From the NCBI GenBank assembly GCA_002839355.1, contig PGXW01000025.1, positions 1 to 64,000 of the forward strand: a stretch of 64,000 nt of DNA, given 5' to 3'. Shown here in pieces: positions 1 to 64,000 of this stretch. Every line of letters starts with the position of its first letter. Position 1 is the first letter of the stretch. Below the pieces are notes generated by a model. That model was given only the letters and a program-made list of their open reading frames with translations, made no database searches and was not told where the DNA came from. The position numbers and the translations under genes are program-made. Source of the DNA: Spirochaetae bacterium HGW-Spirochaetae-2. GTDB lineage: Bacteria; Spirochaetota; Spirochaetia; Sphaerochaetales; Sphaerochaetaceae.

Positions 1-1662
1 GTATCACCCATGCAGGTTATCAGTGTAGCCGCATCGTTGATTCCGTTCCTCGAGCACGATGACGCCAACCGCGCATTGATGGGCTCGAACATGCAGCGCC
101 AGGCAGTTCCCTTGCTTTTCCCCGAAGCTCCGTATGTCGGAACCGGAATGGAAGCGAAGACTGCGTACGACTCCGGTGTCCTGCTCAAGACGAAACGTGC
201 GGGGACAGTCTCGTATGTCTCTTCGGTCAGAATCGAGGTTACTCCGGATGAGAGTGAGATCGAGGGAGAGGTCGATTCCTACGTGGTGCAGAAGTTCGAG
301 CGGACGAACCAGGATACCTGTTTCAACCAGAAGCCGATAGTATCCCATGGTCAGCATGTCGATGCAGGTCAGGTTATCGCCGATGGTCCCGCGACCGAGA
401 AGGGCGAACTTGCGCTTGGCCGGAACATCCTGGTCGGATTCGTTCCCTGGAACGGATACAACTACGAGGATGCTGTCCTGATTTCGGAACGGGTGGTCAA
501 GGAAGATATCTATACATCCATCCATATCAAGGAGTTCACGACCGATATCCGCGAGACCAAGCTTGGTCCCGAGAAGTTGACCCGTGACATTCCCAATACC
601 AGCGAGAAGAATCTGGAGCAGTTGGATGAGGATGGAATCGTACGGATCGGATCGGTAGTCCGTCCCGGCCATATCCTGGTCGGTAAGGTGACCCCGAAGT
701 CCGAATCCGATACCACACCCGAATTCAAGCTGCTCAACTCGATCTTTGGTGAAAAGGCCAAGGAAGTACGGGACACATCGTTGAAAGTCCCGCACGGAAC
801 CGAAGGTACGGTGATCGATATCCAGCGCCTGAAACGCAGTGAAGGTGACGAGTTGCCCCCAGGTGTCGATGAGATGGTCAAAGTCCTTATCGCCACCAAG
901 CGGAAGCTCCGCCAGGGTGACAAGATGGCTGGACGGCACGGAAACAAGGGTGTTGTAGCCCGAGTATTGCCAGAGGAAGATATGCCGTACATGGCAGACG
1001 GTACTCCATTGGATGTCTGTTTGAATCCGCTGGGCGTTCCGTCACGAATGAATATCGGACAGTTGATGGAGACCCAGCTCGGTTGGGCAGGCCACGTACT
1101 GAACGAATGGTATTCCTCGCCCGTATTCCAATCCGCATCCGTGGATGAGATCGAGGCGAAGATGAAGGAAGCGAACCTTCCCGTGACTTCCAAGACGACA
1201 CTGTTCGATGGTCGTACGGGAGTCCCATTCGTCAATCCCGTATTCTGTGGATACATATACTACTTGAAGCTCCACCACTTGGTGGATGACAAGATGCATG
1301 CTCGTTCGACCGGTCCCTACTCGCTGGTAACCCAGCAGCCGTTGGGTGGAAAAGCCCAGTTCGGTGGTCAGAGACTTGGAGAGATGGAAGTTTGGGCACT
1401 TGAGGCTTATGGAGCAGCGAATACGCTGCAGGAACTTCTCACCATCAAGTCGGACGATATGAATGGAAGGGTAAAGATCTATGAGAGCATCGTGAAGGGT
1501 GAGCCCGCGACGAATGCCGGAATGCCGGAAGCTTTCAATGTACTCGTCCAAGAGGTTCGTGGATTGGCGCTCGATATGTCCGTATACGATTCGAAGGGGC
1601 GGCAAGTTCCGCTTACCGAACGGGACGAAGAGCTTATCAACAAACGAAACTCGAATAACTAA
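1..1662 (+). CDS. rpoB: RNA polymerase beta subunit, C-terminal part (5' truncated)
   Basis: The frame is open from base 1, so the gene begins before the window and about 553 C-terminal residues are visible. They start in the conserved segment running through [20 protein letters not shown] and go on through the active-centre and switch regions, including [15 protein letters not shown] and the C-terminal [20 protein letters not shown]. The product is the catalytic beta subunit that pairs with beta'. The rifampicin-pocket region lies upstream and is not visible. The stop is 14 bases before rpoC, as in the usual rpoBC operon. Confidence 0.98.
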
Positions 1663-1676
1663 GCAGGAGAATTCGG

Positions 1677-4600
1677 ATGAAGGAAATTCAGGATTTCGAC
1701 AGCATCATGATAAAGCTGGCCAGCCCCGAGCAGATCAGGGCCTGGTCGTACGGTGAGGTCAAGAAGCCGGAGACAATCAATTACCGGACCCTGCGTCCGG
1801 AACGCGACGGACTCTTCTGCGAGAAGATTTTCGGAACGACGAAAGAATGGGAATGCTATTGCGGCAAGTTCAAGTCCATCCGGTACAAGGGTGTGATTTG
1901 TGACCGTTGCGGCGTAGAGGTGACCCACTTCAAGGTTCGTCGTGAACGGATGGGCCATATCGATTTGGCTTCCCCGGTCTCACATATCTGGTATTACCGC
2001 TCCGTGCCCTCGAGAATGAGCCTGTTGCTCGATATTCCCCGGGCCGCTTTGCAGTCTGTCCTCTATTATGAGAAATATGTGGTTATCAACTCCGGTGAGA
2101 CCGAATTGAAATACAAGCAGTTGCTCACCGAGGACGAATACTACCAGGCACGTGACCAGTACGGCGAATCGTTCCAGGCGCAGATGGGTGCCGAGGCGGT
2201 CAAGCTTCTGCTTGAGAACCTCGACCTGGAAGCCCTTTCGGCAGATTTGCGTGAAACTATGGTCGCGAAGGGAGAGAAGGCGGACAAGAGACTCTTGAAG
2301 AGGATCGAAGTCGTTGAAAACTTCCGTGACAGCGGAAACCGTCCCGAGTGGATGATCCTGACTGTCATTCCGGTCATACCTCCCGAACTGAGACCGATGG
2401 TGCAGTTGGACGGTGGCCGTTTTGCGACCAGTGACCTCAACGACCTGTACCGAAGGGTCATCAACAGAAACAACAGACTTACACGACTCATGTCCTTGCA
2501 CGCTCCCGATATCATTATCCGCAATGAAAAGCGGATGTTGCAGGAAGCGGTGGACGCGCTCTTCGACAACTCGAAGAAGAAGCGTGTGGTGAAGGGTGCC
2601 TCGAATCGCCCGCTCAAGTCGTTGTCGGATATGCTGAAAGGCAAGCAGGGGCGCTTCCGCCAGAACTTGCTCGGCAAGCGCGTCGACTACAGCGGTCGTT
2701 CGGTTATCGTCGTTGGACCGGAATTGCGTCTCCACCAGTGTGGGCTTCCCTCCAAGATGGCCCTCGAGCTGTACAAGCCCTTCATCATGAAGAAGCTGGT
2801 GCAGAAGGGTGTTGTCTATAATATCAAGAAGGCGAAGACCCTTGTCGAACAGGAGACACCCGAAGTCTGGGCAATCCTGGATGATGTCGTTCGGGAACAC
2901 CCGGTGTTGCTCAACAGGGCACCCACACTGCACAGGTTGGGTATCCAGGCTTTTGAGCCGGTGCTTGTCGACGGCAAGGCGATCAAACTCCACCCACTCG
3001 TATGTCACGCCTACAACGCCGACTTCGACGGTGACCAGATGGCCGTACACGTACCGTTGACCCAGGCTGCGCAGATCGAATGTTGGACGCTCATGCTTTC
3101 GGCAAACAACCTGCTCGACCCTGCCAACGGGAATCCAATCGTTTTCCCCTCGCAGGATATGGTTTTGGGAATCAACTACCTTACCCGTGAGATGAAAGGG
3201 GCGAAGGGTACAGGCAAATTCTTCGACAATATCTCGGAATTGATCCTGGCGATCGATTTCGGATCCCTCTCGTACAACGCACTGATCAAGTATCGGCTTC
3301 CGGACGGTTCGATTGTCGAAACGACACCGGGACGGGTGTTGTTCAATGCTGAGATGCCACCCGAAATCTCTTTCCAGAACGTCTGTTTCGGTGACAAGGA
3401 GCTCAAGCGCCTGGTCGGTGATGTCATTCAGGACCAGAAGACTTCTGTCGCCGTGAAAATGCTCGATTCGATCAAGGATGTCGGTTTCAAGTATGCGACA
3501 TTGTTCGGGGCGACGATCGGTCTTTCCGATATGATCATCCCCGAGGCGAAAGCTACACTGGTTGCCGCCGCCGACCTGCGTCAGGCAGAGATCCGCGAGC
3601 AGTACAGGCAGGGACATATTACCCAGGATGAGCGCTACAACCGTGTCATCGAGGTTTGGAGCAAGACCACCGAGGAAATCTCCACTTCCCTGATGGACGA
3701 ATTGAAGACCAGCCAGAACGGTTTCAACCCGTTGTACCTTATGGCGGACTCCGGAGCGAGAGGTTCCAAGACACAGATTCGTCAGCTTGGAGGTATGCGT
3801 GGATTGATGGCCAAGCCCTCGGGCGATATCATCGAGTTCCCGATCCGGTCGAACTTCAAGGAAGGTCTGTCGATCATCGAGTTCTTCATTTCCACCAACG
3901 GAGCCAGAAAGGGTCTTGCCGATACAGCGTTGAAGACCGCTGAAGCAGGATACCTGACAAGACGTCTGGTTGATATCGCACAGGATGTGGTTATCAACGA
4001 GGACGACTGCGGAACTATCAACGGTATTGAAAGATCGGCCATGAAAGACGGTGACGAAATTGTCGAACCGTTGTCGGACCGTATCGTCGGACGCTATACG
4101 CTCGAGAAGGTCAAGCATCCGATTACCGGAGAGATGATCCTGGATGTGAACGCGGAGATCACGGCCGCCAAGTCGAAAGAGATCGAGGAGGCTGGGATCG
4201 ATTCGGTCCTCATCCGTACCGTGCTCACCTGTGAGGCAAGACACGGTGTCTGCCGGAAATGTTATGGCCGTAACCTGGCCACCAACAGGCCCGTCGACAT
4301 TGGAGAGGCAGTCGGTATCATCGCGGCCCAGTCGATTGGCCAGCCTGGAACACAGCTCACCATGAGAACGTTCCACATCGGTGGTACCGCCACAAGTGGT
4401 GCCGAGGAAAACAGGATCGCATTCGCTTATCCGCTCGTGATCAACAATATCGTGGGTACTTTGGTCGAGACCGATGATGGCTCGAGGCTATTCACCAGAA
4501 AGGGCTATATCTTCTATTCAAGGGTCATGAGTGAGATTTCACTGAAGGGGACACGCAAGTTGCTCGTCGCCGATGGTGATAAGGTTTTCGTCGGCGCACC

Positions 4601-5948
4601 CTTGTATGAGAATGCGAAGGGAGTGGTTGTCGAGTCCAACCAGATCGGTATAGCAAAGCTGGTCGACGACCGCTTGTTGATCTTGGCCCAGGAGCAACGG
4701 ATGGATGTTCGTAACGGTTCCGAACTGAAGATTGCGGCAGGCGACTATGTCGCTGAGAATGCCACGATCGTAGTGTTCGACCCGTTCAGCGAGCCGATTA
4801 TCGCAGAATTCGATGGCGTCATCGACTTTATCGACATCAAGCTGGGAACCACCCTCAAGGAAGAGGTCAACGTGGAGACCGGAAGTATCGAGAAGAAGAT
4901 CACCGACCATATCAGTGAAACCCTCCAGCCACGGATATCGATCATGGGTGAGGGGAAAGAACCGCTTGCCACATACTTCCTGCCGGCAGCATCCTACTTG
5001 AACATCGAGAATGGTGTGAAGGTGAAGAAGGGTCGGATTCTGGCCAAGTTGCTCAAGGAAAGTGTGAAGACAAAGGATATCACCGGTGGTTTGCCACGGG
5101 TCGGCGAACTGTTCGAAGCCCGGAGACCGAAGAATCCCGCCGTCTTGGCGCAGGTCGAAGGTGTCGTACGATTCGGTTCCGTCGTGAAGGGCAAGCGTGT
5201 CGTGGTCATCGAAGATGATTTTGGACGTGAATTCAAGCATCTGGTTCCCATGAGCAAGCACATGCTGGCCCGTGATGGAGACCGTGTGGAAGCGTCCGAA
5301 AGACTCTGTGACGGACCGATCGACCCACATGATATCCTGGATATCCTTGGTGAGAACGCTTTGCAGTCATTCTTGCTGGATGAAGTCCAGGAAGTGTACC
5401 GCCTGCAGGGAGTCGATATCAACGACAAGCACCTTGGTGTGGTCGTTCGACAGATGTTGCGCAAGGTTGAGGTGATCAGTGTTGGTGACACCAGCTTCAT
5501 CCATGGACAACAGGTCGACAAATACCGTTTCCATGAGGAAAACGCGAGAGTGATCTCCGAAGGAGGTCAGCCTGCCGATGCAAGGCCGATGCTGTTGGGA
5601 ATTACCCGGGCTTCGTTGAGTATCGACTCGTTCATCTCTGCCGCTTCCTTCCAGGAGACCACCAAGGTCTTGACAAACGCAGCGATTGCTGGTAGTAGAG
5701 ACGTGTTGCGCGGTCTCAAGGAAAATGTGATCATCGGACACCTGATCCCGGCTGGTACCGGAATGAAACGGTATCGGAACATACGTGTGAAGGAAGACAA
5801 TCCAATTGATCTTGGTGAGAAGGTGCAATCGTTGATGGGTTCGCGCCGTATTGGAATGTTCGACGAAGACGAAGATTTCGACACGGACGATCTTGGAGAA
5901 ATGATATCCGAAGGTGAAACCTCCGATGATGAGGGCGACGAGGAATAG
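1677..5948 (+). CDS. rpoC: RNA polymerase beta' subunit
   Basis: This 1423-residue protein is full length for a bacterial beta' subunit. An N-terminal zinc finger uses Cys60, 62, 75 and 78. The catalytic Mg-binding loop NADFDGDQ is at residues 447-454, with Asp449, 451 and 453. The second zinc site is Cys778, 852, 859 and 862. The trigger-loop region around [15 protein letters not shown] is intact. The tail is strongly acidic. The start ATG follows the SD AGCAGGAG at normal spacing. It is cotranscribed with rpoB. Confidence 0.99.
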
Positions 5949-6028
5949 GGAAATTGACTATTCCGAGTTGCTCCATTGAATGGAAACTGGGGTTCACATG
6001 CTGACTTTGGAGATAAGCATACAAAAGG

Positions 6029-6087
6029 GACGGCTGTAGGCTGTTCCGCCCGGTTGGTAGCCCATATAAGCAAGGCTGCCAGCCGTC
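6029..6087 (+). promoter_or_regulatory. Structured leader between rpoC and rpsL
   Basis: GACGGCTG (6029-6036) is perfectly complementary to CAGCCGTC (6080-6087). The enclosed bases hold a smaller GGCT/AGCC pairing (6039-6042 with 6059-6062). The element lies 27 bases before the rpsL start and has no T-run, so it is not an intrinsic terminator. It could be a processing site or a ribosomal-protein-binding leader for the rpsL-rpsG unit. This role is inferred from position only. Confidence 0.4.
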
Positions 6088-6114
6088 AAGAAGAGAAAGG
6101 GAGTGTATCGAAAG

Positions 6115-6489
6115 ATGCCAACGATTAACCAATTGATACGTAAAGGACGGACTTCCAAGGTCAACAAGACCAAGTCTCCTGCATTGCAGGGTTGTCCGCA
6201 AAAGCGTGGCGTATGCACGAGAGTGATGACCGTCACACCGAAGAAACCGAACTCAGCTTTGAGAAAGGTTGCCAGAGTGCGCCTTTCCAATGGAATTGAA
6301 GTAACTGCCTACATCCCTGGTGTCGGCCACAACCTGCAGGAACACTCGGTTGTCCTCATGCGTGGTGGAAGAGTCAAGGACCTCCCTGGTGTCCGCTACC
6401 ACATTGTTCGTGGTGCCAAGGATACCCTCGGGGTCAATGATCGAAAGAGAAGTCGCTCCAAGTATGGTGCGAAGAAGCCTAAGGCTTGA
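6115..6489 (+). CDS. rpsL: 30S ribosomal protein S12
   Basis: The 124-residue product starts [12 protein letters not shown] and keeps the decoding-centre loops of S12 ([11 protein letters not shown] and the [10 protein letters not shown] region). The chosen ATG lies 13 bases after the AAAGGGAG SD. A GTG four codons upstream in the same frame would add an atypical MYRK. S12 sits at the 30S decoding site, and the two conserved loops are where streptomycin-resistance changes arise in other bacteria. rpsG follows 12 bases downstream. Confidence 0.98.
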
Positions 6490-6498
6490 TGGAGGTAG

Positions 6499-6972
<474 letters not shown>

Positions 6973-6990
6973 GATTCGTTTTTACCGGTC

Positions 6991-7018
6991 AAGGACGCTG
7001 CGGAAACGTAGCGTCCTT
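6991..7018 (+). terminator. Hairpin after rpsG, possible terminator or processing site
   Basis: AAGGACGCT (6991-6999) pairs perfectly with AGCGTCCTT (7010-7018). The stem can extend inward by three pairs (one G-U) around a GAAA loop. It starts 18 bases after the rpsG stop. There is no T-tract downstream, so it may stabilise the 3' end, attenuate or need Rho, rather than be a strong intrinsic terminator. Confidence 0.5.
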
Positions 7019-7055
7019 ACCATGTTTGGAAAGTTGTATAAATTATTTGTAGGTA

Positions 7056-7084
7056 TTGACACAACTTTACAAACCTTCTATATT
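7056..7084 (+). promoter_or_regulatory. Sigma-70-type promoter for tuf
   Basis: The -35 TTGACA (7056-7061) is perfect, the spacer is 17 bp and the -10 is TATATT (7079-7084). A transcript would start near 7091 and carry a leader of about 287 bases before tuf. This is the best promoter match in the first 20 kb and separates tuf from rpsL-rpsG. Confidence 0.75.
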
Positions 7085-7179
7085 TGCAAGGGCGTCTATT
7101 GAATGGGGTGTTGTGCACCTGATAGACGTTGTCAGAGCCAAACCGATCGTCCGGATATTTTGAATATGGGTGATAAGGT

Positions 7180-7365
7180 GGTTCCAGGCTGCAGACTTTT
7201 GAAATCTGTACTATGTCGGTAGGCGTCCAACGACCTTTCGACCTCTGGAATCCTCCTTTCTTCATACATAAAAATCCACCAGTCAGTTTGTCTCATTATC
7301 AGAAAGGTAAAGGCGTCTTGCCTTTATGGAGCATGATACAATTTTTTTGTGACTAGAGAAGTCAC
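7180..7365 (+). promoter_or_regulatory. Structured 5' leader of tuf with an anti-Shine-Dalgarno element
   Basis: The 6973-7377 gap holds no plausible gene. Visible structures are: an outer stem TTCCAG (7182-7187) with CTGGAA (7245-7250); an inner stem GCAGA (7191-7195) with TCTGT (7205-7209); TAAAGGC (7308-7314) with GCCTTTA (7320-7326); and GTGACT (7349-7354) with AGTCAC (7360-7365), which abuts the SD. CCTCCTT at 7252-7258 is a perfect complement of the tuf SD AAGGAGG (7366-7372) and sits at the base of the outer stem. A translational switch is inferred. No known riboswitch class was recognised. Confidence 0.45.
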
Positions 7366-7377
7366 AAGGAGGAACTG

Positions 7378-8568
<1,191 letters not shown>

Positions 8569-8583
8569 ATTTGACTAATTGTC

Positions 8584-8623
8584 TTGCCCGCACAAACATG
8601 ATTGCGGGCAAGGCCCGTTTTTT
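8584..8623 (+). terminator. Intrinsic terminator with competing hairpin between tuf and rpsJ
   Basis: CGGGC (8605-8609) pairs with GCCCG (8613-8617) over an AAG loop, directly followed by TTTTTT (8618-8623). An alternative 8-bp stem TTGCCCGC (8584-8591) with GCGGGCAA (8604-8611) uses the same bases and excludes the terminator. The first arm begins 15 bases after the tuf stop codon. This has the layout of an attenuator controlling entry into the S10 array. Confidence 0.65.
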
Positions 8624-8632
8624 GGAGGAATG

Positions 8633-8941
8633 ATGGCTAAGGATAGAATTCGGGTACGGCTGAGGGGTTTTGACATTGAGCTCGTAGAACAGAGCGCTAA
8701 GGCTATCGTGCAGACAGTAGTGAAGGCTGGTGCCAAAGTCTCTGGCCCCGTACCTCTCCCGACTCGTATCAACAAATATACTGTTCTCAGATCACCCCAC
8801 GTGAATAAGAAATCCCGCGAACAGTTCGAGATGCGTACACACAAGAGGCTGATTGACATTCTGGACCCTACATCGAAAGTCATGGATGCCCTCATGAAGC
8901 TTGAGCTTCCTGCTGGCGTGGATGTAGAGATTAAACAGTAA
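8633..8941 (+). CDS. rpsJ: 30S ribosomal protein S10
   Basis: S10 of 102 residues, beginning [14 protein letters not shown], first gene of the S10 array. The second of two adjacent ATGs (8630, 8633) is chosen, because the SD GGAGG ends only one base before the first. In other bacteria S10 also works as NusE in antitermination complexes. Its position right after a terminator-like element makes attenuation of the whole array plausible (inference). Confidence 0.97.
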
Positions 8942-8956
8942 TAGTTGAGGTAAGAG

Positions 8957-9577
8957 ATGCTAGGGCTTATCGGAAAAAAAATAGGAATGACACAAGTGTT
9001 TGATGCCTCAGGGCGTCTCACTCCTGTGACAGTGATTAAAATAGAGGACAATGTGGTTGTCGAGAACCGTACCGTCGAAAAGAATGGGTACAACTCATGC
9101 GTTCTTGGCTCCTTCGACAAGAAGAAGAGCCAGACAACCAAGCCGTATGCCGGGCAGTTCAATGAAATTTGCGCACCTAAGAAGACATTGGTCGAGATGC
9201 GTGACTTTGATAAGGAAACGACTGTCGGTGAAGTTCTCGGAGTAGATGTGTTCAAAGATGTCCTTTTTGTGGACGTGGTCGGTACTTCCAAGGGAAAAGG
9301 TTTCCAAGGTGGTATGAAGCGCCATGGTTTTGCAGGTGGACGTGCTACACACGGATCCAAGTTTCACCGAGATATCGGTGGTACTGCGATGTCCTCGACT
9401 CCTGCTCGTACGTTCAAAGGCACTCGGATGGCAGGACGTATGGGTACAGACCGAGTGACTGTTCAGAATCTTCGTGTTGTTCGTGTCGATGAAGAGATGC
9501 AGGTTCTTTTGGTGAAAGGTGCGATTCCTGGACCCGCCCAGAGCGTAGTCATCGTGAAAAAAGCGAAGAAGAAGTAG
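8957..9577 (+). CDS. rplC: 50S ribosomal protein L3
   Basis: L3, 206 residues, beginning MLGLIGKKIGMTQVF. The extended loop that reaches the peptidyl-transferase centre is present (KGKGFQGGMKRHGF and the following TPARTFKGTRMAGRMG). Length and order, after rpsJ and before rplD, are standard. An SD-like GAGGTAAGAG precedes the ATG. One of the early 23S rRNA assembly proteins. Confidence 0.98.
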   Translation: MLGLIGKKIGMTQVFDASGRLTPVTVIKIEDNVVVENRTVEKNGYNSCVLGSFDKKKSQTTKPYAGQFNEICAPKKTLVEMRDFDKETTVGEVLGVDVFKDVLFVDVVGTSKGKGFQGGMKRHGFAGGRATHGSKFHRDIGGTAMSSTPARTFKGTRMAGRMGTDRVTVQNLRVVRVDEEMQVLLVKGAIPGPAQSVVIVKKAKKK

Positions 9578-9586
9578 AGGCGAGAA

Positions 9587-10225
9587 ATGGAAACAAAGGT
9601 CTTTTCAATAAAAGGTGAGGAGTTGCGGACAATAACTCTCAACGACGATGTCTTCAATCGTGAAGTCAGCGACGGTTCGATTTACCATGCAGTGAACAAT
9701 GAATTGGCAAATCGTCGTGTCGGGACCGCGTGCACGAAGACCCGTGGTGAGGTCAATTACAGCAACTCGAAGCCTTACAAGCAGAAGGGAACTGGTAATG
9801 CCCGAGCCGGTGACAAGAAGTCCCCGATCTGGGTTGGTGGTGGTACGATCTTTGGACCGAAGCCACGTGATTACAGTTATACCCTTCCGAAGAAGATGAA
9901 GCGCTTGGCGATGAAATCATTGCTTTCACTTTCCGTGCTTGAAGACAGGCTTGCCGTTGTCGAGGATTTTACCATCGAGACAGGCAAGACTAGGGAATTG
10001 TCCGGAATCTTGCAGAACTTCGTCAAGGATAACAAAAGAACCGTACTCATTCTTAAGGATGATGACGTGATGATGCGGCGTGCTGCCAGGAACATCCCTT
10101 ATTTGCGCGTTCTTTCCTACAACAGGCTTTCCGCGAAGGAACTCCTGTACGGAAGGACTCTGCTGATGCTTGAAAGCGCTGCGACGAATCTGAACGAGTT
10201 CTACGGCGATAAACAAGGGGTCTAA
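9587..10225 (+). CDS. rplD: 50S ribosomal protein L4
   Basis: L4, 212 residues, with the long loop lining the exit tunnel ([20 protein letters not shown]). In E. coli L4 represses its own S10 operon by attenuation and translation control; here the candidate control site is the hairpin pair before rpsJ, but no L4-type leader was recognised. The stop TAA is immediately followed by the rplW start. Confidence 0.97.
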
Positions 10226-10226
10226 T

Positions 10227-10529
10227 GTGAGAGCAGATCAAGTAATCATTCAACCCGTCTTGACGGAGAAATCCAATCTGGCACGGGAATCGGAAACTAA
10301 GAAATACACGTTCAAGGTTGACCCGAAGGCTAACAAGCTCGAGGTGATGCAGGCAGTGAAAGAGTTGTTCTCTGTTACTCCTGTGAAGTGCAACATCGTG
10401 TCTGTAAAGGGAAAGCCTAAGTTCACCCGTGGTAAGGGCGGTCATATCGCCGGTACTACTGGAAACTGGAAAAAGGCGATCGTCACATTGGCCAAGGGTG
10501 AGATCATCCAGGCTGTCGAAGGACTTTAG
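10227..10529 (+). CDS. rplW: 50S ribosomal protein L23
   Basis: L23, 100 residues, starts at GTG (RADQVIIQPVLTEKSN). The ATG at 10225 is followed at once by TGA in its own frame, so GTG is the only good start. Translation is probably coupled to rplD, whose stop ends one base earlier. L23 lies at the tunnel exit and is the docking site for SRP and trigger factor. It keeps the C-terminal GKKP-like hairpin region (KGKPKFTRGKGG). Confidence 0.96.
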   Translation: MRADQVIIQPVLTEKSNLARESETKKYTFKVDPKANKLEVMQAVKELFSVTPVKCNIVSVKGKPKFTRGKGGHIAGTTGNWKKAIVTLAKGEIIQAVEGL

Positions 10530-10538
10530 GGGGAAAGC

Positions 10539-11363
10539 ATGGCACTGAAAAAATATAAACCATATACTCCTGGCCTTCGCCAGAAGACAACACTGGTATT
10601 CGATGATTTGACCACGGACAAGAGTGAGAAATCCTTGACGGTCAAGCTCTCCAAGAACGCAGGTCGCGACTCTTTCGGTCGCATCAGTGTTCGCCGACGT
10701 GGTGGTGGCCACAAGAGGGCGTACAGAATCATTGACTTCAAGCGCGACAAGTTTGGTATTCCAGGAATTGTGAAGACCGTTGAATACGATCCGAACAGAT
10801 CCGCAAATATCTCATTGGTCTTTTATGCTGATGGTGAAAAGCGTTATATCCTGTCTCCGAAGGGAATCAAGGTCGGCGCCAAAGTCATGAGCGGACCAAC
10901 TGCCTCACTTGATATCGGCAATGCTCTTCCTTTGAAGAATATTCCACTCGGTTTGACTGTCCATAATGTTGAATTGCAGCTTGGGAAAGGTGGCCAATTG
11001 GTAAGAAGCGCCGGTTTGGGTGCGACAATTGTTGCCAAAGAGGGCGATTATGTTACCCTCCGCCTTCCTTCTGGAGAGATGAGGATGGTATTCGGCGAGT
11101 GTATCGCTACTCTCGGTTCGTTGGGCAATGACGATCACATGAACGTTACGCTCGGTAAAGCCGGAAGGGCAAGATGGCTCGGTCGCCGACCGAAGGTCCG
11201 TGGTGTTGCGATGAACCCTGTTGACCACCCGCATGGTGGTGGTGAAGGAAAGACCGCTGCCGGACGTCACCCTGTGACTCCTTGGGGCTTGCCCACGAAG
11301 GGTCATAAGACGCGGAAGAAGAACAAGCCTTCGGGCAGTTTCATCGTCAAGAAGCGGAAGTAG
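10539..11363 (+). CDS. rplB: 50S ribosomal protein L2
   Basis: L2, 274 residues, a universally conserved protein needed for subunit joining and the peptidyl-transferase region. The SH3-like core and the C-terminal [15 protein letters not shown] segment, with the conserved His, are intact. The start ATG follows the SD AGGGGGA. Length and order are standard for the array. Confidence 0.98.
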
Positions 11364-11374
11364 GAGTAGAGAAA

Positions 11375-11653
11375 GTGGCTAGGTCAATCAAGAAAGGTCC
11401 TTTTATTGAGAAGAAGCTCTACAAAAGGATTACAGAATCCAACAAAGCGGGTCAAAAGTCGATGATCAAGACGTATTCCCGCACCTCTACGATTATTCCA
11501 GAGATGGTTGGATATACGATTTCTGTCTACAACGGTAAGACATGGGTGCCGGTTTTCGTAACCGAAAACTTGGTCGGGCACAAACTTGGGGAATTCGCAC
11601 CAACGCGCATTTTCCGGGGACATACCGCTTCTGACAAGAAAGCGAGAAAGTAG
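11375..11653 (+). CDS. rpsS: 30S ribosomal protein S19
   Basis: S19, 92 residues ([15 protein letters not shown]), starting at GTG with the SD GGAGTAGAG upstream. It binds the 30S head with S13, near the A-site finger. The C-terminal [12 protein letters not shown] motif is intact. It lies between rplB and rplV, as expected. Confidence 0.97.
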
Positions 11654-11665
11654 TAGGTGTTGAAT

Positions 11666-12022
11666 ATGGAAGAAAAGAAAGGTTTTAGAGCTATCGCGAA
11701 GTATTTGCCGTCATCACCTTCCAAAGTCCGCCCCGTCGCTGACTTGGTGAGGAGAAGACCGTATGTCGAGGCAATGGCTATTCTTGACGCGATGCCCCAG
11801 AAGGGTGCCTTGCTCATTAAGAAGGTTGTGCAATCTGCTGCTGCGAACGCAATGAGCCAGAACAAGAAGCTCGATGAAGAGCAGCTGGTGGTTTCTCAAC
11901 TGTTTGTCGACGATGGTCCCCGCATGAAGCGTGTGTGGCCGCGTTCACACGGACGACGCGACATTCTCTTGAAGAGACAGTGTCACATCACTGTTGTGCT
12001 TGACGAAAAGGTGGGGAAATAA
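11666..12022 (+). CDS. rplV: 50S ribosomal protein L22
   Basis: L22, about 118 residues from the ATG. GTG (11657) and TTG (11660) are possible upstream starts, but ATG 11666 has the better spacing from the TAGTAGG SD and gives a typical N-terminus (MEEKKGFRAIAKYL). The beta-hairpin that lines the exit tunnel (GPRMKRVWPRSHGRRD) is present. The stop codon abuts the rpsC start. Confidence 0.93.
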   Translation: MEEKKGFRAIAKYLPSSPSKVRPVADLVRRRPYVEAMAILDAMPQKGALLIKKVVQSAAANAMSQNKKLDEEQLVVSQLFVDDGPRMKRVWPRSHGRRDILLKRQCHITVVLDEKVGK

Positions 12023-12736
12023 ATGGGCCAGAAAGTTAATCCTATCGGACTTCGTTTAGGAGTCAACAAGACTTGGAAATCCAAATGGTATGTCGATCCT
12101 AGGGAGTACGCCGCAACATTGCACGAAGACTTGAAACTCCGCAAGGTTCTGATGACCTGCCCCGAGGTCCAAGGTGCTGAGATATCCGATGTTGAGATTG
12201 TCCGCAAACCCCAGAGGGTTTCCCTGACCATTTCCACCAGTCGTCCTGGTATTATCATCGGCTCCAAGGGAGCCAATGTCGAGAAGCTTGGTGCACGTTT
12301 GCAGGGCCTGACCGACAAGAAGGTTCAGATCAAGATCAAAGAGATCAAGAAACCCGAAGCCGATGCCCAGTTGATTGCATTGAATGTCGCAAGGCAGTTG
12401 ATGAACCGTGGATCCCACCGCAGAGCTCTCAAGATGGCTATCTCGAAGGCGATGCAAGGCGGAGCCCAGGGTGTGAAGATCAAGGTTTCCGGCCGTCTCG
12501 GCGGTAAGGAAATCGCTGGTTCCGAATGGTTGAAGGATGGAAGGATTCCATTGCATACACTGCGTAGCGATATCGACTATGGTTTCGCTCAGGCCAACAC
12601 CTCCTTTGGTGCTATCGGTGTCAAGGTGTGGGTATACAATGGCGAGATTCTTGACAAGTCGAAGAAAGACGACGCTGGCCTTTTGGTGCGGAAATCCGCA
12701 CGAGATCGGGCCGATGGCGTTGAAGCGAGGAGTTAG
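12023..12736 (+). CDS. rpsC: 30S ribosomal protein S3
   Basis: S3, 237 residues. The N-terminal KH domain carries the [10 protein letters not shown] loop, and the C-terminal domain follows the standard fold. It sits at the mRNA entry tunnel and takes part in the ribosomal helicase activity. The ATG directly follows the rplV TAA, so coupling is likely. Length is normal. Confidence 0.98.
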
Positions 12737-12742
12737 TACATC

Positions 12743-13159
12743 ATGCTGAGTCCAAAAAGAGTCAAATATAGAAAGAGGCAGAGAGGTACGAGGGACGGTG
12801 TCGCTCATCGCGGAAATTATCTCGCGTTCGGCGAGTTCGGTCTCATGGCTGTTGAACCCAAGTGGATCACCAACCGGCAGATCGAGGCAGCCCGTATTGC
12901 GATGACCCGTCATATCAAACGTGGTGGTAAGGTCTGGATCCGAATTTTCCCTGACATGCCTTTCACCAAGAAGCCGGCTGAAACCCGTCAGGGTAATGGT
13001 AAGGGTAACCCCGAAGGTTGGGTTGCTGTAGTCAAGACCGGTGCCGTCATGTTCGAGATGGGAGGAGTCCATGAGGACCTCGCCCGGGAAGCCTTGCAGC
13101 TTGCAGCTTCCAAGCTCCCGATCAAGACGAAGTTCATCATGAGAAGGGAAGTGGAGTAG
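12743..13159 (+). CDS. rplP: 50S ribosomal protein L16
   Basis: L16, 138 residues, beginning [15 protein letters not shown]. It orders the A-site tRNA near the peptidyl-transferase centre. The conserved [16 protein letters not shown] segment, with the Arg that is hydroxylated in some bacteria, is present. Located between rpsC and rpmC as usual. Confidence 0.98.
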
Positions 13160-13162
13160 GTT

Positions 13163-13369
13163 ATGAAAAATTCATATGCTGATTTGACCTATGCGGAATT
13201 GGTCGCCAAGAGGGACGAACTTCGCAGAGAGGCCTTGAACCTGAGAATGGCGAAAGTGCTTGGACATGTGGAGAATCCGTTGGCGGTGCGAACTACGAAA
13301 AGAAGTATCGCAAGGCTCAACACCCTCATCCACGAGTATGCACTCGGCATACGTACGAAATCCAACTAA
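13163..13369 (+). CDS. rpmC: 50S ribosomal protein L29
   Basis: L29, 68 residues, a two-helix protein at the tunnel exit next to L23. The family signature is seen in [20 protein letters not shown] and in the C-terminal [13 protein letters not shown]. It lies 3 bases after the rplP stop, which implies coupling. Confidence 0.96.
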
Positions 13370-13385
13370 GTGAGGTTCGCGTCTA

Positions 13386-13637
13386 ATGGAAGCTAATAAA
13401 AAAAGATTCACCGGAATGGTGACGAGCGACAAGATGGATAAGACCATCGTTGTGGCGATTTCGACTAGAAGACTGCACCCTCTCTATAAGAAATATGTGA
13501 CCCGCACCAAGAAGGTGAAGGCGCATGATGAGAGAAATGACGCCCATACCGGCGACACGGTCCGTGTTGTTGAATGTCGCCATATCAGTAAGGATAAGTG
13601 CTGGCGCCTCGAGCAGATCGTTGAGCGGGCGAAATAG
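13386..13637 (+). CDS. rpsQ: 30S ribosomal protein S17
   Basis: S17, 83 residues, an OB-fold protein and primary 16S rRNA binder. The [15 protein letters not shown] strand pair and the HPLYKKYV signature identify it. Length and order are normal. Confidence 0.97.
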
Positions 13638-13651
13638 CAAGGAGCAACGTC

Positions 13652-14020
13652 ATGGTACAGATGCAGACATATTTGAACGTAGCGGACAACAGTGGTGCCA
13701 AGCGGGTTCAGTGTATCAAGGTTCTAGGTGGAAGCCATAGAATGATCGCTGGAGTCGGTGACATTATTGTCGTTGCCGTAAAGGACGCGCTCCCCAACGG
13801 CGCCATCAAGAAAGGTGACGTGTTGAAGGCTGTGATAGTCCGTACAAAAAAAGAATACCGCCGACCTGACGGTACCTATATCAGGTTCGATGACAATGCA
13901 TGCGTAGTCATCGATGCCAACAATAACCCGCGCGGTAAGCGTATCTTTGGGCCAGTTGCTCGCGAACTTCGCGAAGACGGGTTTGTTAAGATCGTCTCTC
14001 TTGCGCCGGAAGTGTTGTAG
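13652..14020 (+). CDS. rplN: 50S ribosomal protein L14
   Basis: L14, 122 residues, beginning [18 protein letters not shown]. It forms inter-subunit bridges and contacts L19. RsfS binds L14 in other bacteria. It is fully conserved in length, with SD GCAAGGAG before the ATG. Confidence 0.98.
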
Positions 14021-14032
14021 GAGTTTGTGAAG

Positions 14033-14338
14033 ATGAAACTGAAGAAGAATGACAACGTCAAGGTTCTCGCAGGAAAAGACAAGGGTAAGTCCGGTCGGAT
14101 CCTGAAGATTGATCACGAGAGCGAACGGGTCGTCGTCCAGGGCGTCAACATGATCAAGAAGACCATGAAGAAGCGCTCCCAGCAGGATCAGGGCGGCATC
14201 AAGGAAATCGAGGCACCGATTCACGTTTCCAATGTTGCCTTCCTATTGAAGAATGGCCAGACTTCGCGTATCGGCTCGAAGTTCGATGAGAAGGGCGTCA
14301 AGGTTCGTTTCGCTAAGAAAACCGGGGAAGTGGTCTAA
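14033..14338 (+). CDS. rplX: 50S ribosomal protein L24
   Basis: L24, 101 residues from ATG 14033 ([19 protein letters not shown]). A GTG two codons upstream is possible but lies only three bases from the SD GGAG. The KOW motif at the N-terminus is intact. L24 is an assembly initiator of the 50S subunit. Its stop codon overlaps the rplE start (TAATG). Confidence 0.95.
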
Positions 14339-14889
14339 TGGAAAAGTTCGTACCAAATCTAAAAAAGAAATATCTTGAGAAGGTTGCTCCCGAGCTCTTC
14401 TCTGAGTTTGGCTATAAGTCCAAGATGCAGGTCCCCGCGCTTGAGAAGATTTCCGTCAGTGTTGGTGTTGGAGAGGCTATTGTCAACAAGAAGCTTCTTG
14501 ATTCCGCAGTGAAGGAACTCGAGCAGATCACCGGACAGCATGTGGTCAAGACAAAGGCACGCAAGTCCATCGCCAACTTCAAAGTTCGCGCAGGCCAGGA
14601 AATTGGCGCTGTGGTAACTCTTCGCGGCGAGAACATGTGGTTTTTCCTTGAACGCCTTCTTGGCGTGGCTTTGCCTCGAGTCAAAGACTTCAGGGGCGTT
14701 AATCCCAACGCTTTCGATGGAAATGGAAACTATTCTCTCGGTATCACCGAGCAGATTATTTTCCCTGAAATCGATTACGATAAAATCGAGCGTGTCAGTG
14801 GGTTGAACGTTGCTATCGTGACTTCGGCCAAGACCGATGAAGAGGGGTTCGCCTTACTGAAGAAGTTGGGCATGCCTTTCGCCAAATAA
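14338..14889 (+). CDS. rplE: 50S ribosomal protein L5
   Basis: L5, 183 residues, binds 5S rRNA and the P-site tRNA elbow in the central protuberance. The conserved [18 protein letters not shown] and [14 protein letters not shown] segments are present. The start overlaps the rplX stop by one base, so translation is coupled. Confidence 0.98.
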
Positions 14890-14905
14890 GGTGGAGTAGA
14901 ACAAG

Positions 14906-15091
14906 ATGGCAAAGAAATCATTGATTATCAAGGCGAACAGAACGCCGAAGTTTAGTACCAGGAAGGTTAACCGCTGCAAGATTTGTGGACGACCCCGCGG
15001 TTATATGCGGAAATTCGAAATGTGCAGGATTTGCTTCCGAAAACTTGCCAGTGAAGGGCAAATCCCTGGCGTTACCAAATCCAGCTGGTAG
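14906..15091 (+). CDS. rpsN: 30S ribosomal protein S14, zinc-binding short form
   Basis: The 61-residue, type Z form of S14, with Cys24, Cys27, Cys40 and Cys43 forming the zinc site (CKIC and CRIC pairs). It sits in the 30S head. The zinc-requiring form is encoded in the spc operon of many bacteria. No zinc-free paralogue is visible in this window. Confidence 0.97.
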
Positions 15092-15100
15092 GAGAATAAC

Positions 15101-15502
15101 ATGGCTATAAGTGATCCTGTCGCCGATATGCTGACAAAAATCAGAAATGCTAGCATGGCTAAGCATGAGAAAGTTGAAATTCCAACATCCAAGTTGAAGC
15201 TTCAGATCGTCAAGATCCTGAAGAATGAAGGGTATGTCAAGAATTTCAAGAAAGTTGTCAACAAAGATGGCGTGAATACAATTCGTGTATTCCTGAAATA
15301 TGATGAGAAGCAGAACCCGGTTCTCCACGGTATCGATCGGATCTCCACACCCGGAAGGCGTGTGTACTCTGGATATCGCGATATGCCGAGAGTCTACAAT
15401 GGCTATGGTGTAGTTGTTGTGTCGACCTCCTCCGGTATCATCACGGGTAAGAAAGCTAGCGAGAAGAAGGTCGGTGGTGAACTGATCTGCTCAATTTGGT
15501 AA
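15101..15502 (+). CDS. rpsH: 30S ribosomal protein S8
   Basis: S8, 133 residues, starts [17 protein letters not shown] and ends with the GGELICSIW-type tail. It binds the central domain of 16S rRNA. In E. coli it represses the spc operon at the rplE message; no clear mimic of the S8 site was identified here. Confidence 0.98.
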
Positions 15503-15513
15503 GGTGGTGGACT

Positions 15514-16056
15514 ATGTCTCGAATAGGTAAGTTACCGATTGCATTGCCCAAGGGAATCACAGTCAAAGCAGTTGACGGAGTGGTTTCTGTTGAGGGACCG
15601 AAAGGGAAACTGGTTCAGAATTACCGTCCTGAAGTGGAAATTGCGGTTTCCGCCGATCAAGTGGTGGTGACCAGGAAAGAGGACACGAAGGAAGGACGAA
15701 GCTTCCATGGACTCTATCGACAGTTGATCAACAACATGATTGTAGGTGTTTCCACAGGTTTTACCAGGAAACTCCAGATCAATGGTGTTGGTTATCGTGC
15801 CGAGGTCAAAGGGAAACTGTTGGTACTCAACCTGGGGTATTCTACCCAGATAGAGTTCATGATTCCTTCAGACGTACAGATAGTCTGTGAAAACCCCAGC
15901 ACGGTAGTGGTGTCTGGTGTGAGCAAGCAGAGAGTCGGTCAAATTAGTGCTGAAATCAGGTCTCTCAGGGCTCCTGAGCCGTACAAGGGCAAGGGAATCA
16001 AGTATGATACCGAAGTTATTCGGCGCAAGGTCGGCAAGTCTGGCGGTAAGAAATAG
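15514..16056 (+). CDS. rplF: 50S ribosomal protein L6
   Basis: L6, 180 residues from ATG 15514 (MSRIGKLPIALPKGI). Upstream in-frame GTG/ATG codons would overlap rpsH and lack a suitable SD, whereas AAGGTGG precedes this ATG at 6 bases. Both L6 repeats are complete, ending in PYKGKGIKYDTEVIRRK. It lies at the base of the factor-binding stalk. Confidence 0.97.
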   Translation: MSRIGKLPIALPKGITVKAVDGVVSVEGPKGKLVQNYRPEVEIAVSADQVVVTRKEDTKEGRSFHGLYRQLINNMIVGVSTGFTRKLQINGVGYRAEVKGKLLVLNLGYSTQIEFMIPSDVQIVCENPSTVVVSGVSKQRVGQISAEIRSLRAPEPYKGKGIKYDTEVIRRKVGKSGGKK

Positions 16057-16069
16057 GTAGGGTGAACAA

Positions 16070-16429
16070 ATGAACAGAGTTTTGGATAAGAATAGAAAGC
16101 GCGCCAAGCGTAAGGTTCATATCAGAAAGCATATCTCCGGTACCGCGACTAAGCCGAGAATGACTGTTTTCAGAAGTAACATGCACATGTACGTGCAGGT
16201 TATCGATGATGTTGCAGGCGACACTCTCGTTTCAGCCAACAGCATGGAAGCTGAACTTCGTGAATTGAAGAACACAGTTGCCGATGCGGCAAAACTCGGA
16301 GAGGTTGTCGGAAAGCGACTCCTTGAAAAGAACATTGATTCCGTTGTGTTCGACCGCAACGGGTATCTCTTCCATGGTATTGTGAAGAGTATCGCCGACG
16401 GTGCCAGAAAAGCCGGAATCAAATTCTAG
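16070..16429 (+). CDS. rplR: 50S ribosomal protein L18
   Basis: L18, 119 residues, the 5S rRNA-binding protein that acts with L5. The [13 protein letters not shown]-like basic N-terminus and the conserved [21 protein letters not shown] tail region are present in the usual order between rplF and rpsE. Confidence 0.97.
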
Positions 16430-16435
16430 GGGGAT

Positions 16436-16942
16436 ATGGTGGATAGGTCAGATAGAAACAGAGACAGTGAGTTCGTCGAAAAGTTGGTTAAGCTCAATCG
16501 GGTTTCCAAGGTTGTCAAAGGTGGTAGACGGTTCTCTTTCTCCGCACTCGTAGTAGTCGGGGACCAGAACGGTAAGATCGGATATGGATCCGGAAAAGCC
16601 AATGACGTTACCGAGGCGATTCGGAAAGCAGTCGATAAAGCCAAGGACAACATGGTTGTTATCCCTATGGTCAAGTCAACCATCCCTCACGAAATCGTTG
16701 GAGATTTCAAGAGTGCGAGTGTCTTGCTCAGACCCGCTGTGCCAGGTACCGGTGTTATTGCTGGTGGTGCGGTCCGTCACGTCATGGATGCTTGTGGCAT
16801 CAAGGACGTCTTGAGCAAGTCCCTCGGTTCCAAGAACAGCATCAATACGGTCAAAGCGACATTCGTTGCGCTCGAGACCCTTTTCGATGCCAAGGAACTC
16901 GCAAAGAGCCGGGGCAAATCCCTGAGCGAGATGTGGGGGTAA
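16436..16942 (+). CDS. rpsE: 30S ribosomal protein S5
   Basis: S5, 168 residues. The N-terminal double-stranded-RNA-binding domain carries [18 protein letters not shown]. The C-terminal fold keeps [16 protein letters not shown]. It is important for decoding accuracy and the mRNA entry helicase. The ATG follows the SD AGGGGG. The next gene starts 3 bases after the stop. Confidence 0.98.
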
Positions 16943-16945
16943 GCC

Positions 16946-17134
16946 ATGGCAGATGCAAAAAGAATTAGAGTGACATTGGTTAAAAGTGTTATTGGCACCC
17001 TTCCCGCACAGAGAAGAACGGTCAAGGCACTTGGACTGAAGAAGATCGACAGCTCTGTGGAGCATGACGCTAGCCCTGCTATCAAAGGCATGGTTCGTGC
17101 TGTCGCCCACTTGGTTAAAGTCGAGGAGATATAA
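16946..17134 (+). CDS. rpmD: 50S ribosomal protein L30
   Basis: L30, 62 residues, with the family core IRVTLVKSVIGTLPAQRRTV. It is a small surface protein and not present in all bacteria. It lies between rpsE and rplO as usual, with the SD GGGGGT overlapping the end of rpsE. Confidence 0.95.
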   Translation: MADAKRIRVTLVKSVIGTLPAQRRTVKALGLKKIDSSVEHDASPAIKGMVRAVAHLVKVEEI

Positions 17135-17135
17135 C

Positions 17136-17567
17136 ATGGGACAGATGAACGCACCAGTCGGTGCCAATACTAAAAAGACGATAGTCGGTCGCGGATCTTC
17201 CTCCAAAGGTCGGACTTGCGGTCGCGGAAACAATGGACAGAATGCCCGTTCCGGTGGTGGTGTGCGACCTGGTTTCGAAGGTGGTCAGATGCCTTTGTTC
17301 CGACGTATCGCACGGAGAGGATTCTCAAACCATCCGTTCAAGCAGGATTACGAGGTTGTATCTTTGGATGTGATCTCCAACTGGTATGAGGACGGTGAGG
17401 TTGTGACCCTCGATTCACTCAAGGACAAGAGTCTGGTCAAGGGTGCCGATGCACTGGCCAAGGTTCTTGCCAATGGAGAGCTTACGAAAAGAGTAATCTT
17501 TGAAGGACTCAAGATATCTGCCGCTGCGGTTGAAAAGATCAAGGCAGCAGGTGGCGAAATCAGATAA
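17136..17567 (+). CDS. rplO: 50S ribosomal protein L15
   Basis: L15, 143 residues from ATG 17136 (MGQMNAPVGANTKK). The Gly/Arg-rich N-terminal extension (RGSSSKGRTCGRG) that threads through 23S rRNA is present. A longer frame reading back into rpmD is rejected, because this ATG has the SD GAGGAG and starts one base after the rpmD stop. Confidence 0.97.
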   Translation: MGQMNAPVGANTKKTIVGRGSSSKGRTCGRGNNGQNARSGGGVRPGFEGGQMPLFRRIARRGFSNHPFKQDYEVVSLDVISNWYEDGEVVTLDSLKDKSLVKGADALAKVLANGELTKRVIFEGLKISAAAVEKIKAAGGEIR

Positions 17568-17581
17568 AAAAGAGGATCGTG

Positions 17582-18901
17582 ATGTCTAACTCCTTAGTGA
17601 ATATGTTCAAGATCGAAGAACTCAGGAAAAAGATCCTCTGGACTTTCCTGTTGCTCGTGGTTTTCCGGGTGGGTGCTTTTATCCCAATCCCGGGAATCGA
17701 TCCTGAGGTGCTGAAACTCTACTTCCTTTCTCAAAGCAATTCGAGCACCATCGGACTCACAGAGTATCTAAACTTTTTTGCCGGTGGAGCTTTCTCGAAT
17801 TTCTCGGTATTCATGCTTGGTATCATGCCCTACATATCGACTCAGATTATTCTGCAGTTGCTCATGTTGGTAGTGCCTAGCCTGAAGAAACTTACCGAAG
17901 ACTCTGCAGGAAGAAAAAAGATGCAGCAGTACACCCGGTATGGAACTATCCTGGTCTGTTTGATCCAGTCGTATGTAGTGACTGTGTACGCGAATTCGAT
18001 TCCCAATGTCATGACACTCGGAATCGTACCGTTTACATTCATCGCCATGCTGTCTGTCACCACAGGTTCGATGTTCCTTGTTTGGGTCGGTGACCAAATC
18101 ACGCAGAGAGGAGTCGGAAACGGTATCTCCTTGTTGATTTTCGCCGGTATTGTAGCCCGTATTCCAGATTCGTTGGTGACATTGTGGTCTAGTGTTCAAG
18201 CTGGAACATTGAACCCAATTGTTGTCTTGGTAGTTTTCGCCATGTTCGCGGCAGTCGTGGCGTTGGTTGTGTACGAACAGCGTGGTCAGAGGAAGATTCC
18301 GGTGCAGTATGCGAAGAGAGTGGTCGGAAGAAAAATGTATGGCTCGCAGAGCACATATATTCCATTCAAGATCAATCCTTCTGGAGTCATTCCTGTGATT
18401 TTCGCTTCGGCGTTGCTCTCGTTCCCCTTGCAGATCGCTGCATCGTTGGGACCTGAGGTACGCTGGTTGCAGACAGTTGCGAATTGGCTAGACCCGCAGG
18501 GCGCCCCCTATCTGATCATCTACACCCTGCTGATCATCGCTTTCGCTTTCTTCTATACCCAAGTCAGTCTGAATCCGATTGAGATGGCAAAGCAGATCAG
18601 GGAGAACGGTGGTTCGGTTCCTGGCATACGTACCGAGAGATTGGAAGAGTACCTGACCAAGGTTCTCAACCGTATCGTGTTGCCTGGTGCATTGTTCCTT
18701 GCATTCATTGCCTTGATTCCTACAGTAGTTCAGAAGTTCTTCAACTTCCCCGCTTCTGTGGCAATGCTTCTCGGTGGAACCTCATTGATCATCATGGTCG
18801 GAGTCGACCTTGATACCATGAGCCAGATCGAAGGCATCATGAAGATGCACCATCACGATGGGATTTCGGGTAAGGGTAAGATAAAAGCAAGGAACTTATA
18901 G
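17582..18901 (+). CDS. secY: Protein translocase channel subunit SecY
   Basis: SecY, about 439 residues, with the ten hydrophobic segments expected of the channel. The family motif GAFIPIPGID is near the N-terminus. GIMPYISTQIILQ and VVGRKMYGSQSTYIPFKINPSGVIPVIFA-type segments follow (the latter shortened here to its family core). ATG 17582 is preferred to the adjacent GTG. It acts in the inner membrane with SecE and SecG, which are not in the window. adk, map and infA, common after secY, are missing. Confidence 0.98.
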   Translation: MSNSLVNMFKIEELRKKILWTFLLLVVFRVGAFIPIPGIDPEVLKLYFLSQSNSSTIGLTEYLNFFAGGAFSNFSVFMLGIMPYISTQIILQLLMLVVPSLKKLTEDSAGRKKMQQYTRYGTILVCLIQSYVVTVYANSIPNVMTLGIVPFTFIAMLSVTTGSMFLVWVGDQITQRGVGNGISLLIFAGIVARIPDSLVTLWSSVQAGTLNPIVVLVVFAMFAAVVALVVYEQRGQRKIPVQYAKRVVGRKMYGSQSTYIPFKINPSGVIPVIFASALLSFPLQIAASLGPEVRWLQTVANWLDPQGAPYLIIYTLLIIAFAFFYTQVSLNPIEMAKQIRENGGSVPGIRTERLEEYLTKVLNRIVLPGALFLAFIALIPTVVQKFFNFPASVAMLLGGTSLIIMVGVDLDTMSQIEGIMKMHHHDGISGKGKIKARNL

Positions 18902-18913
18902 GAGATATATGAA

Positions 18914-19027
18914 ATGAAAGTAAGGGCAAGTGTCAAACCAATGTGTGACAAGTGCAAAGTCATTCGTCGGGCTGGGGTGGTCCGCATCATATGCGATAAT
19001 CCCAAGCACAAGCAGAGACAGAGATAA
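18914..19027 (+). CDS. rpmJ: 50S ribosomal protein L36, zinc form
   Basis: A short 37-codon gene, [19 protein letters not shown], ending QRQR. It has the zinc ligands Cys11, Cys14, Cys27 and His32. The SD AGGAGAT precedes the ATG. It lies between secY and rpsM, its usual place. It is below typical automatic length limits and easy to miss. Confidence 0.97.
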
Positions 19028-19060
19028 AGCTGACAGTAGCATGTGAGAGGAGGCCAGTTA

Positions 19061-19426
19061 ATGGCGAGAATTGCAGGTATTGATTTACCGAACAAAGCGG
19101 TGAAGATTGCATTGACTTATATTTACGGAATCGGCAGGGTCTCCGCAATGGAGATTTGCCAGAAGGGCAACATTAATCCCGACGAACGGATGAACAATCT
19201 GTCCGCCGATGATGTCAATGAATTGCGGAAGCTTATTGAAAGCGAATACAAGGTGGAAGGTCGCCTGAGAACTGAAGTCGCTCTCAATATCAAACGTCTG
19301 ATGGATATCGGATGTAACCGCGGTCTTAGACACAGAAAGGGATTGCCGGTACGTGGACAGAGAACCAAGACCAATGCTAGAACCCGTAAGGGTAGAAAGA
19401 AGACCGTCGCCGGTAAGAAGAAATAA
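19061..19426 (+). CDS. rpsM: 30S ribosomal protein S13
   Basis: S13, 121 residues from ATG 19061 ([14 protein letters not shown]). The strong SD GAGAGGAGG rules out the in-frame GTG that overlaps it. Carries the helix-hairpin-helix core and the basic [16 protein letters not shown] tail that contacts tRNA and mRNA in the P site. Confidence 0.97.
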
Positions 19427-19438
19427 GGAGATTTGAAA

Positions 19439-19816
19439 GTGGCTAAAGCAAAACGCAAAGTCAAGAAGACGGTATACGAAGGTAATGTCTACATTCAGGC
19501 GACGTTCAACAATACCATTGTGACAGTCACCGATTTGACCGGAAACGCAGTTTCTTGGGCTAGTGCAGGTGGTCTCGGTTTCAGGGGAGCGAAGAAATCC
19601 ACTCCATATGCAGCACAGACTGCTGCTGAAACCGCAGCGAAGAAGGCCATGGATTATGGTCTTCGGGAAGTCAATGTATTCGTCAAGGGACCTGGTGTCG
19701 GTCGTGAGTCGGCGATCCGAACTTTGGGTGTGTTGGGACTTAAGGTCAGAAGCATTAGAGACGTGACTCCCATTCCTCACAATGGTTGCCGTCCGCGGAA
19801 GGCTAGAAGAGTCTGA
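19439..19816 (+). CDS. rpsK: 30S ribosomal protein S11
   Basis: S11, 125 residues, starting at GTG 19439 ([12 protein letters not shown]), with SD AAGGAG 8 bases before. Shows the conserved [21 protein letters not shown] core and ends with the [15 protein letters not shown] tail. It lines the platform next to the E-site mRNA. An upstream in-frame TTG is less likely. Confidence 0.97.
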
Positions 19817-19834
19817 TAAGGAGTAGGTGTAAAC

Positions 19835-20470
19835 ATGGCTAGATATACAGGACCAAAATGCAGATATTGCCGAGCAGAAAAGACAAAGTTGTTCCTCAAG
19901 GGAGAACGTTGTCATACCGGTAAGTGCCCCATCTCCAAGAAGGCCGGCACTCCTGGTAAGGATCCTCGTGCACGACAGAAGAAAATGACAGACTACGGTA
20001 TGCAGCTCAGAGAGAAGCAGAAGCTGAAGAGGATGTATTGCATGCTTGAGAAGCAGTTCAAGCTGACATTCGACGAAGCGGCCCGTACTCCTGGAAAGAC
20101 AGGTGAAAACCTCATCATGTTGCTTGAACGCAGACTTGATAACGTGGTTTTCCGACTCCACTTTGCCAATAGCCGCAATCAAGCTGCCCAGTTGGTGAAC
20201 CATGGACATGTTTTTGTCAACGGTACAAGAGTTGATATCCCCTCCTATCGGGTAAAGGTTGGTGATGAGGTCGCTATCGGTCCTCACGGTCAGAAGATGA
20301 TCATCATCAAGGAAAATCTTAAGGAGTTCTCAAAATCGGGTGTGTCACCTTGGCTTTCTCTTGATCCGGACGTAATGAAAGGATCATTCTTGGCGGTTCC
20401 AAGACGCTCGGATGTTTCCGAAGTCGCCGACATCAAAGAGCAGCTGGTTGTAGAACTTTATTCTCGTTAA
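19835..20470 (+). CDS. rpsD: 30S ribosomal protein S4, zinc-type
   Basis: S4, 211 residues, with the four cysteines of the C+ form (Cys9, 12, 26 and 31) near the N-terminus. The S4 RNA-binding domain (LERRLDNVVFRLHFA, VNHGHVFVNG) is in the middle. It is a primary 16S-binding protein, an alpha-operon repressor in E. coli, and part of the mRNA helicase. Order rpsM-rpsK-rpsD-rpoA is standard. Confidence 0.97.
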   Translation: MARYTGPKCRYCRAEKTKLFLKGERCHTGKCPISKKAGTPGKDPRARQKKMTDYGMQLREKQKLKRMYCMLEKQFKLTFDEAARTPGKTGENLIMLLERRLDNVVFRLHFANSRNQAAQLVNHGHVFVNGTRVDIPSYRVKVGDEVAIGPHGQKMIIIKENLKEFSKSGVSPWLSLDPDVMKGSFLAVPRRSDVSEVADIKEQLVVELYSR

Positions 20471-20479
20471 GGAGTAGAC

Positions 20480-21532
20480 ATGGCACGTAAAAACCTGTTG
20501 AAAGGATTTAAGAAACCGAAAGGAATAACCTTCGAACATAGCTTGGTAGAACCCAACTCGGGTAGGTTTATAGCCTATCCGTTCGAGCGTGGTTTCGGTA
20601 CCACCGTGGGCAATACGCTGAGAAGGATTCTACTCTCTTCAATCCAGGGATACGCCGTTACCGCCGTGAAATTCACCAGCTTCAACGAGGAGGGAGTTCC
20701 CCACCTTGTTTCGAGCGAGTTCGAGCCACTCCCCGGAGTTGTCGAGGACATTCCAGATATCATCTCGCGCATCAAGAAGCTTATGATCAGGATGCCTGAG
20801 GATATCGAAGGGACAGTTCTCCTCATCGAATGCAAAGGTGCTGGTGCAATCACTGGTGCGAACCTCGAGTTGAACAATGTCGAGGTCATGAACAAAGACC
20901 TCGTGCTTTTTACCATGATGGAGAATGCTGTTCTTGAACTGGAACTCCAGATTGATCTTTCGAGAGGGTATGTTCCTGCTGAGGTGAATGAGAAGTATAT
21001 CGAAGAGATCGGGACTATTCCCATCGACGCGAATTTCTCACCGGTCACTCGTGTCAAATTTGAAATTGAACCCACTCGTGTCGGGCAGCGCAATGATTAC
21101 GACAAACTTATCCTCGATGTATTCACCGATGGAACGGTTTCACCAGAAAACGCTCTGGCTGAAGCTGCAAAGATTGCCAAGGATCATTTTGCGATCTTCA
21201 TCAATTTTGATGAAAGTCTGGTCAACAGTGGTGACGAAGTTGATGAAGAGGAAGAGCGCATCAAGAAATTGCTCAACACCTCGGTAGAGGAACTGGAACT
21301 TACCGTCCGGTCGAGCAACTGCTTGAAGAATGCCAATATCAAGACAATCGGTGATCTGACGAAGAAGACCGAGGAAGAGATCGCGAAGACGAGGAATTTT
21401 GGTAAGAAATCGCTCTCCGAGATCAAAGAGAAGTTGAAGGAATGGAATCTTAGTCTTGGCATGACAGATTACAGTGTCCTGAAGAACTCGATCAGAATAC
21501 CAGGGAACAAGGAAGAAGAGAATGAAGCATAG
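20480..21532 (+). CDS. rpoA: RNA polymerase alpha subunit
   Basis: Alpha subunit, 350 residues. The N-terminal dimerisation domain has [15 protein letters not shown]. The C-terminal DNA-binding domain has the helix-hairpin-helix ([17 protein letters not shown], then [16 protein letters not shown]). The acidic linker around residues 250-260 ([10 protein letters not shown]) is slightly unusual. The 3' end overlaps rplQ by 11 bases. Confidence 0.98.
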
Positions 21533-21956
21533 GATTGGTTTTAATGCATTGAGCCGACGTTCCGGCCAACGGAAAGCGCTTAAGCGCAATATGGTGACCT
21601 CGCTTTTCAGATACGAACGTGTCGAAACAACCAAAGCGAAGGCCAAGGAAGTGCAGCGCATGGCTGAGAAGATGATCACCCGCGCGAAGGTCGATTCGGT
21701 CCATTCCCGACGTATGATCGCACGTGATATCAACGACGAAGCGGTGCTTGCGAAATTGTTCACACAAATTGCTCCACTGTTTGTTGAACGCAAAGGCGGT
21801 TATACCCGTATTTTGAAGACAGGGAACAGGCAGGGTGATGCTGCGGAGATGGCTATTCTCGAGCTGGTTGTAAAGACCGAAAAGCCCAAGAAGAAGGCAG
21901 AACCGAAGAAGGAAAAAGAGGCCAAGAAGCCCGCTAAAGAGAAATCTGAAGAATAA
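21522..21956 (+). CDS. rplQ: 50S ribosomal protein L17
   Basis: L17, 144 residues, with the conserved [18 protein letters not shown] start. The C-terminal tail of about 25 residues is Lys/Glu/Pro-rich ([16 protein letters not shown]), longer than the E. coli protein. The start overlaps rpoA, so translation is coupled. It is the last gene of the ribosomal array; a terminator follows. Confidence 0.97.
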
Positions 21957-22000
21957 AATGTTGCTTGACCACCAGGTTACTTAATTTGGTGCGAGTGAAT

Positions 22001-22033
22001 GGCCGCTATCTTTTGATGGCGGTCTTATTTTAT
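22001..22033 (+). terminator. Intrinsic terminator after rplQ
   Basis: GGCCGCTATC (22001-22010) and GATGGCGGTC (22015-22024) form a 10-bp stem with two G-U pairs and a TTTT loop. It is followed by the T-rich TTATTTTAT. It marks the end of the ribosomal protein array and precedes the rny promoter. Confidence 0.85.
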
Positions 22034-22098
22034 GTAAAATAAGCAATTAATAGACTCTCCAGCTTGCGATAGGTATCTAATATAAAACCTCGTGTCAC

Positions 22099-22128
22099 TT
22101 GACAAGCGTTCAGTTCCTCCCGTATTAT
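22099..22128 (+). promoter_or_regulatory. Sigma-70-type promoter for rny
   Basis: TTGACA (22099-22104), an 18-bp spacer and TATTAT (22123-22128). Transcription would start near 22135. This places the longer in-frame GTG at 22092 upstream of the transcript and supports ATG 22155 as the rny start. Confidence 0.7.
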
Positions 22129-22154
22129 TGCTCCATTACAATGGGGGAAATACT

Positions 22155-23684
22155 ATGAATATGTTTATTCTTATCCCTCTTTGTCTTGGTTGTATCATTC
22201 TAGGTTGGCTAATTCGTTGGATTTATGCGAGGTTCAAGCTTACCTCGATCGAACAGAAAGCAGTTCGGTTGAGCCAGGAAGCGATAAAAGAGGCAGAAGC
22301 TAAGAGCAAAGAGCTTCTGATTGAGACTCGTGATCAGTTGTTGAAAGAACAACAGCAGCAGGAACGTGAGGCGAGAGAACGCAGAAGTGAACTTCTGAAG
22401 ACAGAGCAAAGACTGTTGAAGAAGGAAGAGAATTTAGAACGAAAACAAGCGGAACTAGATGTCCAAAAGAGACAACTGGTAGACAAAGAGGCAAAAATTG
22501 TCCAGCGTGAGAAATCACTCTCCGAAATGGAGCAGAACTGGATAACTGAACTTGAGCGTGTTGCTGGCATGTCTTCGGAAGAAGCCAAGCAGGCGATTAT
22601 CGAGACTTTGCAGAACGATGCGAAGCGCGATGCCCAAGTGATCATCAACAAGATTGAGCAGGACGCTCAATTGAAAGCGGACAAGCTTGCCCGCGACATT
22701 ATTGTGACCTCGATACAACGGCTCGCGACCGAAGTGAGTTCCGAAGTAACGGTTACGACCGTAAGCCTGCCGGGTGATGAGATGAAAGGTCGCATCATCG
22801 GTCGGGAAGGGCGCAATATCCGAACCCTTGAGACTCTCACCGGTGTCGACGTAATTATCGATGATACTCCGGAAGCGGTTGTGATTTCCTGTTTCGACCC
22901 AGTTCGCAAGGAAATTGCACGTGTTGCCCTTGAACGATTGGTGCAGGACGGAAGAATCCATCCAGCCCGGATCGAGGAAGTGGTAGCGAAGGTTACCAAG
23001 GAGATTACGCGTGTCATTATGGAAGAGGGGGAGAAGGTGATCTTCGACCTCGGAATCCATAACATGAGCCAGGAGATGGTCCGTGCATTGGGCAGGCTGC
23101 ACTTCCGTACCAGTTATGGACAGAATGTGCTCAACCACTCCAAGGAAGTTGCTATCCTGGCAGGAATGATTGCTGCCGAGGTTGGAGCAGACAGGGAGTT
23201 GGCCCGAAGGGGAGGTCTCCTGCACGATATCGGAAAGGGAATCGAATCCGATGGTGATGCGAACCACGCCGAGATGGGCGCCGACTTGGCGAAGCGTCTT
23301 GGTGAGGATCCTCGGGTCATCAACTCGATTCTTTCCCACCACAACGATGTCGAGCCGTCATGCATCGAATCGGTGATTGTTCAGATTGCCGACGCGATTT
23401 CGGCTGCGCGCCCAGGTGCCCGGCGGGAAACGCTGGACAACTACATCAAGCGGTTGGAGAGTCTTGAGCAGATTGCCGAGAGCTTTACTGGAGTAGACAA
23501 GGCGTATGCGATTCAGGCAGGACGTGAGCTCCGTATCTTGGTGAACAACGATAGCGTCACAGATGATGGTGCGAAAGATATCGCGAAGGGGATTGCAGGA
23601 AGGATTGAAGCCGAACTGCGGTATCCTGGTCGTATCAAGGTAACTATTATCCGTGAAATGCGTGTAGTAGAATACGCCCGCTAA
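22155..23684 (+). CDS. rny: Ribonuclease Y
   Basis: RNase Y, 509 residues, the endoribonuclease that starts mRNA decay in many bacteria lacking RNase E. It has an N-terminal membrane helix (about residues 3-22), then a long charged coiled coil (about 30-200, rich in Glu, Gln, Lys and Arg). The KH domain has GRIIGREGRN from residue 212. The HD domain has His357-Asp358 in LLHDIGKG. The protein is normally anchored at the inner membrane. ymdB follows 8 bases after the stop. RicT, a partner of RNase Y in Bacillus, is encoded later in the window. Confidence 0.97.
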   Translation: MNMFILIPLCLGCIILGWLIRWIYARFKLTSIEQKAVRLSQEAIKEAEAKSKELLIETRDQLLKEQQQQEREARERRSELLKTEQRLLKKEENLERKQAELDVQKRQLVDKEAKIVQREKSLSEMEQNWITELERVAGMSSEEAKQAIIETLQNDAKRDAQVIINKIEQDAQLKADKLARDIIVTSIQRLATEVSSEVTVTTVSLPGDEMKGRIIGREGRNIRTLETLTGVDVIIDDTPEAVVISCFDPVRKEIARVALERLVQDGRIHPARIEEVVAKVTKEITRVIMEEGEKVIFDLGIHNMSQEMVRALGRLHFRTSYGQNVLNHSKEVAILAGMIAAEVGADRELARRGGLLHDIGKGIESDGDANHAEMGADLAKRLGEDPRVINSILSHHNDVEPSCIESVIVQIADAISAARPGARRETLDNYIKRLESLEQIAESFTGVDKAYAIQAGRELRILVNNDSVTDDGAKDIAKGIAGRIEAELRYPGRIKVTIIREMRVVEYAR

Positions 23685-23692
23685 AGGATTTT

Positions 23693-24493
23693 ATGTCAAA
23701 ACAACGTACTATTACGGCTCTGTTGCTCGGGGATGTCATCGGACAACCCGGGTGCAGAGCCCTTTTCATTGGACTTCCACAACTGATCAAACGCCATAGG
23801 GCCGATATCGTAATCCTCAATGGGGAGAACGCCGCGGACGGGTTTGGATTGACCGAAGATCTTGCACGACAATTCTTTTCCCTCGGTGTCCATGTGATAA
23901 CCACAGGAAACCATATTTGGCAACGCGAGGAGATCAGACCGTTCCTCAACAAGGATTCGAGGGTGCTTCGGCCGGCCAACTATCCCTCCCCGGCACCTGG
24001 ACAGGGCTCCACGATTGTAGATATCGCAGGCAAGAAGGTTGCGGTAGTCAATCTGCAAGGAAGGCATCAGATGGTACCCATCGATTGTCCATTCCAGGTA
24101 GGATCGGCCTTGGTCGACAAATTGAAGAAACAGACCAATTTGATTTTTGTCGATTTCCATGCTGAATTGGCGCAAGAAAAGGAAGCTTTGGGACTGTTTC
24201 TCGATGGTCGGGTTTCGGTGGTGGTCGGGACCCATACCCATGTTCAGACTGCTGACGAGAAGATTTTACCGAAAGGTACCGGATATATCACGGACCTTGG
24301 TTTGAGCGGTCCCATCGAAGGAGTGATCGGTTCTGTGGCCTCGATAGCAATCGAAAGGCAGTTGACCCAAATTCCCCTACGCAACGAGATATTGGACGCG
24401 CCTTCCCATCTGCAGGGGGTCGTCTGTTCAGTCGATCCCGATACCGGCAAAACGGTTTCTATAACCCGAATTAGCGAGAATTTTGGAATTTGA
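23693..24493 (+). CDS. ymdB: YmdB-family metallophosphoesterase
   Basis: A 266-residue member of the YmdB (TIGR00282) family. It carries the two-metal site motifs GDVIGQPG near the N-terminus, NGENAADG, TTGNHIW and GTHTHVQTAD. Bacillus YmdB is a 2',3'-cyclic nucleotide phosphodiesterase and lies next to rny there too. The linkage here supports a common mRNA-turnover or signalling unit. The tlyA start lies just after the stop. Confidence 0.93.
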   Translation: MSKQRTITALLLGDVIGQPGCRALFIGLPQLIKRHRADIVILNGENAADGFGLTEDLARQFFSLGVHVITTGNHIWQREEIRPFLNKDSRVLRPANYPSPAPGQGSTIVDIAGKKVAVVNLQGRHQMVPIDCPFQVGSALVDKLKKQTNLIFVDFHAELAQEKEALGLFLDGRVSVVVGTHTHVQTADEKILPKGTGYITDLGLSGPIEGVIGSVASIAIERQLTQIPLRNEILDAPSHLQGVVCSVDPDTGKTVSITRISENFGI

Positions 24494-24503
24494 GGATATC
24501 AAG

Positions 24504-25289
24504 ATGACCCAACGTGTGCGAAAACAACCGTTGATGCACCTGCTGTCCAAGCAGTTTCCCGAATACGAGAAGGATCAGCTTCGGGCTTTCGTTGATTGTC
24601 GACAGGTCGTGGTGGACGGAGAGACGTGTACGGATGGTCGAAAACCGTATCCGACCGATAGTTCGATCGAACTTGTCATTCCCAAGTATGTCTCACGCGG
24701 TGGTTTGAAATTGGAACATGCCTTGTCCACTTTTGGCATGGACCCGACCGGTTTGGTCATGCTGGATGCCGGATCCTCCACAGGTGGTTTTACCGATTGT
24801 CTGTTACAACATGGGGCCTCGTTGGTCCATGCGGTCGATGTGGGCTACAACCAACTGGATTACAGGTTGCGAACCGATTCCCGTGTATGTGTCCACGAAC
24901 GGCAAAACATCATGCTGGTCGATGCCTTGGATCCCCAACCTGCCGCTGCGGTCGCGGACCTCTCCTTCCGATCGATCACCGGGGCGGCCAGCCACATCCT
25001 CTCCCTCACCAGCGACAAATGGATGATCTCACTGATCAAGCCACAATTCGAGTTGCCGAAAAGCCAGTCCGATTTTACTGGAGTTGTCGATGCAAAACTG
25101 CTGCACGAAGTCTTGATTGAAGTTCACCATTTGCTCTCGATCGAAGGAGTAGGCATACTCGCCATAGAGGAATCACCGATCCATGGGAGAAAAGGAAATC
25201 GGGAGTTTCTCGCGTTGCTCCGACCTGGCGAATTTCTTTCGGAACAATCCTTCGACGTTACTGTCCAGTCCCTGTTGTCGAATTCTTGA
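24504..25289 (+). CDS. tlyA: TlyA-family rRNA 2'-O-methyltransferase (S4 + FtsJ domains)
   Basis: A 261-residue protein. An S4-type RNA-binding domain covers about residues 5-65 (LLSKQFPEYEKDQLRAFV). An FtsJ-like methyltransferase with the SAM motif DAGSSTGGFTDCLL follows, then ADLSFRSI. The family methylates 16S/23S rRNA ribose and is often mislabelled hemolysin. ATG 24504 fits the SD GAGGA; a TTG further upstream overlaps ymdB. The last 32 bases overlap the convergent GerMN gene. Confidence 0.92.
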   Translation: MTQRVRKQPLMHLLSKQFPEYEKDQLRAFVDCRQVVVDGETCTDGRKPYPTDSSIELVIPKYVSRGGLKLEHALSTFGMDPTGLVMLDAGSSTGGFTDCLLQHGASLVHAVDVGYNQLDYRLRTDSRVCVHERQNIMLVDALDPQPAAAVADLSFRSITGAASHILSLTSDKWMISLIKPQFELPKSQSDFTGVVDAKLLHEVLIEVHHLLSIEGVGILAIEESPIHGRKGNREFLALLRPGEFLSEQSFDVTVQSLLSNS

Positions 25290-25842
25290 GACGTTCCAAC
25301 GGGACTCCTTCCACCAATATCACAACATCCCGGATAGACTGGTTCGCCATCAACGTCCGACGAACCTGGGCCGACCGGATATCCATATCGGGGTCTTCTT
25401 CAGTCGGTTCCAAGAACCCGTTGGAAAAATCGACGAATACAATCTGATTGGATACTGTCAGTCCTCGCAATGATGTCGCGCTGGGAATATATGTCACTGC
25501 TCCTTCGGCCAAAGCTTCCCTTGGAGGTCCTGCCAATAGTTTTTCCACTGCTTCGTGTCGTGGCAAATTACCGGCAATTTTGATTGGATACGAGACGAAG
25601 CGGTGTGAACGCCCATCGGCCCGAGGGATCGGAAATACTATCGAGGCATGGCTGGTTTCCGGTGTATCTCCACTCCGTTGCAAAACAATATGCTGTTTTA
25701 CCAGCTCTGCCATACCGGATTCCTCGAAGGCGGTTCTCATGCGGGGCAGTGTCGCGACGAGTAGAATTGCCGAAATTACGACGACGGTCAGCCATCCGTA
25801 AAGCAACCAGGGATGATTGGAATTTTTTGGCCGGTCGTTCAT
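25258..25842 (-). CDS. GerMN-domain membrane-anchored protein
   Basis: A 194-residue protein with a single N-terminal membrane segment (about residues 13-31, WLLYGWLTVVVISAILLV) and no lipobox, so probably anchored in the inner membrane with a periplasmic domain. The C-terminal half matches the GerMN fold (AVEKLLAGPP, then LRGLTVSNQIVFVDFSNGFL). GerMN is shared by spore-germination proteins and many non-sporulating bacteria, so sporulation is not implied. No good SD precedes the ATG. It is convergent with tlyA. Confidence 0.75.
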   Translation of the reverse strand: MNDRPKNSNHPWLLYGWLTVVVISAILLVATLPRMRTAFEESGMAELVKQHIVLQRSGDTPETSHASIVFPIPRADGRSHRFVSYPIKIAGNLPRHEAVEKLLAGPPREALAEGAVTYIPSATSLRGLTVSNQIVFVDFSNGFLEPTEEDPDMDIRSAQVRRTLMANQSIRDVVILVEGVPLERLKNSTTGTGQ

Positions 25843-25885
25843 GCAAACAGCATACTACAGAACCGATATCCAATGCGAGTATCTA

Positions 25886-25914
25886 TTTACATAGCGGGTA
25901 AAACCCCGTATGAT
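25886..25914 (+). promoter_or_regulatory. Promoter of ptsI that overlaps the upstream ATG
   Basis: TTTACA (25886-25891), exactly 17 bp, TATGAT (25909-25914). The transcript would start near 25921, four bases before the preferred ptsI ATG at 25925. The spacer holds an inverted repeat CGGG (25895-25898) and CCCG (25905-25908) that could be an operator. Confidence 0.6.
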
Positions 25915-25924
25915 ACAGCCATAT

Positions 25925-27661
25925 ATGAGAATTTTGAAGGGCATTGCAGCCTCCTCGGGCATTGGCATCGGTAGGGCATTTCTCTACATACATGAAAAGC
26001 TCGTGGTCCCGCATACTTCGGTACCGGGAGGAAAGACCGGATCGGAAAAGTCGCGGTTTACCGGTGCGCTCAAAGTTGTTGCTTCTGAACTTTCTGAAAT
26101 GGATAACGATTCGATTGCCGAAGACCATCGCAAGATCATCGAAACCCATATGATGATGATTGAGGATCCTGAATTCATCAGTTCAGTGAACAAGCTTATC
26201 GATACCGACCACATCTGTGCGGAATGGGCCGTTGAACAAGTCTTGGCCGGCTTTATCGAAGTTTTGGAAACCGCGGGGGATCCGGTGCTACGTGAACGAA
26301 GCGCCGACCTGTACGATATCGGGTGGCGAGTGATACGAGAGCTCATGGGGAAGCGCCGTGCCGATCTCTCCTCGATTCACGAGGAAGTGGTTCTGATTGC
26401 CGATACCCTGTTGCCCTCGGAAGCCCTCTCACTTGACCATACATGGATCAAGGCGATCGCACTCAATGGCGGCGGCCGTACGAGCCATGTGGCCATATTG
26501 GCGCGTGCACTGCAGATACCTACTGTCGTTGGACTGGGCAAGATCACGGACAAAGTGCGTGTCGGCGACGAGATCATAGTAGATGGCAACCTTGGCGAAG
26601 TGGCAGTGCGTCCCAGCAGCGCTTCAGCTATCAAGATGCGTGACCGTTACACGCGGTGGCTTGAGCATGAGAGCGAGTTGCAGGAATTGGCGGCCTTGGA
26701 GACTGTCACGAAAGACGGTCACAAGGTCTCCATCAAGGCAAATATCGAGACGGTCGATGAAGTCGAATCGGTACTGAAGCACGGGGCCAGCGGAATCGGG
26801 TTGTACAGGTCGGAATTCCTTTTCCTCAAACCTGGTGGGGCGACTGAGGACGAACAGTTCGAAGCCTACCGAAGCGTTATCGAGCGGTTGAAGGATACCG
26901 GTGCGGTCACCATCAGGACAATCGACGTCGGTGGGGACAAGGTTATCCCAGGCATGGAGGGACTCGGAGAAGAGAATCCTATCCTGGGGTGGCGTGCAGT
27001 CCGCTTCTGTTTGTCACGGAAAGATATCTTTCGGATCCAACTGCGGGCCCTCTTGCGGGCCTCCGCCTATGGAAAGCTAAAAATCATGTTCCCCATGATC
27101 AGCGGACCGGAAGAATTGGATAATGTCATGTTGGTCTTGGAGCAAGTGAAGGACGAGTGCCGTAGGGCTGAAATTCCATTCGACGAGGATATCGAAGTCG
27201 GAATAATGATTGAAGTCCCCTCGGCGGCCCTCTGTGCCGATCTGCTAGCTCCCAAGACAGACTTTTTCTCAATTGGAACCAACGATTTGATTCAATACAC
27301 CATTGCGGTCGATCGGGGAAATGAGAAAATCGCCTACTTGTACCAGCCCTTCCACCCTGGAGTCTTGCGACTTATCCAGATGATTGTGGACAAAGGGCAC
27401 CAGTCCGGTATTCCCGTTGCTATGTGCGGTGAAATGGCCGGAGATCCCCTCTCCACGGTTTTGTTGCTGGGAATGGGGATTGACGAGTTCAGTATGAGTC
27501 CCCAGAGTTTGCTGGAGATAAAGAACATCATCCGTTCGATTACGCTTGTCGAAGCCAAGGAATTGGTCACGAAAGTGATGGGAATGAACTCGTATATCAA
27601 TATAAATACATATGTAAGGGAATGGATGCATGTTAGATTCGGAGACTTTGTCACTGCGTGA
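25925..27661 (+). CDS. ptsI: Phosphoenolpyruvate-protein phosphotransferase (PTS enzyme I)
   Basis: Enzyme I, 578 residues, transfers phosphate from PEP to HPr at the start of the sugar phosphotransferase system. The phospho-accepting His188 lies in GGGRTSHVAI. The PEP-binding C-terminal barrel includes GLYRSEFLF and Cys501 in MCGEMAGDP. The spacing agrees with E. coli His189/Cys502. ATG 25910 overlaps the promoter -10, so ATG 25925 (MRILKGIAASSG) is chosen. There is no SD, and the mRNA may be almost leaderless. The 3' end overlaps der by 32 bases. No HPr gene is in the window. Confidence 0.93.
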   Translation: MRILKGIAASSGIGIGRAFLYIHEKLVVPHTSVPGGKTGSEKSRFTGALKVVASELSEMDNDSIAEDHRKIIETHMMMIEDPEFISSVNKLIDTDHICAEWAVEQVLAGFIEVLETAGDPVLRERSADLYDIGWRVIRELMGKRRADLSSIHEEVVLIADTLLPSEALSLDHTWIKAIALNGGGRTSHVAILARALQIPTVVGLGKITDKVRVGDEIIVDGNLGEVAVRPSSASAIKMRDRYTRWLEHESELQELAALETVTKDGHKVSIKANIETVDEVESVLKHGASGIGLYRSEFLFLKPGGATEDEQFEAYRSVIERLKDTGAVTIRTIDVGGDKVIPGMEGLGEENPILGWRAVRFCLSRKDIFRIQLRALLRASAYGKLKIMFPMISGPEELDNVMLVLEQVKDECRRAEIPFDEDIEVGIMIEVPSAALCADLLAPKTDFFSIGTNDLIQYTIAVDRGNEKIAYLYQPFHPGVLRLIQMIVDKGHQSGIPVAMCGEMAGDPLSTVLLLGMGIDEFSMSPQSLLEIKNIIRSITLVEAKELVTKVMGMNSYININTYVREWMHVRFGDFVTA

Positions 27662-29000
27662 CCAGGGACTGCCAATAATTGCGATCATAGGCCGACCGAA
27701 TGTCGGCAAATCGACTTTATTCAACCGTCTGATACGAAAACGACGGGCGATCACCGATGCGATGCCAGGAGTGACACGGGACCCTATTCCCGAGAAATGG
27801 CTTCTCGGGAACCATCCTGTGCTTCTGGTTGATAGCGGGGGAGTGAAACTCGATCAGGAAGGTCTCGATTTCCTCGTCACCAAGAAGAGCTTGGGACTGC
27901 TTCAGATTGCGGACGCCATTGTGATGCTCATGGACTGTACCGAGATCACGGCCGAGGATGAGATGTTGATCAAGACTCTCAGACCCTATACGGACAAGAC
28001 GATCATCGCCGTCAACAAGGTCGACGATCCTGTCCGGGACGATTTGGTGTGGGATTACCATAAGTTCGGCTACCCTCGGGTGGTCGGTATTTCCTCCGCA
28101 CACGGATTGGGAATCGACGTCTTGGAGGAAAATCTCCTGGAAATGCTCGATATGGTTGAAATGGAAGAGGCCCCGGAAGAGGTGCATCGGGTGAATATCG
28201 CTGTACTCGGAAAACCGAACACAGGGAAGTCCACCTTGACCAATCTGCTGACTGGCCAGGAAACCTCCATAGTCAGCGAAATTCCCGGAACCACACGCGA
28301 TGTCATTATGGGTGAGTTCTCCTACAAGGGGACTCCGTATACAGTTCTGGATACTGCGGGAATCCGGCGTAAAAGCAAAGTCGACGAGGATGTCGAATAC
28401 TATTCGGTGAACCGGGCCATCAAGACGATAGACGATGCCGATGTGATCCTGTTGATGATCGATGTCACCACCGGGTTGGTGGAGCAGGACAAGAAGATTG
28501 CCCAGTTGATTGTGAGGCGTGGTAAGGGTGTTGTCTTGGTTTTCAACAAGACAGACCTCCTTTCGGGAGTCGGCAATGAACTTGAGGCTATCAAGGACCG
28601 GGCCAGATTCCTTTTTCCAATCCTCTCTTTTGCCCCGATTGTTCCGATCAGTGCCAAGGAAGGCATCGATGTCGAGAAATTGCTTGATTGTGTCTGGTCG
28701 GTCTGGCGACAACTGAACAAGCGGATCGAAACTGCGCAGCTGAACAATTACCTGAGGGAGTGGTCCGATGCCTATCAGCCGCCCCGGGGTGCGAGGGGCC
28801 ATTTCAAAGTCTACTATGGTACACAGGTCAGTGCTCCTCCGGTGCGGTTCCTATTCTTCGTCAATCGAAAAAAGGATTTCCCACAAGGATATATCCAGTA
28901 CCTGAAGAATTGTATCCGTAGGGATCTTGGATTTACCCAGATACCTGTGGAAGTTGAACTGAAGGAGCGGAGACGAAATACTCCCGATACCCGTTTGTAA
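27630..29000 (+). CDS. der: Ribosome assembly GTPase Der (EngA)
   Basis: Der, 456 residues, two tandem GTPase domains and a C-terminal KH-like domain. P-loops are GRPNVGKST (residues 21-29) and GKPNTGKST (about 194-202), each with its own switch and NKVD/NKTD motifs. It is needed for 50S assembly. The start lies inside ptsI, and the stop TAA overlaps the next ATG, so three genes are probably coupled. Confidence 0.97.
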   Translation: MLDSETLSLRDQGLPIIAIIGRPNVGKSTLFNRLIRKRRAITDAMPGVTRDPIPEKWLLGNHPVLLVDSGGVKLDQEGLDFLVTKKSLGLLQIADAIVMLMDCTEITAEDEMLIKTLRPYTDKTIIAVNKVDDPVRDDLVWDYHKFGYPRVVGISSAHGLGIDVLEENLLEMLDMVEMEEAPEEVHRVNIAVLGKPNTGKSTLTNLLTGQETSIVSEIPGTTRDVIMGEFSYKGTPYTVLDTAGIRRKSKVDEDVEYYSVNRAIKTIDDADVILLMIDVTTGLVEQDKKIAQLIVRRGKGVVLVFNKTDLLSGVGNELEAIKDRARFLFPILSFAPIVPISAKEGIDVEKLLDCVWSVWRQLNKRIETAQLNNYLREWSDAYQPPRGARGHFKVYYGTQVSAPPVRFLFFVNRKKDFPQGYIQYLKNCIRRDLGFTQIPVEVELKERRRNTPDTRL

Positions 29001-29725
29001 TGAAAATCGAAGTTGTTTGTTTTGACATTGATGGGACGTTGTATCCGAAGTGGGTCACCGACCTGAAATTGGTGGGTTCCTTCTTCCCATCGCCATTATT
29101 GGCCCTGCGATACCAAGAATTCCGAGAGGAGATCCGCAGGGAGGGTGGGGAGAATACAGAACCGGAAAACGAACAAGGATTCCGATTGCGTCAGGCATCA
29201 TGGTTAAGCGCGAGATACAATTGGGGAAGGGGTGTTGAGCCTATTGACCGGATGTATGATCGTATAGAACGACAATTCTACTCCTCATGGCGTCGGGCTT
29301 TTGCCAAGCTGACGCCGTTTCCCCATGTCCGCACAACAATGGAACTGTTGAAAGCCCGCGGAATCAAACTTGCCGCCCTGTCGGACTTTCCGATTGAACA
29401 GAAGCTGCAAGCCCTTGGTGTCGCCGATTTGATGGACTACTCGGCATGTGCTGAGCAGGCGGGATATTTGAAGCCACACCCGGCACCGTTTCTGCATATC
29501 TGCAGGAAGATGGGTGTCGAACCGCAGAACGTGCTGTATGTCGGGGACAGTTGCAGGAAGGATATGGTGGGGGCTTCCCGGGTGGGAATGTCGACTTGCC
29601 TGATTGCTCCTGCTGCGAAGAATACGGCGAAAAGATCCCATCTGCGGGCATCTTGTCCTGAAGCCGATATGATTTGTTCCGATTATCTGGATTTCCAGAA
29701 GCACCTGGAACCATTGCTCGAATAG
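29000..29725 (+). CDS. HAD-superfamily hydrolase
   Basis: A 241-residue haloacid-dehalogenase-type phosphatase. Motif I is CFDIDGTLYP (nucleophile Asp9 and Asp11), motif II is ALSDFP, motif III Lys is in GYLKPHP, and motif IV is YVGDSCRKDM. An alpha-helical cap lies between motifs I and II. The substrate cannot be inferred. Its ATG overlaps the der stop, and the coiled-coil gene follows 9 bases later. Confidence 0.85.
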   Translation: MKIEVVCFDIDGTLYPKWVTDLKLVGSFFPSPLLALRYQEFREEIRREGGENTEPENEQGFRLRQASWLSARYNWGRGVEPIDRMYDRIERQFYSSWRRAFAKLTPFPHVRTTMELLKARGIKLAALSDFPIEQKLQALGVADLMDYSACAEQAGYLKPHPAPFLHICRKMGVEPQNVLYVGDSCRKDMVGASRVGMSTCLIAPAAKNTAKRSHLRASCPEADMICSDYLDFQKHLEPLLE

Positions 29726-29734
29726 GGGGTTGTG

Positions 29735-31000
29735 ATGTGGGAAATACTGCCGATTTTGCTTTCGATAGGTCTGTTCTTCATCACTCTGATTGTAATCTTC
29801 ACATTGCGGACTGCCGACAGACGTGATCGTCGACTCGATATCATGCGTCGTTACGTGTCGCAATACATGGCGGAAATCAAGCGTTCCGAAGACCACATGA
29901 AGGAGACAGTCGCTGAAGTTGACAATCGCATGGCCAGGAACCAACAGGAACTTGAACAACTTGTCGACCGAATATCCCTGCAGCGGGAAGGCCTGTTTAC
30001 CCATTCCGAGGATCTCGAGGAATTGCAGAAGACCTTGACCTATTATCATGAAGTGCTCGGCCAACTTGGTGCAATGACCGAAAAGGCGGAACTCCGGACC
30101 CGTCAGGTGAAGGAAGAGGTCACCAAGGTGGAGTCGGTCCGGCAGACGATCGAAGAGTTCCTGACAAGGATCATCGAATCGGAAGAACATATGCAACGAC
30201 TGTCCGAACAATTGGACCATACCATATCACAGCATGCAGGCCGGATTGGACAACAGATGGAGGAATCCATCGCCGAAGCCAAATTGAAGGTCGATTCCCT
30301 TTTGGACGATTCGTTGAACCACACCGATGCGACTTTCCAGACCATGATCACTACCGTCCAGGCATTTCTCAGGGAATTGAACAATCGTACCGAAATATTG
30401 GAAGGCGTGGTGAAACGCCTGACGGAAACTTCGGTCGCGACACTTGCCGAGCTTGGGACCGCCATCGAAGAGACCAAGAGCCAACTTGGTGACCACGACA
30501 CTACCTTGGAATCGATTGCTGCACAGCGTGCCGATTTGGAACGGGTTATTGTCGACCTCACCGAACGGAAGCAGGATTTGGAACAATCGGTGGCGCATGC
30601 CACAGTCATGAGGGATGAATTGGATGCTGCTCTCGCTGAACGGCAACGGCTGTTGGAAGAAGAAGAACAGCGGGAGTTGGAACTTCGTGCCCGTCTCGAT
30701 GATCCGGATGTCTATGCTGCGGAAATCGATGCAGATGACATCGTTCCCTTGTTTGTGGCCCATGGATCCGAACCTGAACTGGACGAGGAACCTGAACTGG
30801 ACGAGGAACCCGAACTGGACGAGGAACCCGAACTGGACGAGGAACCCGAACTGGACGAGGAACCCGAACTGGACGAGGAACCCGAACTGGACGAGGAACC
30901 CGAGCACCAATCGAGGAAGAGACGGATAGAAACCGCACATTACGAACCTGAAGAAGATGAGGAAGAGATCATACTCGACGATGAATTGATCGAATCCTGA
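29735..31000 (+). CDS. Membrane-anchored coiled-coil protein with EPELDE repeats
   Basis: About 421 residues. An N-terminal membrane helix (about residues 4-24, LPILLSIGLFFITLIVIF) is followed by about 300 residues of heptad-rich coiled coil, then an acidic tail with seven perfect EPELDE hexapeptides and a DEEEIILDDELIES end. It resembles the spirochaete coiled-coil family named SpiroCoCo (family assignment from memory). A cytoskeletal or envelope-spacing role is only inference. ATG 29735 fits the SD AGGGGG better than the adjacent GTG. Confidence 0.8.
   Translation: MWEILPILLSIGLFFITLIVIFTLRTADRRDRRLDIMRRYVSQYMAEIKRSEDHMKETVAEVDNRMARNQQELEQLVDRISLQREGLFTHSEDLEELQKTLTYYHEVLGQLGAMTEKAELRTRQVKEEVTKVESVRQTIEEFLTRIIESEEHMQRLSEQLDHTISQHAGRIGQQMEESIAEAKLKVDSLLDDSLNHTDATFQTMITTVQAFLRELNNRTEILEGVVKRLTETSVATLAELGTAIEETKSQLGDHDTTLESIAAQRADLERVIVDLTERKQDLEQSVAHATVMRDELDAALAERQRLLEEEEQRELELRARLDDPDVYAAEIDADDIVPLFVAHGSEPELDEEPELDEEPELDEEPELDEEPELDEEPELDEEPELDEEPEHQSRKRRIETAHYEPEEDEEEIILDDELIES
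30770..30895 (+). repeat. Seven tandem 18-bp units encoding EPELDE
   Basis: Units of GAACCCGAACTGGACGAG run head to tail from 30770 to 30895. Units 1-2 carry CCT for Pro and units 3-7 are identical with CCC. A partial eighth unit begins at 30896. The unit length is a multiple of three, so copy-number changes keep the frame. Near-identity suggests recent slippage expansion. Confidence 0.95.
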
Positions 31001-31032
31001 TATAAAAATTCCGATACCGAATACCTAGGGTA

Positions 31033-32823
<1,791 letters not shown>

Positions 32824-32839
32824 ATGGTATCTCCCCCTA

Positions 32840-32901
32840 CGTTCCCTGCACTCACTCGGTAATGCAAGCAAGCTTTCGTTTCCTGCACTCGTTCGGTAGT
32901 G
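32840..32901 (+). repeat. Imperfect direct repeats in the pyrG-grpE gap
   Basis: The 32824-33150 gap holds no plausible gene. A 25-base unit at 32840-32864 recurs at 32877-32901 with 21 of 25 bases matching. Each contains CCTGCACTC and TCGGTA. Weaker CTTCGTGG/CTTCGTTTG-like copies follow to about 32990, including a small CCAC-TTC-GTGG hairpin. The remainder of the gap contains the candidate grpE promoter. The function of the repeats is unknown. Confidence 0.6.
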
Positions 32902-33021
32902 GATCCACTTCGTGGCTCCGTTACCTCACTTCGTTTGAAAATGGACCAATAGTAATTGTTCCGCTACCCTCGTTTCGTTGGGGAATGAAATGATTAACAA
33001 CAAGGGATTCGCCCGAAACAC

Positions 33022-33051
33022 TTGACGGTTCCTTTTCCCTTTGAGTATGTT
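33022..33051 (+). promoter_or_regulatory. Candidate promoter for grpE-dnaK-dnaJ
   Basis: TTGACG (33022-33027), an 18-bp spacer and TATGTT (33046-33051), giving a leader of about 90 bases. No CIRCE inverted repeat (TTAGCACTC-N9-GAGTGCTAA) was found between pyrG and dnaK, so HrcA control at this site is not supported. Confidence 0.5.
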
Positions 33052-33150
33052 TGATGGGACTGCCAGGGGTGGAAGACGTGGCGGATCATTAATAGATACG
33101 AATGTCCTCACGACTTGGTAGCATTTGAAATACGTACGCACAGGTAATTT

Positions 33151-33777
33151 ATGAGCAAGAAAGAGAAGAAAGAGACTGAGAAGAAAGAGAAAGACATGCA
33201 GACTCCCGTGGATCAACAAGGGCCTATCGGTGTGACTGGGGAGGAAAAAGCTTCCCAAACAGCGGAACATGCGGAAAGTTCCCTTTCTCCACAGGAGGCC
33301 CGTATCGCAGAGTTGGAGATGGAAGTGGAAAAACTCACCAAGGAATTGGCCGAGGAGAAGGAATCGTTCATGCGCAAGCTTGCCGATATGGACAATTATC
33401 GGAAACGGCTTGTCCGTGAAAAGGAAACAGCCGTGCAATATGCGAATGAGCGGTTGTTGAACGATTTGATTCCAATCCTGGACGATTTTGAGCGTGCGGT
33501 CGAAGCCGGAACCTCGACAGAGGACGTCCAATCCTATGTCGATGGTGTCAAGCTGATCCAGAAACAGCTGTTGGACGTGTTGGGAAGGAATTGGGGCTTG
33601 AAGAAGATGGAAGATATTGTCGGCAAGGAGTTCTCTCCACATGAGCATGAAGCCATGATGATGGAAGCGGGCGACCAATTCGATACCGAGACTGTTCTTG
33701 CCGAATTGCAAAGGGGTTATTATCTTCATGATAGGGTTTTGAGAACCGCAAAGGTGAAGGTGGGAATACCACAGTAA
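33151..33777 (+). CDS. grpE: Nucleotide exchange factor GrpE
   Basis: GrpE, 208 residues, releases ADP from DnaK. The first 50 residues are polar and Lys/Glu-rich. A long coiled coil follows (about 50-110, ELEMEVEKLTKELAEEKE). The core has DMDNYRKRLVREKE and the beta domain at the C-terminus has RGYYLHDRVLRTAKVKV. hrcA, often upstream, is not here. dnaK follows after 92 bases. Confidence 0.96.
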   Translation: MSKKEKKETEKKEKDMQTPVDQQGPIGVTGEEKASQTAEHAESSLSPQEARIAELEMEVEKLTKELAEEKESFMRKLADMDNYRKRLVREKETAVQYANERLLNDLIPILDDFERAVEAGTSTEDVQSYVDGVKLIQKQLLDVLGRNWGLKKMEDIVGKEFSPHEHEAMMMEAGDQFDTETVLAELQRGYYLHDRVLRTAKVKVGIPQ

Positions 33778-33869
33778 CTTACGAATGAAAATAAATTAGC
33801 AGGAAAAGGATTTTTCATATTCCATATCTTGTGTACAAATGTTGATGGTGAATTTCAAGGAGAAGAACC

Positions 33870-35789
33870 ATGGGTAGAATAATCGGAATTGACTTAGGTA
33901 CAACCAATTCATGTGTTGCAGTCATGGAAAACGGCGATGCCGTCGTAATTCAGAATTCGGAAGGACAGCGGACCACTCCCTCCATTGTCGGTTTTACAGC
34001 AAAGGGAGAACGTTTGGTAGGTCAGCCTGCCAAGAACCAGATCGTAACCAATGCGGAAAATACCGTATCATCCATAAAACGCTTTATGGGTCGTCGTTTT
34101 GCGGAGGTCCCATCGGAAATCACGAAGGTCTCGTACAAAGTGACAGCAGGCCCTTCGGATGAGATCCGTGTATCCATCAGAGGCAAGGAATACTCTCCAC
34201 AGGAAATTTCTGCGGCGACCCTGCAGAAGATGAAGAAGACGGCAGAGGATTACCTCGGCGAGCCTGTCACGGAAGCGGTCATCACCGTCCCCGCATATTT
34301 CAACGATGCCCAAAGGCAAGCCACGAAGGATGCCGGAAAAATCGCTGGCCTGGAAGTCAAGCGGATTGTCAACGAACCCACCGCGGCAGCTCTTGCGTAC
34401 GGACTGGGAAAGGACAACTCGAAGGAAGAGAAGATAGCCGTATACGACCTTGGTGGCGGGACCTTCGACATCTCTATCCTCGAACTTGGCGATGGCGTGT
34501 TCGAAGTGAAGTCGACCAATGGTGATACGCATCTTGGTGGCGATGACTTCGACCAGAAGATTATCGACTGGTTGGTCGATAGCTTCAAGAAGGAATCCGG
34601 AATCGACTTGTCGAAGGACAAGATGGCGTTGCAACGTCTGCGGGAAGCTGCCGAGAAGGCGAAGATCGAGTTGTCCAGCACAAAGGACACGTCCATCAAC
34701 CTTCCGTACATAACCGCTGACGCCTCCGGGCCGAAGCACTTGCAGATGAACCTTTCCCGTGCCAAATTCGAACAGATGGTTTCTGACCTGGTGGAACGAA
34801 GCCGCAAGCCTTGCTTGAATGCATTGAAGGATGCGGGGCTTTCCCCGAAGGATATCGACGAAGTTATCCTGGTGGGAGGATCGACACGTATTCCAGCAGT
34901 CCAGGCGCTTGTAAAGGAAATTTTCCAAAAGGAACCCCACAAGGGCGTCAACCCCGATGAGGTTGTTGCGATGGGTGCGGCGATCCAAGGTGGTATCCTT
35001 GGTGGCGATGTGAAGGACGTATTGCTCCTGGATGTTACTCCCCTGTCTCTCGGAATCGAGACCCTAGGTGGAATTTCGACCAAGCTGATTGAGCGCAATA
35101 CGACTATCCCAACCCGGAAGAGCCAGATTTTCTCGACTGCAGCCGACGGACAGACAGCTGTCTCCATCCATGTGCTCCAAGGTGAGCGGGAAATGGCAAG
35201 CCAGAACCGGACACTTGGCAAATTCGATCTGATTGGAATTCCAGCGGCTCCACGTGGTGTGCCTCAGATCGAAGTGACTTTTGATATCGATGCCAACGGT
35301 ATCGTACATGTCAGCGCGAAGGACCTGGGTACTGGCAAGGAGCAGAAGATTCGGATCGAATCGTCTTCCGGATTGTCCGAAAAAGATATCGAGCAAATGG
35401 TCAAGGATGCGGAGTTGCATGCCGAAGAGGACAAGAAGGAACGTGAGCGGATCGAGGTCCGAAACGAAGCCGATAGTCTCATGTATTCGACCGAAAAGTC
35501 CTTGAAGGATTATGGCGACAAGATTTCGGACGAGGAGAAGGCAAAGATTGAAAGTGCCATCTCCGACCTGAAGGCAGCCATGACCTCCAATGTGATAGAC
35601 GAAATCAAGGCCAAGACCGAAGCTCTCCAACAGGCAGCATACAAGTTGGCTGAAGAGATGTACAAGGCGACAGCAGCCCAGCAGGGTGCCGAAGGACAAG
35701 GGCCTGATGCACAGGGACAAGGGTCGTCTTCACAAGGCAAAAAGGCTGATGACGGTGTTGAAGATGCCGATTATGAAGTCGTAGATTAA
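33870..35789 (+). CDS. dnaK: Molecular chaperone DnaK (Hsp70)
   Basis: DnaK, 639 residues. The ATPase domain begins [19 protein letters not shown] and contains [13 protein letters not shown] and [11 protein letters not shown]. The substrate domain includes [14 protein letters not shown]. The tail is Gln/Gly-rich and ends EDADYEVVD, close to the usual EEVD-like ending. It works with GrpE and DnaJ, encoded on both sides. A weak second promoter (TTTTCA 33812-33817, N16, TACAAA 33834-33839) lies just upstream. Confidence 0.98.
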
Positions 35790-35818
35790 TCGAATCCAAC
35801 TGAAGGAAGTGTTGCACC

Positions 35819-36934
35819 GTGGCAAAACGGGATTATTACGAAGTCTTGGGCGTTTCGAAAGGAGCAGCCCAAGACGAAATCAAAAAAGCCTATCGTAAAT
35901 TGGCTGTGGCAAATCATCCGGACAAGAATCCCGGGGATGCGGCAGCGGAAGAACGGTTCAAGGAAGCCAGCGAAGCCTACGAAGTGTTGAGCAACGAGCA
36001 GAAGCGGCAAGCGTACGACCAGTACGGGTTCGCGGGTGTCGATGCCGGTGGTGCACAGGACTATTCCAATGTCTACCGGGACTTCAGCGATTTGTTCGGT
36101 GGTGGATTCGGAGATATCTTCGGATCCTTCTTTGGTGGTGGGGGACGATCCTCGCAAGCATCCCGTGGTCCGGCTGTGGGTTCAAGCCTGCGGTATGATA
36201 TCGAGATTGACTTCAAGGACGCTGTCTTCGGAACCAAAGTCGATGTTTCCTATACCCATCAGATCCATTGCTCGACATGCCATGGATCAGGGGTGAAAAG
36301 CGGGTCGGGAAAAAAGATCTGTCCTACCTGTAACGGTGTGGGCCAAGTGCGAAGGAATTCCGGATTCTTCTCCATAGCCTCGACGTGCCCCACCTGTGGA
36401 GGTGAGGGACATATAGTCGAGAACCCCTGTGGCGAATGTCATGGATCAGGTCTCATGCGCAAACAGCAGAAGCTGAAGGTCACGATACCTGCTGGAGTAG
36501 ATACCGGCAACCGGATCTCCATCTCTGGCATGGGTGATGCTGGACCGAATGGCGGACCGTCAGGCGATCTGTTTGTCTATGTCAATGTTCGTCCCCATGC
36601 CTATTTCGAACGGTCTGGAACCGACTTGTATTGCCAGATACCCATATCGATCACCCAAGCCGCATTGGGCGGGGACATCGAAGTGATGACAATAGACGAT
36701 GTAAGGGTGAAAGTAGCCGTTCCAGCCGGGACACAGAATGGAAAAGTCCTGCGTCTGCGCAACAAGGGTGTTCCGAAATTGCGGGGATCGCTGGATCAAC
36801 GGGGTGACCAATATATCAAGTTGATAGTGGAAACTCCTCGGAAATTGAATCGCGAAGCAAAAAAACTAATGAGCCAGTTGGCTGAAGTCTTGGGAGAAAA
36901 CAAAAATCCCGAGCCGGTACCATTTACCGAATAG
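35819..36934 (+). CDS. dnaJ: Co-chaperone DnaJ (Hsp40)
   Basis: DnaJ, 371 residues, starting at GTG. The J domain carries His33-Pro-Asp35. A Gly/Phe-rich stretch follows ([16 protein letters not shown]). The zinc domain has the four CxxCxGxG repeats ([24 protein letters not shown] and CGECHGSG). The C-terminal substrate domains are full length, so this is a class I DnaJ. Confidence 0.97.
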
Positions 36935-36944
36935 GGGAGTTTTC

Positions 36945-37715
36945 ATGGGCGAGAGGATAGTAGGATTTCATGCGATCGAAGAGGCTTTGAAACAAGCTCC
37001 TGCTGGTAGCATATTGTATATTTGCAGGAATATGGAAAAGCGCAACGATCGCTTGGAGTCGTTGGCTCGTGGAAACTCGAACGTTGCAGTCAGAAAGATA
37101 GCGAAAATCGAGATGGACAGGCTGATTCAGAGTGCGGACCATCGTGGGGCCATGTTGGATATGGGAAGGCCCCGGGAACGCCAGTCGGGTTTAGGTAGGA
37201 AGGACGCCACAACGGTGAAGGACTTCCTCGCGGGACTGCCTGAAGACAAGCCTGCCCTGGTCCTGGTCCTAGACGGTATTACCGATGTCCACAATCTTGG
37301 GGCGATCCTACGGAGTGCCGACCAGTTTTCTGTCGATCTTGTGATCGTGCCGGAACGACGGAGTGCCCAGGCGAACGAAACCGTGGTCCGCATTTCGAGT
37401 GGAGCCGCGCAATACGTTCCCATGGCTACGGTGACCAATCTGGTCCGCGAGATAGAATTGTTGCAGAAACAGGGATTCTGGGTGTACGGAGCAGATATGG
37501 GTGGCGATGCCGTGTTCTCGATGAAATTCCCGAATCGGACAGTGCTTGTCATGGGTTCGGAAGGGGATGGAATGAGCCAGCTGGTTGAGAAGCGATGTGA
37601 CCATATCGTTTCCATTCCGACTTCCGGTCATATCGACTCGTTGAACGTATCGGTTGCCGCGGGAATTCTCCTATACGAATTCCGTCGCCAACAACCGGTA
37701 GTACGTGCCGATTAG
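36945..37715 (+). CDS. rlmB: TrmH/SpoU-family 23S rRNA 2'-O-methyltransferase (RlmB-like)
   Basis: A 256-residue SPOUT methyltransferase. An N-terminal substrate-binding domain (residues 1-80) precedes the knot. The knot motifs are VLDGITDVHNLGAILRSAD, GSEGDGMSQL and SLNVSVAAGI. RlmB methylates G2251 of 23S rRNA in E. coli; the exact target here is inferred by family. It follows dnaJ by 10 bases and overlaps the convergent purD-like gene by 4 bases. Confidence 0.9.
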   Translation: MGERIVGFHAIEEALKQAPAGSILYICRNMEKRNDRLESLARGNSNVAVRKIAKIEMDRLIQSADHRGAMLDMGRPRERQSGLGRKDATTVKDFLAGLPEDKPALVLVLDGITDVHNLGAILRSADQFSVDLVIVPERRSAQANETVVRISSGAAQYVPMATVTNLVREIELLQKQGFWVYGADMGGDAVFSMKFPNRTVLVMGSEGDGMSQLVEKRCDHIVSIPTSGHIDSLNVSVAAGILLYEFRRQQPVVRAD

Positions 37716-38977
37716 TTCTCGAAAAACTTGTTCCCGATATCGTTGCGGTACCACGCCCCATCGAAACGAACCGAATCGATATACTGGTACGCCTGCTTAT
37801 TGGCTTGGATAATATTTTTCCCGATTCCGACAATAGTGACATTCCTTCCACCGGTTGTCACAGACACATTATCCTTCTCCATGACAGCACCATAGAAGAC
37901 CATCGGTTTGTTTGTCAGCAGGTTGTTCCTTATGATATTGGGAAGTGGTTCGACAATCTGTCCCAACACCGGTTTGTCGGGATATCCCTGGCTTGCAACA
38001 ACTACCGCAACTGCCGACTTGGTCGAAACTTCCAGCTGGAAATTCTTGACAGTATCTTGTTTCATGGCGTTGAGGATCTCGACAATATCCGACTTGATCA
38101 GTGGAACGATAGCCTGTGTAGCGGGATCGTTGAACCTGACGTGGTAGTCGACCAATACGGGGCCATCATTTGTGAGGATTACACTGAATGTCAGAACACC
38201 CTTGTAGGCAAATTGTTCGACCTGCATGCCATAGAGTGTAGGCTCGATTATCAATTCGATGATTTGCTTCTGTACACTTTTTGGAAGTGGTACGGGACAG
38301 ATGGATCCCATTCCACCGGTAGCGGCTCCTGACCCGCCTTCCTCGCTCTTGGTATAGTCGGAACAAAGCGGCAACATAAGGTATCCGTTGTTGTCGGTGA
38401 AGACTGTTATGGTGACGGACAATCCGGCCAAGTGGTTCTCAACAAGAAGATTGTCGGTCTGTAAAATGCCTTTGCCGAAATTCATGAGGGTCTGGTAATC
38501 GTTCGAATCGACCATGATCCTACTTGGAGCCATGGCATTGCGCTTGAGGACGAAGTTCTCTCCCGGGTGCCGCTTGAGGAAATTCGACAACGACTCTTCG
38601 TCGGAGAACATCTTGTATGGTGGGGTGGGAATATTGTGGCGGGATGTGAAGGTTCTTGCGAAATAGCGGTCACCCTCAAGTTTCAAGGCATTGCCCGGTG
38701 CTCCGAAGGTGTCGATGCCACGATTGTTCAGGTAGTCGATAACACCGGTGAACAATGGTGCCTCGGTACCGACAAATACAAAGTTGATATCGTATTTCCT
38801 GCAAGCCTCGTAAACCGATTCCGGAGATGACGGATCGACATCGGGAAGATTCTCCGCGATGTCGCCGGTACCCACATTTCCTTTGGCGACAAACAGCCCG
38901 TCAATAAGCTTGCTTTGGGAAAACAACCAAGTCATCGCATGGTCTTTTGCTCCAGAACCCAACACAAGAACTCTCAT
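37712..38977 (-). CDS. Divergent PurD-like ATP-grasp ligase
   Basis: A 421-residue protein with the phosphoribosylamine-glycine ligase (GARS) layout: an N-terminal Rossmann part (MRVLVLGSGAKDHAM), an ATP-grasp core with GGSGAATGGMGS, and the C-terminal GARS_C region. Several signature residues are altered. The usual GGREHA is AKDHA, the KADGLAAGKGV loop is replaced by KRNAMAPSRI, and the EFNxRFGDPE-type metal site reads YHVRFNDPAT. Activity on purine intermediates is therefore doubtful. ATG 38977 follows AAAGGAG; the longer frame start is rejected. Confidence 0.7.
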   Translation of the reverse strand: MRVLVLGSGAKDHAMTWLFSQSKLIDGLFVAKGNVGTGDIAENLPDVDPSSPESVYEACRKYDINFVFVGTEAPLFTGVIDYLNNRGIDTFGAPGNALKLEGDRYFARTFTSRHNIPTPPYKMFSDEESLSNFLKRHPGENFVLKRNAMAPSRIMVDSNDYQTLMNFGKGILQTDNLLVENHLAGLSVTITVFTDNNGYLMLPLCSDYTKSEEGGSGAATGGMGSICPVPLPKSVQKQIIELIIEPTLYGMQVEQFAYKGVLTFSVILTNDGPVLVDYHVRFNDPATQAIVPLIKSDIVEILNAMKQDTVKNFQLEVSTKSAVAVVVASQGYPDKPVLGQIVEPLPNIIRNNLLTNKPMVFYGAVMEKDNVSVTTGGRNVTIVGIGKNIIQANKQAYQYIDSVRFDGAWYRNDIGNKFFEN

Positions 38978-39014
38978 GTTTTCTCCTTTCCCTGCATAGT
39001 TTCGGGACTCCAAG

Positions 39015-39044
39015 AGGCTACCATGTAACGATTGGCAAGGTCAA
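39015..39044 (-). promoter_or_regulatory. Promoter for the purD-like gene
   Basis: On the minus strand: TTGACC (39044-39039), an 18-bp spacer and TAGCCT (39020-39015). The transcript would start near 39008, about 30 bases before the purD-like ATG. The -35 lies beyond the dus stop, giving a separate transcript start. Confidence 0.5.
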
Positions 39045-39055
39045 CTCTCGACAGG

Positions 39056-40031
39056 TTATAGCTCTTGTGGAGTCTCTTCCACCAGGTGTGCGCAGATAGT
39101 CTCATACTGCTCGTAGGTGTTCGCTTGGACGAGTGCCTGCTTGGCTTTCGACGCGTGATGGATCCCCTTGAGATAAGCGGTCGCATGCTTGCGCATCTCC
39201 CGACAAGCCAGCCGTTCTCCGATATCGTTTCCCATGAGATGCAGCTGCCTGAGCAGGGTGGTCACCCGTTCCCGGGTAGTGTGGTACACTGTCTCCTCTC
39301 CCTTGGTCAGCAGGTTGTAGGTATCGGTGAAGATGAAGGGATTCCCCATGGCTCCACGAGCGAACATAACACCATCGACCCCTGTCTGCTCCAACATCTC
39401 TTGGGCAGCCCGGGCTGAGAAGAGGTCACCGGAACCGAATATGGGAACCTTAGGATTGCGATTGTGCACATAGTGCTTCAAATCGGCCAGTGCGGACCAA
39501 TCGGCGGTTCCCGAGTAGCCCATGGCCTTCGTGCGGGCATGCATAGTGATCATGTCGACTCCAGCCGCAAGCGCGGCATCGGTAGTCTCATGATAGTTGA
39601 GGGAGCTCGAATCCCACCCCAACCTGATTTTTACCGAAACGGGGATATCGCAGGAATGCTTGATAAGGTGGACAATATCATGGATCTTGTCGGGAAATCT
39701 CAGAAGAGCCGAACCGGCTCCTGTCTTCACTACCTTTGGCACAGGACACCCGCACAACCACCGATGCTTCCGGCATGAATATTTGGATGGCGAGTTGCTG
39801 CTCGTTGTCCGCCCGTACCATGAGTTTTTCCGTGTTGACACTGTCCCGTGCGAGACCTTCGGCACTCACCATCTCGGTATAGGTGAACGACGCTCCCTTG
39901 TCGATGCAGACGGAACGGAAAGCCCTGTCCGTGTATCCCGCCAAAGGAGCGAGAAACAAGTTCCCGTCGATGTGGATCGAGCCGATATCAACGGGATGAT
40001 ACAGAGGTTTGGGTTGTATTTGACCAGTCAT
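39056..40031 (-). pseudogene. dus: tRNA-dihydrouridine synthase (DusB-like), disrupted by an out-of-frame deletion
   Basis: The N-terminal frame from ATG 40031 reads through FMN-barrel start motifs (LAPLAGYTDRAFR, YTEMVSAEGL, then LAIQIF). The C-terminal part lies in another frame, starting at GCPVPKVVKTGAGS with the catalytic Cys, then PVSVKIRLGW and GVMFARGAMGNPFIF. Between IQIF and GCPVPK only 25 bases remain, where DusB proteins have about 27 residues, so roughly 50-56 bases seem lost and the frame shifts. The junction is near 39752-39776. It may be a true pseudogene or an assembly error. Confidence 0.8.
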
Positions 40032-40036
40032 ACGTA

Positions 40037-40816
40037 CTATACGTTCTCCGGCAAGTGGAAGGCCCTGAGGCTATTCTCGTACAATGCCTGTGCGGTATCT
40101 TCCAACGACATTCGTTTGATATCCGCAATCGCTTGTGCGGTTTCGACCAAATACGCAGGCTTGTTCCGTTTCCCCTTGTAGTTGGAAGGAACCATGAAAG
40201 GACTCTCCGATTCTATGAGAATCCTATCCATGGGAAGATTTGCTATGGTCTCATGCAGGTGGCGGACGTTCTTATAGGTGATGTTGCCGGCGAACGAGAA
40301 ATACATGGGCAATTCCAAAGCTTCCATGGCGTAGAGCCAATCCTCGGAATAGCAGTGGAATATTCCGCCCTTTTCTCCGATCCTGGTCTTCAATATATCC
40401 AGCAGGTCGCGGCCAGCTTCACGGTTGTGGATGATTGCGGGCAATTGGAGACTCCTGGCAATGTCCAGCTGTCTGATGAAAAGCTCTACCTGGGAGTTCT
40501 TGTCACCGAAATTTCGATAATAGTCGAGCCCGATCTCGCCGATGGCGATTACACGGTCCAGCTTCGCAAAGGCCTGCAGCCTGTGTTCCCAATTCACCCC
40601 GGGGTTCGCTACTTCCGACGGAGAAACTCCCACCGCATGGTAGACACCTGTGGCGGTCTTCAGATTCTCATATACCTGCTCGAAGTCGTGGAGGCTATTG
40701 CAGATACTGACGATATGGGAAACCGACTTCCGCTTGGCGAGTTGTATGATGAGCAATTGCTCCATCTGGTCTTCATGTATCAGGCCGATATGGGCGTGAG
40801 TATCAAATAATTGCAT
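40037..40816 (-). CDS. TatD-family metal-dependent hydrolase
   Basis: A 259-residue TatD-like nuclease or hydrolase. Metal-site motifs are MQLFDTHAHIG at the start, AIGEIGLDYYRN, IIHNREAGRDLL, GIFHCYSED and ILIESESPFMVP. In the last, the usual TD(S/A)P is ESP, so the catalytic Asp is Glu. ATG 40816 is chosen; a longer frame to 41038 would overlap the divergent promoter region. The dus gene follows 5 bases after the stop, so the two probably form an operon. Confidence 0.87.
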   Translation of the reverse strand: MQLFDTHAHIGLIHEDQMEQLLIIQLAKRKSVSHIVSICNSLHDFEQVYENLKTATGVYHAVGVSPSEVANPGVNWEHRLQAFAKLDRVIAIGEIGLDYYRNFGDKNSQVELFIRQLDIARSLQLPAIIHNREAGRDLLDILKTRIGEKGGIFHCYSEDWLYAMEALELPMYFSFAGNITYKNVRHLHETIANLPMDRILIESESPFMVPSNYKGKRNKPAYLVETAQAIADIKRMSLEDTAQALYENSLRAFHLPENV

Positions 40817-40865
40817 GGTTTTTCCTGATGTTGATAAGAAATATGTCTTTACGGGACTTACCAAG

Positions 40866-40894
40866 AAGATACCATGAACCATTGTGGTCGTCAA
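40866..40894 (-). promoter_or_regulatory. Promoter for tatD-dus
   Basis: On the minus strand: TTGACG (40894-40889), 17 bp, TATCTT (40871-40866). It is back to back with a plus-strand promoter whose -35 begins 14 bases away. Confidence 0.6.
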
Positions 40895-40907
40895 GGCAGA
40901 TTTGTGT

Positions 40908-40936
40908 TTGACAATTTCGTTCCAACATGGTAGCTT
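40908..40936 (+). promoter_or_regulatory. Promoter for the ricT gene
   Basis: TTGACA (40908-40913), 17 bp, TAGCTT (40931-40936). The transcript would start near 40943 and include the ATG at 40991 with its SD TAAGGA, which supports a ricT start well upstream of the frame that carries the PSP1 core. Confidence 0.55.
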
Positions 40937-40990
40937 AGGATATGCTTGAGAGAATCTAATGCTTTTCAGCTTAAGCAAATAAGGATGTTG

Positions 40991-42110
40991 ATGAAAAAAG
41001 ATAGAAATTTCCATTCTGCACATGACGGGGAGGCTCAAGAGAAGAAGCCGACCCAGCGGCCGGAATATGGATATATATATTTGGTGAAGAATCCATCTTC
41101 AAATGAATTGTCTCGACTACGGCATGGTTGTTGGTTCGGCGATGGCGATGAAGGGGTACGAGCCTGGCTCGACCGAATGCCAGGGGGCCTGTCTCCATGG
41201 CGAGACAATCGATGATATCTATGCGGTCGACGAGGATCTTGTCGCTGCCGGTGAACCTGAAGCCTCCGCTGCTTCAGATGCGGTGCAGGCACCTGTCGAG
41301 GTGCCTGCATATGTTGCGGCAGGGCTCGATTACGACGGGGCTCCCGATGATGCGTGTGGACAATGTGCGGGATGTTGCTCCTCCGGCAAAGGGAAAAAGG
41401 AAGACGATGTTCCGGTCAAGATATCCGGAGATGTTGACTGGATCGACAGGTTGGCCGGCAAGGATGATTATGCACGGTACCGCGAGTTGACGGAGATGGA
41501 GGGCGAGGCCCTTGTCCTGTGTCGCGAAAAGGTTCAGATCCACGGATTGGATATGAAATTGGTTTCCGCCCACTACCTGTTCGGCGAAGCCAAGATAATC
41601 TTCTTTTTCACCGCGGCGAACCGTGTCGATTTTCGTGATCTTGTAAAGGATCTGGTTGCGGTATTCAGGATCCGCATCGAGTTGCGGCAGATCGGCGTCA
41701 GGGACGAATCACGTGTCTTGGGCGGTCTGGCGGTCTGCGGTAGGGACTTTTGTTGCCACGCTATTACCGACAAATTGAACCCGGTATCCATAAAAATGGC
41801 CAAGGAACAAAATCTTTCACTGAATTCCACAAAAATTTCTGGACCATGCGGAAGATTGTTATGCTGCCTTTCCTATGAATACGATTTCTATTTTGAGGAA
41901 AAGCGGAACCTGCCCCAGGAAGGGAGCAAGTTGAAGATACAGCACGAACTGATGAAAATCACTGAAGTAAATATTTTATCACGCAAGATTTCCCTTACCG
42001 GTCCCGATGGAAGGCATTTGACGATTCCTTTTACGGCTGTTTATCACAATGATGAGAACTCTCGCTGGGAAGTGACCCGTGAGTATCTAGACGAATTTCT
42101 CACAAACTGA
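40991..42110 (+). pseudogene. ricT: RicT (YaaT)-like PSP1-domain protein with a damaged N-terminal region
   Basis: The main frame (41103-42110) has the PSP1 core strongly like Bacillus YaaT/RicT: GLDMKLVSAHYLF, VDFRDLVKDL, IELRQIGVRDES, PVSIKMAKEQNLSLN and KISGPCGRLLCCLSYE. A Cys-rich insert (CGQCAGCC) precedes it. ATG 41103 has no SD. A different frame from ATG 40991, with SD and promoter, reads YIYLVKNPSSNEL, the expected start of the PSP1 fold. About 24 residues seem missing at the junction near 41100-41115, with a frameshift. RicT forms the Fe-S Y-complex that steers RNase Y in Bacillus. Confidence 0.72.
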
Positions 42111-42124
42111 TACAAACTATTGTA

Positions 42125-42153
42125 TTGACCGAGATTACGGAGTATGGTATTTT
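42125..42153 (+). promoter_or_regulatory. Promoter for rpsT
   Basis: TTGACC (42125-42130), 17 bp, TATTTT (42148-42153). The transcript would start near 42160, about 68 bases before rpsT. Confidence 0.55.
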
Positions 42154-42227
42154 GTGTATCCGTTGGTTCAGAGATACAATTAATTCCCTTGAACTTATAT
42201 AATTGAGAAAACCTTTGGAGGTATTAC

Positions 42228-42500
42228 GTGTTCAACACCAGCTCGGCTGCCAAAAGAGAGCGCCAGAACGAGAAAAGAAGACTACGGAACAGGGAGACCA
42301 AGAGTGCGGTTCGCACTGCTGTCAAGAAGTTCCAGATTGCGGCACAAGCCAAGGATAACGATCTTGTGAAAGAAAAGTTCGATCTTGCCATCAAGCTGAT
42401 CGATACTGCCGGAAGCAAAGGCGTCTATCATGCCAATACCGTCTCACGAAAGAAGTCACGACTGCATGCACAGTACAACGCCTTGCAGAAGGCCGAGTAG
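42228..42500 (+). CDS. rpsT: 30S ribosomal protein S20
   Basis: S20, 90 residues, starts at GTG with the SD TGGAGG. The sequence is typical (SSAAKRERQNEKRRLRNR, then the C-terminal HANTVSRKKSRLH). It is a primary 16S rRNA binder. It is followed after 38 bases by an HU-like gene. Confidence 0.95.
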   Translation: MFNTSSAAKRERQNEKRRLRNRETKSAVRTAVKKFQIAAQAKDNDLVKEKFDLAIKLIDTAGSKGVYHANTVSRKKSRLHAQYNALQKAE

Positions 42501-42538
42501 TTGTATCGTCATCTGTTCATTCTATAAGGAGTAGGTTC

Positions 42539-42856
42539 ATGGCAAACAATAAATTGACTAAAGCTGAGATAATTGAAAATATTCAGATTAAGCTCGGCCT
42601 CAATCGACCCGACGTCCACAGTGTCATAGATGAATTCTTTGAGGAAATCAAACGTGGCTTGGAAGAGGATCGGGTGATCGAACTCCGTGGATTCGGGACC
42701 TTCGAAGTCCGGACACGTAAAGGTCGAGAGCGGGCACGCAATCCGAAGACCGGCGAACTTGTCGCAGTCGATACACACGGGGTTGCAATTTTCAGACCTG
42801 GTAAGGAATTGAAGGACTTTGTCTGGAAACTCCGCCAACATAACAACGAAAAGTAA
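42539..42856 (+). CDS. HU/IHF-family DNA-binding protein
   Basis: A 105-residue nucleoid protein. The dimerising helices (TKAEIIENIQIKLGL) and the DNA-binding arms are present, with the signature GFGTFEVRTRKGRERARNPK. The basic arm and the Pro of RNPKTGE are conserved. It is slightly longer than E. coli HU because of a C-terminal LKDFVWKLRQHNNEK extension. The SD AAGGAGTAGG precedes the ATG. Confidence 0.93.
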   Translation: MANNKLTKAEIIENIQIKLGLNRPDVHSVIDEFFEEIKRGLEEDRVIELRGFGTFEVRTRKGRERARNPKTGELVAVDTHGVAIFRPGKELKDFVWKLRQHNNEK

Positions 42857-42865
42857 CACAAGACT

Positions 42866-44506
42866 GTGGATTTATATCGTAAAAGAGGCTTTGGAACCTA
42901 TGGCCTCGAGATCCTACTGCTAGTCGTTACAGCGGTTGTCTACTCTTTTGCGTTTCCAGGGTTCTTGTCGAACAGGGGTTTTGGTGCGATTGCTTTTTTT
43001 GCACTGATTCCCCTGTTTGCTGTTATCCGGAACACAACGTGGAAGGCCATTCCTTTTTATGGCTTTTTGTTCGGGTTTGCGTTTTACACCTGTTTCAATT
43101 ATTGGCTCACCACTTTCCATCCACTTGCAATCCTGCTGGTCCCCATAATCAAAGGTGGGGAAATGGTAATGCTGTTTCCAGTCTTGAAAGCAGCCGACCG
43201 CTGGTTCAAACGCCACGGCTTCCTTGTCCAGTCCATTATCTGGGTAGCCTATGCGTATCTGAGCCAGTCATGGTTCGCCGGATACCCATATGGCACTATC
43301 GCTTATGCCGTGTACGAGTTCCTTCCGTTCGTCCAAATTGCCGAATTCTCCGGAATTTGGGGCGTAACATTTGTCATGGTACTTCCCCAAGCATTCTTGG
43401 GTCGGTATGTCGCCGATCAGTTTGGTGGAAAAAAAGAGCCGATCGTCGCATTCTTGCGATCCAATATCCCGACAGTCGTCGGCTATGCGGCTATTCTGGT
43501 TTTTGTCTTCACCTTCGGGTTCATCACCCTTTCGAAATGGGAGTCGGAGGAGCCCGAGTTGACTTGGCGTGTCGCCACCGTTCAGCATAGCGCCGATTCC
43601 TGGAAAGGTGGGTACGAGACCTACAAACGAAATTTCAACAACCTTAGGACCATGAGTCTGCAAGCCTTGCAGGGCAATCCCGACATGGTGCTATGGTCGG
43701 AGACTGCTTTTGTTCCATCGGTCTATTGGCATACTACCTACAAGACGGACGAAGCGACTGCCGCGTTGGTCGATGAGTTTGTGGCCTTTGGAAAATCCCT
43801 CCCGGTTCCATTGCTCACCGGGAATCCTGAGGGAGTCCTGGACGATGAACAATTGCCGCCATTGAATCCCGACGGTTCTTGGAACCGCAAGGATTACAAC
43901 ACCGTGATCATGTTCGAAAGCGGGGAGATAAAGAAGACCTACAGGAAGCAACATCTCGTGCCCTTCACCGAGCACTTCCCGTATGAAAAGGAAATGCCCT
44001 GGTTGTACAACCTGTTGTTGGCGAACGACTACAATTGGTGGGAAAAGGGCTACGATCCGGTGGTGTTCGAAACCGATGAAGGGGTGAAATTTTCAACCCC
44101 CATCTGTTTCGAGGATGTGTTTGGATACTTGACCGCCGGCTTCGTACGCAACGGGGCGGACGTTATCGTAAACATGACAAACGACAGTTGGTCCGGAGCC
44201 GTTTCCGCCGAAATGCAACATCTGGCCATGGCAATATTCCGTTCTGTCGAGACCAGGAAGTCCACCGTACGTGGGACCAACTCGGGGATGACTGCGGTGA
44301 TTCTTCCAACGGGTAAAATTGTCGATCCGATGGAGCCGTTCACCAGGGGCTGGCATATCTACGATGTTCCGGTCTTTACCGAGGGCAACGATACGTTCTA
44401 TACCAGACACGTCGATATTCTTGCGGAAATTGCAGTCTATGCCTCGATCGGACTGTTGGCTTTCGGTCTCATCTTGCGAATCACCCGATGGAAAAGGAAT
44501 CGATAA
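42866..44506 (+). CDS. lnt: Apolipoprotein N-acyltransferase
   Basis: Lnt, 546 residues, adds the third acyl chain to lipoproteins in the inner membrane. The N-terminal part has several hydrophobic helices (about 12-230). The nitrilase domain has the catalytic Glu279 (WSETAF), Lys361 (RKQHLVPFTEHFP) and Cys414 (TPICFEDV). A final helix lies near the C-terminus. Starts at GTG. Its presence supports a diderm envelope with lipoproteins. cinA follows at once. Confidence 0.92.
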   Translation: MDLYRKRGFGTYGLEILLLVVTAVVYSFAFPGFLSNRGFGAIAFFALIPLFAVIRNTTWKAIPFYGFLFGFAFYTCFNYWLTTFHPLAILLVPIIKGGEMVMLFPVLKAADRWFKRHGFLVQSIIWVAYAYLSQSWFAGYPYGTIAYAVYEFLPFVQIAEFSGIWGVTFVMVLPQAFLGRYVADQFGGKKEPIVAFLRSNIPTVVGYAAILVFVFTFGFITLSKWESEEPELTWRVATVQHSADSWKGGYETYKRNFNNLRTMSLQALQGNPDMVLWSETAFVPSVYWHTTYKTDEATAALVDEFVAFGKSLPVPLLTGNPEGVLDDEQLPPLNPDGSWNRKDYNTVIMFESGEIKKTYRKQHLVPFTEHFPYEKEMPWLYNLLLANDYNWWEKGYDPVVFETDEGVKFSTPICFEDVFGYLTAGFVRNGADVIVNMTNDSWSGAVSAEMQHLAMAIFRSVETRKSTVRGTNSGMTAVILPTGKIVDPMEPFTRGWHIYDVPVFTEGNDTFYTRHVDILAEIAVYASIGLLAFGLILRITRWKRNR

Positions 44507-44507
44507 C

Positions 44508-45749
44508 ATGGCCAATGGTTATGCGACTGTCTCACTATTCATAATTGGAACTGAAATTACACGTGGAATCATATCCGACAAGCACGGCCATCTCATGGCG
44601 AAGGAGCTGACTACCCTCGGGTATCATGTGAACCGGGTCATAATCGTACCCGACGACGGGTCCATCGGACCACTCTTGCGCGAATGTGTCAAGGAGACCG
44701 ATATCGTCATGCTCACCGGTGGACTTGGGCCGACCAGTGACGACATGACACGAAATGTAGTCGCCGAATTGGCCGGGGTCCCGTTGGTACAGGACGAGGC
44801 GGCATTTGCACATCTGTACTCGCGTATCGGAGAACGGATACATGGTGCGAACCAGCGCCAGGTATGCTTTCCCCAAGGGTTCAAGGTGATTGAGAACCCG
44901 AAGGGCACAGCACCCGGTTTCTCCGGTGAGATCCCAGTGGATGTCAATGGTTCGATCCATACCGTATTGTGTTACGCGATGCCGGGACCGCCTGTGGAAA
45001 TGCACGAGATGTTCTACAACCGGATCCTGCCCGAACTCTCCCAATTCGTAGGTCACGAGGGAGTGGGAAGGGATGAGTTCTCCTGTTTCCTTACCCCTGA
45101 ATCCAAACTGGAGGATATCTGTGGTGAATGTGCCTTGGACTCCATCCTTTGGGGAACCAGGGCGCAGGAACATCGCATCAGCCTCTATCTGAACGGAGGT
45201 TCGTCCGAGACAAGAAACGAGATGGCAAAACGGATAAGCGGACGTATCGGACAAGGGTTGCTGTTCGGCGGGGATGTGGAGACTGTGGACCTGCTGAGCC
45301 GGAATCTTGAGGAAAAGCACATGACCATGGCTACCGCAGAGTCTTGTACCGGCGGGTTGGTCAGCAAGCTGATGACCGACTGTGAAGGGAGTTCGGCTTG
45401 GTTTTGGGGTGGGGTTGTGTCGTATGCGAATGAAGCGAAGCAACATTTTCTCGATGTTTCACCAGGAACTTTGGAAGACCATGGGGCTGTAAGTGGAGAC
45501 ACCGTATTGGAAATGGCCGAGAACCTGTTGCAGCAATCGCAAGTCGATTTCACCCTCTCCGTTTCGGGAATTGCAGGTCCTTCGGGAGGAACCGAAGAGA
45601 AGCCGATTGGAACAGTTTGGCTTGGATTTGCATCGAAACGGTTTGCCCCGGTGGCGGTGCGTTTGAATTTTGCAGCTATATTACTCGGCTACTTTTATGT
45701 AAACGGGGCCGATTTGCTTGACATCGTGGACACCTGGCAATATATTTAG
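44508..45749 (+). CDS. cinA: CinA-family protein (NMN amidohydrolase / pyrophosphatase)
   Basis: CinA, 413 residues from ATG 44508. The N-terminal MoaB-like domain has FIIGTEITRGIISDKHG and LTGGLGPTSDD (ADP-ribose pyrophosphatase in relatives). The C-terminal deamidase domain has TAESCTGGLVSKLMT, VSGDTVLEMAEN and SVSGIAGPSGG, which act on nicotinamide mononucleotide. A longer frame reading back into lnt is rejected. The final 30 residues lack the usual R-rich helix and may be atypical. Confidence 0.9.
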   Translation: MANGYATVSLFIIGTEITRGIISDKHGHLMAKELTTLGYHVNRVIIVPDDGSIGPLLRECVKETDIVMLTGGLGPTSDDMTRNVVAELAGVPLVQDEAAFAHLYSRIGERIHGANQRQVCFPQGFKVIENPKGTAPGFSGEIPVDVNGSIHTVLCYAMPGPPVEMHEMFYNRILPELSQFVGHEGVGRDEFSCFLTPESKLEDICGECALDSILWGTRAQEHRISLYLNGGSSETRNEMAKRISGRIGQGLLFGGDVETVDLLSRNLEEKHMTMATAESCTGGLVSKLMTDCEGSSAWFWGGVVSYANEAKQHFLDVSPGTLEDHGAVSGDTVLEMAENLLQQSQVDFTLSVSGIAGPSGGTEEKPIGTVWLGFASKRFAPVAVRLNFAAILLGYFYVNGADLLDIVDTWQYI

Positions 45750-45872
45750 AGTATCCCGCGGGATTGCCTTTTACCTATCCATCAATAAAAAGAGTTCCTG
45801 CGAAATAATACAACAAGATACGTAATACATCAGGTTCGCATCCGTGTGGATTCGATTCTTTGGAGATTATCA

Positions 45873-47708
45873 ATGACATCAGAATATGAGAATGGTCCCG
45901 ATTTGTTCGGGACTGCAGAAGAACAGGGTTCGTCGAGTTCTGTTGCACAGAAGTCCTCGAGACGTGTGGTGAAACGTCGCCCTTCCGATCCTTCGGGACC
46001 GGTGGTGGTAAAGGTCAAACCGGCCGATTCATCGCCCGAAGCAACCGGCAATGCCGATTCTGTCGCGACAGGAACTCCTGGAGAGGCAAATCACAAGCCG
46101 GTATCGAAGAAGCGGGGCCGACCACCAAGAAAGCAGCAACCGGAAGCTGTTGTCGAGGAAAAGGCTGCTCCAGCTCAGGCTGCCCCTGAACGGCAGTCCG
46201 ACCAACCGGTTTCCATGCATCCGCAACAACAGGCCCAGCCTTTTCCCCAGAATCCATCACATCAAAATCCTGTCCAGCACCGCCCACAACAAAGCAGAAA
46301 CCACCAGCCGAACGGCAAGCAGAACAACAGACAGAAGCAAAACCATCAGAAGGGCAACTATCAGGTCCGCCAGAACAGCCGTTCCGGATCGCAAATCGAA
46401 GATATTCCAGTCGAGATTTATGTCGAGGACCCTAATGCCGCACGCATGATCGTGAACGACCTTACCAGCATGACCTTGCCCGCATTGCGCCAGCAGGCTG
46501 CCGATTTCAATATTTCCCAGGAAACGATACTCGACCTCAAACGACAGGACCTCATTGTTGAAATCCTGAAAGCCCACGCGCTCAAGGGCGGTGTGATCAT
46601 GGCATACGGAGCCTTGGAAGTCCTTCCGGACGGTTATGGGTTCCTTCGTTCACCACAGAACAACTATCTCAGTGGTCCCGAAGACATCTACGTGTCGATC
46701 TCGCAGATCAAGATGCTCAGTCTGAAGACCGGTGATACGGTGGAGGGGCAGATCAGGCCTCCACGGGATGCCGAACGCTACTTCGCCATGATCAAGGTGC
46801 AATCGATAAACCACGATCCCCCGGAAGTCGCACGTGCCCGAGCCGGCTTCGATTCGCTTACGCCGCTGTATCCGGACACCAGGTTGAACCTGGAGACGGT
46901 GGAGAGCGATATATCGACCAGGATCATCAACCTGTTCAGCCCGATCGGGAAGGGACAGAGAAGCCTGATTGTCGCTCCTCCCCGTGCTGGAAAGACGATA
47001 CTCATGCAGAAGATTGCGAATGCGATCTCCGAGAATCACCCGGAAGTCTACCTCATGGTCCTGCTTATAGATGAGCGGCCGGAGGAAGTTACGGACATGC
47101 GGCGGACGGTCAAGGGTGAAGTGATCGCCTCCACGTTCGATGAACAGGCGTCGAGGCATGTGTCGGTTGCCGAAATGGTGATCGAGAAAGCCAAACGGCT
47201 TGTGGAACACAAGCGGGATGTGGTAATTCTTCTCGACAATATCACCCGGCTTGCCCGCGCATACAACCAGACGGTTCCCGCATCGGGAAAAATCCTTTCC
47301 GGTGGTGTCGATTCGAATGCATTGCACAAGCCCAAGCGGTTCCTTGGCGCGGCGCGAAATATCGAGCATGGTGGCAGTCTCACCATTATCGCTTCGGCCT
47401 TGATTGAAACCGGCTCACGCATGGATGAAGTCATTTTCGAAGAGTTCAAAGGTACCGGAAACAATGAAATCGTCCTCGACCGGAGAATGGCGGAACGGCG
47501 GTTGTATCCGGCGATAAACATCAAGAAATCGGGAACCAGAAGGGAAGACCTGTTGCTGACCCAGGAAGAGGCCGCGAAGATATGGGCTCTTAGGAATGCG
47601 ATCAACCCGATGGAAGATATCGAGATGACCGAGCTCCTCATTGACAAAATGAAGAAAACAAAGAATAATGAAGCGTTTTTACGCTCCATGAATAGTGGAG
47701 TCATGTAA
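45873..47708 (+). CDS. rho: Transcription termination factor Rho with a long disordered N-terminus
   Basis: Rho, 611 residues versus 419 in E. coli. Residues 1-180 are low-complexity, with an AT-hook-like KKRGRPPRK and Gln/Asn/Pro-rich stretches ([20 protein letters not shown]). The Rho_N and RNA-binding domains follow ([35 protein letters not shown]). The ATPase has the P-loop [10 protein letters not shown] (about 368-377) and the [10 protein letters not shown] switch. ATG 45873 follows TTTGGAGA; an upstream GTG is rejected. rpmE follows. Confidence 0.96.
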
Positions 47709-47777
47709 TTGAAGTCGTCCTTCTGTCAAGGCTTGACCGTAGCAGAAGGTAGCAGTATAGACATTGGAGGAATAGAA

Positions 47778-47984
47778 ATGAAACAGGGAATCCACCCCAA
47801 GTATGAATTGACAAAAGTGACCTGCGCATGTGGGAACGTGTTCGAGACGAAATCCACTGTCAAGAACCTCGATATTGAAATTTGCAGTGCTTGCCACCCA
47901 TTCTTCACCGGTACCCAGAAGTTGGTCGATACCACCGGACGTGTTGAACGGTTCAAGAAAAAGTACGGTATTTCAGACAAATAA
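47778..47984 (+). CDS. rpmE: 50S ribosomal protein L31, zinc form
   Basis: L31, 68 residues from ATG 47778 with SD TTGGAGG. Zinc ligands are Cys16, Cys18, Cys36 and Cys39. The upstream in-frame extension from 47709 is rejected on SD and length. A strong terminator follows 26 bases downstream. Confidence 0.96.
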
Positions 47985-48010
47985 GCATAGATTGCTTAGC
48001 GTCGTACGGC

Positions 48011-48042
48011 AAACCGCTTCGTTCACCGAAGCGGTTTTTTAT
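48011..48042 (+). terminator. Intrinsic terminator after rpmE
   Basis: AAACCGCTTCG (48011-48021) and CGAAGCGGTTT (48027-48037) form an 11-bp stem with loop TTCAC, and T residues run to 48040. It is strong and unambiguous, and ends the rho-rpmE unit. Confidence 0.92.
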
Positions 48043-48070
48043 TGCAATCTTAAAGTTGATGGCCTAAGAT
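48042..48070 (+). promoter_or_regulatory. Promoter for the GHMP-kinase-like gene
   Basis: TTGCAA (48042-48047), 17 bp, TAAGAT (48065-48070), directly after the terminator. The transcript would start near 48077, leaving a leader of about 12 bases before the ATG, with SD AAAGGA (48079-48084). Confidence 0.5.
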
Positions 48071-48088
48071 TGAGACATAAAGGAACAT

Positions 48089-49249
48089 ATGAAACAGATA
48101 ACGGAACTCCATCAACTTGAACATGAGGAAAAGCCGAAGGTAGTGGTGACGGTTCCCGGTCTCTATACATTGCTGGGAGAATTCGCCGACTACTGCAAGG
48201 GTTATACGCTCTGTGGAGCAGCTCCTGTCTCGCTGGAGGTTGCCATCTCGGCACGTCAAGACCAGAGTGTACGTTTGTTCATGGCTCCCATGAAGGATCG
48301 AAAACGCTTCAATCTGCAAAATATCAAGTTCCGTCGTGAGGATCGTTGGGCCAATTTCATCAAGGGTGTGGTTTCCATACTCAATGCCCGCGGCTTCTCA
48401 ACCGGAGGGTTCAATATCACATTCTCGGGCGATTTGTTGGCCAAGGAAGGGGCCATGGTCAACTCGGCGATCGCCCTTGGTGTGACCATAGCCTTGCGCG
48501 AATTGTGTATTCCGGAATTGAAGATCGAGGATTGCGCCGCAATCGGTTATTCCGCGCTCTCCTCGTTTGCCGGCGAGAACTGCCGACTTGTCATGTTCCT
48601 TGCTATGATGCAAGTCCGTTCGGACTCCCTGCTCCTGTACGACGTACACCACCTCACCTACGAGAGGATTCCCTTTGATGTGGAAGACAAATCCATATTG
48701 ACGATGATAGTCGAAAGTCGTATTTCTCCCCACGCCCTTCGCGAGGAGCTGGTGATCAGACGGAAGGAGAGCAAACTTGCGTTTGAAAGGCTGCGAAGTG
48801 CCTTCCCCTCCGGCCTTTTGCGTGATGTCTCCGACCAGGAAGTCAAGGAATCGGTGGGCATGCTCTCTGAGGAAGAAAAGCGCATTTGCCTGTATGTGCT
48901 CTCAGAAAGTCGCTTGGCGAAGGAAGGAGCACGTCTGCTTGCACAAAAAGATATGGTGATGTATGGTAAGGTTCTAAGCAGGGTGCAAGCAGGATTGCGG
49001 GATGTTTTCGAAGTGACCTGTCCGGAAATCGACTGGTTGACGAAACGTGCCACCGAGATAAACGGCTGCCTTGGAGCAACCATGATCACCACTGGTTCAA
49101 GTGGCACGATACTGGTGTTGCTGTCCAACGAATCGCTTGCACAGTATACTGCTCGAATGGAGGAATACGAGCATATCTTTGGTTTTAGACCCACATGGAA
49201 TTCTTATGCTCCTGTTGGGGGACTCAAGATAGACTCTTACCGTGCATGA
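48089..49249 (+). CDS. Galactokinase-like GHMP-family protein, degenerate motifs
   Basis: A 386-residue protein with the galactokinase layout: PGLYTLLGEFADYCKGYTL near the N-terminus corresponds to the PGRxNLIGEHxDYxxG signature, then a GHMP domain and a C-terminal GHMP_C region (GCLGATMITTGSSGTILVLL). Key changes are GEH to GEF, and a GHMP loop reading LLAKEGAMVNSAIA instead of GLSSSA. Kinase activity on galactose is doubtful. The stop overlaps the surE start (ATGA), so the two are probably cotranslated. Confidence 0.72.
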   Translation: MKQITELHQLEHEEKPKVVVTVPGLYTLLGEFADYCKGYTLCGAAPVSLEVAISARQDQSVRLFMAPMKDRKRFNLQNIKFRREDRWANFIKGVVSILNARGFSTGGFNITFSGDLLAKEGAMVNSAIALGVTIALRELCIPELKIEDCAAIGYSALSSFAGENCRLVMFLAMMQVRSDSLLLYDVHHLTYERIPFDVEDKSILTMIVESRISPHALREELVIRRKESKLAFERLRSAFPSGLLRDVSDQEVKESVGMLSEEEKRICLYVLSESRLAKEGARLLAQKDMVMYGKVLSRVQAGLRDVFEVTCPEIDWLTKRATEINGCLGATMITTGSSGTILVLLSNESLAQYTARMEEYEHIFGFRPTWNSYAPVGGLKIDSYRA

Positions 49250-50088
49250 TCATACTATTGACCAATGACGATGGATACCAAGCTGAGGGAATCAGCGTGT
49301 TGGAGACTGTTCTCGCCGAAGCCGGACACGAGGTCTGGGTTTGTGCGCCCTCCGACCAACGGAGCGCCCAGTCGCATGCAATGACTCTGAAAGGCAAGGT
49401 CCGGTTCATCCGGTTCGACGCACGGCATTACCATTGTAGCGGCACTCCAGCCGATTGTATCCTGTATGGTCTCAACGGGGGCGCCATTCCAATCGCTCCC
49501 GATGTCGTTGTTTCCGGTATCAACCACGGATACAATGCAAGCACGGACATCCTCTATAGCGGAACTGTGGGAGCGGCTAGCGAAGCCGCCCTCCGGGGAA
49601 TCCCCGCTATCGCAATATCGGCAAGAAACGATCGGCAGACCGGGGAATTTCCCTTTATCGAAGCCGCGTCATTCCTTGCGGAACATCTCGAGGAATTTGT
49701 CCCGCTGTGTACACGGGATGTCATGTTGAATATCAATGTACCCCCTACAAGCACCGGCCAATGGCGGGTCGGAAAGATTGGACAACTGGAATATTTTGAT
49801 GTGGTCGAGCGCAGTTCGACTATGCGGGCGACTTCATACGACGCGTCTTCGACAAAAATCGGGTTGGCCTATGGCGATGCCGATACCGACGCGAATGGTG
49901 TCGGTATCGGTGAGGAAGTCACCTTGTCCTTGCGTGGGGAAGTACCCCCGGAGCTACGTCATCCGGATATGGAGACCGATTACCGCCTGTTGGGTGAGAA
50001 CTTCATTTCCGTAACGCCAATCCTCGTTCATCCTGTTGTGGACATGCCCACGGTGGCACGGCTCGAAAAATTGCAGGAAGGAGTCTGA
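49246..50088 (+). CDS. surE: 5'/3'-nucleotidase SurE
   Basis: SurE, 280 residues from ATG 49246 (MIILLTNDDGY). The divalent-metal site uses Asp8 and Asp9, with SDQRSAQSHAMT and SGINHGYN further on. SurE dephosphorylates nucleoside monophosphates, often in stress or stationary phase. The ATG lies in the stop of the preceding gene. A longer in-frame start in that gene is rejected. Confidence 0.93.
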   Translation: MIILLTNDDGYQAEGISVLETVLAEAGHEVWVCAPSDQRSAQSHAMTLKGKVRFIRFDARHYHCSGTPADCILYGLNGGAIPIAPDVVVSGINHGYNASTDILYSGTVGAASEAALRGIPAIAISARNDRQTGEFPFIEAASFLAEHLEEFVPLCTRDVMLNINVPPTSTGQWRVGKIGQLEYFDVVERSSTMRATSYDASSTKIGLAYGDADTDANGVGIGEEVTLSLRGEVPPELRHPDMETDYRLLGENFISVTPILVHPVVDMPTVARLEKLQEGV

Positions 50089-50092
50089 GCCG

Positions 50093-50455
50093 ATGAGACA
50101 AGCATCTCCCGCATGGGAAGAAAAGTGTTCTCGTTGTGGACTCTGCTGCCATGAAAAGGTCATCGTAGGACGTGAAGTAGTCTACGATCTCGATGCCCAT
50201 TGTGAACATTACGACCCCAAGACCCATCAATGCAGGATCTATCTGGAACGTCTTGAAATCGAGGCCAGATGCAGAAGGGTTTCCCGGTTCTCGGCAATGT
50301 TCGCATCGTACCTCCCGGAAACCTGCGCCTATGTGCAATGGGCACGTTCCAAACATATCAGGTTCGCGATACGACGCCATATACGGTTTGCCCGCGGCAA
50401 TTGTGGCGATTCCAGTGACGAAGATCCCATTTCCTCCCTCTGTCCGGCAAAGTGA
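50093..50455 (+). CDS. YkgJ-family cysteine-cluster protein
   Basis: A 120-residue protein with CSRCGLCC near the N-terminus (Cys12, 15, 18 and 19) and further Cys37 and Cys47, typical of the zinc- or iron-chelate-binding YkgJ/UPF0153 family. The function is unknown. It lies 4 bases after surE and 49 bases before nifS. The arrangement suggests, but does not prove, a link to Fe-S assembly. Confidence 0.8.
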   Translation: MRQASPAWEEKCSRCGLCCHEKVIVGREVVYDLDAHCEHYDPKTHQCRIYLERLEIEARCRRVSRFSAMFASYLPETCAYVQWARSKHIRFAIRRHIRFARGNCGDSSDEDPISSLCPAK

Positions 50456-50465
50456 CTTGACCCCT

Positions 50466-50480
50466 TGGGTCTGGGACCCA
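50466..50480 (+). promoter_or_regulatory. Perfect short hairpin before nifS
   Basis: TGGGTC (50466-50471), loop TGG, GACCCA (50475-50480), followed by TATGTTTTC. It could be an operator or a weak terminator/processing stem between the Cys-cluster gene and nifS. It does not resemble the IscR motifs I know. Confidence 0.35.
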
Positions 50481-50504
50481 TATGTTTTCTATGAGGGAAT
50501 GAAC

Positions 50505-51659
50505 ATGAGAAGAGTATATTTGGATAACAACGCAACAACACAGATGGCACCTGAAGTCATCGAAGCGATACAGGAAAGTTTCCAATTCTATGGCAATGCC
50601 TCGAGCATGCATGAATTCGGACGGGAAGCAATTTCTGGAATAGAAGCCGCGCGTTCGAGTGTGGCTGCCATGATCGGGGCCACACCCGGAGAGATCATCT
50701 TCACCAGCGGTGGTTCGGAGTCGGACAACTCCGTCTTTGCCCAAGCCCGGGATATGATAGATGCGGGCTCGAAGCGAAACAGGATCGTCACTTCTACCAT
50801 CGAGCATCCGGCCATAATCGAGACGTGCCGATACCTGGTCAAGAACGGATACCACGTCGATTACGCGACAGTCGACTCCACAGGCAAGATCGACCGGGCA
50901 GCCTACGAACGATTGCTGGGTGACGATGTGCTGCTGGTCTCCATCATGGCTGGGAACAACGAGACAGGAACTATACAGGATATCGCCGAACTGAGCCGGC
51001 TGGCACACGCCCACGGGGCTCTGGTGCACACCGATGCCGTTCAGGCAATCGGTAAGATGGATGTCGATGTCAATTCCTGGAATGTAGACTACCTGAGCAT
51101 TTCCGGCCATAAGTTCTATGGCCCCAAAGGCGTCGGAGCCCTCTACGTGCGCAAAGGCGCCCCTTTCGATGCCTTCGTGAAAGGTGGACACCAGGAGGAC
51201 GGCAAACGGGCCGGTACGTACAACAATCCGGCGATAATCGGCATGGGTAGGGCTGCGCAGTTGATCATGGACACGAGCCGGGAAGAGCGGGAAACCTTGT
51301 GGAAGCTCAGGGAAAAACTCCGTACCGGACTCCAGGAATCGATTCCGGATGTCGTGGTGAACGGGCATCCCACCGAATGTCTTCCCGGAACGCTCAACGT
51401 CTCCTTTGCCGGAGCGGAGGGTGAGTCTATCCTGTTGATGCTGGATTTTGAAGGGATTGCCGTATCGACAGGCTCGGCTTGTGCGACCGGTTCGCTGGAG
51501 CCTTCGTATGTGTTGCTTGCAGCCGGTCTGGACGTCGAACTTGCCCACGGATCGATCAGGTTTAGCCTGGGACGATACAATACGGAAGCCGATATCGAAT
51601 ATGTTTTGGAAAAGATGCCGTCGATAATCAAGCGGCTAAGGGAGATTTCAACAAGATGA
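50505..51659 (+). CDS. nifS: Cysteine desulfurase (NifS/IscS family)
   Basis: A 384-residue PLP enzyme that takes sulfur from cysteine for Fe-S clusters. PLP-binding Lys203 is in SGHKFYGPKG and the active Cys326 is in STGSACATGS. The His-containing GNNETG loop is present. ATG 50505 fits the SD GAGGGA, while ATG 50499 lies too close. A longer frame to 50193 is rejected. The gene overlaps nifU (ATGA), so it probably feeds the scaffold directly. Confidence 0.95.
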   Translation: MRRVYLDNNATTQMAPEVIEAIQESFQFYGNASSMHEFGREAISGIEAARSSVAAMIGATPGEIIFTSGGSESDNSVFAQARDMIDAGSKRNRIVTSTIEHPAIIETCRYLVKNGYHVDYATVDSTGKIDRAAYERLLGDDVLLVSIMAGNNETGTIQDIAELSRLAHAHGALVHTDAVQAIGKMDVDVNSWNVDYLSISGHKFYGPKGVGALYVRKGAPFDAFVKGGHQEDGKRAGTYNNPAIIGMGRAAQLIMDTSREERETLWKLREKLRTGLQESIPDVVVNGHPTECLPGTLNVSFAGAEGESILLMLDFEGIAVSTGSACATGSLEPSYVLLAAGLDVELAHGSIRFSLGRYNTEADIEYVLEKMPSIIKRLREISTR

Positions 51660-52261
51660 GTAACAATACATCTGTTTGGGTATATACGGATACGGTCAAG
51701 GAACACTTCATGCATCCCAAGAACGTGTGGGAAGACGACTCGTACATTGCCGATGGCGAAGGTCTAGTCGGTTCAATGGCATGTGGCGACCAGATGAAGG
51801 TTGGCATCCAAGTCAAGGACGATAGGATAGTCGACCTGAAGTGGCAGACGTACGGGTGTGCGAGTGCGATCGCCAGCACTTCGATGATGTCTGAAATTGC
51901 GATCGGCATGACACTCGAGGAAGCCTACCAGTTGACGCCTTCCATGATAACCGAAAGGCTGGGAGGCTTGCCCCAGCACAAGTTCCACTGTTCCGTACTC
52001 GGAGACAAGGCGTTGCGGGCGTCGATCGACGACTACCTTGAGAAGAATGGCCGGGAGAATCCGTATAAGAAGCGGGTAGCGAAAATCATTTGCGAATGCA
52101 AGAACGTGACCGACCAGCGCATAGAGGAATTGGTGAAGACCAAGGAAGCCACCACCTTGGAGCAATTGCGTGACATCACCGGCTTCGGTACGGTTTGCGG
52201 CAAGTGCCAATTCAAGGTGCAGCAGCTGTTCGACGAGTACAAGCATATCTACAACGTATAG
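51656..52261 (+). CDS. nifU: NifU-like Fe-S scaffold with C-terminal [2Fe-2S] domain
   Basis: A 201-residue protein. The IscU/NifU_N scaffold has Cys43 and Asp45 (ACGDQM), Cys68 (YGCASA) and Cys112 (KFHCSV). The C-terminal half is a Bfd-like domain with Cys146, Cys148, Cys181 and Cys184 (CECKN...CGKC), as in the middle of nitrogenase NifU. The third NifU domain is absent. It works with NifS from the overlapping gene. Confidence 0.95.
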   Translation: MSNNTSVWVYTDTVKEHFMHPKNVWEDDSYIADGEGLVGSMACGDQMKVGIQVKDDRIVDLKWQTYGCASAIASTSMMSEIAIGMTLEEAYQLTPSMITERLGGLPQHKFHCSVLGDKALRASIDDYLEKNGRENPYKKRVAKIICECKNVTDQRIEELVKTKEATTLEQLRDITGFGTVCGKCQFKVQQLFDEYKHIYNV

Positions 52262-52285
52262 GATCCGACAGTTCCGATAGTATCG

Positions 52286-53977
52286 TCAACACTCCGAATG
52301 GAACTCGCTGCCGCCGATGAATTCGCGTAGCAGCGAGTCGGTGGGGACGAGGTTTGCCGGAATCGGATAGACATTCTCCAAGAACGTAAGCAGTCTCCTT
52401 GCTGTTGGATATGCCTCGTATGCTTCGGGCTTTACCGTCTTGAGCAGTGGTTCGGCATAGGGTTTCAGCACCGGCAACTCGTATTCCAACGCCGAATTGA
52501 TCATGACATCGGCCTGGTTCTGGAATGGGAATATATGGTGCGTCTCCCCCCGTTCCACCGAAGGCCACATTTCCAGTGTCATCTGTGCTGTTGTACTCCG
52601 CGTCCGGTTGTCCCGCACTATTCGTCGAAGTATCCTGTTGTCCGTGGTTGATATCCGGTTGTGGTCATCAAGGTTCAGCTGTGTCAGGGCCGATATATAG
52701 ATCTTGAACGTCGTTTTCGGATCGACTCCGGGAACAAGATTGGGGTTGAGGCCATGGATCCCCTCGATTACCAGAATGGTATTGTCCTTGAGACTGATCG
52801 GCTTGTTTTCGAAATAGCGCCTGCCGTTGTTCTTGAAATCGAAGCGGGGTAGATCCACCTCCTCTCCGGCATAGAGCAACCTGAGATTCTCGCGGAACAG
52901 GTCCAGATCCAAAGCCTCCAAAATCTCCAGGTCCGGTTTCCCATCCGCATCCAATGGCGCTTCGGTCTTGGGCCGGTAGTAGTTGTCCAGCGAAATCTGT
53001 ATGGGATTGAAACCCAACAGACGCAATTGTATCGCCAAGCGGATGGAAAAGGTCGTCTTTCCCGAGGACGAGGGACCGGCGATGAACACGACCTTGACAG
53101 TTCCCTTCTCGCTCACCATATCCGCTATTTTGGCAATCTTCCTATGTTGCAAATCCTCGTTCATCCGGATAAACGTGAATATCTCCTGCGAACCGCAGAT
53201 CCGGTTCATGGCACCAAGACAATCAACCTTGAGGATATTCCCCCACAACTTGTATTCACGGAATATGGAAAAGAGCAACGGGTTGTCCTTGAACTGGGCC
53301 AGATGCAAAAAATCGGCTGACAACGGGTACCTGAGCAACATCCCCCGTTCCCCGTATGGCCGCAATTCCCATATATCGAGAAGGCGGGTAGTGGGAAGCA
53401 ACGGTTCATAGGAAATATCAAGGAATTCTCCGCACCGGTACAATTCGAGTGTAGGATCGTTGCGGTACGACAGCAGTTGTTCAGTCGCGATATAGCCTTT
53501 CTGGTGGAAATGCTCTACTGCGGCGGAATAGGCAACCGTCTCCTGTTGTATCGGAATATCCTCGGAGACCAGGGAGCGCAACTCTGCGGCCAGCGCATGG
53601 ACATCCTCCTTTGCAAGCGAGAACATTCCGTCAAAATTGAAATAGAATCCATCACCCAGCGCATGGGCTATGACCAATCGCCGATCGGGAAACAACCGCT
53701 CGCTCGCATAGGCAAGCAGATAGCTCAGCGTGTGCCGGTACATCCGCTTGCCTATATCGGAGAACATCCGTACCGTTTCGATCGTGGCATCCACCGAGAT
53801 GCGGGCACCGAACGACATGATTTCATTGTTCATGCGCAAGGCAATCACCGGATTGTCTTCGTATCGCAAGGACTCCTTGTTCAGCGCGAGATGCTTGGTG
53901 ATGATGTTCTCGACACGCATACCTGCGGGGATACGGATTGATCTGGTTCCGAGCTGCAATGTAACAAAACGTTCCAT
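52286..53977 (-). CDS. TGS-domain uridine/nucleoside kinase fusion
   Basis: A 563-residue protein. An N-terminal TGS-type domain and a ThrRS second-domain-like region (residues 1-240; HALGDGFYFNFDG, YRNDPTLELYRCGEFLD) precede a P-loop kinase of the uridine-kinase family with GPSSSGKTTF at 301-310 and IVIEGIHGLNP-like switch residues. The same architecture is known as nucleoside kinase in Thermotoga, spirochaetes and Bacteroides. Its SD overlaps the end of the upstream iron-ADH-like gene, so it is the last gene of a four-gene minus operon and is convergent with nifU. Confidence 0.85.
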   Translation of the reverse strand: MERFVTLQLGTRSIRIPAGMRVENIITKHLALNKESLRYEDNPVIALRMNNEIMSFGARISVDATIETVRMFSDIGKRMYRHTLSYLLAYASERLFPDRRLVIAHALGDGFYFNFDGMFSLAKEDVHALAAELRSLVSEDIPIQQETVAYSAAVEHFHQKGYIATEQLLSYRNDPTLELYRCGEFLDISYEPLLPTTRLLDIWELRPYGERGMLLRYPLSADFLHLAQFKDNPLLFSIFREYKLWGNILKVDCLGAMNRICGSQEIFTFIRMNEDLQHRKIAKIADMVSEKGTVKVVFIAGPSSSGKTTFSIRLAIQLRLLGFNPIQISLDNYYRPKTEAPLDADGKPDLEILEALDLDLFRENLRLLYAGEEVDLPRFDFKNNGRRYFENKPISLKDNTILVIEGIHGLNPNLVPGVDPKTTFKIYISALTQLNLDDHNRISTTDNRILRRIVRDNRTRSTTAQMTLEMWPSVERGETHHIFPFQNQADVMINSALEYELPVLKPYAEPLLKTVKPEAYEAYPTARRLLTFLENVYPIPANLVPTDSLLREFIGGSEFHSEC

Positions 53978-53982
53978 GTAGA

Positions 53983-55245
53983 TTACCTCTTTTGATCGTG
54001 GGTGTATGAAGGCTGTCCATCGTTATGATCGAGCGGATACCCCCAGTAGGCAGCCTCCAGTACCCGAATCAGGTCCTGTATCGTCGGTTGTTGTCTGCTG
54101 GTCAAAAGATCAAGGGAGTCGTAGGCGATTGTCGCGATTTCTTCCATCTGTTGTGGCAGCAACACCCGTTCCTGCCCCTTCTGGTCCAGGATATCGTAGA
54201 AGCGCGAGGGAATTGCCGGAGACACCGAGGACGTGAGACCTGTAAAGAATTCAGATACCCAATGTATGAACAACAGCGCATCCTCCTCCAACTCCACCGG
54301 ATCATCGGCAAATAGGTTGTTGGAGAATACCATGAGTGAGTTCAAGCGCGCCAGCATTGGTTCTGCGCCTGCCAAATTGAATCTCAACGCGTGTGGCAAC
54401 AATATCCTCATCCCCAAACCGTAGGAAATGTCGGTGGTTTGGGAGAGTACGATAGACAACGTATGCGCAATTGATCCACCCGTATGGGAAATCGCAATAC
54501 CTGCAAGCTGGGAAGCGATCGCTATTTGCATCCTCGCCTCGAGGTCATGGGGGGTGTGTACCACCCGGAAGGAATTTGCGACGACCAACTTCAACGCCTG
54601 CATGGCAAAGGCCTCGGTGGTGGGTACGGATAGGATGCTGGTCATGGACTCTATGGCTCGTCCAACGATAGCTGCCACGCCATATGCCGTTTGCGTACCT
54701 GATACGGATTTCGACATTTTGGGATCCAAGAGGGCAATGTCGGCGAAAAGGCCCGTATCGTCGATGCGAAGAGGTACGCCCGTAACCGAATTGCGTACAT
54801 AGGCGAGTTTCGTCCCTCCGCTACCGGAACCCAGTGTAGTTGGAATTACAATCAAGGGAACTTGCTTCGTACACGTTGTTCCTCCCAGTCCCTCGAGTTT
54901 CATCGGATTCCGTGATGCATCGGATAGCATCAGCTTGGCGGTCTTTGCGATATCCATGACCGAACCACCACCGACAGCGACAATCGCATCATGCCGTCCC
55001 GCACTGTATATTCCCACCAGTTTGGTGGCGGTATTCAAGGAGATTTCCTTCGCACCAAGGATCACCGGGTCTTGTATGGTTCCAAGCAGTTCGACGATTC
55101 CCGTACCCGATGCCTTTCGGCTTAGGATGAACAGGGGATGCGTGGACCCCAATGACGCAAGGAGCTCGGGCAATTGTTTGATGCAACCTTCCCCGGCGAT
55201 TGTTTTCACGGGAAGATGCAACGAATAATCCTCGAACCGTTTCAC
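53983..55245 (-). CDS. Iron-alcohol-dehydrogenase-fold protein lacking metal ligands (paralogue 1)
   Basis: A 420-residue protein with the class III ADH fold: an NAD-binding AVGGGSVMDIAK, then PTTLGSGSGGT. The metal region is degenerate. The D..HAIE stretch reads AAIVGRAIES, so the Asp is Ala and the His is Arg. A further His is lost in ISYGLG in place of PHGL. Only the AHTLS His remains. It is likely a pseudoenzyme or has a changed activity. Starts at GTG that overlaps the stop of its upstream neighbour. Confidence 0.75.
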   Translation of the reverse strand: MKRFEDYSLHLPVKTIAGEGCIKQLPELLASLGSTHPLFILSRKASGTGIVELLGTIQDPVILGAKEISLNTATKLVGIYSAGRHDAIVAVGGGSVMDIAKTAKLMLSDASRNPMKLEGLGGTTCTKQVPLIVIPTTLGSGSGGTKLAYVRNSVTGVPLRIDDTGLFADIALLDPKMSKSVSGTQTAYGVAAIVGRAIESMTSILSVPTTEAFAMQALKLVVANSFRVVHTPHDLEARMQIAIASQLAGIAISHTGGSIAHTLSIVLSQTTDISYGLGMRILLPHALRFNLAGAEPMLARLNSLMVFSNNLFADDPVELEEDALLFIHWVSEFFTGLTSSVSPAIPSRFYDILDQKGQERVLLPQQMEEIATIAYDSLDLLTSRQQPTIQDLIRVLEAAYWGYPLDHNDGQPSYTHDQKR

Positions 55246-56303
55246 AGTGCACCTCCCTGTGCCGGGAAGAGCGAAAGCAATGGCTCAAGCTCCCGTATGT
55301 GCCGTGGATTCATCAACAGTCCGTGTGTATCGCCACAGAGTTGCTGGATTACCCGATCAGTTCCTTTCGGTTCAGACAGGGTTACCCACGCGTTTGTGAA
55401 TTCCACCGGATCCATTCCCAGCAATATCTTGCCGATTTCCTTGTATAGCAAGGGGTTGGTATTTCCGATGTACCGCATTACAAAGGGAAGCAAAGCAGCT
55501 GCAGTCTGTTGTCGGTCGGCCAGAGACGGTATTGCCAAGGTCTCGGCGAAGGAGACTATCGTGGAAATTCCCCGATTTTCCGCACAAACTCCCGCGGCAT
55601 GCAAGACTGCTGAAGCAGAAAGTGTGCAATCTACCCACGAGGAACTTTCCTTCGACGCGGAGAGGATCAATTCCAACGTCTGGTGCGAGTGCTTGAAAGC
55701 GGATTCGGCAAAACCCATGAGCATCGGATCGGTTGAGCCGAGTATCGAAGTACACACATGTAGGAGCGATGTGCACATGGTACGCGCCACCTCTTTCCGT
55801 GTCGCCAAACGAGTCAACCGACCATCGAAGACGGCATGTACCGCGACGGTGTCCTCCGATTCGACCGCAGAGGTATCCGTGTGGAATCTACCTTGGCATT
55901 CACTGCCGTCCAGAGTTCCGAAGGGGACCACAATCAGAGAGATCGGATGTACTCCCTTCGTCTTGAGCAGCACGTGCTTGGCGTATCCGATGCATGTAGC
56001 GTTTCCGCATGCGACCAGACAGTCGAAATCTCCGGTCGCCACTGTTTGCGTTGTCGAGAGTAGATCCTCCCCACTCCATTCGTTATCCACCTGGACCGAG
56101 TGGTATGCACCCTTCCCATACAACTGGGTCAGGACCTTTTTCACCACGCCCTGATGAATACCCTTGGGAATCAGCCACAAGGGATACTTCAATGCATGTG
56201 ACTCCATGATCTTGAAAACATGGTCCAAGACCTCTGTTCCTACAGAGATTTGTGTCTGTACGTGGAATTTGAAGCCGGTCTCAAGCGGTTGTTTCAACGT
56301 CAT
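55242..56303 (-). CDS. Iron-alcohol-dehydrogenase-fold protein lacking metal ligands (paralogue 2)
   Basis: A 353-residue protein from ATG 56303, which overlaps the stop of the preceding gene (ATGA). It has the same fold family as its neighbour: the GGGS turn is CGNATCIGYAK, then VVPFGTLDGSE, VFDGRLTR and LLPFVMRYI. The metal site is even more altered: the Asp position is Thr (TSLLH) and IPHG is IPSL. A longer frame back to 56741 is a shadow of the adjacent gene and is rejected. A paired, possibly heterodimeric role is inferred. Confidence 0.72.
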   Translation of the reverse strand: MTLKQPLETGFKFHVQTQISVGTEVLDHVFKIMESHALKYPLWLIPKGIHQGVVKKVLTQLYGKGAYHSVQVDNEWSGEDLLSTTQTVATGDFDCLVACGNATCIGYAKHVLLKTKGVHPISLIVVPFGTLDGSECQGRFHTDTSAVESEDTVAVHAVFDGRLTRLATRKEVARTMCTSLLHVCTSILGSTDPMLMGFAESAFKHSHQTLELILSASKESSSWVDCTLSASAVLHAAGVCAENRGISTIVSFAETLAIPSLADRQQTAAALLPFVMRYIGNTNPLLYKEIGKILLGMDPVEFTNAWVTLSEPKGTDRVIQQLCGDTHGLLMNPRHIRELEPLLSLFPAQGGAL

Positions 56304-56761
56304 GTCGTAGCGTCCTTCTGGAACAACAGATACCAAAGATACCGTATCTTGATCGAAAGGGTTCCACCGGTACCCTGCAAGTCGGGGGACAAGGAATAGC
56401 GGATCAACCGGTTCATCGCCATGATATGCGCGGATTGTCCCGAAACGGCGATTTCTCCCCGGGCAAGTGCGGCACGGGCGTGTTCCTTTCCCCTGAGGAT
56501 ACGTGCAGCTTGTCTTCCCGATGAGAATCGATACTGTACCGACTGGTAGGATTCGGGTAGCGTCTGCACAGGACGGAAGTATTGGCCCTCTTTCTTGAAG
56601 TGGAACTGAATCGTGGTGTCGGCTGCCGGTACGTCGCAACTGATGACGAGTCCCTCCGGGAGCGACTCCATCTGCTGCCTGACCATAGGCACGAGTTGGG
56701 CATACGCTCCGATTTTTCGACAGAGATAGTAAAGTTTCCAAGTATAGTTGCCACTGCCCAT
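56300..56761 (-). CDS. Small SCP2-like protein, first gene of the minus operon
   Basis: A 153-residue protein. The middle is basic, and residues 78-115 (RFSSGRQAARILRGKEHARA and GEIAVSGQSAHIMAMNRLI) resemble the SCP2 sterol-carrier fold, where a hydrophobic pocket binds lipids. The assignment is tentative. It is followed by two ADH-fold genes with overlapping starts. ATG 56761 has SD AGGAG and the promoter just upstream. Confidence 0.5.
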   Translation of the reverse strand: MGSGNYTWKLYYLCRKIGAYAQLVPMVRQQMESLPEGLVISCDVPAADTTIQFHFKKEGQYFRPVQTLPESYQSVQYRFSSGRQAARILRGKEHARAALARGEIAVSGQSAHIMAMNRLIRYSLSPDLQGTGGTLSIKIRYLWYLLFQKDATT

Positions 56762-56780
56762 GTTTCAGCTCCTAGGGGAC

Positions 56781-56809
56781 ATTCTACCGGGAGTAGTCCC
56801 ATTCTGCAA
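56781..56809 (-). promoter_or_regulatory. Minus-strand promoter of the ADH-fold operon
   Basis: TTGCAG (56809-56804), 17 bp, TAGAAT (56786-56781). The spacer contains a GGGA/TCCC dyad (56789-56800 on the plus strand). It is back to back with the aldehyde-oxidoreductase promoter; 24 bases separate the two -35 elements. Confidence 0.6.
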
Positions 56810-56832
56810 GGCTGATGAAAGTTGTTCTATGA

Positions 56833-56861
56833 TTGACATATGGCTGTAGGCTGGGTAGATT
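56833..56861 (+). promoter_or_regulatory. Plus-strand promoter of the AOR-like gene
   Basis: TTGACA (56833-56838), 17 bp, TAGATT (56856-56861). The transcript would start near 56868, and the SD AGAGG (56871-56875) is directly downstream, six bases before the ATG at 56882. Confidence 0.65.
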
Positions 56862-56881
56862 GGGTGATACAGAGGTTGTAG

Positions 56882-58696
56882 ATGAAAAAAGTGGGGGGTG
56901 GTAGACAGTATCTCTTGATCGACCTTGCTTCCGAGCAGTGGGAAGTGCGCTTGATTCCCAGCGCCGACTACGATAGATACCCTGGGGGTGAAGCTCTTGG
57001 TCTGCATTTGTGGTCCATGCATTCACCGGCCTCTTCCAATTCCACAGCGGCCGAGACTCCGCTTTGTTTTGCCTGCGGGGCATTGAGCGGATCGACGATG
57101 ATGTGTTCCAGTAGCCTTTCGGTCGTAGGACAATCCCCGGCGACCAATCTGGTCGAGGCCGATACGACTATCGTCGGTGCTGCCGAATCCATGGCATCGT
57201 GTGGCTGGCGGGCAATTGTCCTCACCGGTATCGCCAGGCGTCCAATGGTATTGCATGTCAGCTCGAAATCGGTCGATTTTATCCACTCGGAGCGATTGAT
57301 CGGCAAAACCGCAACCGAAACCATTCAAGCATTGCAAACAGGAGAAGCTGTTTCCACTATGGCCATAGGACCTGCCGGTGAGAACGCAGTGGCCTATGCG
57401 TGTATTGTCAACGACGAGCTGCCGATCGACCGGCATGGATTCGGAGCGGTTCTCGGCGAGAAGCATATCAAGGCATTGACAGTCGATAGCGGTTCCATGG
57501 AAGTCGTTCCCGCGGATTCCGAACGGTTTGCCGCATCGATAGCCGAAATATCATCGATACTTGCCAAAAGTCCCTTCGTGGATGAATTCAAACAGAAGGG
57601 GCCTCTGGGGTTGATCGATAAGGCGATGGACAAGGGATTCGCTGCAGTCGACAACAATTCGAAACGGACCGATCCTCGGTTGTTCCACCTCAGCGGGAAA
57701 GAATGCGCAAGAAGGTTCTCCCTCGATGCAACCACCTGTGTCGATTGCCCCCTCTCATGCCAACGCAAAGTCATGCGCCCCGGTGGCGAGGATATGGTCC
57801 TGCCCGATGCTATGGGGATGATGGCACTTGGTTCGAATTTGGGAAATTATGATCCCACGGTGGTCATGCAGTGGTGGCAACAGTGCGTCGATCTTGGATT
57901 GCATCCGGTTTCCACCGGCATGCTGCTAGGCTGGGTAATGGCCGCACAAGCGAAGTCCTTGCTGCAGACGGCTCCGTTGATACGGTTTGGTGAGACGGAT
58001 GGAATATCTGAAACAATCGATTCGATTGCAAAAGGTACCGCAACCGGTCAACAGTTCGCACAAGGTTCCCAGGTTTTTGCCCAGGGATCATGGGATGATG
58101 CGCTCTCCTCTGCGATAGATTCTCAGGTCCTTGGACGCGGGATGCTTCCGGTCGACCCCCGTGGAGCCTGGGGCGAGGCGCTTTTGATTGGCCTCGGCGA
58201 GGATTTTCCCCTTGTTCCCGAGGTGGTGCTCGATTGGTTGCCAAACGAATCCACACGAGCCAAGGCGGAGTGGGTGGTAATCCAGGAAAACCTGTTGGCA
58301 GTGATGCGTTCGGTCGGAATCTGCCCCTATCTGATGGTTCCCTTGGTATTCGAAGCCGGAACAAAGCGATTCCACAAGATAGTGTTGCGTCTATTGGCCC
58401 GATTTCCTTCAATCTCCCGGTCATTGGTCAATCTCGATCCGATAGCCGATTTGCTCAGCAGTTTCTCGGGTGTCGAGGCATCCTCCCCGCATTTGATGGA
58501 TGTCGGGCGAAGGGCGGTGTTTCTCAAGCAGTTGGTAAACGATTCCCCCAAATCATATCCTGCGGAAATTCCCGAACGGTTCTCTTCGGATCCCGAGAGC
58601 AACCATGCGGGAGATGCGATAGTTCCCTACCGGGCTCTCGTGGGACGATACCGCTTCCTGCGGGCTTTGGATTTGGCAAAAATCGAGGAGAGTTGA
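56882..58696 (+). CDS. Aldehyde:ferredoxin oxidoreductase-family tungstoenzyme
   Basis: A 604-residue AOR-like protein, normal length. The N-terminal fold has LLIDLASEQW and YPGGEALG. The [4Fe-4S] ligands are Cys286, Cys289, Cys293 (TCVDCPLSC) and Cys481 (GICPYL), matching the spacing of the Pyrococcus enzyme. Cofactor-binding LPVDPRGAWGEAL and HPVSTGMLLGW are present. AORs oxidise aldehydes to acids using tungstopterin and ferredoxin. It is divergent from the ADH-fold operon. The outer-membrane-like gene starts 2 bases after its stop. Confidence 0.85.
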   Translation: MKKVGGGRQYLLIDLASEQWEVRLIPSADYDRYPGGEALGLHLWSMHSPASSNSTAAETPLCFACGALSGSTMMCSSSLSVVGQSPATNLVEADTTIVGAAESMASCGWRAIVLTGIARRPMVLHVSSKSVDFIHSERLIGKTATETIQALQTGEAVSTMAIGPAGENAVAYACIVNDELPIDRHGFGAVLGEKHIKALTVDSGSMEVVPADSERFAASIAEISSILAKSPFVDEFKQKGPLGLIDKAMDKGFAAVDNNSKRTDPRLFHLSGKECARRFSLDATTCVDCPLSCQRKVMRPGGEDMVLPDAMGMMALGSNLGNYDPTVVMQWWQQCVDLGLHPVSTGMLLGWVMAAQAKSLLQTAPLIRFGETDGISETIDSIAKGTATGQQFAQGSQVFAQGSWDDALSSAIDSQVLGRGMLPVDPRGAWGEALLIGLGEDFPLVPEVVLDWLPNESTRAKAEWVVIQENLLAVMRSVGICPYLMVPLVFEAGTKRFHKIVLRLLARFPSISRSLVNLDPIADLLSSFSGVEASSPHLMDVGRRAVFLKQLVNDSPKSYPAEIPERFSSDPESNHAGDAIVPYRALVGRYRFLRALDLAKIEES

Positions 58697-58698
58697 GA

Positions 58699-60084
58699 AT
58701 GCGGCGGCACATGGCGAAATCCGGTCCGAATCGTAGATTCTTACCGTTCGTCATGTTCCTTTGCGTTTGTCTGCCGCTATTCGCTTCCCATCAGGTCACC
58801 AGCTTTACCTCAATCATGTTCAACGACAGCATAACTCTCGGTCTTTCCGAGAATTCAGACGATTTGCGATCCTATGGCATGGAGTTCGCTTTCCACCATG
58901 AATCGAATTGGTTGGGAGAGCTGTCTGTCAGCGGGTTGACCCAACGCAATGCGTTTGACGATACCAGTGGCAGGTATGATGAGGTGATCTTGCAGGCGGG
59001 ACGGCTGTTCCATTTCCATGTGGGCAAGGGTGATCCGGAGATGGCTGTCCAGGTCATTCCCTTTGCGGGGTTGGTTTTCGCCGGGAATATGGGCTTCGAT
59101 CTGGCCCAGAATCTTGTGCATGCGTCTTTGGATATCGAGGAGGTGGATTTGCCGTACGAGTATGATGGCGTACGCGTGTATCCACGGTTCGGAATCGTCC
59201 AGACCTTCGAATACCGGGAGCCGGCACCATGGTTTTCAATCACCGACCTGGTGTTCCGCGCGGAGGTCGAGGCTTTCTATTCACCAGGGTACGCGGCGCG
59301 AATTTTCTCGAGTGTTGCTGTCGGCCAATATACTACGTCGATCAGCGAGCTGTCTGTCGGTTTGGGGTATGCCTGGGAGTCTGTGTCAGACGGCTGGCTT
59401 TCACATGAGTTGGTCGGTGCGAACGAGACGGGGGTGGTTGGGTTCCTGAAGGGGCATTTCGGGTTGCTGGCGTTTTCGTACAAATGGTACCTGGATAGTC
59501 TGCAAGGCTATGGCGGGTTGGGATTCGATGTCGCATTCGATCAGGGGAAGGTTTGGGAGCACAACGATTTGTTGTTGTCGTTGGGGATGATGCTGCCGTA
59601 TCGTGTTTCAACGATGTCCTTACGCTACACTGTGGTTGGCGATTTCGGGGTCTTTATTGCCAATACGTTCAAGATGGTCCCGCTGGAGGATGAGCGCCGT
59701 GTGCGTGAGAATGTGTCCTCCTGGCATGTGGGCGGCGAGTACGAGTTCTCGCGACTCGATGTCGGGTGGATGCGTCCTTTCGCTTCTCTGGGTGCGGGAG
59801 TACGGAGATTCCTTGTCATGGGTGATGCCGATGAGGATGCGGCTGATAGCAATGGCCGTGTGCGGTTGTCGCAGGATGTGCGGTTTTCCATGGATGCTGC
59901 CGTTGGTTTGAGGTTCTTTACCGGGGGACAATTGCAGTTCAATGGGGTTGCTTATGGCTTGGAGGTTGCGGGAGGGTTGTTCTTCACGGATTCGCATGAT
60001 TTTGAAAGTGATTTTGACTTGGAGTTGACCCAGAGGTGGATGCCGTATGTGCGTGTTGGTGTCACTGTAGGCGGGGCGATCTAG
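58699..60084 (+). CDS. Predicted outer-membrane beta-barrel protein
   Basis: About 461 residues from ATG 58699 with SD GAGGAGAG. An N-terminal signal (about residues 1-31; basic MRRHMAKSGPNRR, then PFVMFLCVCLPLFAS) has a Cys but no clear lipobox. The rest alternates aromatic and polar residues, as in porin-like barrels, and ends YVRVGVTVGGAI. The family was not recognised. A longer frame into the AOR gene is rejected. Base content is G/T-rich on the coding strand. It is probably cotranscribed with the AOR gene. Confidence 0.65.
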   Translation: MRRHMAKSGPNRRFLPFVMFLCVCLPLFASHQVTSFTSIMFNDSITLGLSENSDDLRSYGMEFAFHHESNWLGELSVSGLTQRNAFDDTSGRYDEVILQAGRLFHFHVGKGDPEMAVQVIPFAGLVFAGNMGFDLAQNLVHASLDIEEVDLPYEYDGVRVYPRFGIVQTFEYREPAPWFSITDLVFRAEVEAFYSPGYAARIFSSVAVGQYTTSISELSVGLGYAWESVSDGWLSHELVGANETGVVGFLKGHFGLLAFSYKWYLDSLQGYGGLGFDVAFDQGKVWEHNDLLLSLGMMLPYRVSTMSLRYTVVGDFGVFIANTFKMVPLEDERRVRENVSSWHVGGEYEFSRLDVGWMRPFASLGAGVRRFLVMGDADEDAADSNGRVRLSQDVRFSMDAAVGLRFFTGGQLQFNGVAYGLEVAGGLFFTDSHDFESDFDLELTQRWMPYVRVGVTVGGAI

Positions 60085-60114
60085 GTAGTGGTGACAAGAC
60101 TGGAGTTGGCAGAT

Positions 60115-60642
60115 CTATATTGTCAGTTCTACCAATATCCTTCGAGAACCTAGTGCTTTGATGAGTATTTCGCGATTAGTGACGACTGCATAACTGGGCG
60201 GTCTGTTGTCCCGGGGTGAGCTTGCTGATCCGGGGTTCATTACTGTCGGTCCAGTAGAAGATTTCGTTACAGAGGCGATGTGCGTATGTCCACTGATAAA
60301 AATATCTTTTTCTGATAATGGTATTGGAGCAGCGTTCCAGCTGGGAATCGCATCGCCATGGGTCACAAACACGATTCGATCCCCAAGATTGAGAACGGTG
60401 TATTTGGGTGGAATGGAAAATCCCGCCTCGGAGAAGGTCCAAACGGAATCGCAGTTCCCGCGTACCATGGAGAATGGAATTTGAAGGCTCCGAAGAATAT
60501 CCCGATATTGTCCTAGCCGATCCAGACCGAGATCTCCTGCACAGATGATGTGGTCGCACTTTTCTTCGGATGCCCTTGATAGGAGCATCTTCAAGGCATC
60601 ACCATTTCCGTGGAGATCGGAGAACACAAAAATTCGATTCAT
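60115..60642 (-). CDS. YfcE/MJ0936-family phosphodiesterase
   Basis: A 175-residue calcineurin-like phosphoesterase. Metal-site motifs are FSDLHGN (Asp9, His11), CAGDLG, VRGNCDS, THGD and SGHTHIA. Relatives hydrolyse phosphodiesters, but the substrate is not predictable. It is convergent with the outer-membrane-like gene, 30 bases apart. Confidence 0.88.
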   Translation of the reverse strand: MNRIFVFSDLHGNGDALKMLLSRASEEKCDHIICAGDLGLDRLGQYRDILRSLQIPFSMVRGNCDSVWTFSEAGFSIPPKYTVLNLGDRIVFVTHGDAIPSWNAAPIPLSEKDIFISGHTHIASVTKSSTGPTVMNPGSASSPRDNRPPSYAVVTNREILIKALGSRRILVELTI

Positions 60643-60689
60643 GGAAAGAATGTACGCAAGAATGGCGATTCGAACAAGTTCTCAAGTTG

Positions 60690-61850
60690 TTAAAAATAGA
60701 GATATGCTGGTTTGCGGTTCCCATTGAAAGGAATCCTATCGCGTACTTGCAGCGGAGTGACGAGACGGCAGAACCAGCAGTCTTCCCATTGTGGGGATAG
60801 GGTGGTCTTGGTGCGGAAAGCCCGTCGATTGAAGAACGCGTCCTTGATACGTTCGGAATCGATATGCGGCAATCCGGCTGCCTCAGCATGGTTTTTATCT
60901 GGTTTGCGTACCCGATATGGTTTGAAGAAATTGTGGTAGGCGAGATAGCATAGGAATCTTTGGAAATTTCGATTCGCTTCTCGAGGAAAGCTGGTTGTCT
61001 CGCGTTGCCAGTCGGCGAGGTCATTGCGCAGGCGAGCATCGATGTAATTTACTGGAAATAGAGGGTTTTTCATGTCCCGCCAACATCTGGAGGAGGTGAT
61101 GGAATGGACAAACCGGCTGGAAGCCATCATCTTTGCGATTTTCTTGTTTCTGCACAATTGTTGCGCATAGAGTCTCTTGTCGTCACTGTTGCAGACTATG
61201 GACAGCTTGTCTTGGGAACGATTCTCGACGACTTGGACTATATGGTCGACCAATTCTCTGATCGAGTTTGTGAACGCTCCCCGTTTCCACAATCCGATTG
61301 AATCGAAATACGCACGACGTCGTTTTTGAAAGGCATTCATCCTCCCGGCTCTTCTGAAAATCACCTGGGTAACCATACCGACGTATTGGGAATATTGTCC
61401 GACTGCAATCGTATAATTGTTTGGCTGGTATTGGCTTCCTGTGAAATTCTGCATTCCGTCGATTGCGATGTCTTCGAGTGTGTGGATGCACCTGTTCGAT
61501 TCGGTTATCGCAGCCATAGATTGTCGGGATAGAATTTGAAGCTTGTGTGCAATGGTCCGGGTTGTACATCCGAAGTGTTCGGCCAGTGCCCGTTGGCTGA
61601 ATCCGTTGCAATAGTGGAACAACAAGTCCTTCAGGTCTATATCGATCCGCTTTGCATAATAATCGAGATGGAATATTCTTTCAGTGAACGATTTTCCACA
61701 AGTTTTACACAAGTACCTTTGCACATACCCGTGTGTTCGTGAGAAATAAAATCCTCTTAGGATCCACCAATTTCGATGCTTATAGGGATTTGGGGTATGT
61801 TCCGGACAATCCGGTACAGGACAAAACGGGGGAGTGAAGGTGCTTTTCAT
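60690..61850 (-). CDS. Transposase-like protein with zinc ribbon and HTH
   Basis: A 386-residue protein from ATG 61850. An N-terminal zinc ribbon uses Cys10, Cys15, Cys48 and Cys51, then a helix-turn-helix (about 82-107, GFSQRALAEHFGCTTRTI) and a DDE-like catalytic region with IAIDGM (Asp131) and NSDDKRL (Asp223). This is the plan of IS1/IS1595-type transposases. The third acid is not assigned. No terminal inverted repeats or target duplications were seen, so whether it is a mobile element is unsure. Confidence 0.6.
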   Translation of the reverse strand: MKSTFTPPFCPVPDCPEHTPNPYKHRNWWILRGFYFSRTHGYVQRYLCKTCGKSFTERIFHLDYYAKRIDIDLKDLLFHYCNGFSQRALAEHFGCTTRTIAHKLQILSRQSMAAITESNRCIHTLEDIAIDGMQNFTGSQYQPNNYTIAVGQYSQYVGMVTQVIFRRAGRMNAFQKRRRAYFDSIGLWKRGAFTNSIRELVDHIVQVVENRSQDKLSIVCNSDDKRLYAQQLCRNKKIAKMMASSRFVHSITSSRCWRDMKNPLFPVNYIDARLRNDLADWQRETTSFPREANRNFQRFLCYLAYHNFFKPYRVRKPDKNHAEAAGLPHIDSERIKDAFFNRRAFRTKTTLSPQWEDCWFCRLVTPLQVRDRIPFNGNRKPAYLYF

Positions 61851-61953
61851 ATGATGTACCTCTTGAAATCCTCTTCTGTATCCAATAACCTCGATGTAGT
61901 TGGTTTTGCTTCGAAGTAAGACTCCAGTTTTGTCATCACTACGGAGGCCCCCC

Positions 61954-62886
61954 ATGGAAATCCTCACAATGACCTGCTCGGACAACAAACAAATCTACTA
62001 CCGCGCCTGGCTCCCAGAAAACGGAAACATCCATTCGATCCTGCAAATTCTCCACGGCATGGCAGAGCATAGCGGCCGCTACGATCGCTTCGCAACCTAC
62101 CTCAACACCCTTGGAATCGCCGTATACGCACAAGACCACCGTGGCCACGGCCTCACGGCATCCGACGAGGAACTCGGTTGGTTCGCCGACAAAAACGGCT
62201 GGGAACGCGTCTGCCAGGATGCCATCGAACTTGGCCAAACCATCACCCGAAACCACCCAGGCAAAGACCTCTTCCTCCTCGGACACAGCATGGGCTCCTT
62301 CCTTGTGCCGAACATCATCCAACAGAACCCCGGACTCTACGTCGGAGCTATCCTGAGCGGCACCGGAGCCAGCAAAGGCGCAGTCGGAGCCATCGGCAAG
62401 CTCGTTGCGAAGATCCGCGCACTCAGAGGCGGCGGACGGAGACCCGATGAACTCATGGACAACCTGAGTTTCGGCTCCTTCGGCAGAGCCTTCCAACCCC
62501 AGAAGACGACCTTCGACTGGCTGAGCCGCGATGAACAGGAAGTCCAGGCCTACATCGCCGATCCCCTATGCGGCTTCGTCTGCACATCGAGATTCTTCGT
62601 CGACCTGCTTGACGGCATCGCACTGGCCACCAGCAAGCGGACCATCGACAGAATACCCAAGGACCTTTCCATCTACTTTATCAGCGGAGCGAACGATCCC
62701 GTCGGCGACTTCGGAAAAGGCGTGCAGAAAGTCTACAAGCAGTACAAGAAAGCCGGAATCGAAGACATCACCTTGAACCTGGTGAAAGGCGCCCGCCACG
62801 AACTGCTCAATGAAACCAATCGGGAAGACATCCACAGGATGATCGGCTCATGGCTTGAACACCACAAGACCCGACAGAACAGATAA
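61954..62886 (+). CDS. Alpha/beta hydrolase (monoacylglycerol-lipase-like)
   Basis: A 310-residue serine hydrolase of the lysophospholipase/monoacylglycerol lipase type. The oxyanion motif HGMAEHSGRY is near residue 34, the nucleophile Ser112 is in GHSMGS, and the later Asp (SGANDPVGD) and His (GARHELLN) complete the triad. ATG 61954 has the SD GGAGG. The coding strand is unusually C-rich compared with genes to the left. Confidence 0.9.
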   Translation: MEILTMTCSDNKQIYYRAWLPENGNIHSILQILHGMAEHSGRYDRFATYLNTLGIAVYAQDHRGHGLTASDEELGWFADKNGWERVCQDAIELGQTITRNHPGKDLFLLGHSMGSFLVPNIIQQNPGLYVGAILSGTGASKGAVGAIGKLVAKIRALRGGGRRPDELMDNLSFGSFGRAFQPQKTTFDWLSRDEQEVQAYIADPLCGFVCTSRFFVDLLDGIALATSKRTIDRIPKDLSIYFISGANDPVGDFGKGVQKVYKQYKKAGIEDITLNLVKGARHELLNETNREDIHRMIGSWLEHHKTRQNR

Positions 62887-62891
62887 CGCGG

Positions 62892-62920
62892 TTGCCTCAC
62901 CAGCCATATACTGATAGGAT
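62892..62920 (+). promoter_or_regulatory. Possible promoter for the YihY-family gene
   Basis: TTGCCT (62892-62897), 17 bp, TAGGAT (62915-62920). The transcript would start near 62927. The -10 is fair and the -35 is weak, so the gene may instead be read from the hydrolase promoter. Confidence 0.35.
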
Positions 62921-62943
62921 TGCATCGAGGACCTCAAGAACGC

Positions 62944-64000
62944 ATGAAGGGAAAAACGGTGGGACATACTGCAAAAAGAACCAGCTCGCATAAGAAGGCC
63001 TCGCTGGTCAAACGGCTGGTCACCTTCGTGGAAGTCTGGTACGGAAAATTCTCAAAGGACCGCATCACCATACTCGCCTCGGGAATCGTCTACACCACAC
63101 TCATCTCCATAATCCCGTTCGTCTCATTTCTCGTAGCCTTCCTCTCGCTGTTCAACGTATTGCAACCCTTCTACATCATGCTGGCAGAAATTTTCACCTC
63201 GATCTTCGGCGAAGTGGCGGGTGGCCAGCTGGCGCGGATGATAGAAGGTTACAGCAAGAATGCCAGCGGACTGGGAGCTATTGGCCTCATATCGTTCATC
63301 ATCACATCGATTTTGCTCATCCACAAAGTCTGGGACGTCGTCAACCAACTCTACCGCTCGTCCTCATCCAACATGAACGTCGTGAAACGATCGGTGGGAT
63401 TCCTTTCGGTGCTCTTGATCGGAGCGATCCTGCTGGGAGCCTACATCAGTGTGAAATCGCTGTTGAGCACCTGGACGGCAAAAGCACTGGGATGGGACAT
63501 CTTCGACAACACCTTCATGGTCGTGTTGAGGATAGTCGGCCCGTGGATAATCGGTTGGCTCTTCCTGTTCCTTATGATCATGGTCGCGCCGAACGCCAAG
63601 GTGAACCCGGCGAGCGCGGCATTGGGAGCTGTGGTCGGAACCGTCGGCATGTATGGCGTGAACGCCTTGTTCTCCTCCCTGATCTCCAAGATCCTCAGCT
63701 ATTCGGTGATCTACGGATCGTTCGCCGCCGTATTCCTGTTCCTCTTGTGGGTCTACATGATCTGGGTGGTGATCCTTGGCGCCGTCGAAGTCAGTTACGT
63801 GCACCAGTACCAACCCGAAAAGGGAACCCTAGTGAAACCGGTGTCACCGGCCGAACAATTGGCCAATGGTGTGAACGTCATGATGGTCATCGGACAGAAG
63901 TACCGCAACGGGGGCGGGGAGACGAAAATCCGCGACATAACCGACCGCCTGCTCATGAACGAACGGCAGCTGTTCGCGGTCCTCGACCTGCTGGTGGAGA
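62944..64000 (+). CDS. YihY/BrkB-family membrane protein (3' truncated by window end)
   Basis: The frame from ATG 62944 is open to the last base (352 codons visible). It starts MKGKTVGHTAKRTSSHKK and has about six hydrophobic segments, with ILASGIVYTTLISIIPF and FLLWVYMIWVVILGAVEVSY typical of the YihY/BrkB (UPF0761) family. After the membrane part (about residue 285 onward) a soluble winged-helix-like region begins (SPAEQLANGVNVM). The function is unknown. SD GAGGA lies 12 bases upstream, slightly far. Confidence 0.85.
   Translation, partial: MKGKTVGHTAKRTSSHKKASLVKRLVTFVEVWYGKFSKDRITILASGIVYTTLISIIPFVSFLVAFLSLFNVLQPFYIMLAEIFTSIFGEVAGGQLARMIEGYSKNASGLGAIGLISFIITSILLIHKVWDVVNQLYRSSSSNMNVVKRSVGFLSVLLIGAILLGAYISVKSLLSTWTAKALGWDIFDNTFMVVLRIVGPWIIGWLFLFLMIMVAPNAKVNPASAALGAVVGTVGMYGVNALFSSLISKILSYSVIYGSFAAVFLFLLWVYMIWVVILGAVEVSYVHQYQPEKGTLVKPVSPAEQLANGVNVMMVIGQKYRNGGGETKIRDITDRLLMNERQLFAVLDLLVE

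Follow-up and report, generated by a model that had tools for sequence, protein, structure and literature searches.

An aldehyde oxidoreductase homologue at a conserved spirochaete locus that has probably lost its pterin cofactor and been reused as a non-catalytic protein

Does the aldehyde oxidoreductase (AOR) homologue of Spirochaetae bacterium HGW-Spirochaetae-2 still act as a tungsten enzyme, and do the genes around it form a redox system with it? The question arises from the window, the 64,000-nucleotide stretch of contig PGXW01000025.1 analysed here, in which a preliminary description had proposed a candidate redox system, perhaps one converting an aldehyde of a lipid or of an imported compound. 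All six genes described there were found in place (Table 1), and the AOR faces an operon of the 153-aa, two ADH-fold and kinase genes across a divergent gap of 120 nt, in agreement with that description. The minus-strand genes, from the 153-aa gene through ADHb and ADHa to the kinase, overlap by 4 nt at each of the first two junctions and are 5 nt apart at the third, and owing to this tight packing they very probably form one transcript. On the opposite strand the outer-membrane gene starts 2 nt past the AOR stop codon. Candidate promoters are placed in the gap for both directions, a sigma-70-like TTGACA-17-TAGATT (+) on the AOR side and CTGAAA-16-TATACT (-) on the minus side, with 2 sigma-70-like sites observed in the scanned stretch compared with 0.3 expected.

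Table 1. Genes and sites of the AOR locus (window coordinates) and loci of the related AOR genes referred to in the text
Feature	Position or loci	Strand	Remarks
Galactokinase-like (GalK-like) protein	48089..49249	+	same locus as AOR
Nucleoside kinase, uridine/phosphoribulokinase type	52286..53977	-	ThrRS-like N-terminal region; Walker A intact
ADHa, iron-ADH fold	53983..55245	-	PF00465 3e-26; NAD GGGS-D motif retained, without metal ligands
ADHb, more degenerate ADH-fold paralogue	55242..56303	-	PF00465 7e-5, under cut-off; NAD and metal motifs lost
153-aa fast-evolving protein	56300..56761	-	SCP2-like by motif order, candidate fold
Shared divergent promoter region, 120 nt	56762..56881		predicted sites in both directions
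AOR homologue	56882..58696	+	AFOR_N 1e-43, AFOR_C 3e-38; four Fe-S cysteines, pterin/catalytic residues lost
Predicted outer-membrane beta-barrel protein	58699..60084	+	signal peptide; 9 orthologs; alternation test
Transposase-like ORF	60690..61988	-	between phosphoesterase and lipase genes; no Pfam match
g21 loci with four-cluster polyferredoxin upstream of pterin-free AOR	L067, L068, L097-L104		kinase on same strand
Canonical-looking AOR paralogues in family genomes	L046, L089 (G122); L047, L090 (G022); L091 (G027)		

Both AOR domains of the window protein score over the Pfam cut-offs and extend over its full length. The residues expected to hold the cofactor were located in an alignment of 121 AORs, 22 canonical and 99 from the window lineage (termed syntenic), against residues 28-497 of the P. 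furiosus AOR. In A. aromaticum AorB the pterins receive hydrogen bonds from Arg75, Gly94 and Asp504 (PMC10413684), and these three residues are equated here with P. furiosus Arg76, Gly95 and Asp489. Arg76 is present in 20 of the 22 canonical sequences compared with 1 of the 99 syntenic ones, Gly95 in 21/22 compared with 5/99, and Asp or Asn at position 489 in 19/22 compared with 1/99; the window AOR has S, I and R at the three positions. Catalysis in the family has been proposed to involve Glu313 and His448 (PMC12096430). His448 occurs in 21/22 canonical and 0/99 syntenic AORs, the segment carrying the catalytic histidine being deleted in all 99, and Glu311 in 21/22 and 1/99, respectively. At the second-shell positions Glu313 and His448 the window AOR has M and a deletion. 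Because GAPOR, YdhV and BamB, active clades lacking His448 and second-shell residues, still bind the cofactor (PMC12096430), it is the loss of the pterin-binding residues, taken together with the missing cofactor biosynthesis described below, that carries the argument, and not His448 alone.

Profile searches of the genome from which the window derives (99.8% complete) found no MoaA, MoaC or MoeA. Its single PF00994 (MoCF-domain) gene, a frame of 482 aa, is CinA-like in our reading. An AOR relative is present in 130 of the 139 genomes of the family, MoeA in 2 and MoaC and MoaA in 11 each, and as a control all 17 spirochaete genomes of other families with canonical AORs carry MoeA and each has a MoaA match, six of these matches falling under the curated family cut-off. 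The absence of the pathway from a single MAG is not conclusive, because three family genomes (G122, G022 and G027) contain additional canonical-looking AOR paralogues with neither MoeA nor MoaA found; contaminant contigs, recent transfers and incomplete bins are possible sources of these genes. A further ten family genomes (G004, G006, G017, G019, G080, G082, G093, G094, G131 and G137) have MoaA and MoaC with no MoeA found, G094 having two further MoCF-domain genes, and they possibly retain a reduced pterin pathway. Judged from its residues and gene content, the window AOR can with high confidence be predicted to have lost the tungsten or molybdenum bis-pterin cofactor and aldehyde-oxidoreductase catalysis. 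The label of a tungsten AOR has to be withdrawn, with the pterin-binding and catalytic residues gone and the three biosynthetic genes missing from the same genome, and the proposed aldehyde conversion falls with it, since the ADH-fold proteins are also without metal ligands.

The explanation favoured here, and considered fairly probable, is that the AOR belongs to a pterin-free pseudoenzyme lineage reused as a non-catalytic binding or scaffold protein, to which further pseudoenzymes were added in one subclade. Cofactor and catalysis would have been lost close to the origin of a single spirochaete family, probably the Sphaerochaetaceae, and the pterin-free AOR then kept at one syntenic place beside a nucleoside kinase. 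The former active-site cleft may now bind another ligand or partner, with the AOR-fold protein acting as a non-redox binding, scaffold, regulatory or ligand-carrier component; a function by binding is suggested because the Fe-S cluster, the only redox property the protein could still possess, is dispensable in the lineage. In the window subclade two metal-less ADH-fold pseudoenzymes and the SCP2-like protein would have been inserted before the kinase and the outer-membrane gene behind the AOR. The AOR would there probably form a complex with the ADH-fold pair, and the outer-membrane protein, co-transcribed with the AOR, may connect this complex to a function in the envelope.

The partner proteins are defined to different degrees. 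The kinase has a clear PF00485 domain (6e-14), which bears out one half of its earlier description as a TGS-uridine kinase; for the other half there is no TGS match in Pfam, and residues 81-199 form a ThrRS-like segment in NCBIfam. Comparison of the ligand positions shows that both ADH-fold proteins are metal-less, as had been described, and none of the 19 cluster ADH orthologs compared has a complete Asp-His-His-His metal set. The GGGSxxD nucleotide motif is kept or nearly kept in ADHa of genera g1, g9, g20 and g6 and lost in ADHb and in g16. A galactokinase-like protein is encoded at the same locus, and in 22/22 orthologs compared its ATP-binding motif GLSSSAA has been lost along with much of the PGRVNLIGEHTDY signature; by these motifs the family has, close to the AOR, another pseudoenzyme common to its genomes.

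The 153-aa protein has no Pfam match. The order of its motifs and of its predicted helices and strands is shared with the SCP2 sterol-carrier-like domain, and the best match to the SCP2 profile, from one of ten family members, has E=0.11 and is not significant. An SCP2-like fold is suggested by the motif order, by this one ortholog and by the secondary structure of a very poor AlphaFold model (pLDDT 37, one near-identical relative supplied), so that of the SCP2-like protein reported earlier the gene and its motif order stand, with SCP2-like as a candidate fold. A plain sequence search finds the protein in 4 genomes, and position combined with profile comparison adds g6 and g20, whose members are joined to those of g1 and g9 by hhalign with a probability of 98%. 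The g16 counterpart is positional only (hhalign probability 5%).

The outer-membrane protein has 9 orthologs and no match in Pfam or PDB, and its AlphaFold model, again with one near-identical relative supplied, has a pLDDT of 26. It carries a signal peptide, and the hydrophobicity alternates with z of 2.2-3.7 in the 8 full-length orthologs; for these two reasons the beta-barrel predicted in the preliminary description is plausible. The protein has the motifs ND, SYG and QNxxH in the same order as ND, YTNG and QxxxH of LpxR. An LpxR-like lipid A deacylase was nevertheless rejected, with an hhalign probability of 1% and hmmsearch E values of 0.08 or worse, and also because LpxC, needed for lipid A, was found in 0/139 family genomes.

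In most genera the gene order runs GalK-like, SurE, a cysteine-rich gene, NifS, NifU, kinase and AOR, followed by a YfcE-like phosphoesterase, a lysophospholipase-like hydrolase and a BrkB-like membrane protein. Kinase and AOR are divergent except in g21, where they share a strand. Among the 94 loci that could be tested, 76 have the kinase no more than 3.5 kb upstream of the syntenic AOR, and in 62 the two genes are immediate neighbours; the kinase is upstream of 0/20 canonical AORs. The transposase-like ORF of Table 1 was observed in no locus other than those of the window and its closest relative. Genera g1, g9, g6 and g16 have the two ADH genes and the small gene between kinase and AOR, and g20 has the small gene with at least one ADH; the barrel gene is placed 3' of the AOR in the five genera g1, g9, g16, g20 and g5. 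In the AOR tree the genera bearing these genes fall together on a single branch (11 sequences, SH-aLRT 94), and co-occurrence of the AOR with both ADHs and the small gene holds in one subclade of four to five genera. On the evidence of gene order and tree, an older AOR-kinase pair was joined only later by the ADH-ADH-SCP2-like operon and the outer-membrane gene. Neither the combination nor a pterin-free protein of the AOR family was found described in the open-licence literature, in keeping with the earlier statement that the combination is undescribed.

The same comparison bears on the possibility that the genes are neighbours through inherited chromosome order alone and have separate, unrelated roles. 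The conserved block exceeds the six genes, running from GalK-like through BrkB-like and including clearly unrelated functions, and the additions can be separated, g5 having the AOR and barrel genes without the ADHs and g6 the ADHs without the barrel gene. Against such an arrangement by inheritance stand the ADH-ADH-SCP genes, which overlap one another at the AOR promoter, the outer-membrane gene placed immediately behind the AOR, and the recurrence of the set across four to five genera of one subclade, and it is regarded as unlikely. Of the joint function earlier read from the shared gap, the lasting placement of the set beside the AOR in four to five genera is confirmed; that the added genes are functionally linked to the AOR we infer, at somewhat better than even chances. 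The more specific envelope and scaffold role, read from the sequences, would be tentative, and the same caution applies to the fullest form of the proposal, in which a retired tungsten enzyme, two dead ADHs, the SCP2-like and outer-membrane proteins and perhaps the dead GalK-like protein might have become an assembly without redox activity that binds a new ligand and has a new function in the cell.

The Fe-S cysteines distinguish the reuse as a binding protein from a second possibility, a pterin-free Fe-S protein in which a [4Fe-4S] cluster serves as a one-electron carrier or as a redox or iron sensor and the kinase and ADH-fold genes are regulated or partner genes. The window AOR has CxxCxxxC and the distal Cys and so retains all four Fe-S cysteines, as had been noted; a 2023 study found the four cysteines in about 99% of the proteins of the AOR family (PMC10413684). 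Among the 99 syntenic AORs all four are present in 8, the window copy and seven others, the CxxCxxxC triplet is kept in 56, and in 20 the first three cysteines are all missing. In a tree of 73 AOR sequences calculated with the trait columns excluded, all syntenic AORs fall into a single clade (support 100) on which the cysteine trait requires at least 8 changes, most simply read from the alignment as repeated losses because the triplet is present in every outgroup sequence. In genus g21 a four-cluster polyferredoxin is encoded directly upstream of the syntenic AOR in 10 of 11 loci, as it is in four loci of canonical outgroup AORs, and for this reason the window lineage probably descends from an AorA-AorB-type enzyme, the g21 arrangement of polyferredoxin with pterin-free AOR being an intermediate stage. 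This retained polyferredoxin, the cysteines of the window copy and the NifS and NifU genes adjoining the locus would all suit an Fe-S protein. However, the 20 orthologs without any of the first three cysteines share the clade and mostly the genomic place, so a lineage-wide function cannot need the cluster, and no ferredoxin is adjacent to the AOR in the window. An Fe-S function is judged distinctly unlikely.

A new enzyme, whose altered cleft would carry out another reaction that needs no pterin, is improbable. Selection is strong: comparison of the window with its closest relative gives dN/dS values of 0.095 (AOR), 0.105 and 0.107 (the two ADHs), 0.143 (153-aa protein) and 0.099 (barrel), as against 0.02-0.04 for GalK-like, SurE, NifU and the kinase. 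A core of Arg266, Asp425-x-Arg427 and Gly479 (window numbering) with GxAGE is common to the genera of the lineage, a degree of conservation that a simple scaffold might not require. Canonical AORs share most of these residues, however, so that they may be structural, and the alignment of the window lineage revealed no new set of acid-base residues or metal ligands that is conserved from genus to genus.

An active tungsten or molybdenum aldehyde oxidoreductase with a salvaged or otherwise made cofactor would be consistent with the clear AOR domains and the complete Fe-S ligands of the window copy; it is highly improbable given the lineage-wide loss of pterin-binding and catalytic residues and the failure to find MoaA, MoaC and MoeA in the genome. 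An enzyme of the YdhV/BamB type was rejected as well, because the window AOR is without the additional Cys that serves as a metal ligand in the YdhV clade and its pterin residues are lost. Decaying pseudogenes, which fast divergence and motif loss might suggest, can be dismissed as refuted, because dN/dS near 0.1 and AOR frames open in nearly all 130 genomes indicate that the AOR, ADH, 153-aa and barrel genes are fast-evolving and maintained.

According to a 2025 review every known member of the AOR family carries a tungsten or molybdenum bis-pterin (PMC12096430). In the lineage described here, which extends over the greater part of one bacterial family, the pterin residues and often the cysteines too are lost, yet selection is strong, and this speaks against annotating such AOR relatives as tungsten enzymes. 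The lineage also offers a natural series for the change from enzyme to non-enzyme, with cysteines and ferredoxin, with cysteines only, and with neither.

Compared with known systems, ADHa matches the Fe-ADH domains of the group III iron-dependent ADHs, which include the regulatory ADH-like ErcA; ErcA is its best-scoring equivalog model, all scores being far under the equivalog cut-offs. In contrast to that group the window pair is without metal ligands and consists of two diverged paralogues side by side. The YdhV/BamB clade resembles the window AOR in being without the usual second-shell residues (PMC12096430), whereas E. coli K-12 YdhV keeps the equivalents of Arg76 and Gly95 and has the extra Cys336, none of which is present in the window protein. 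The closest comparison is with the AOR/WOR family itself (P. furiosus AOR, 1AOR; Aromatoleum AorABC). Unlike these enzymes, the window lineage has the His448 segment deleted and Arg76, Gly95, Glu311 and Asp489 lost, cofactor synthesis is missing from the genome, and the cysteines are dispensable; like them, the window protein has both AOR domains at full length and the Fe-S cysteines, and the polyferredoxin upstream in g21 resembles AorA.
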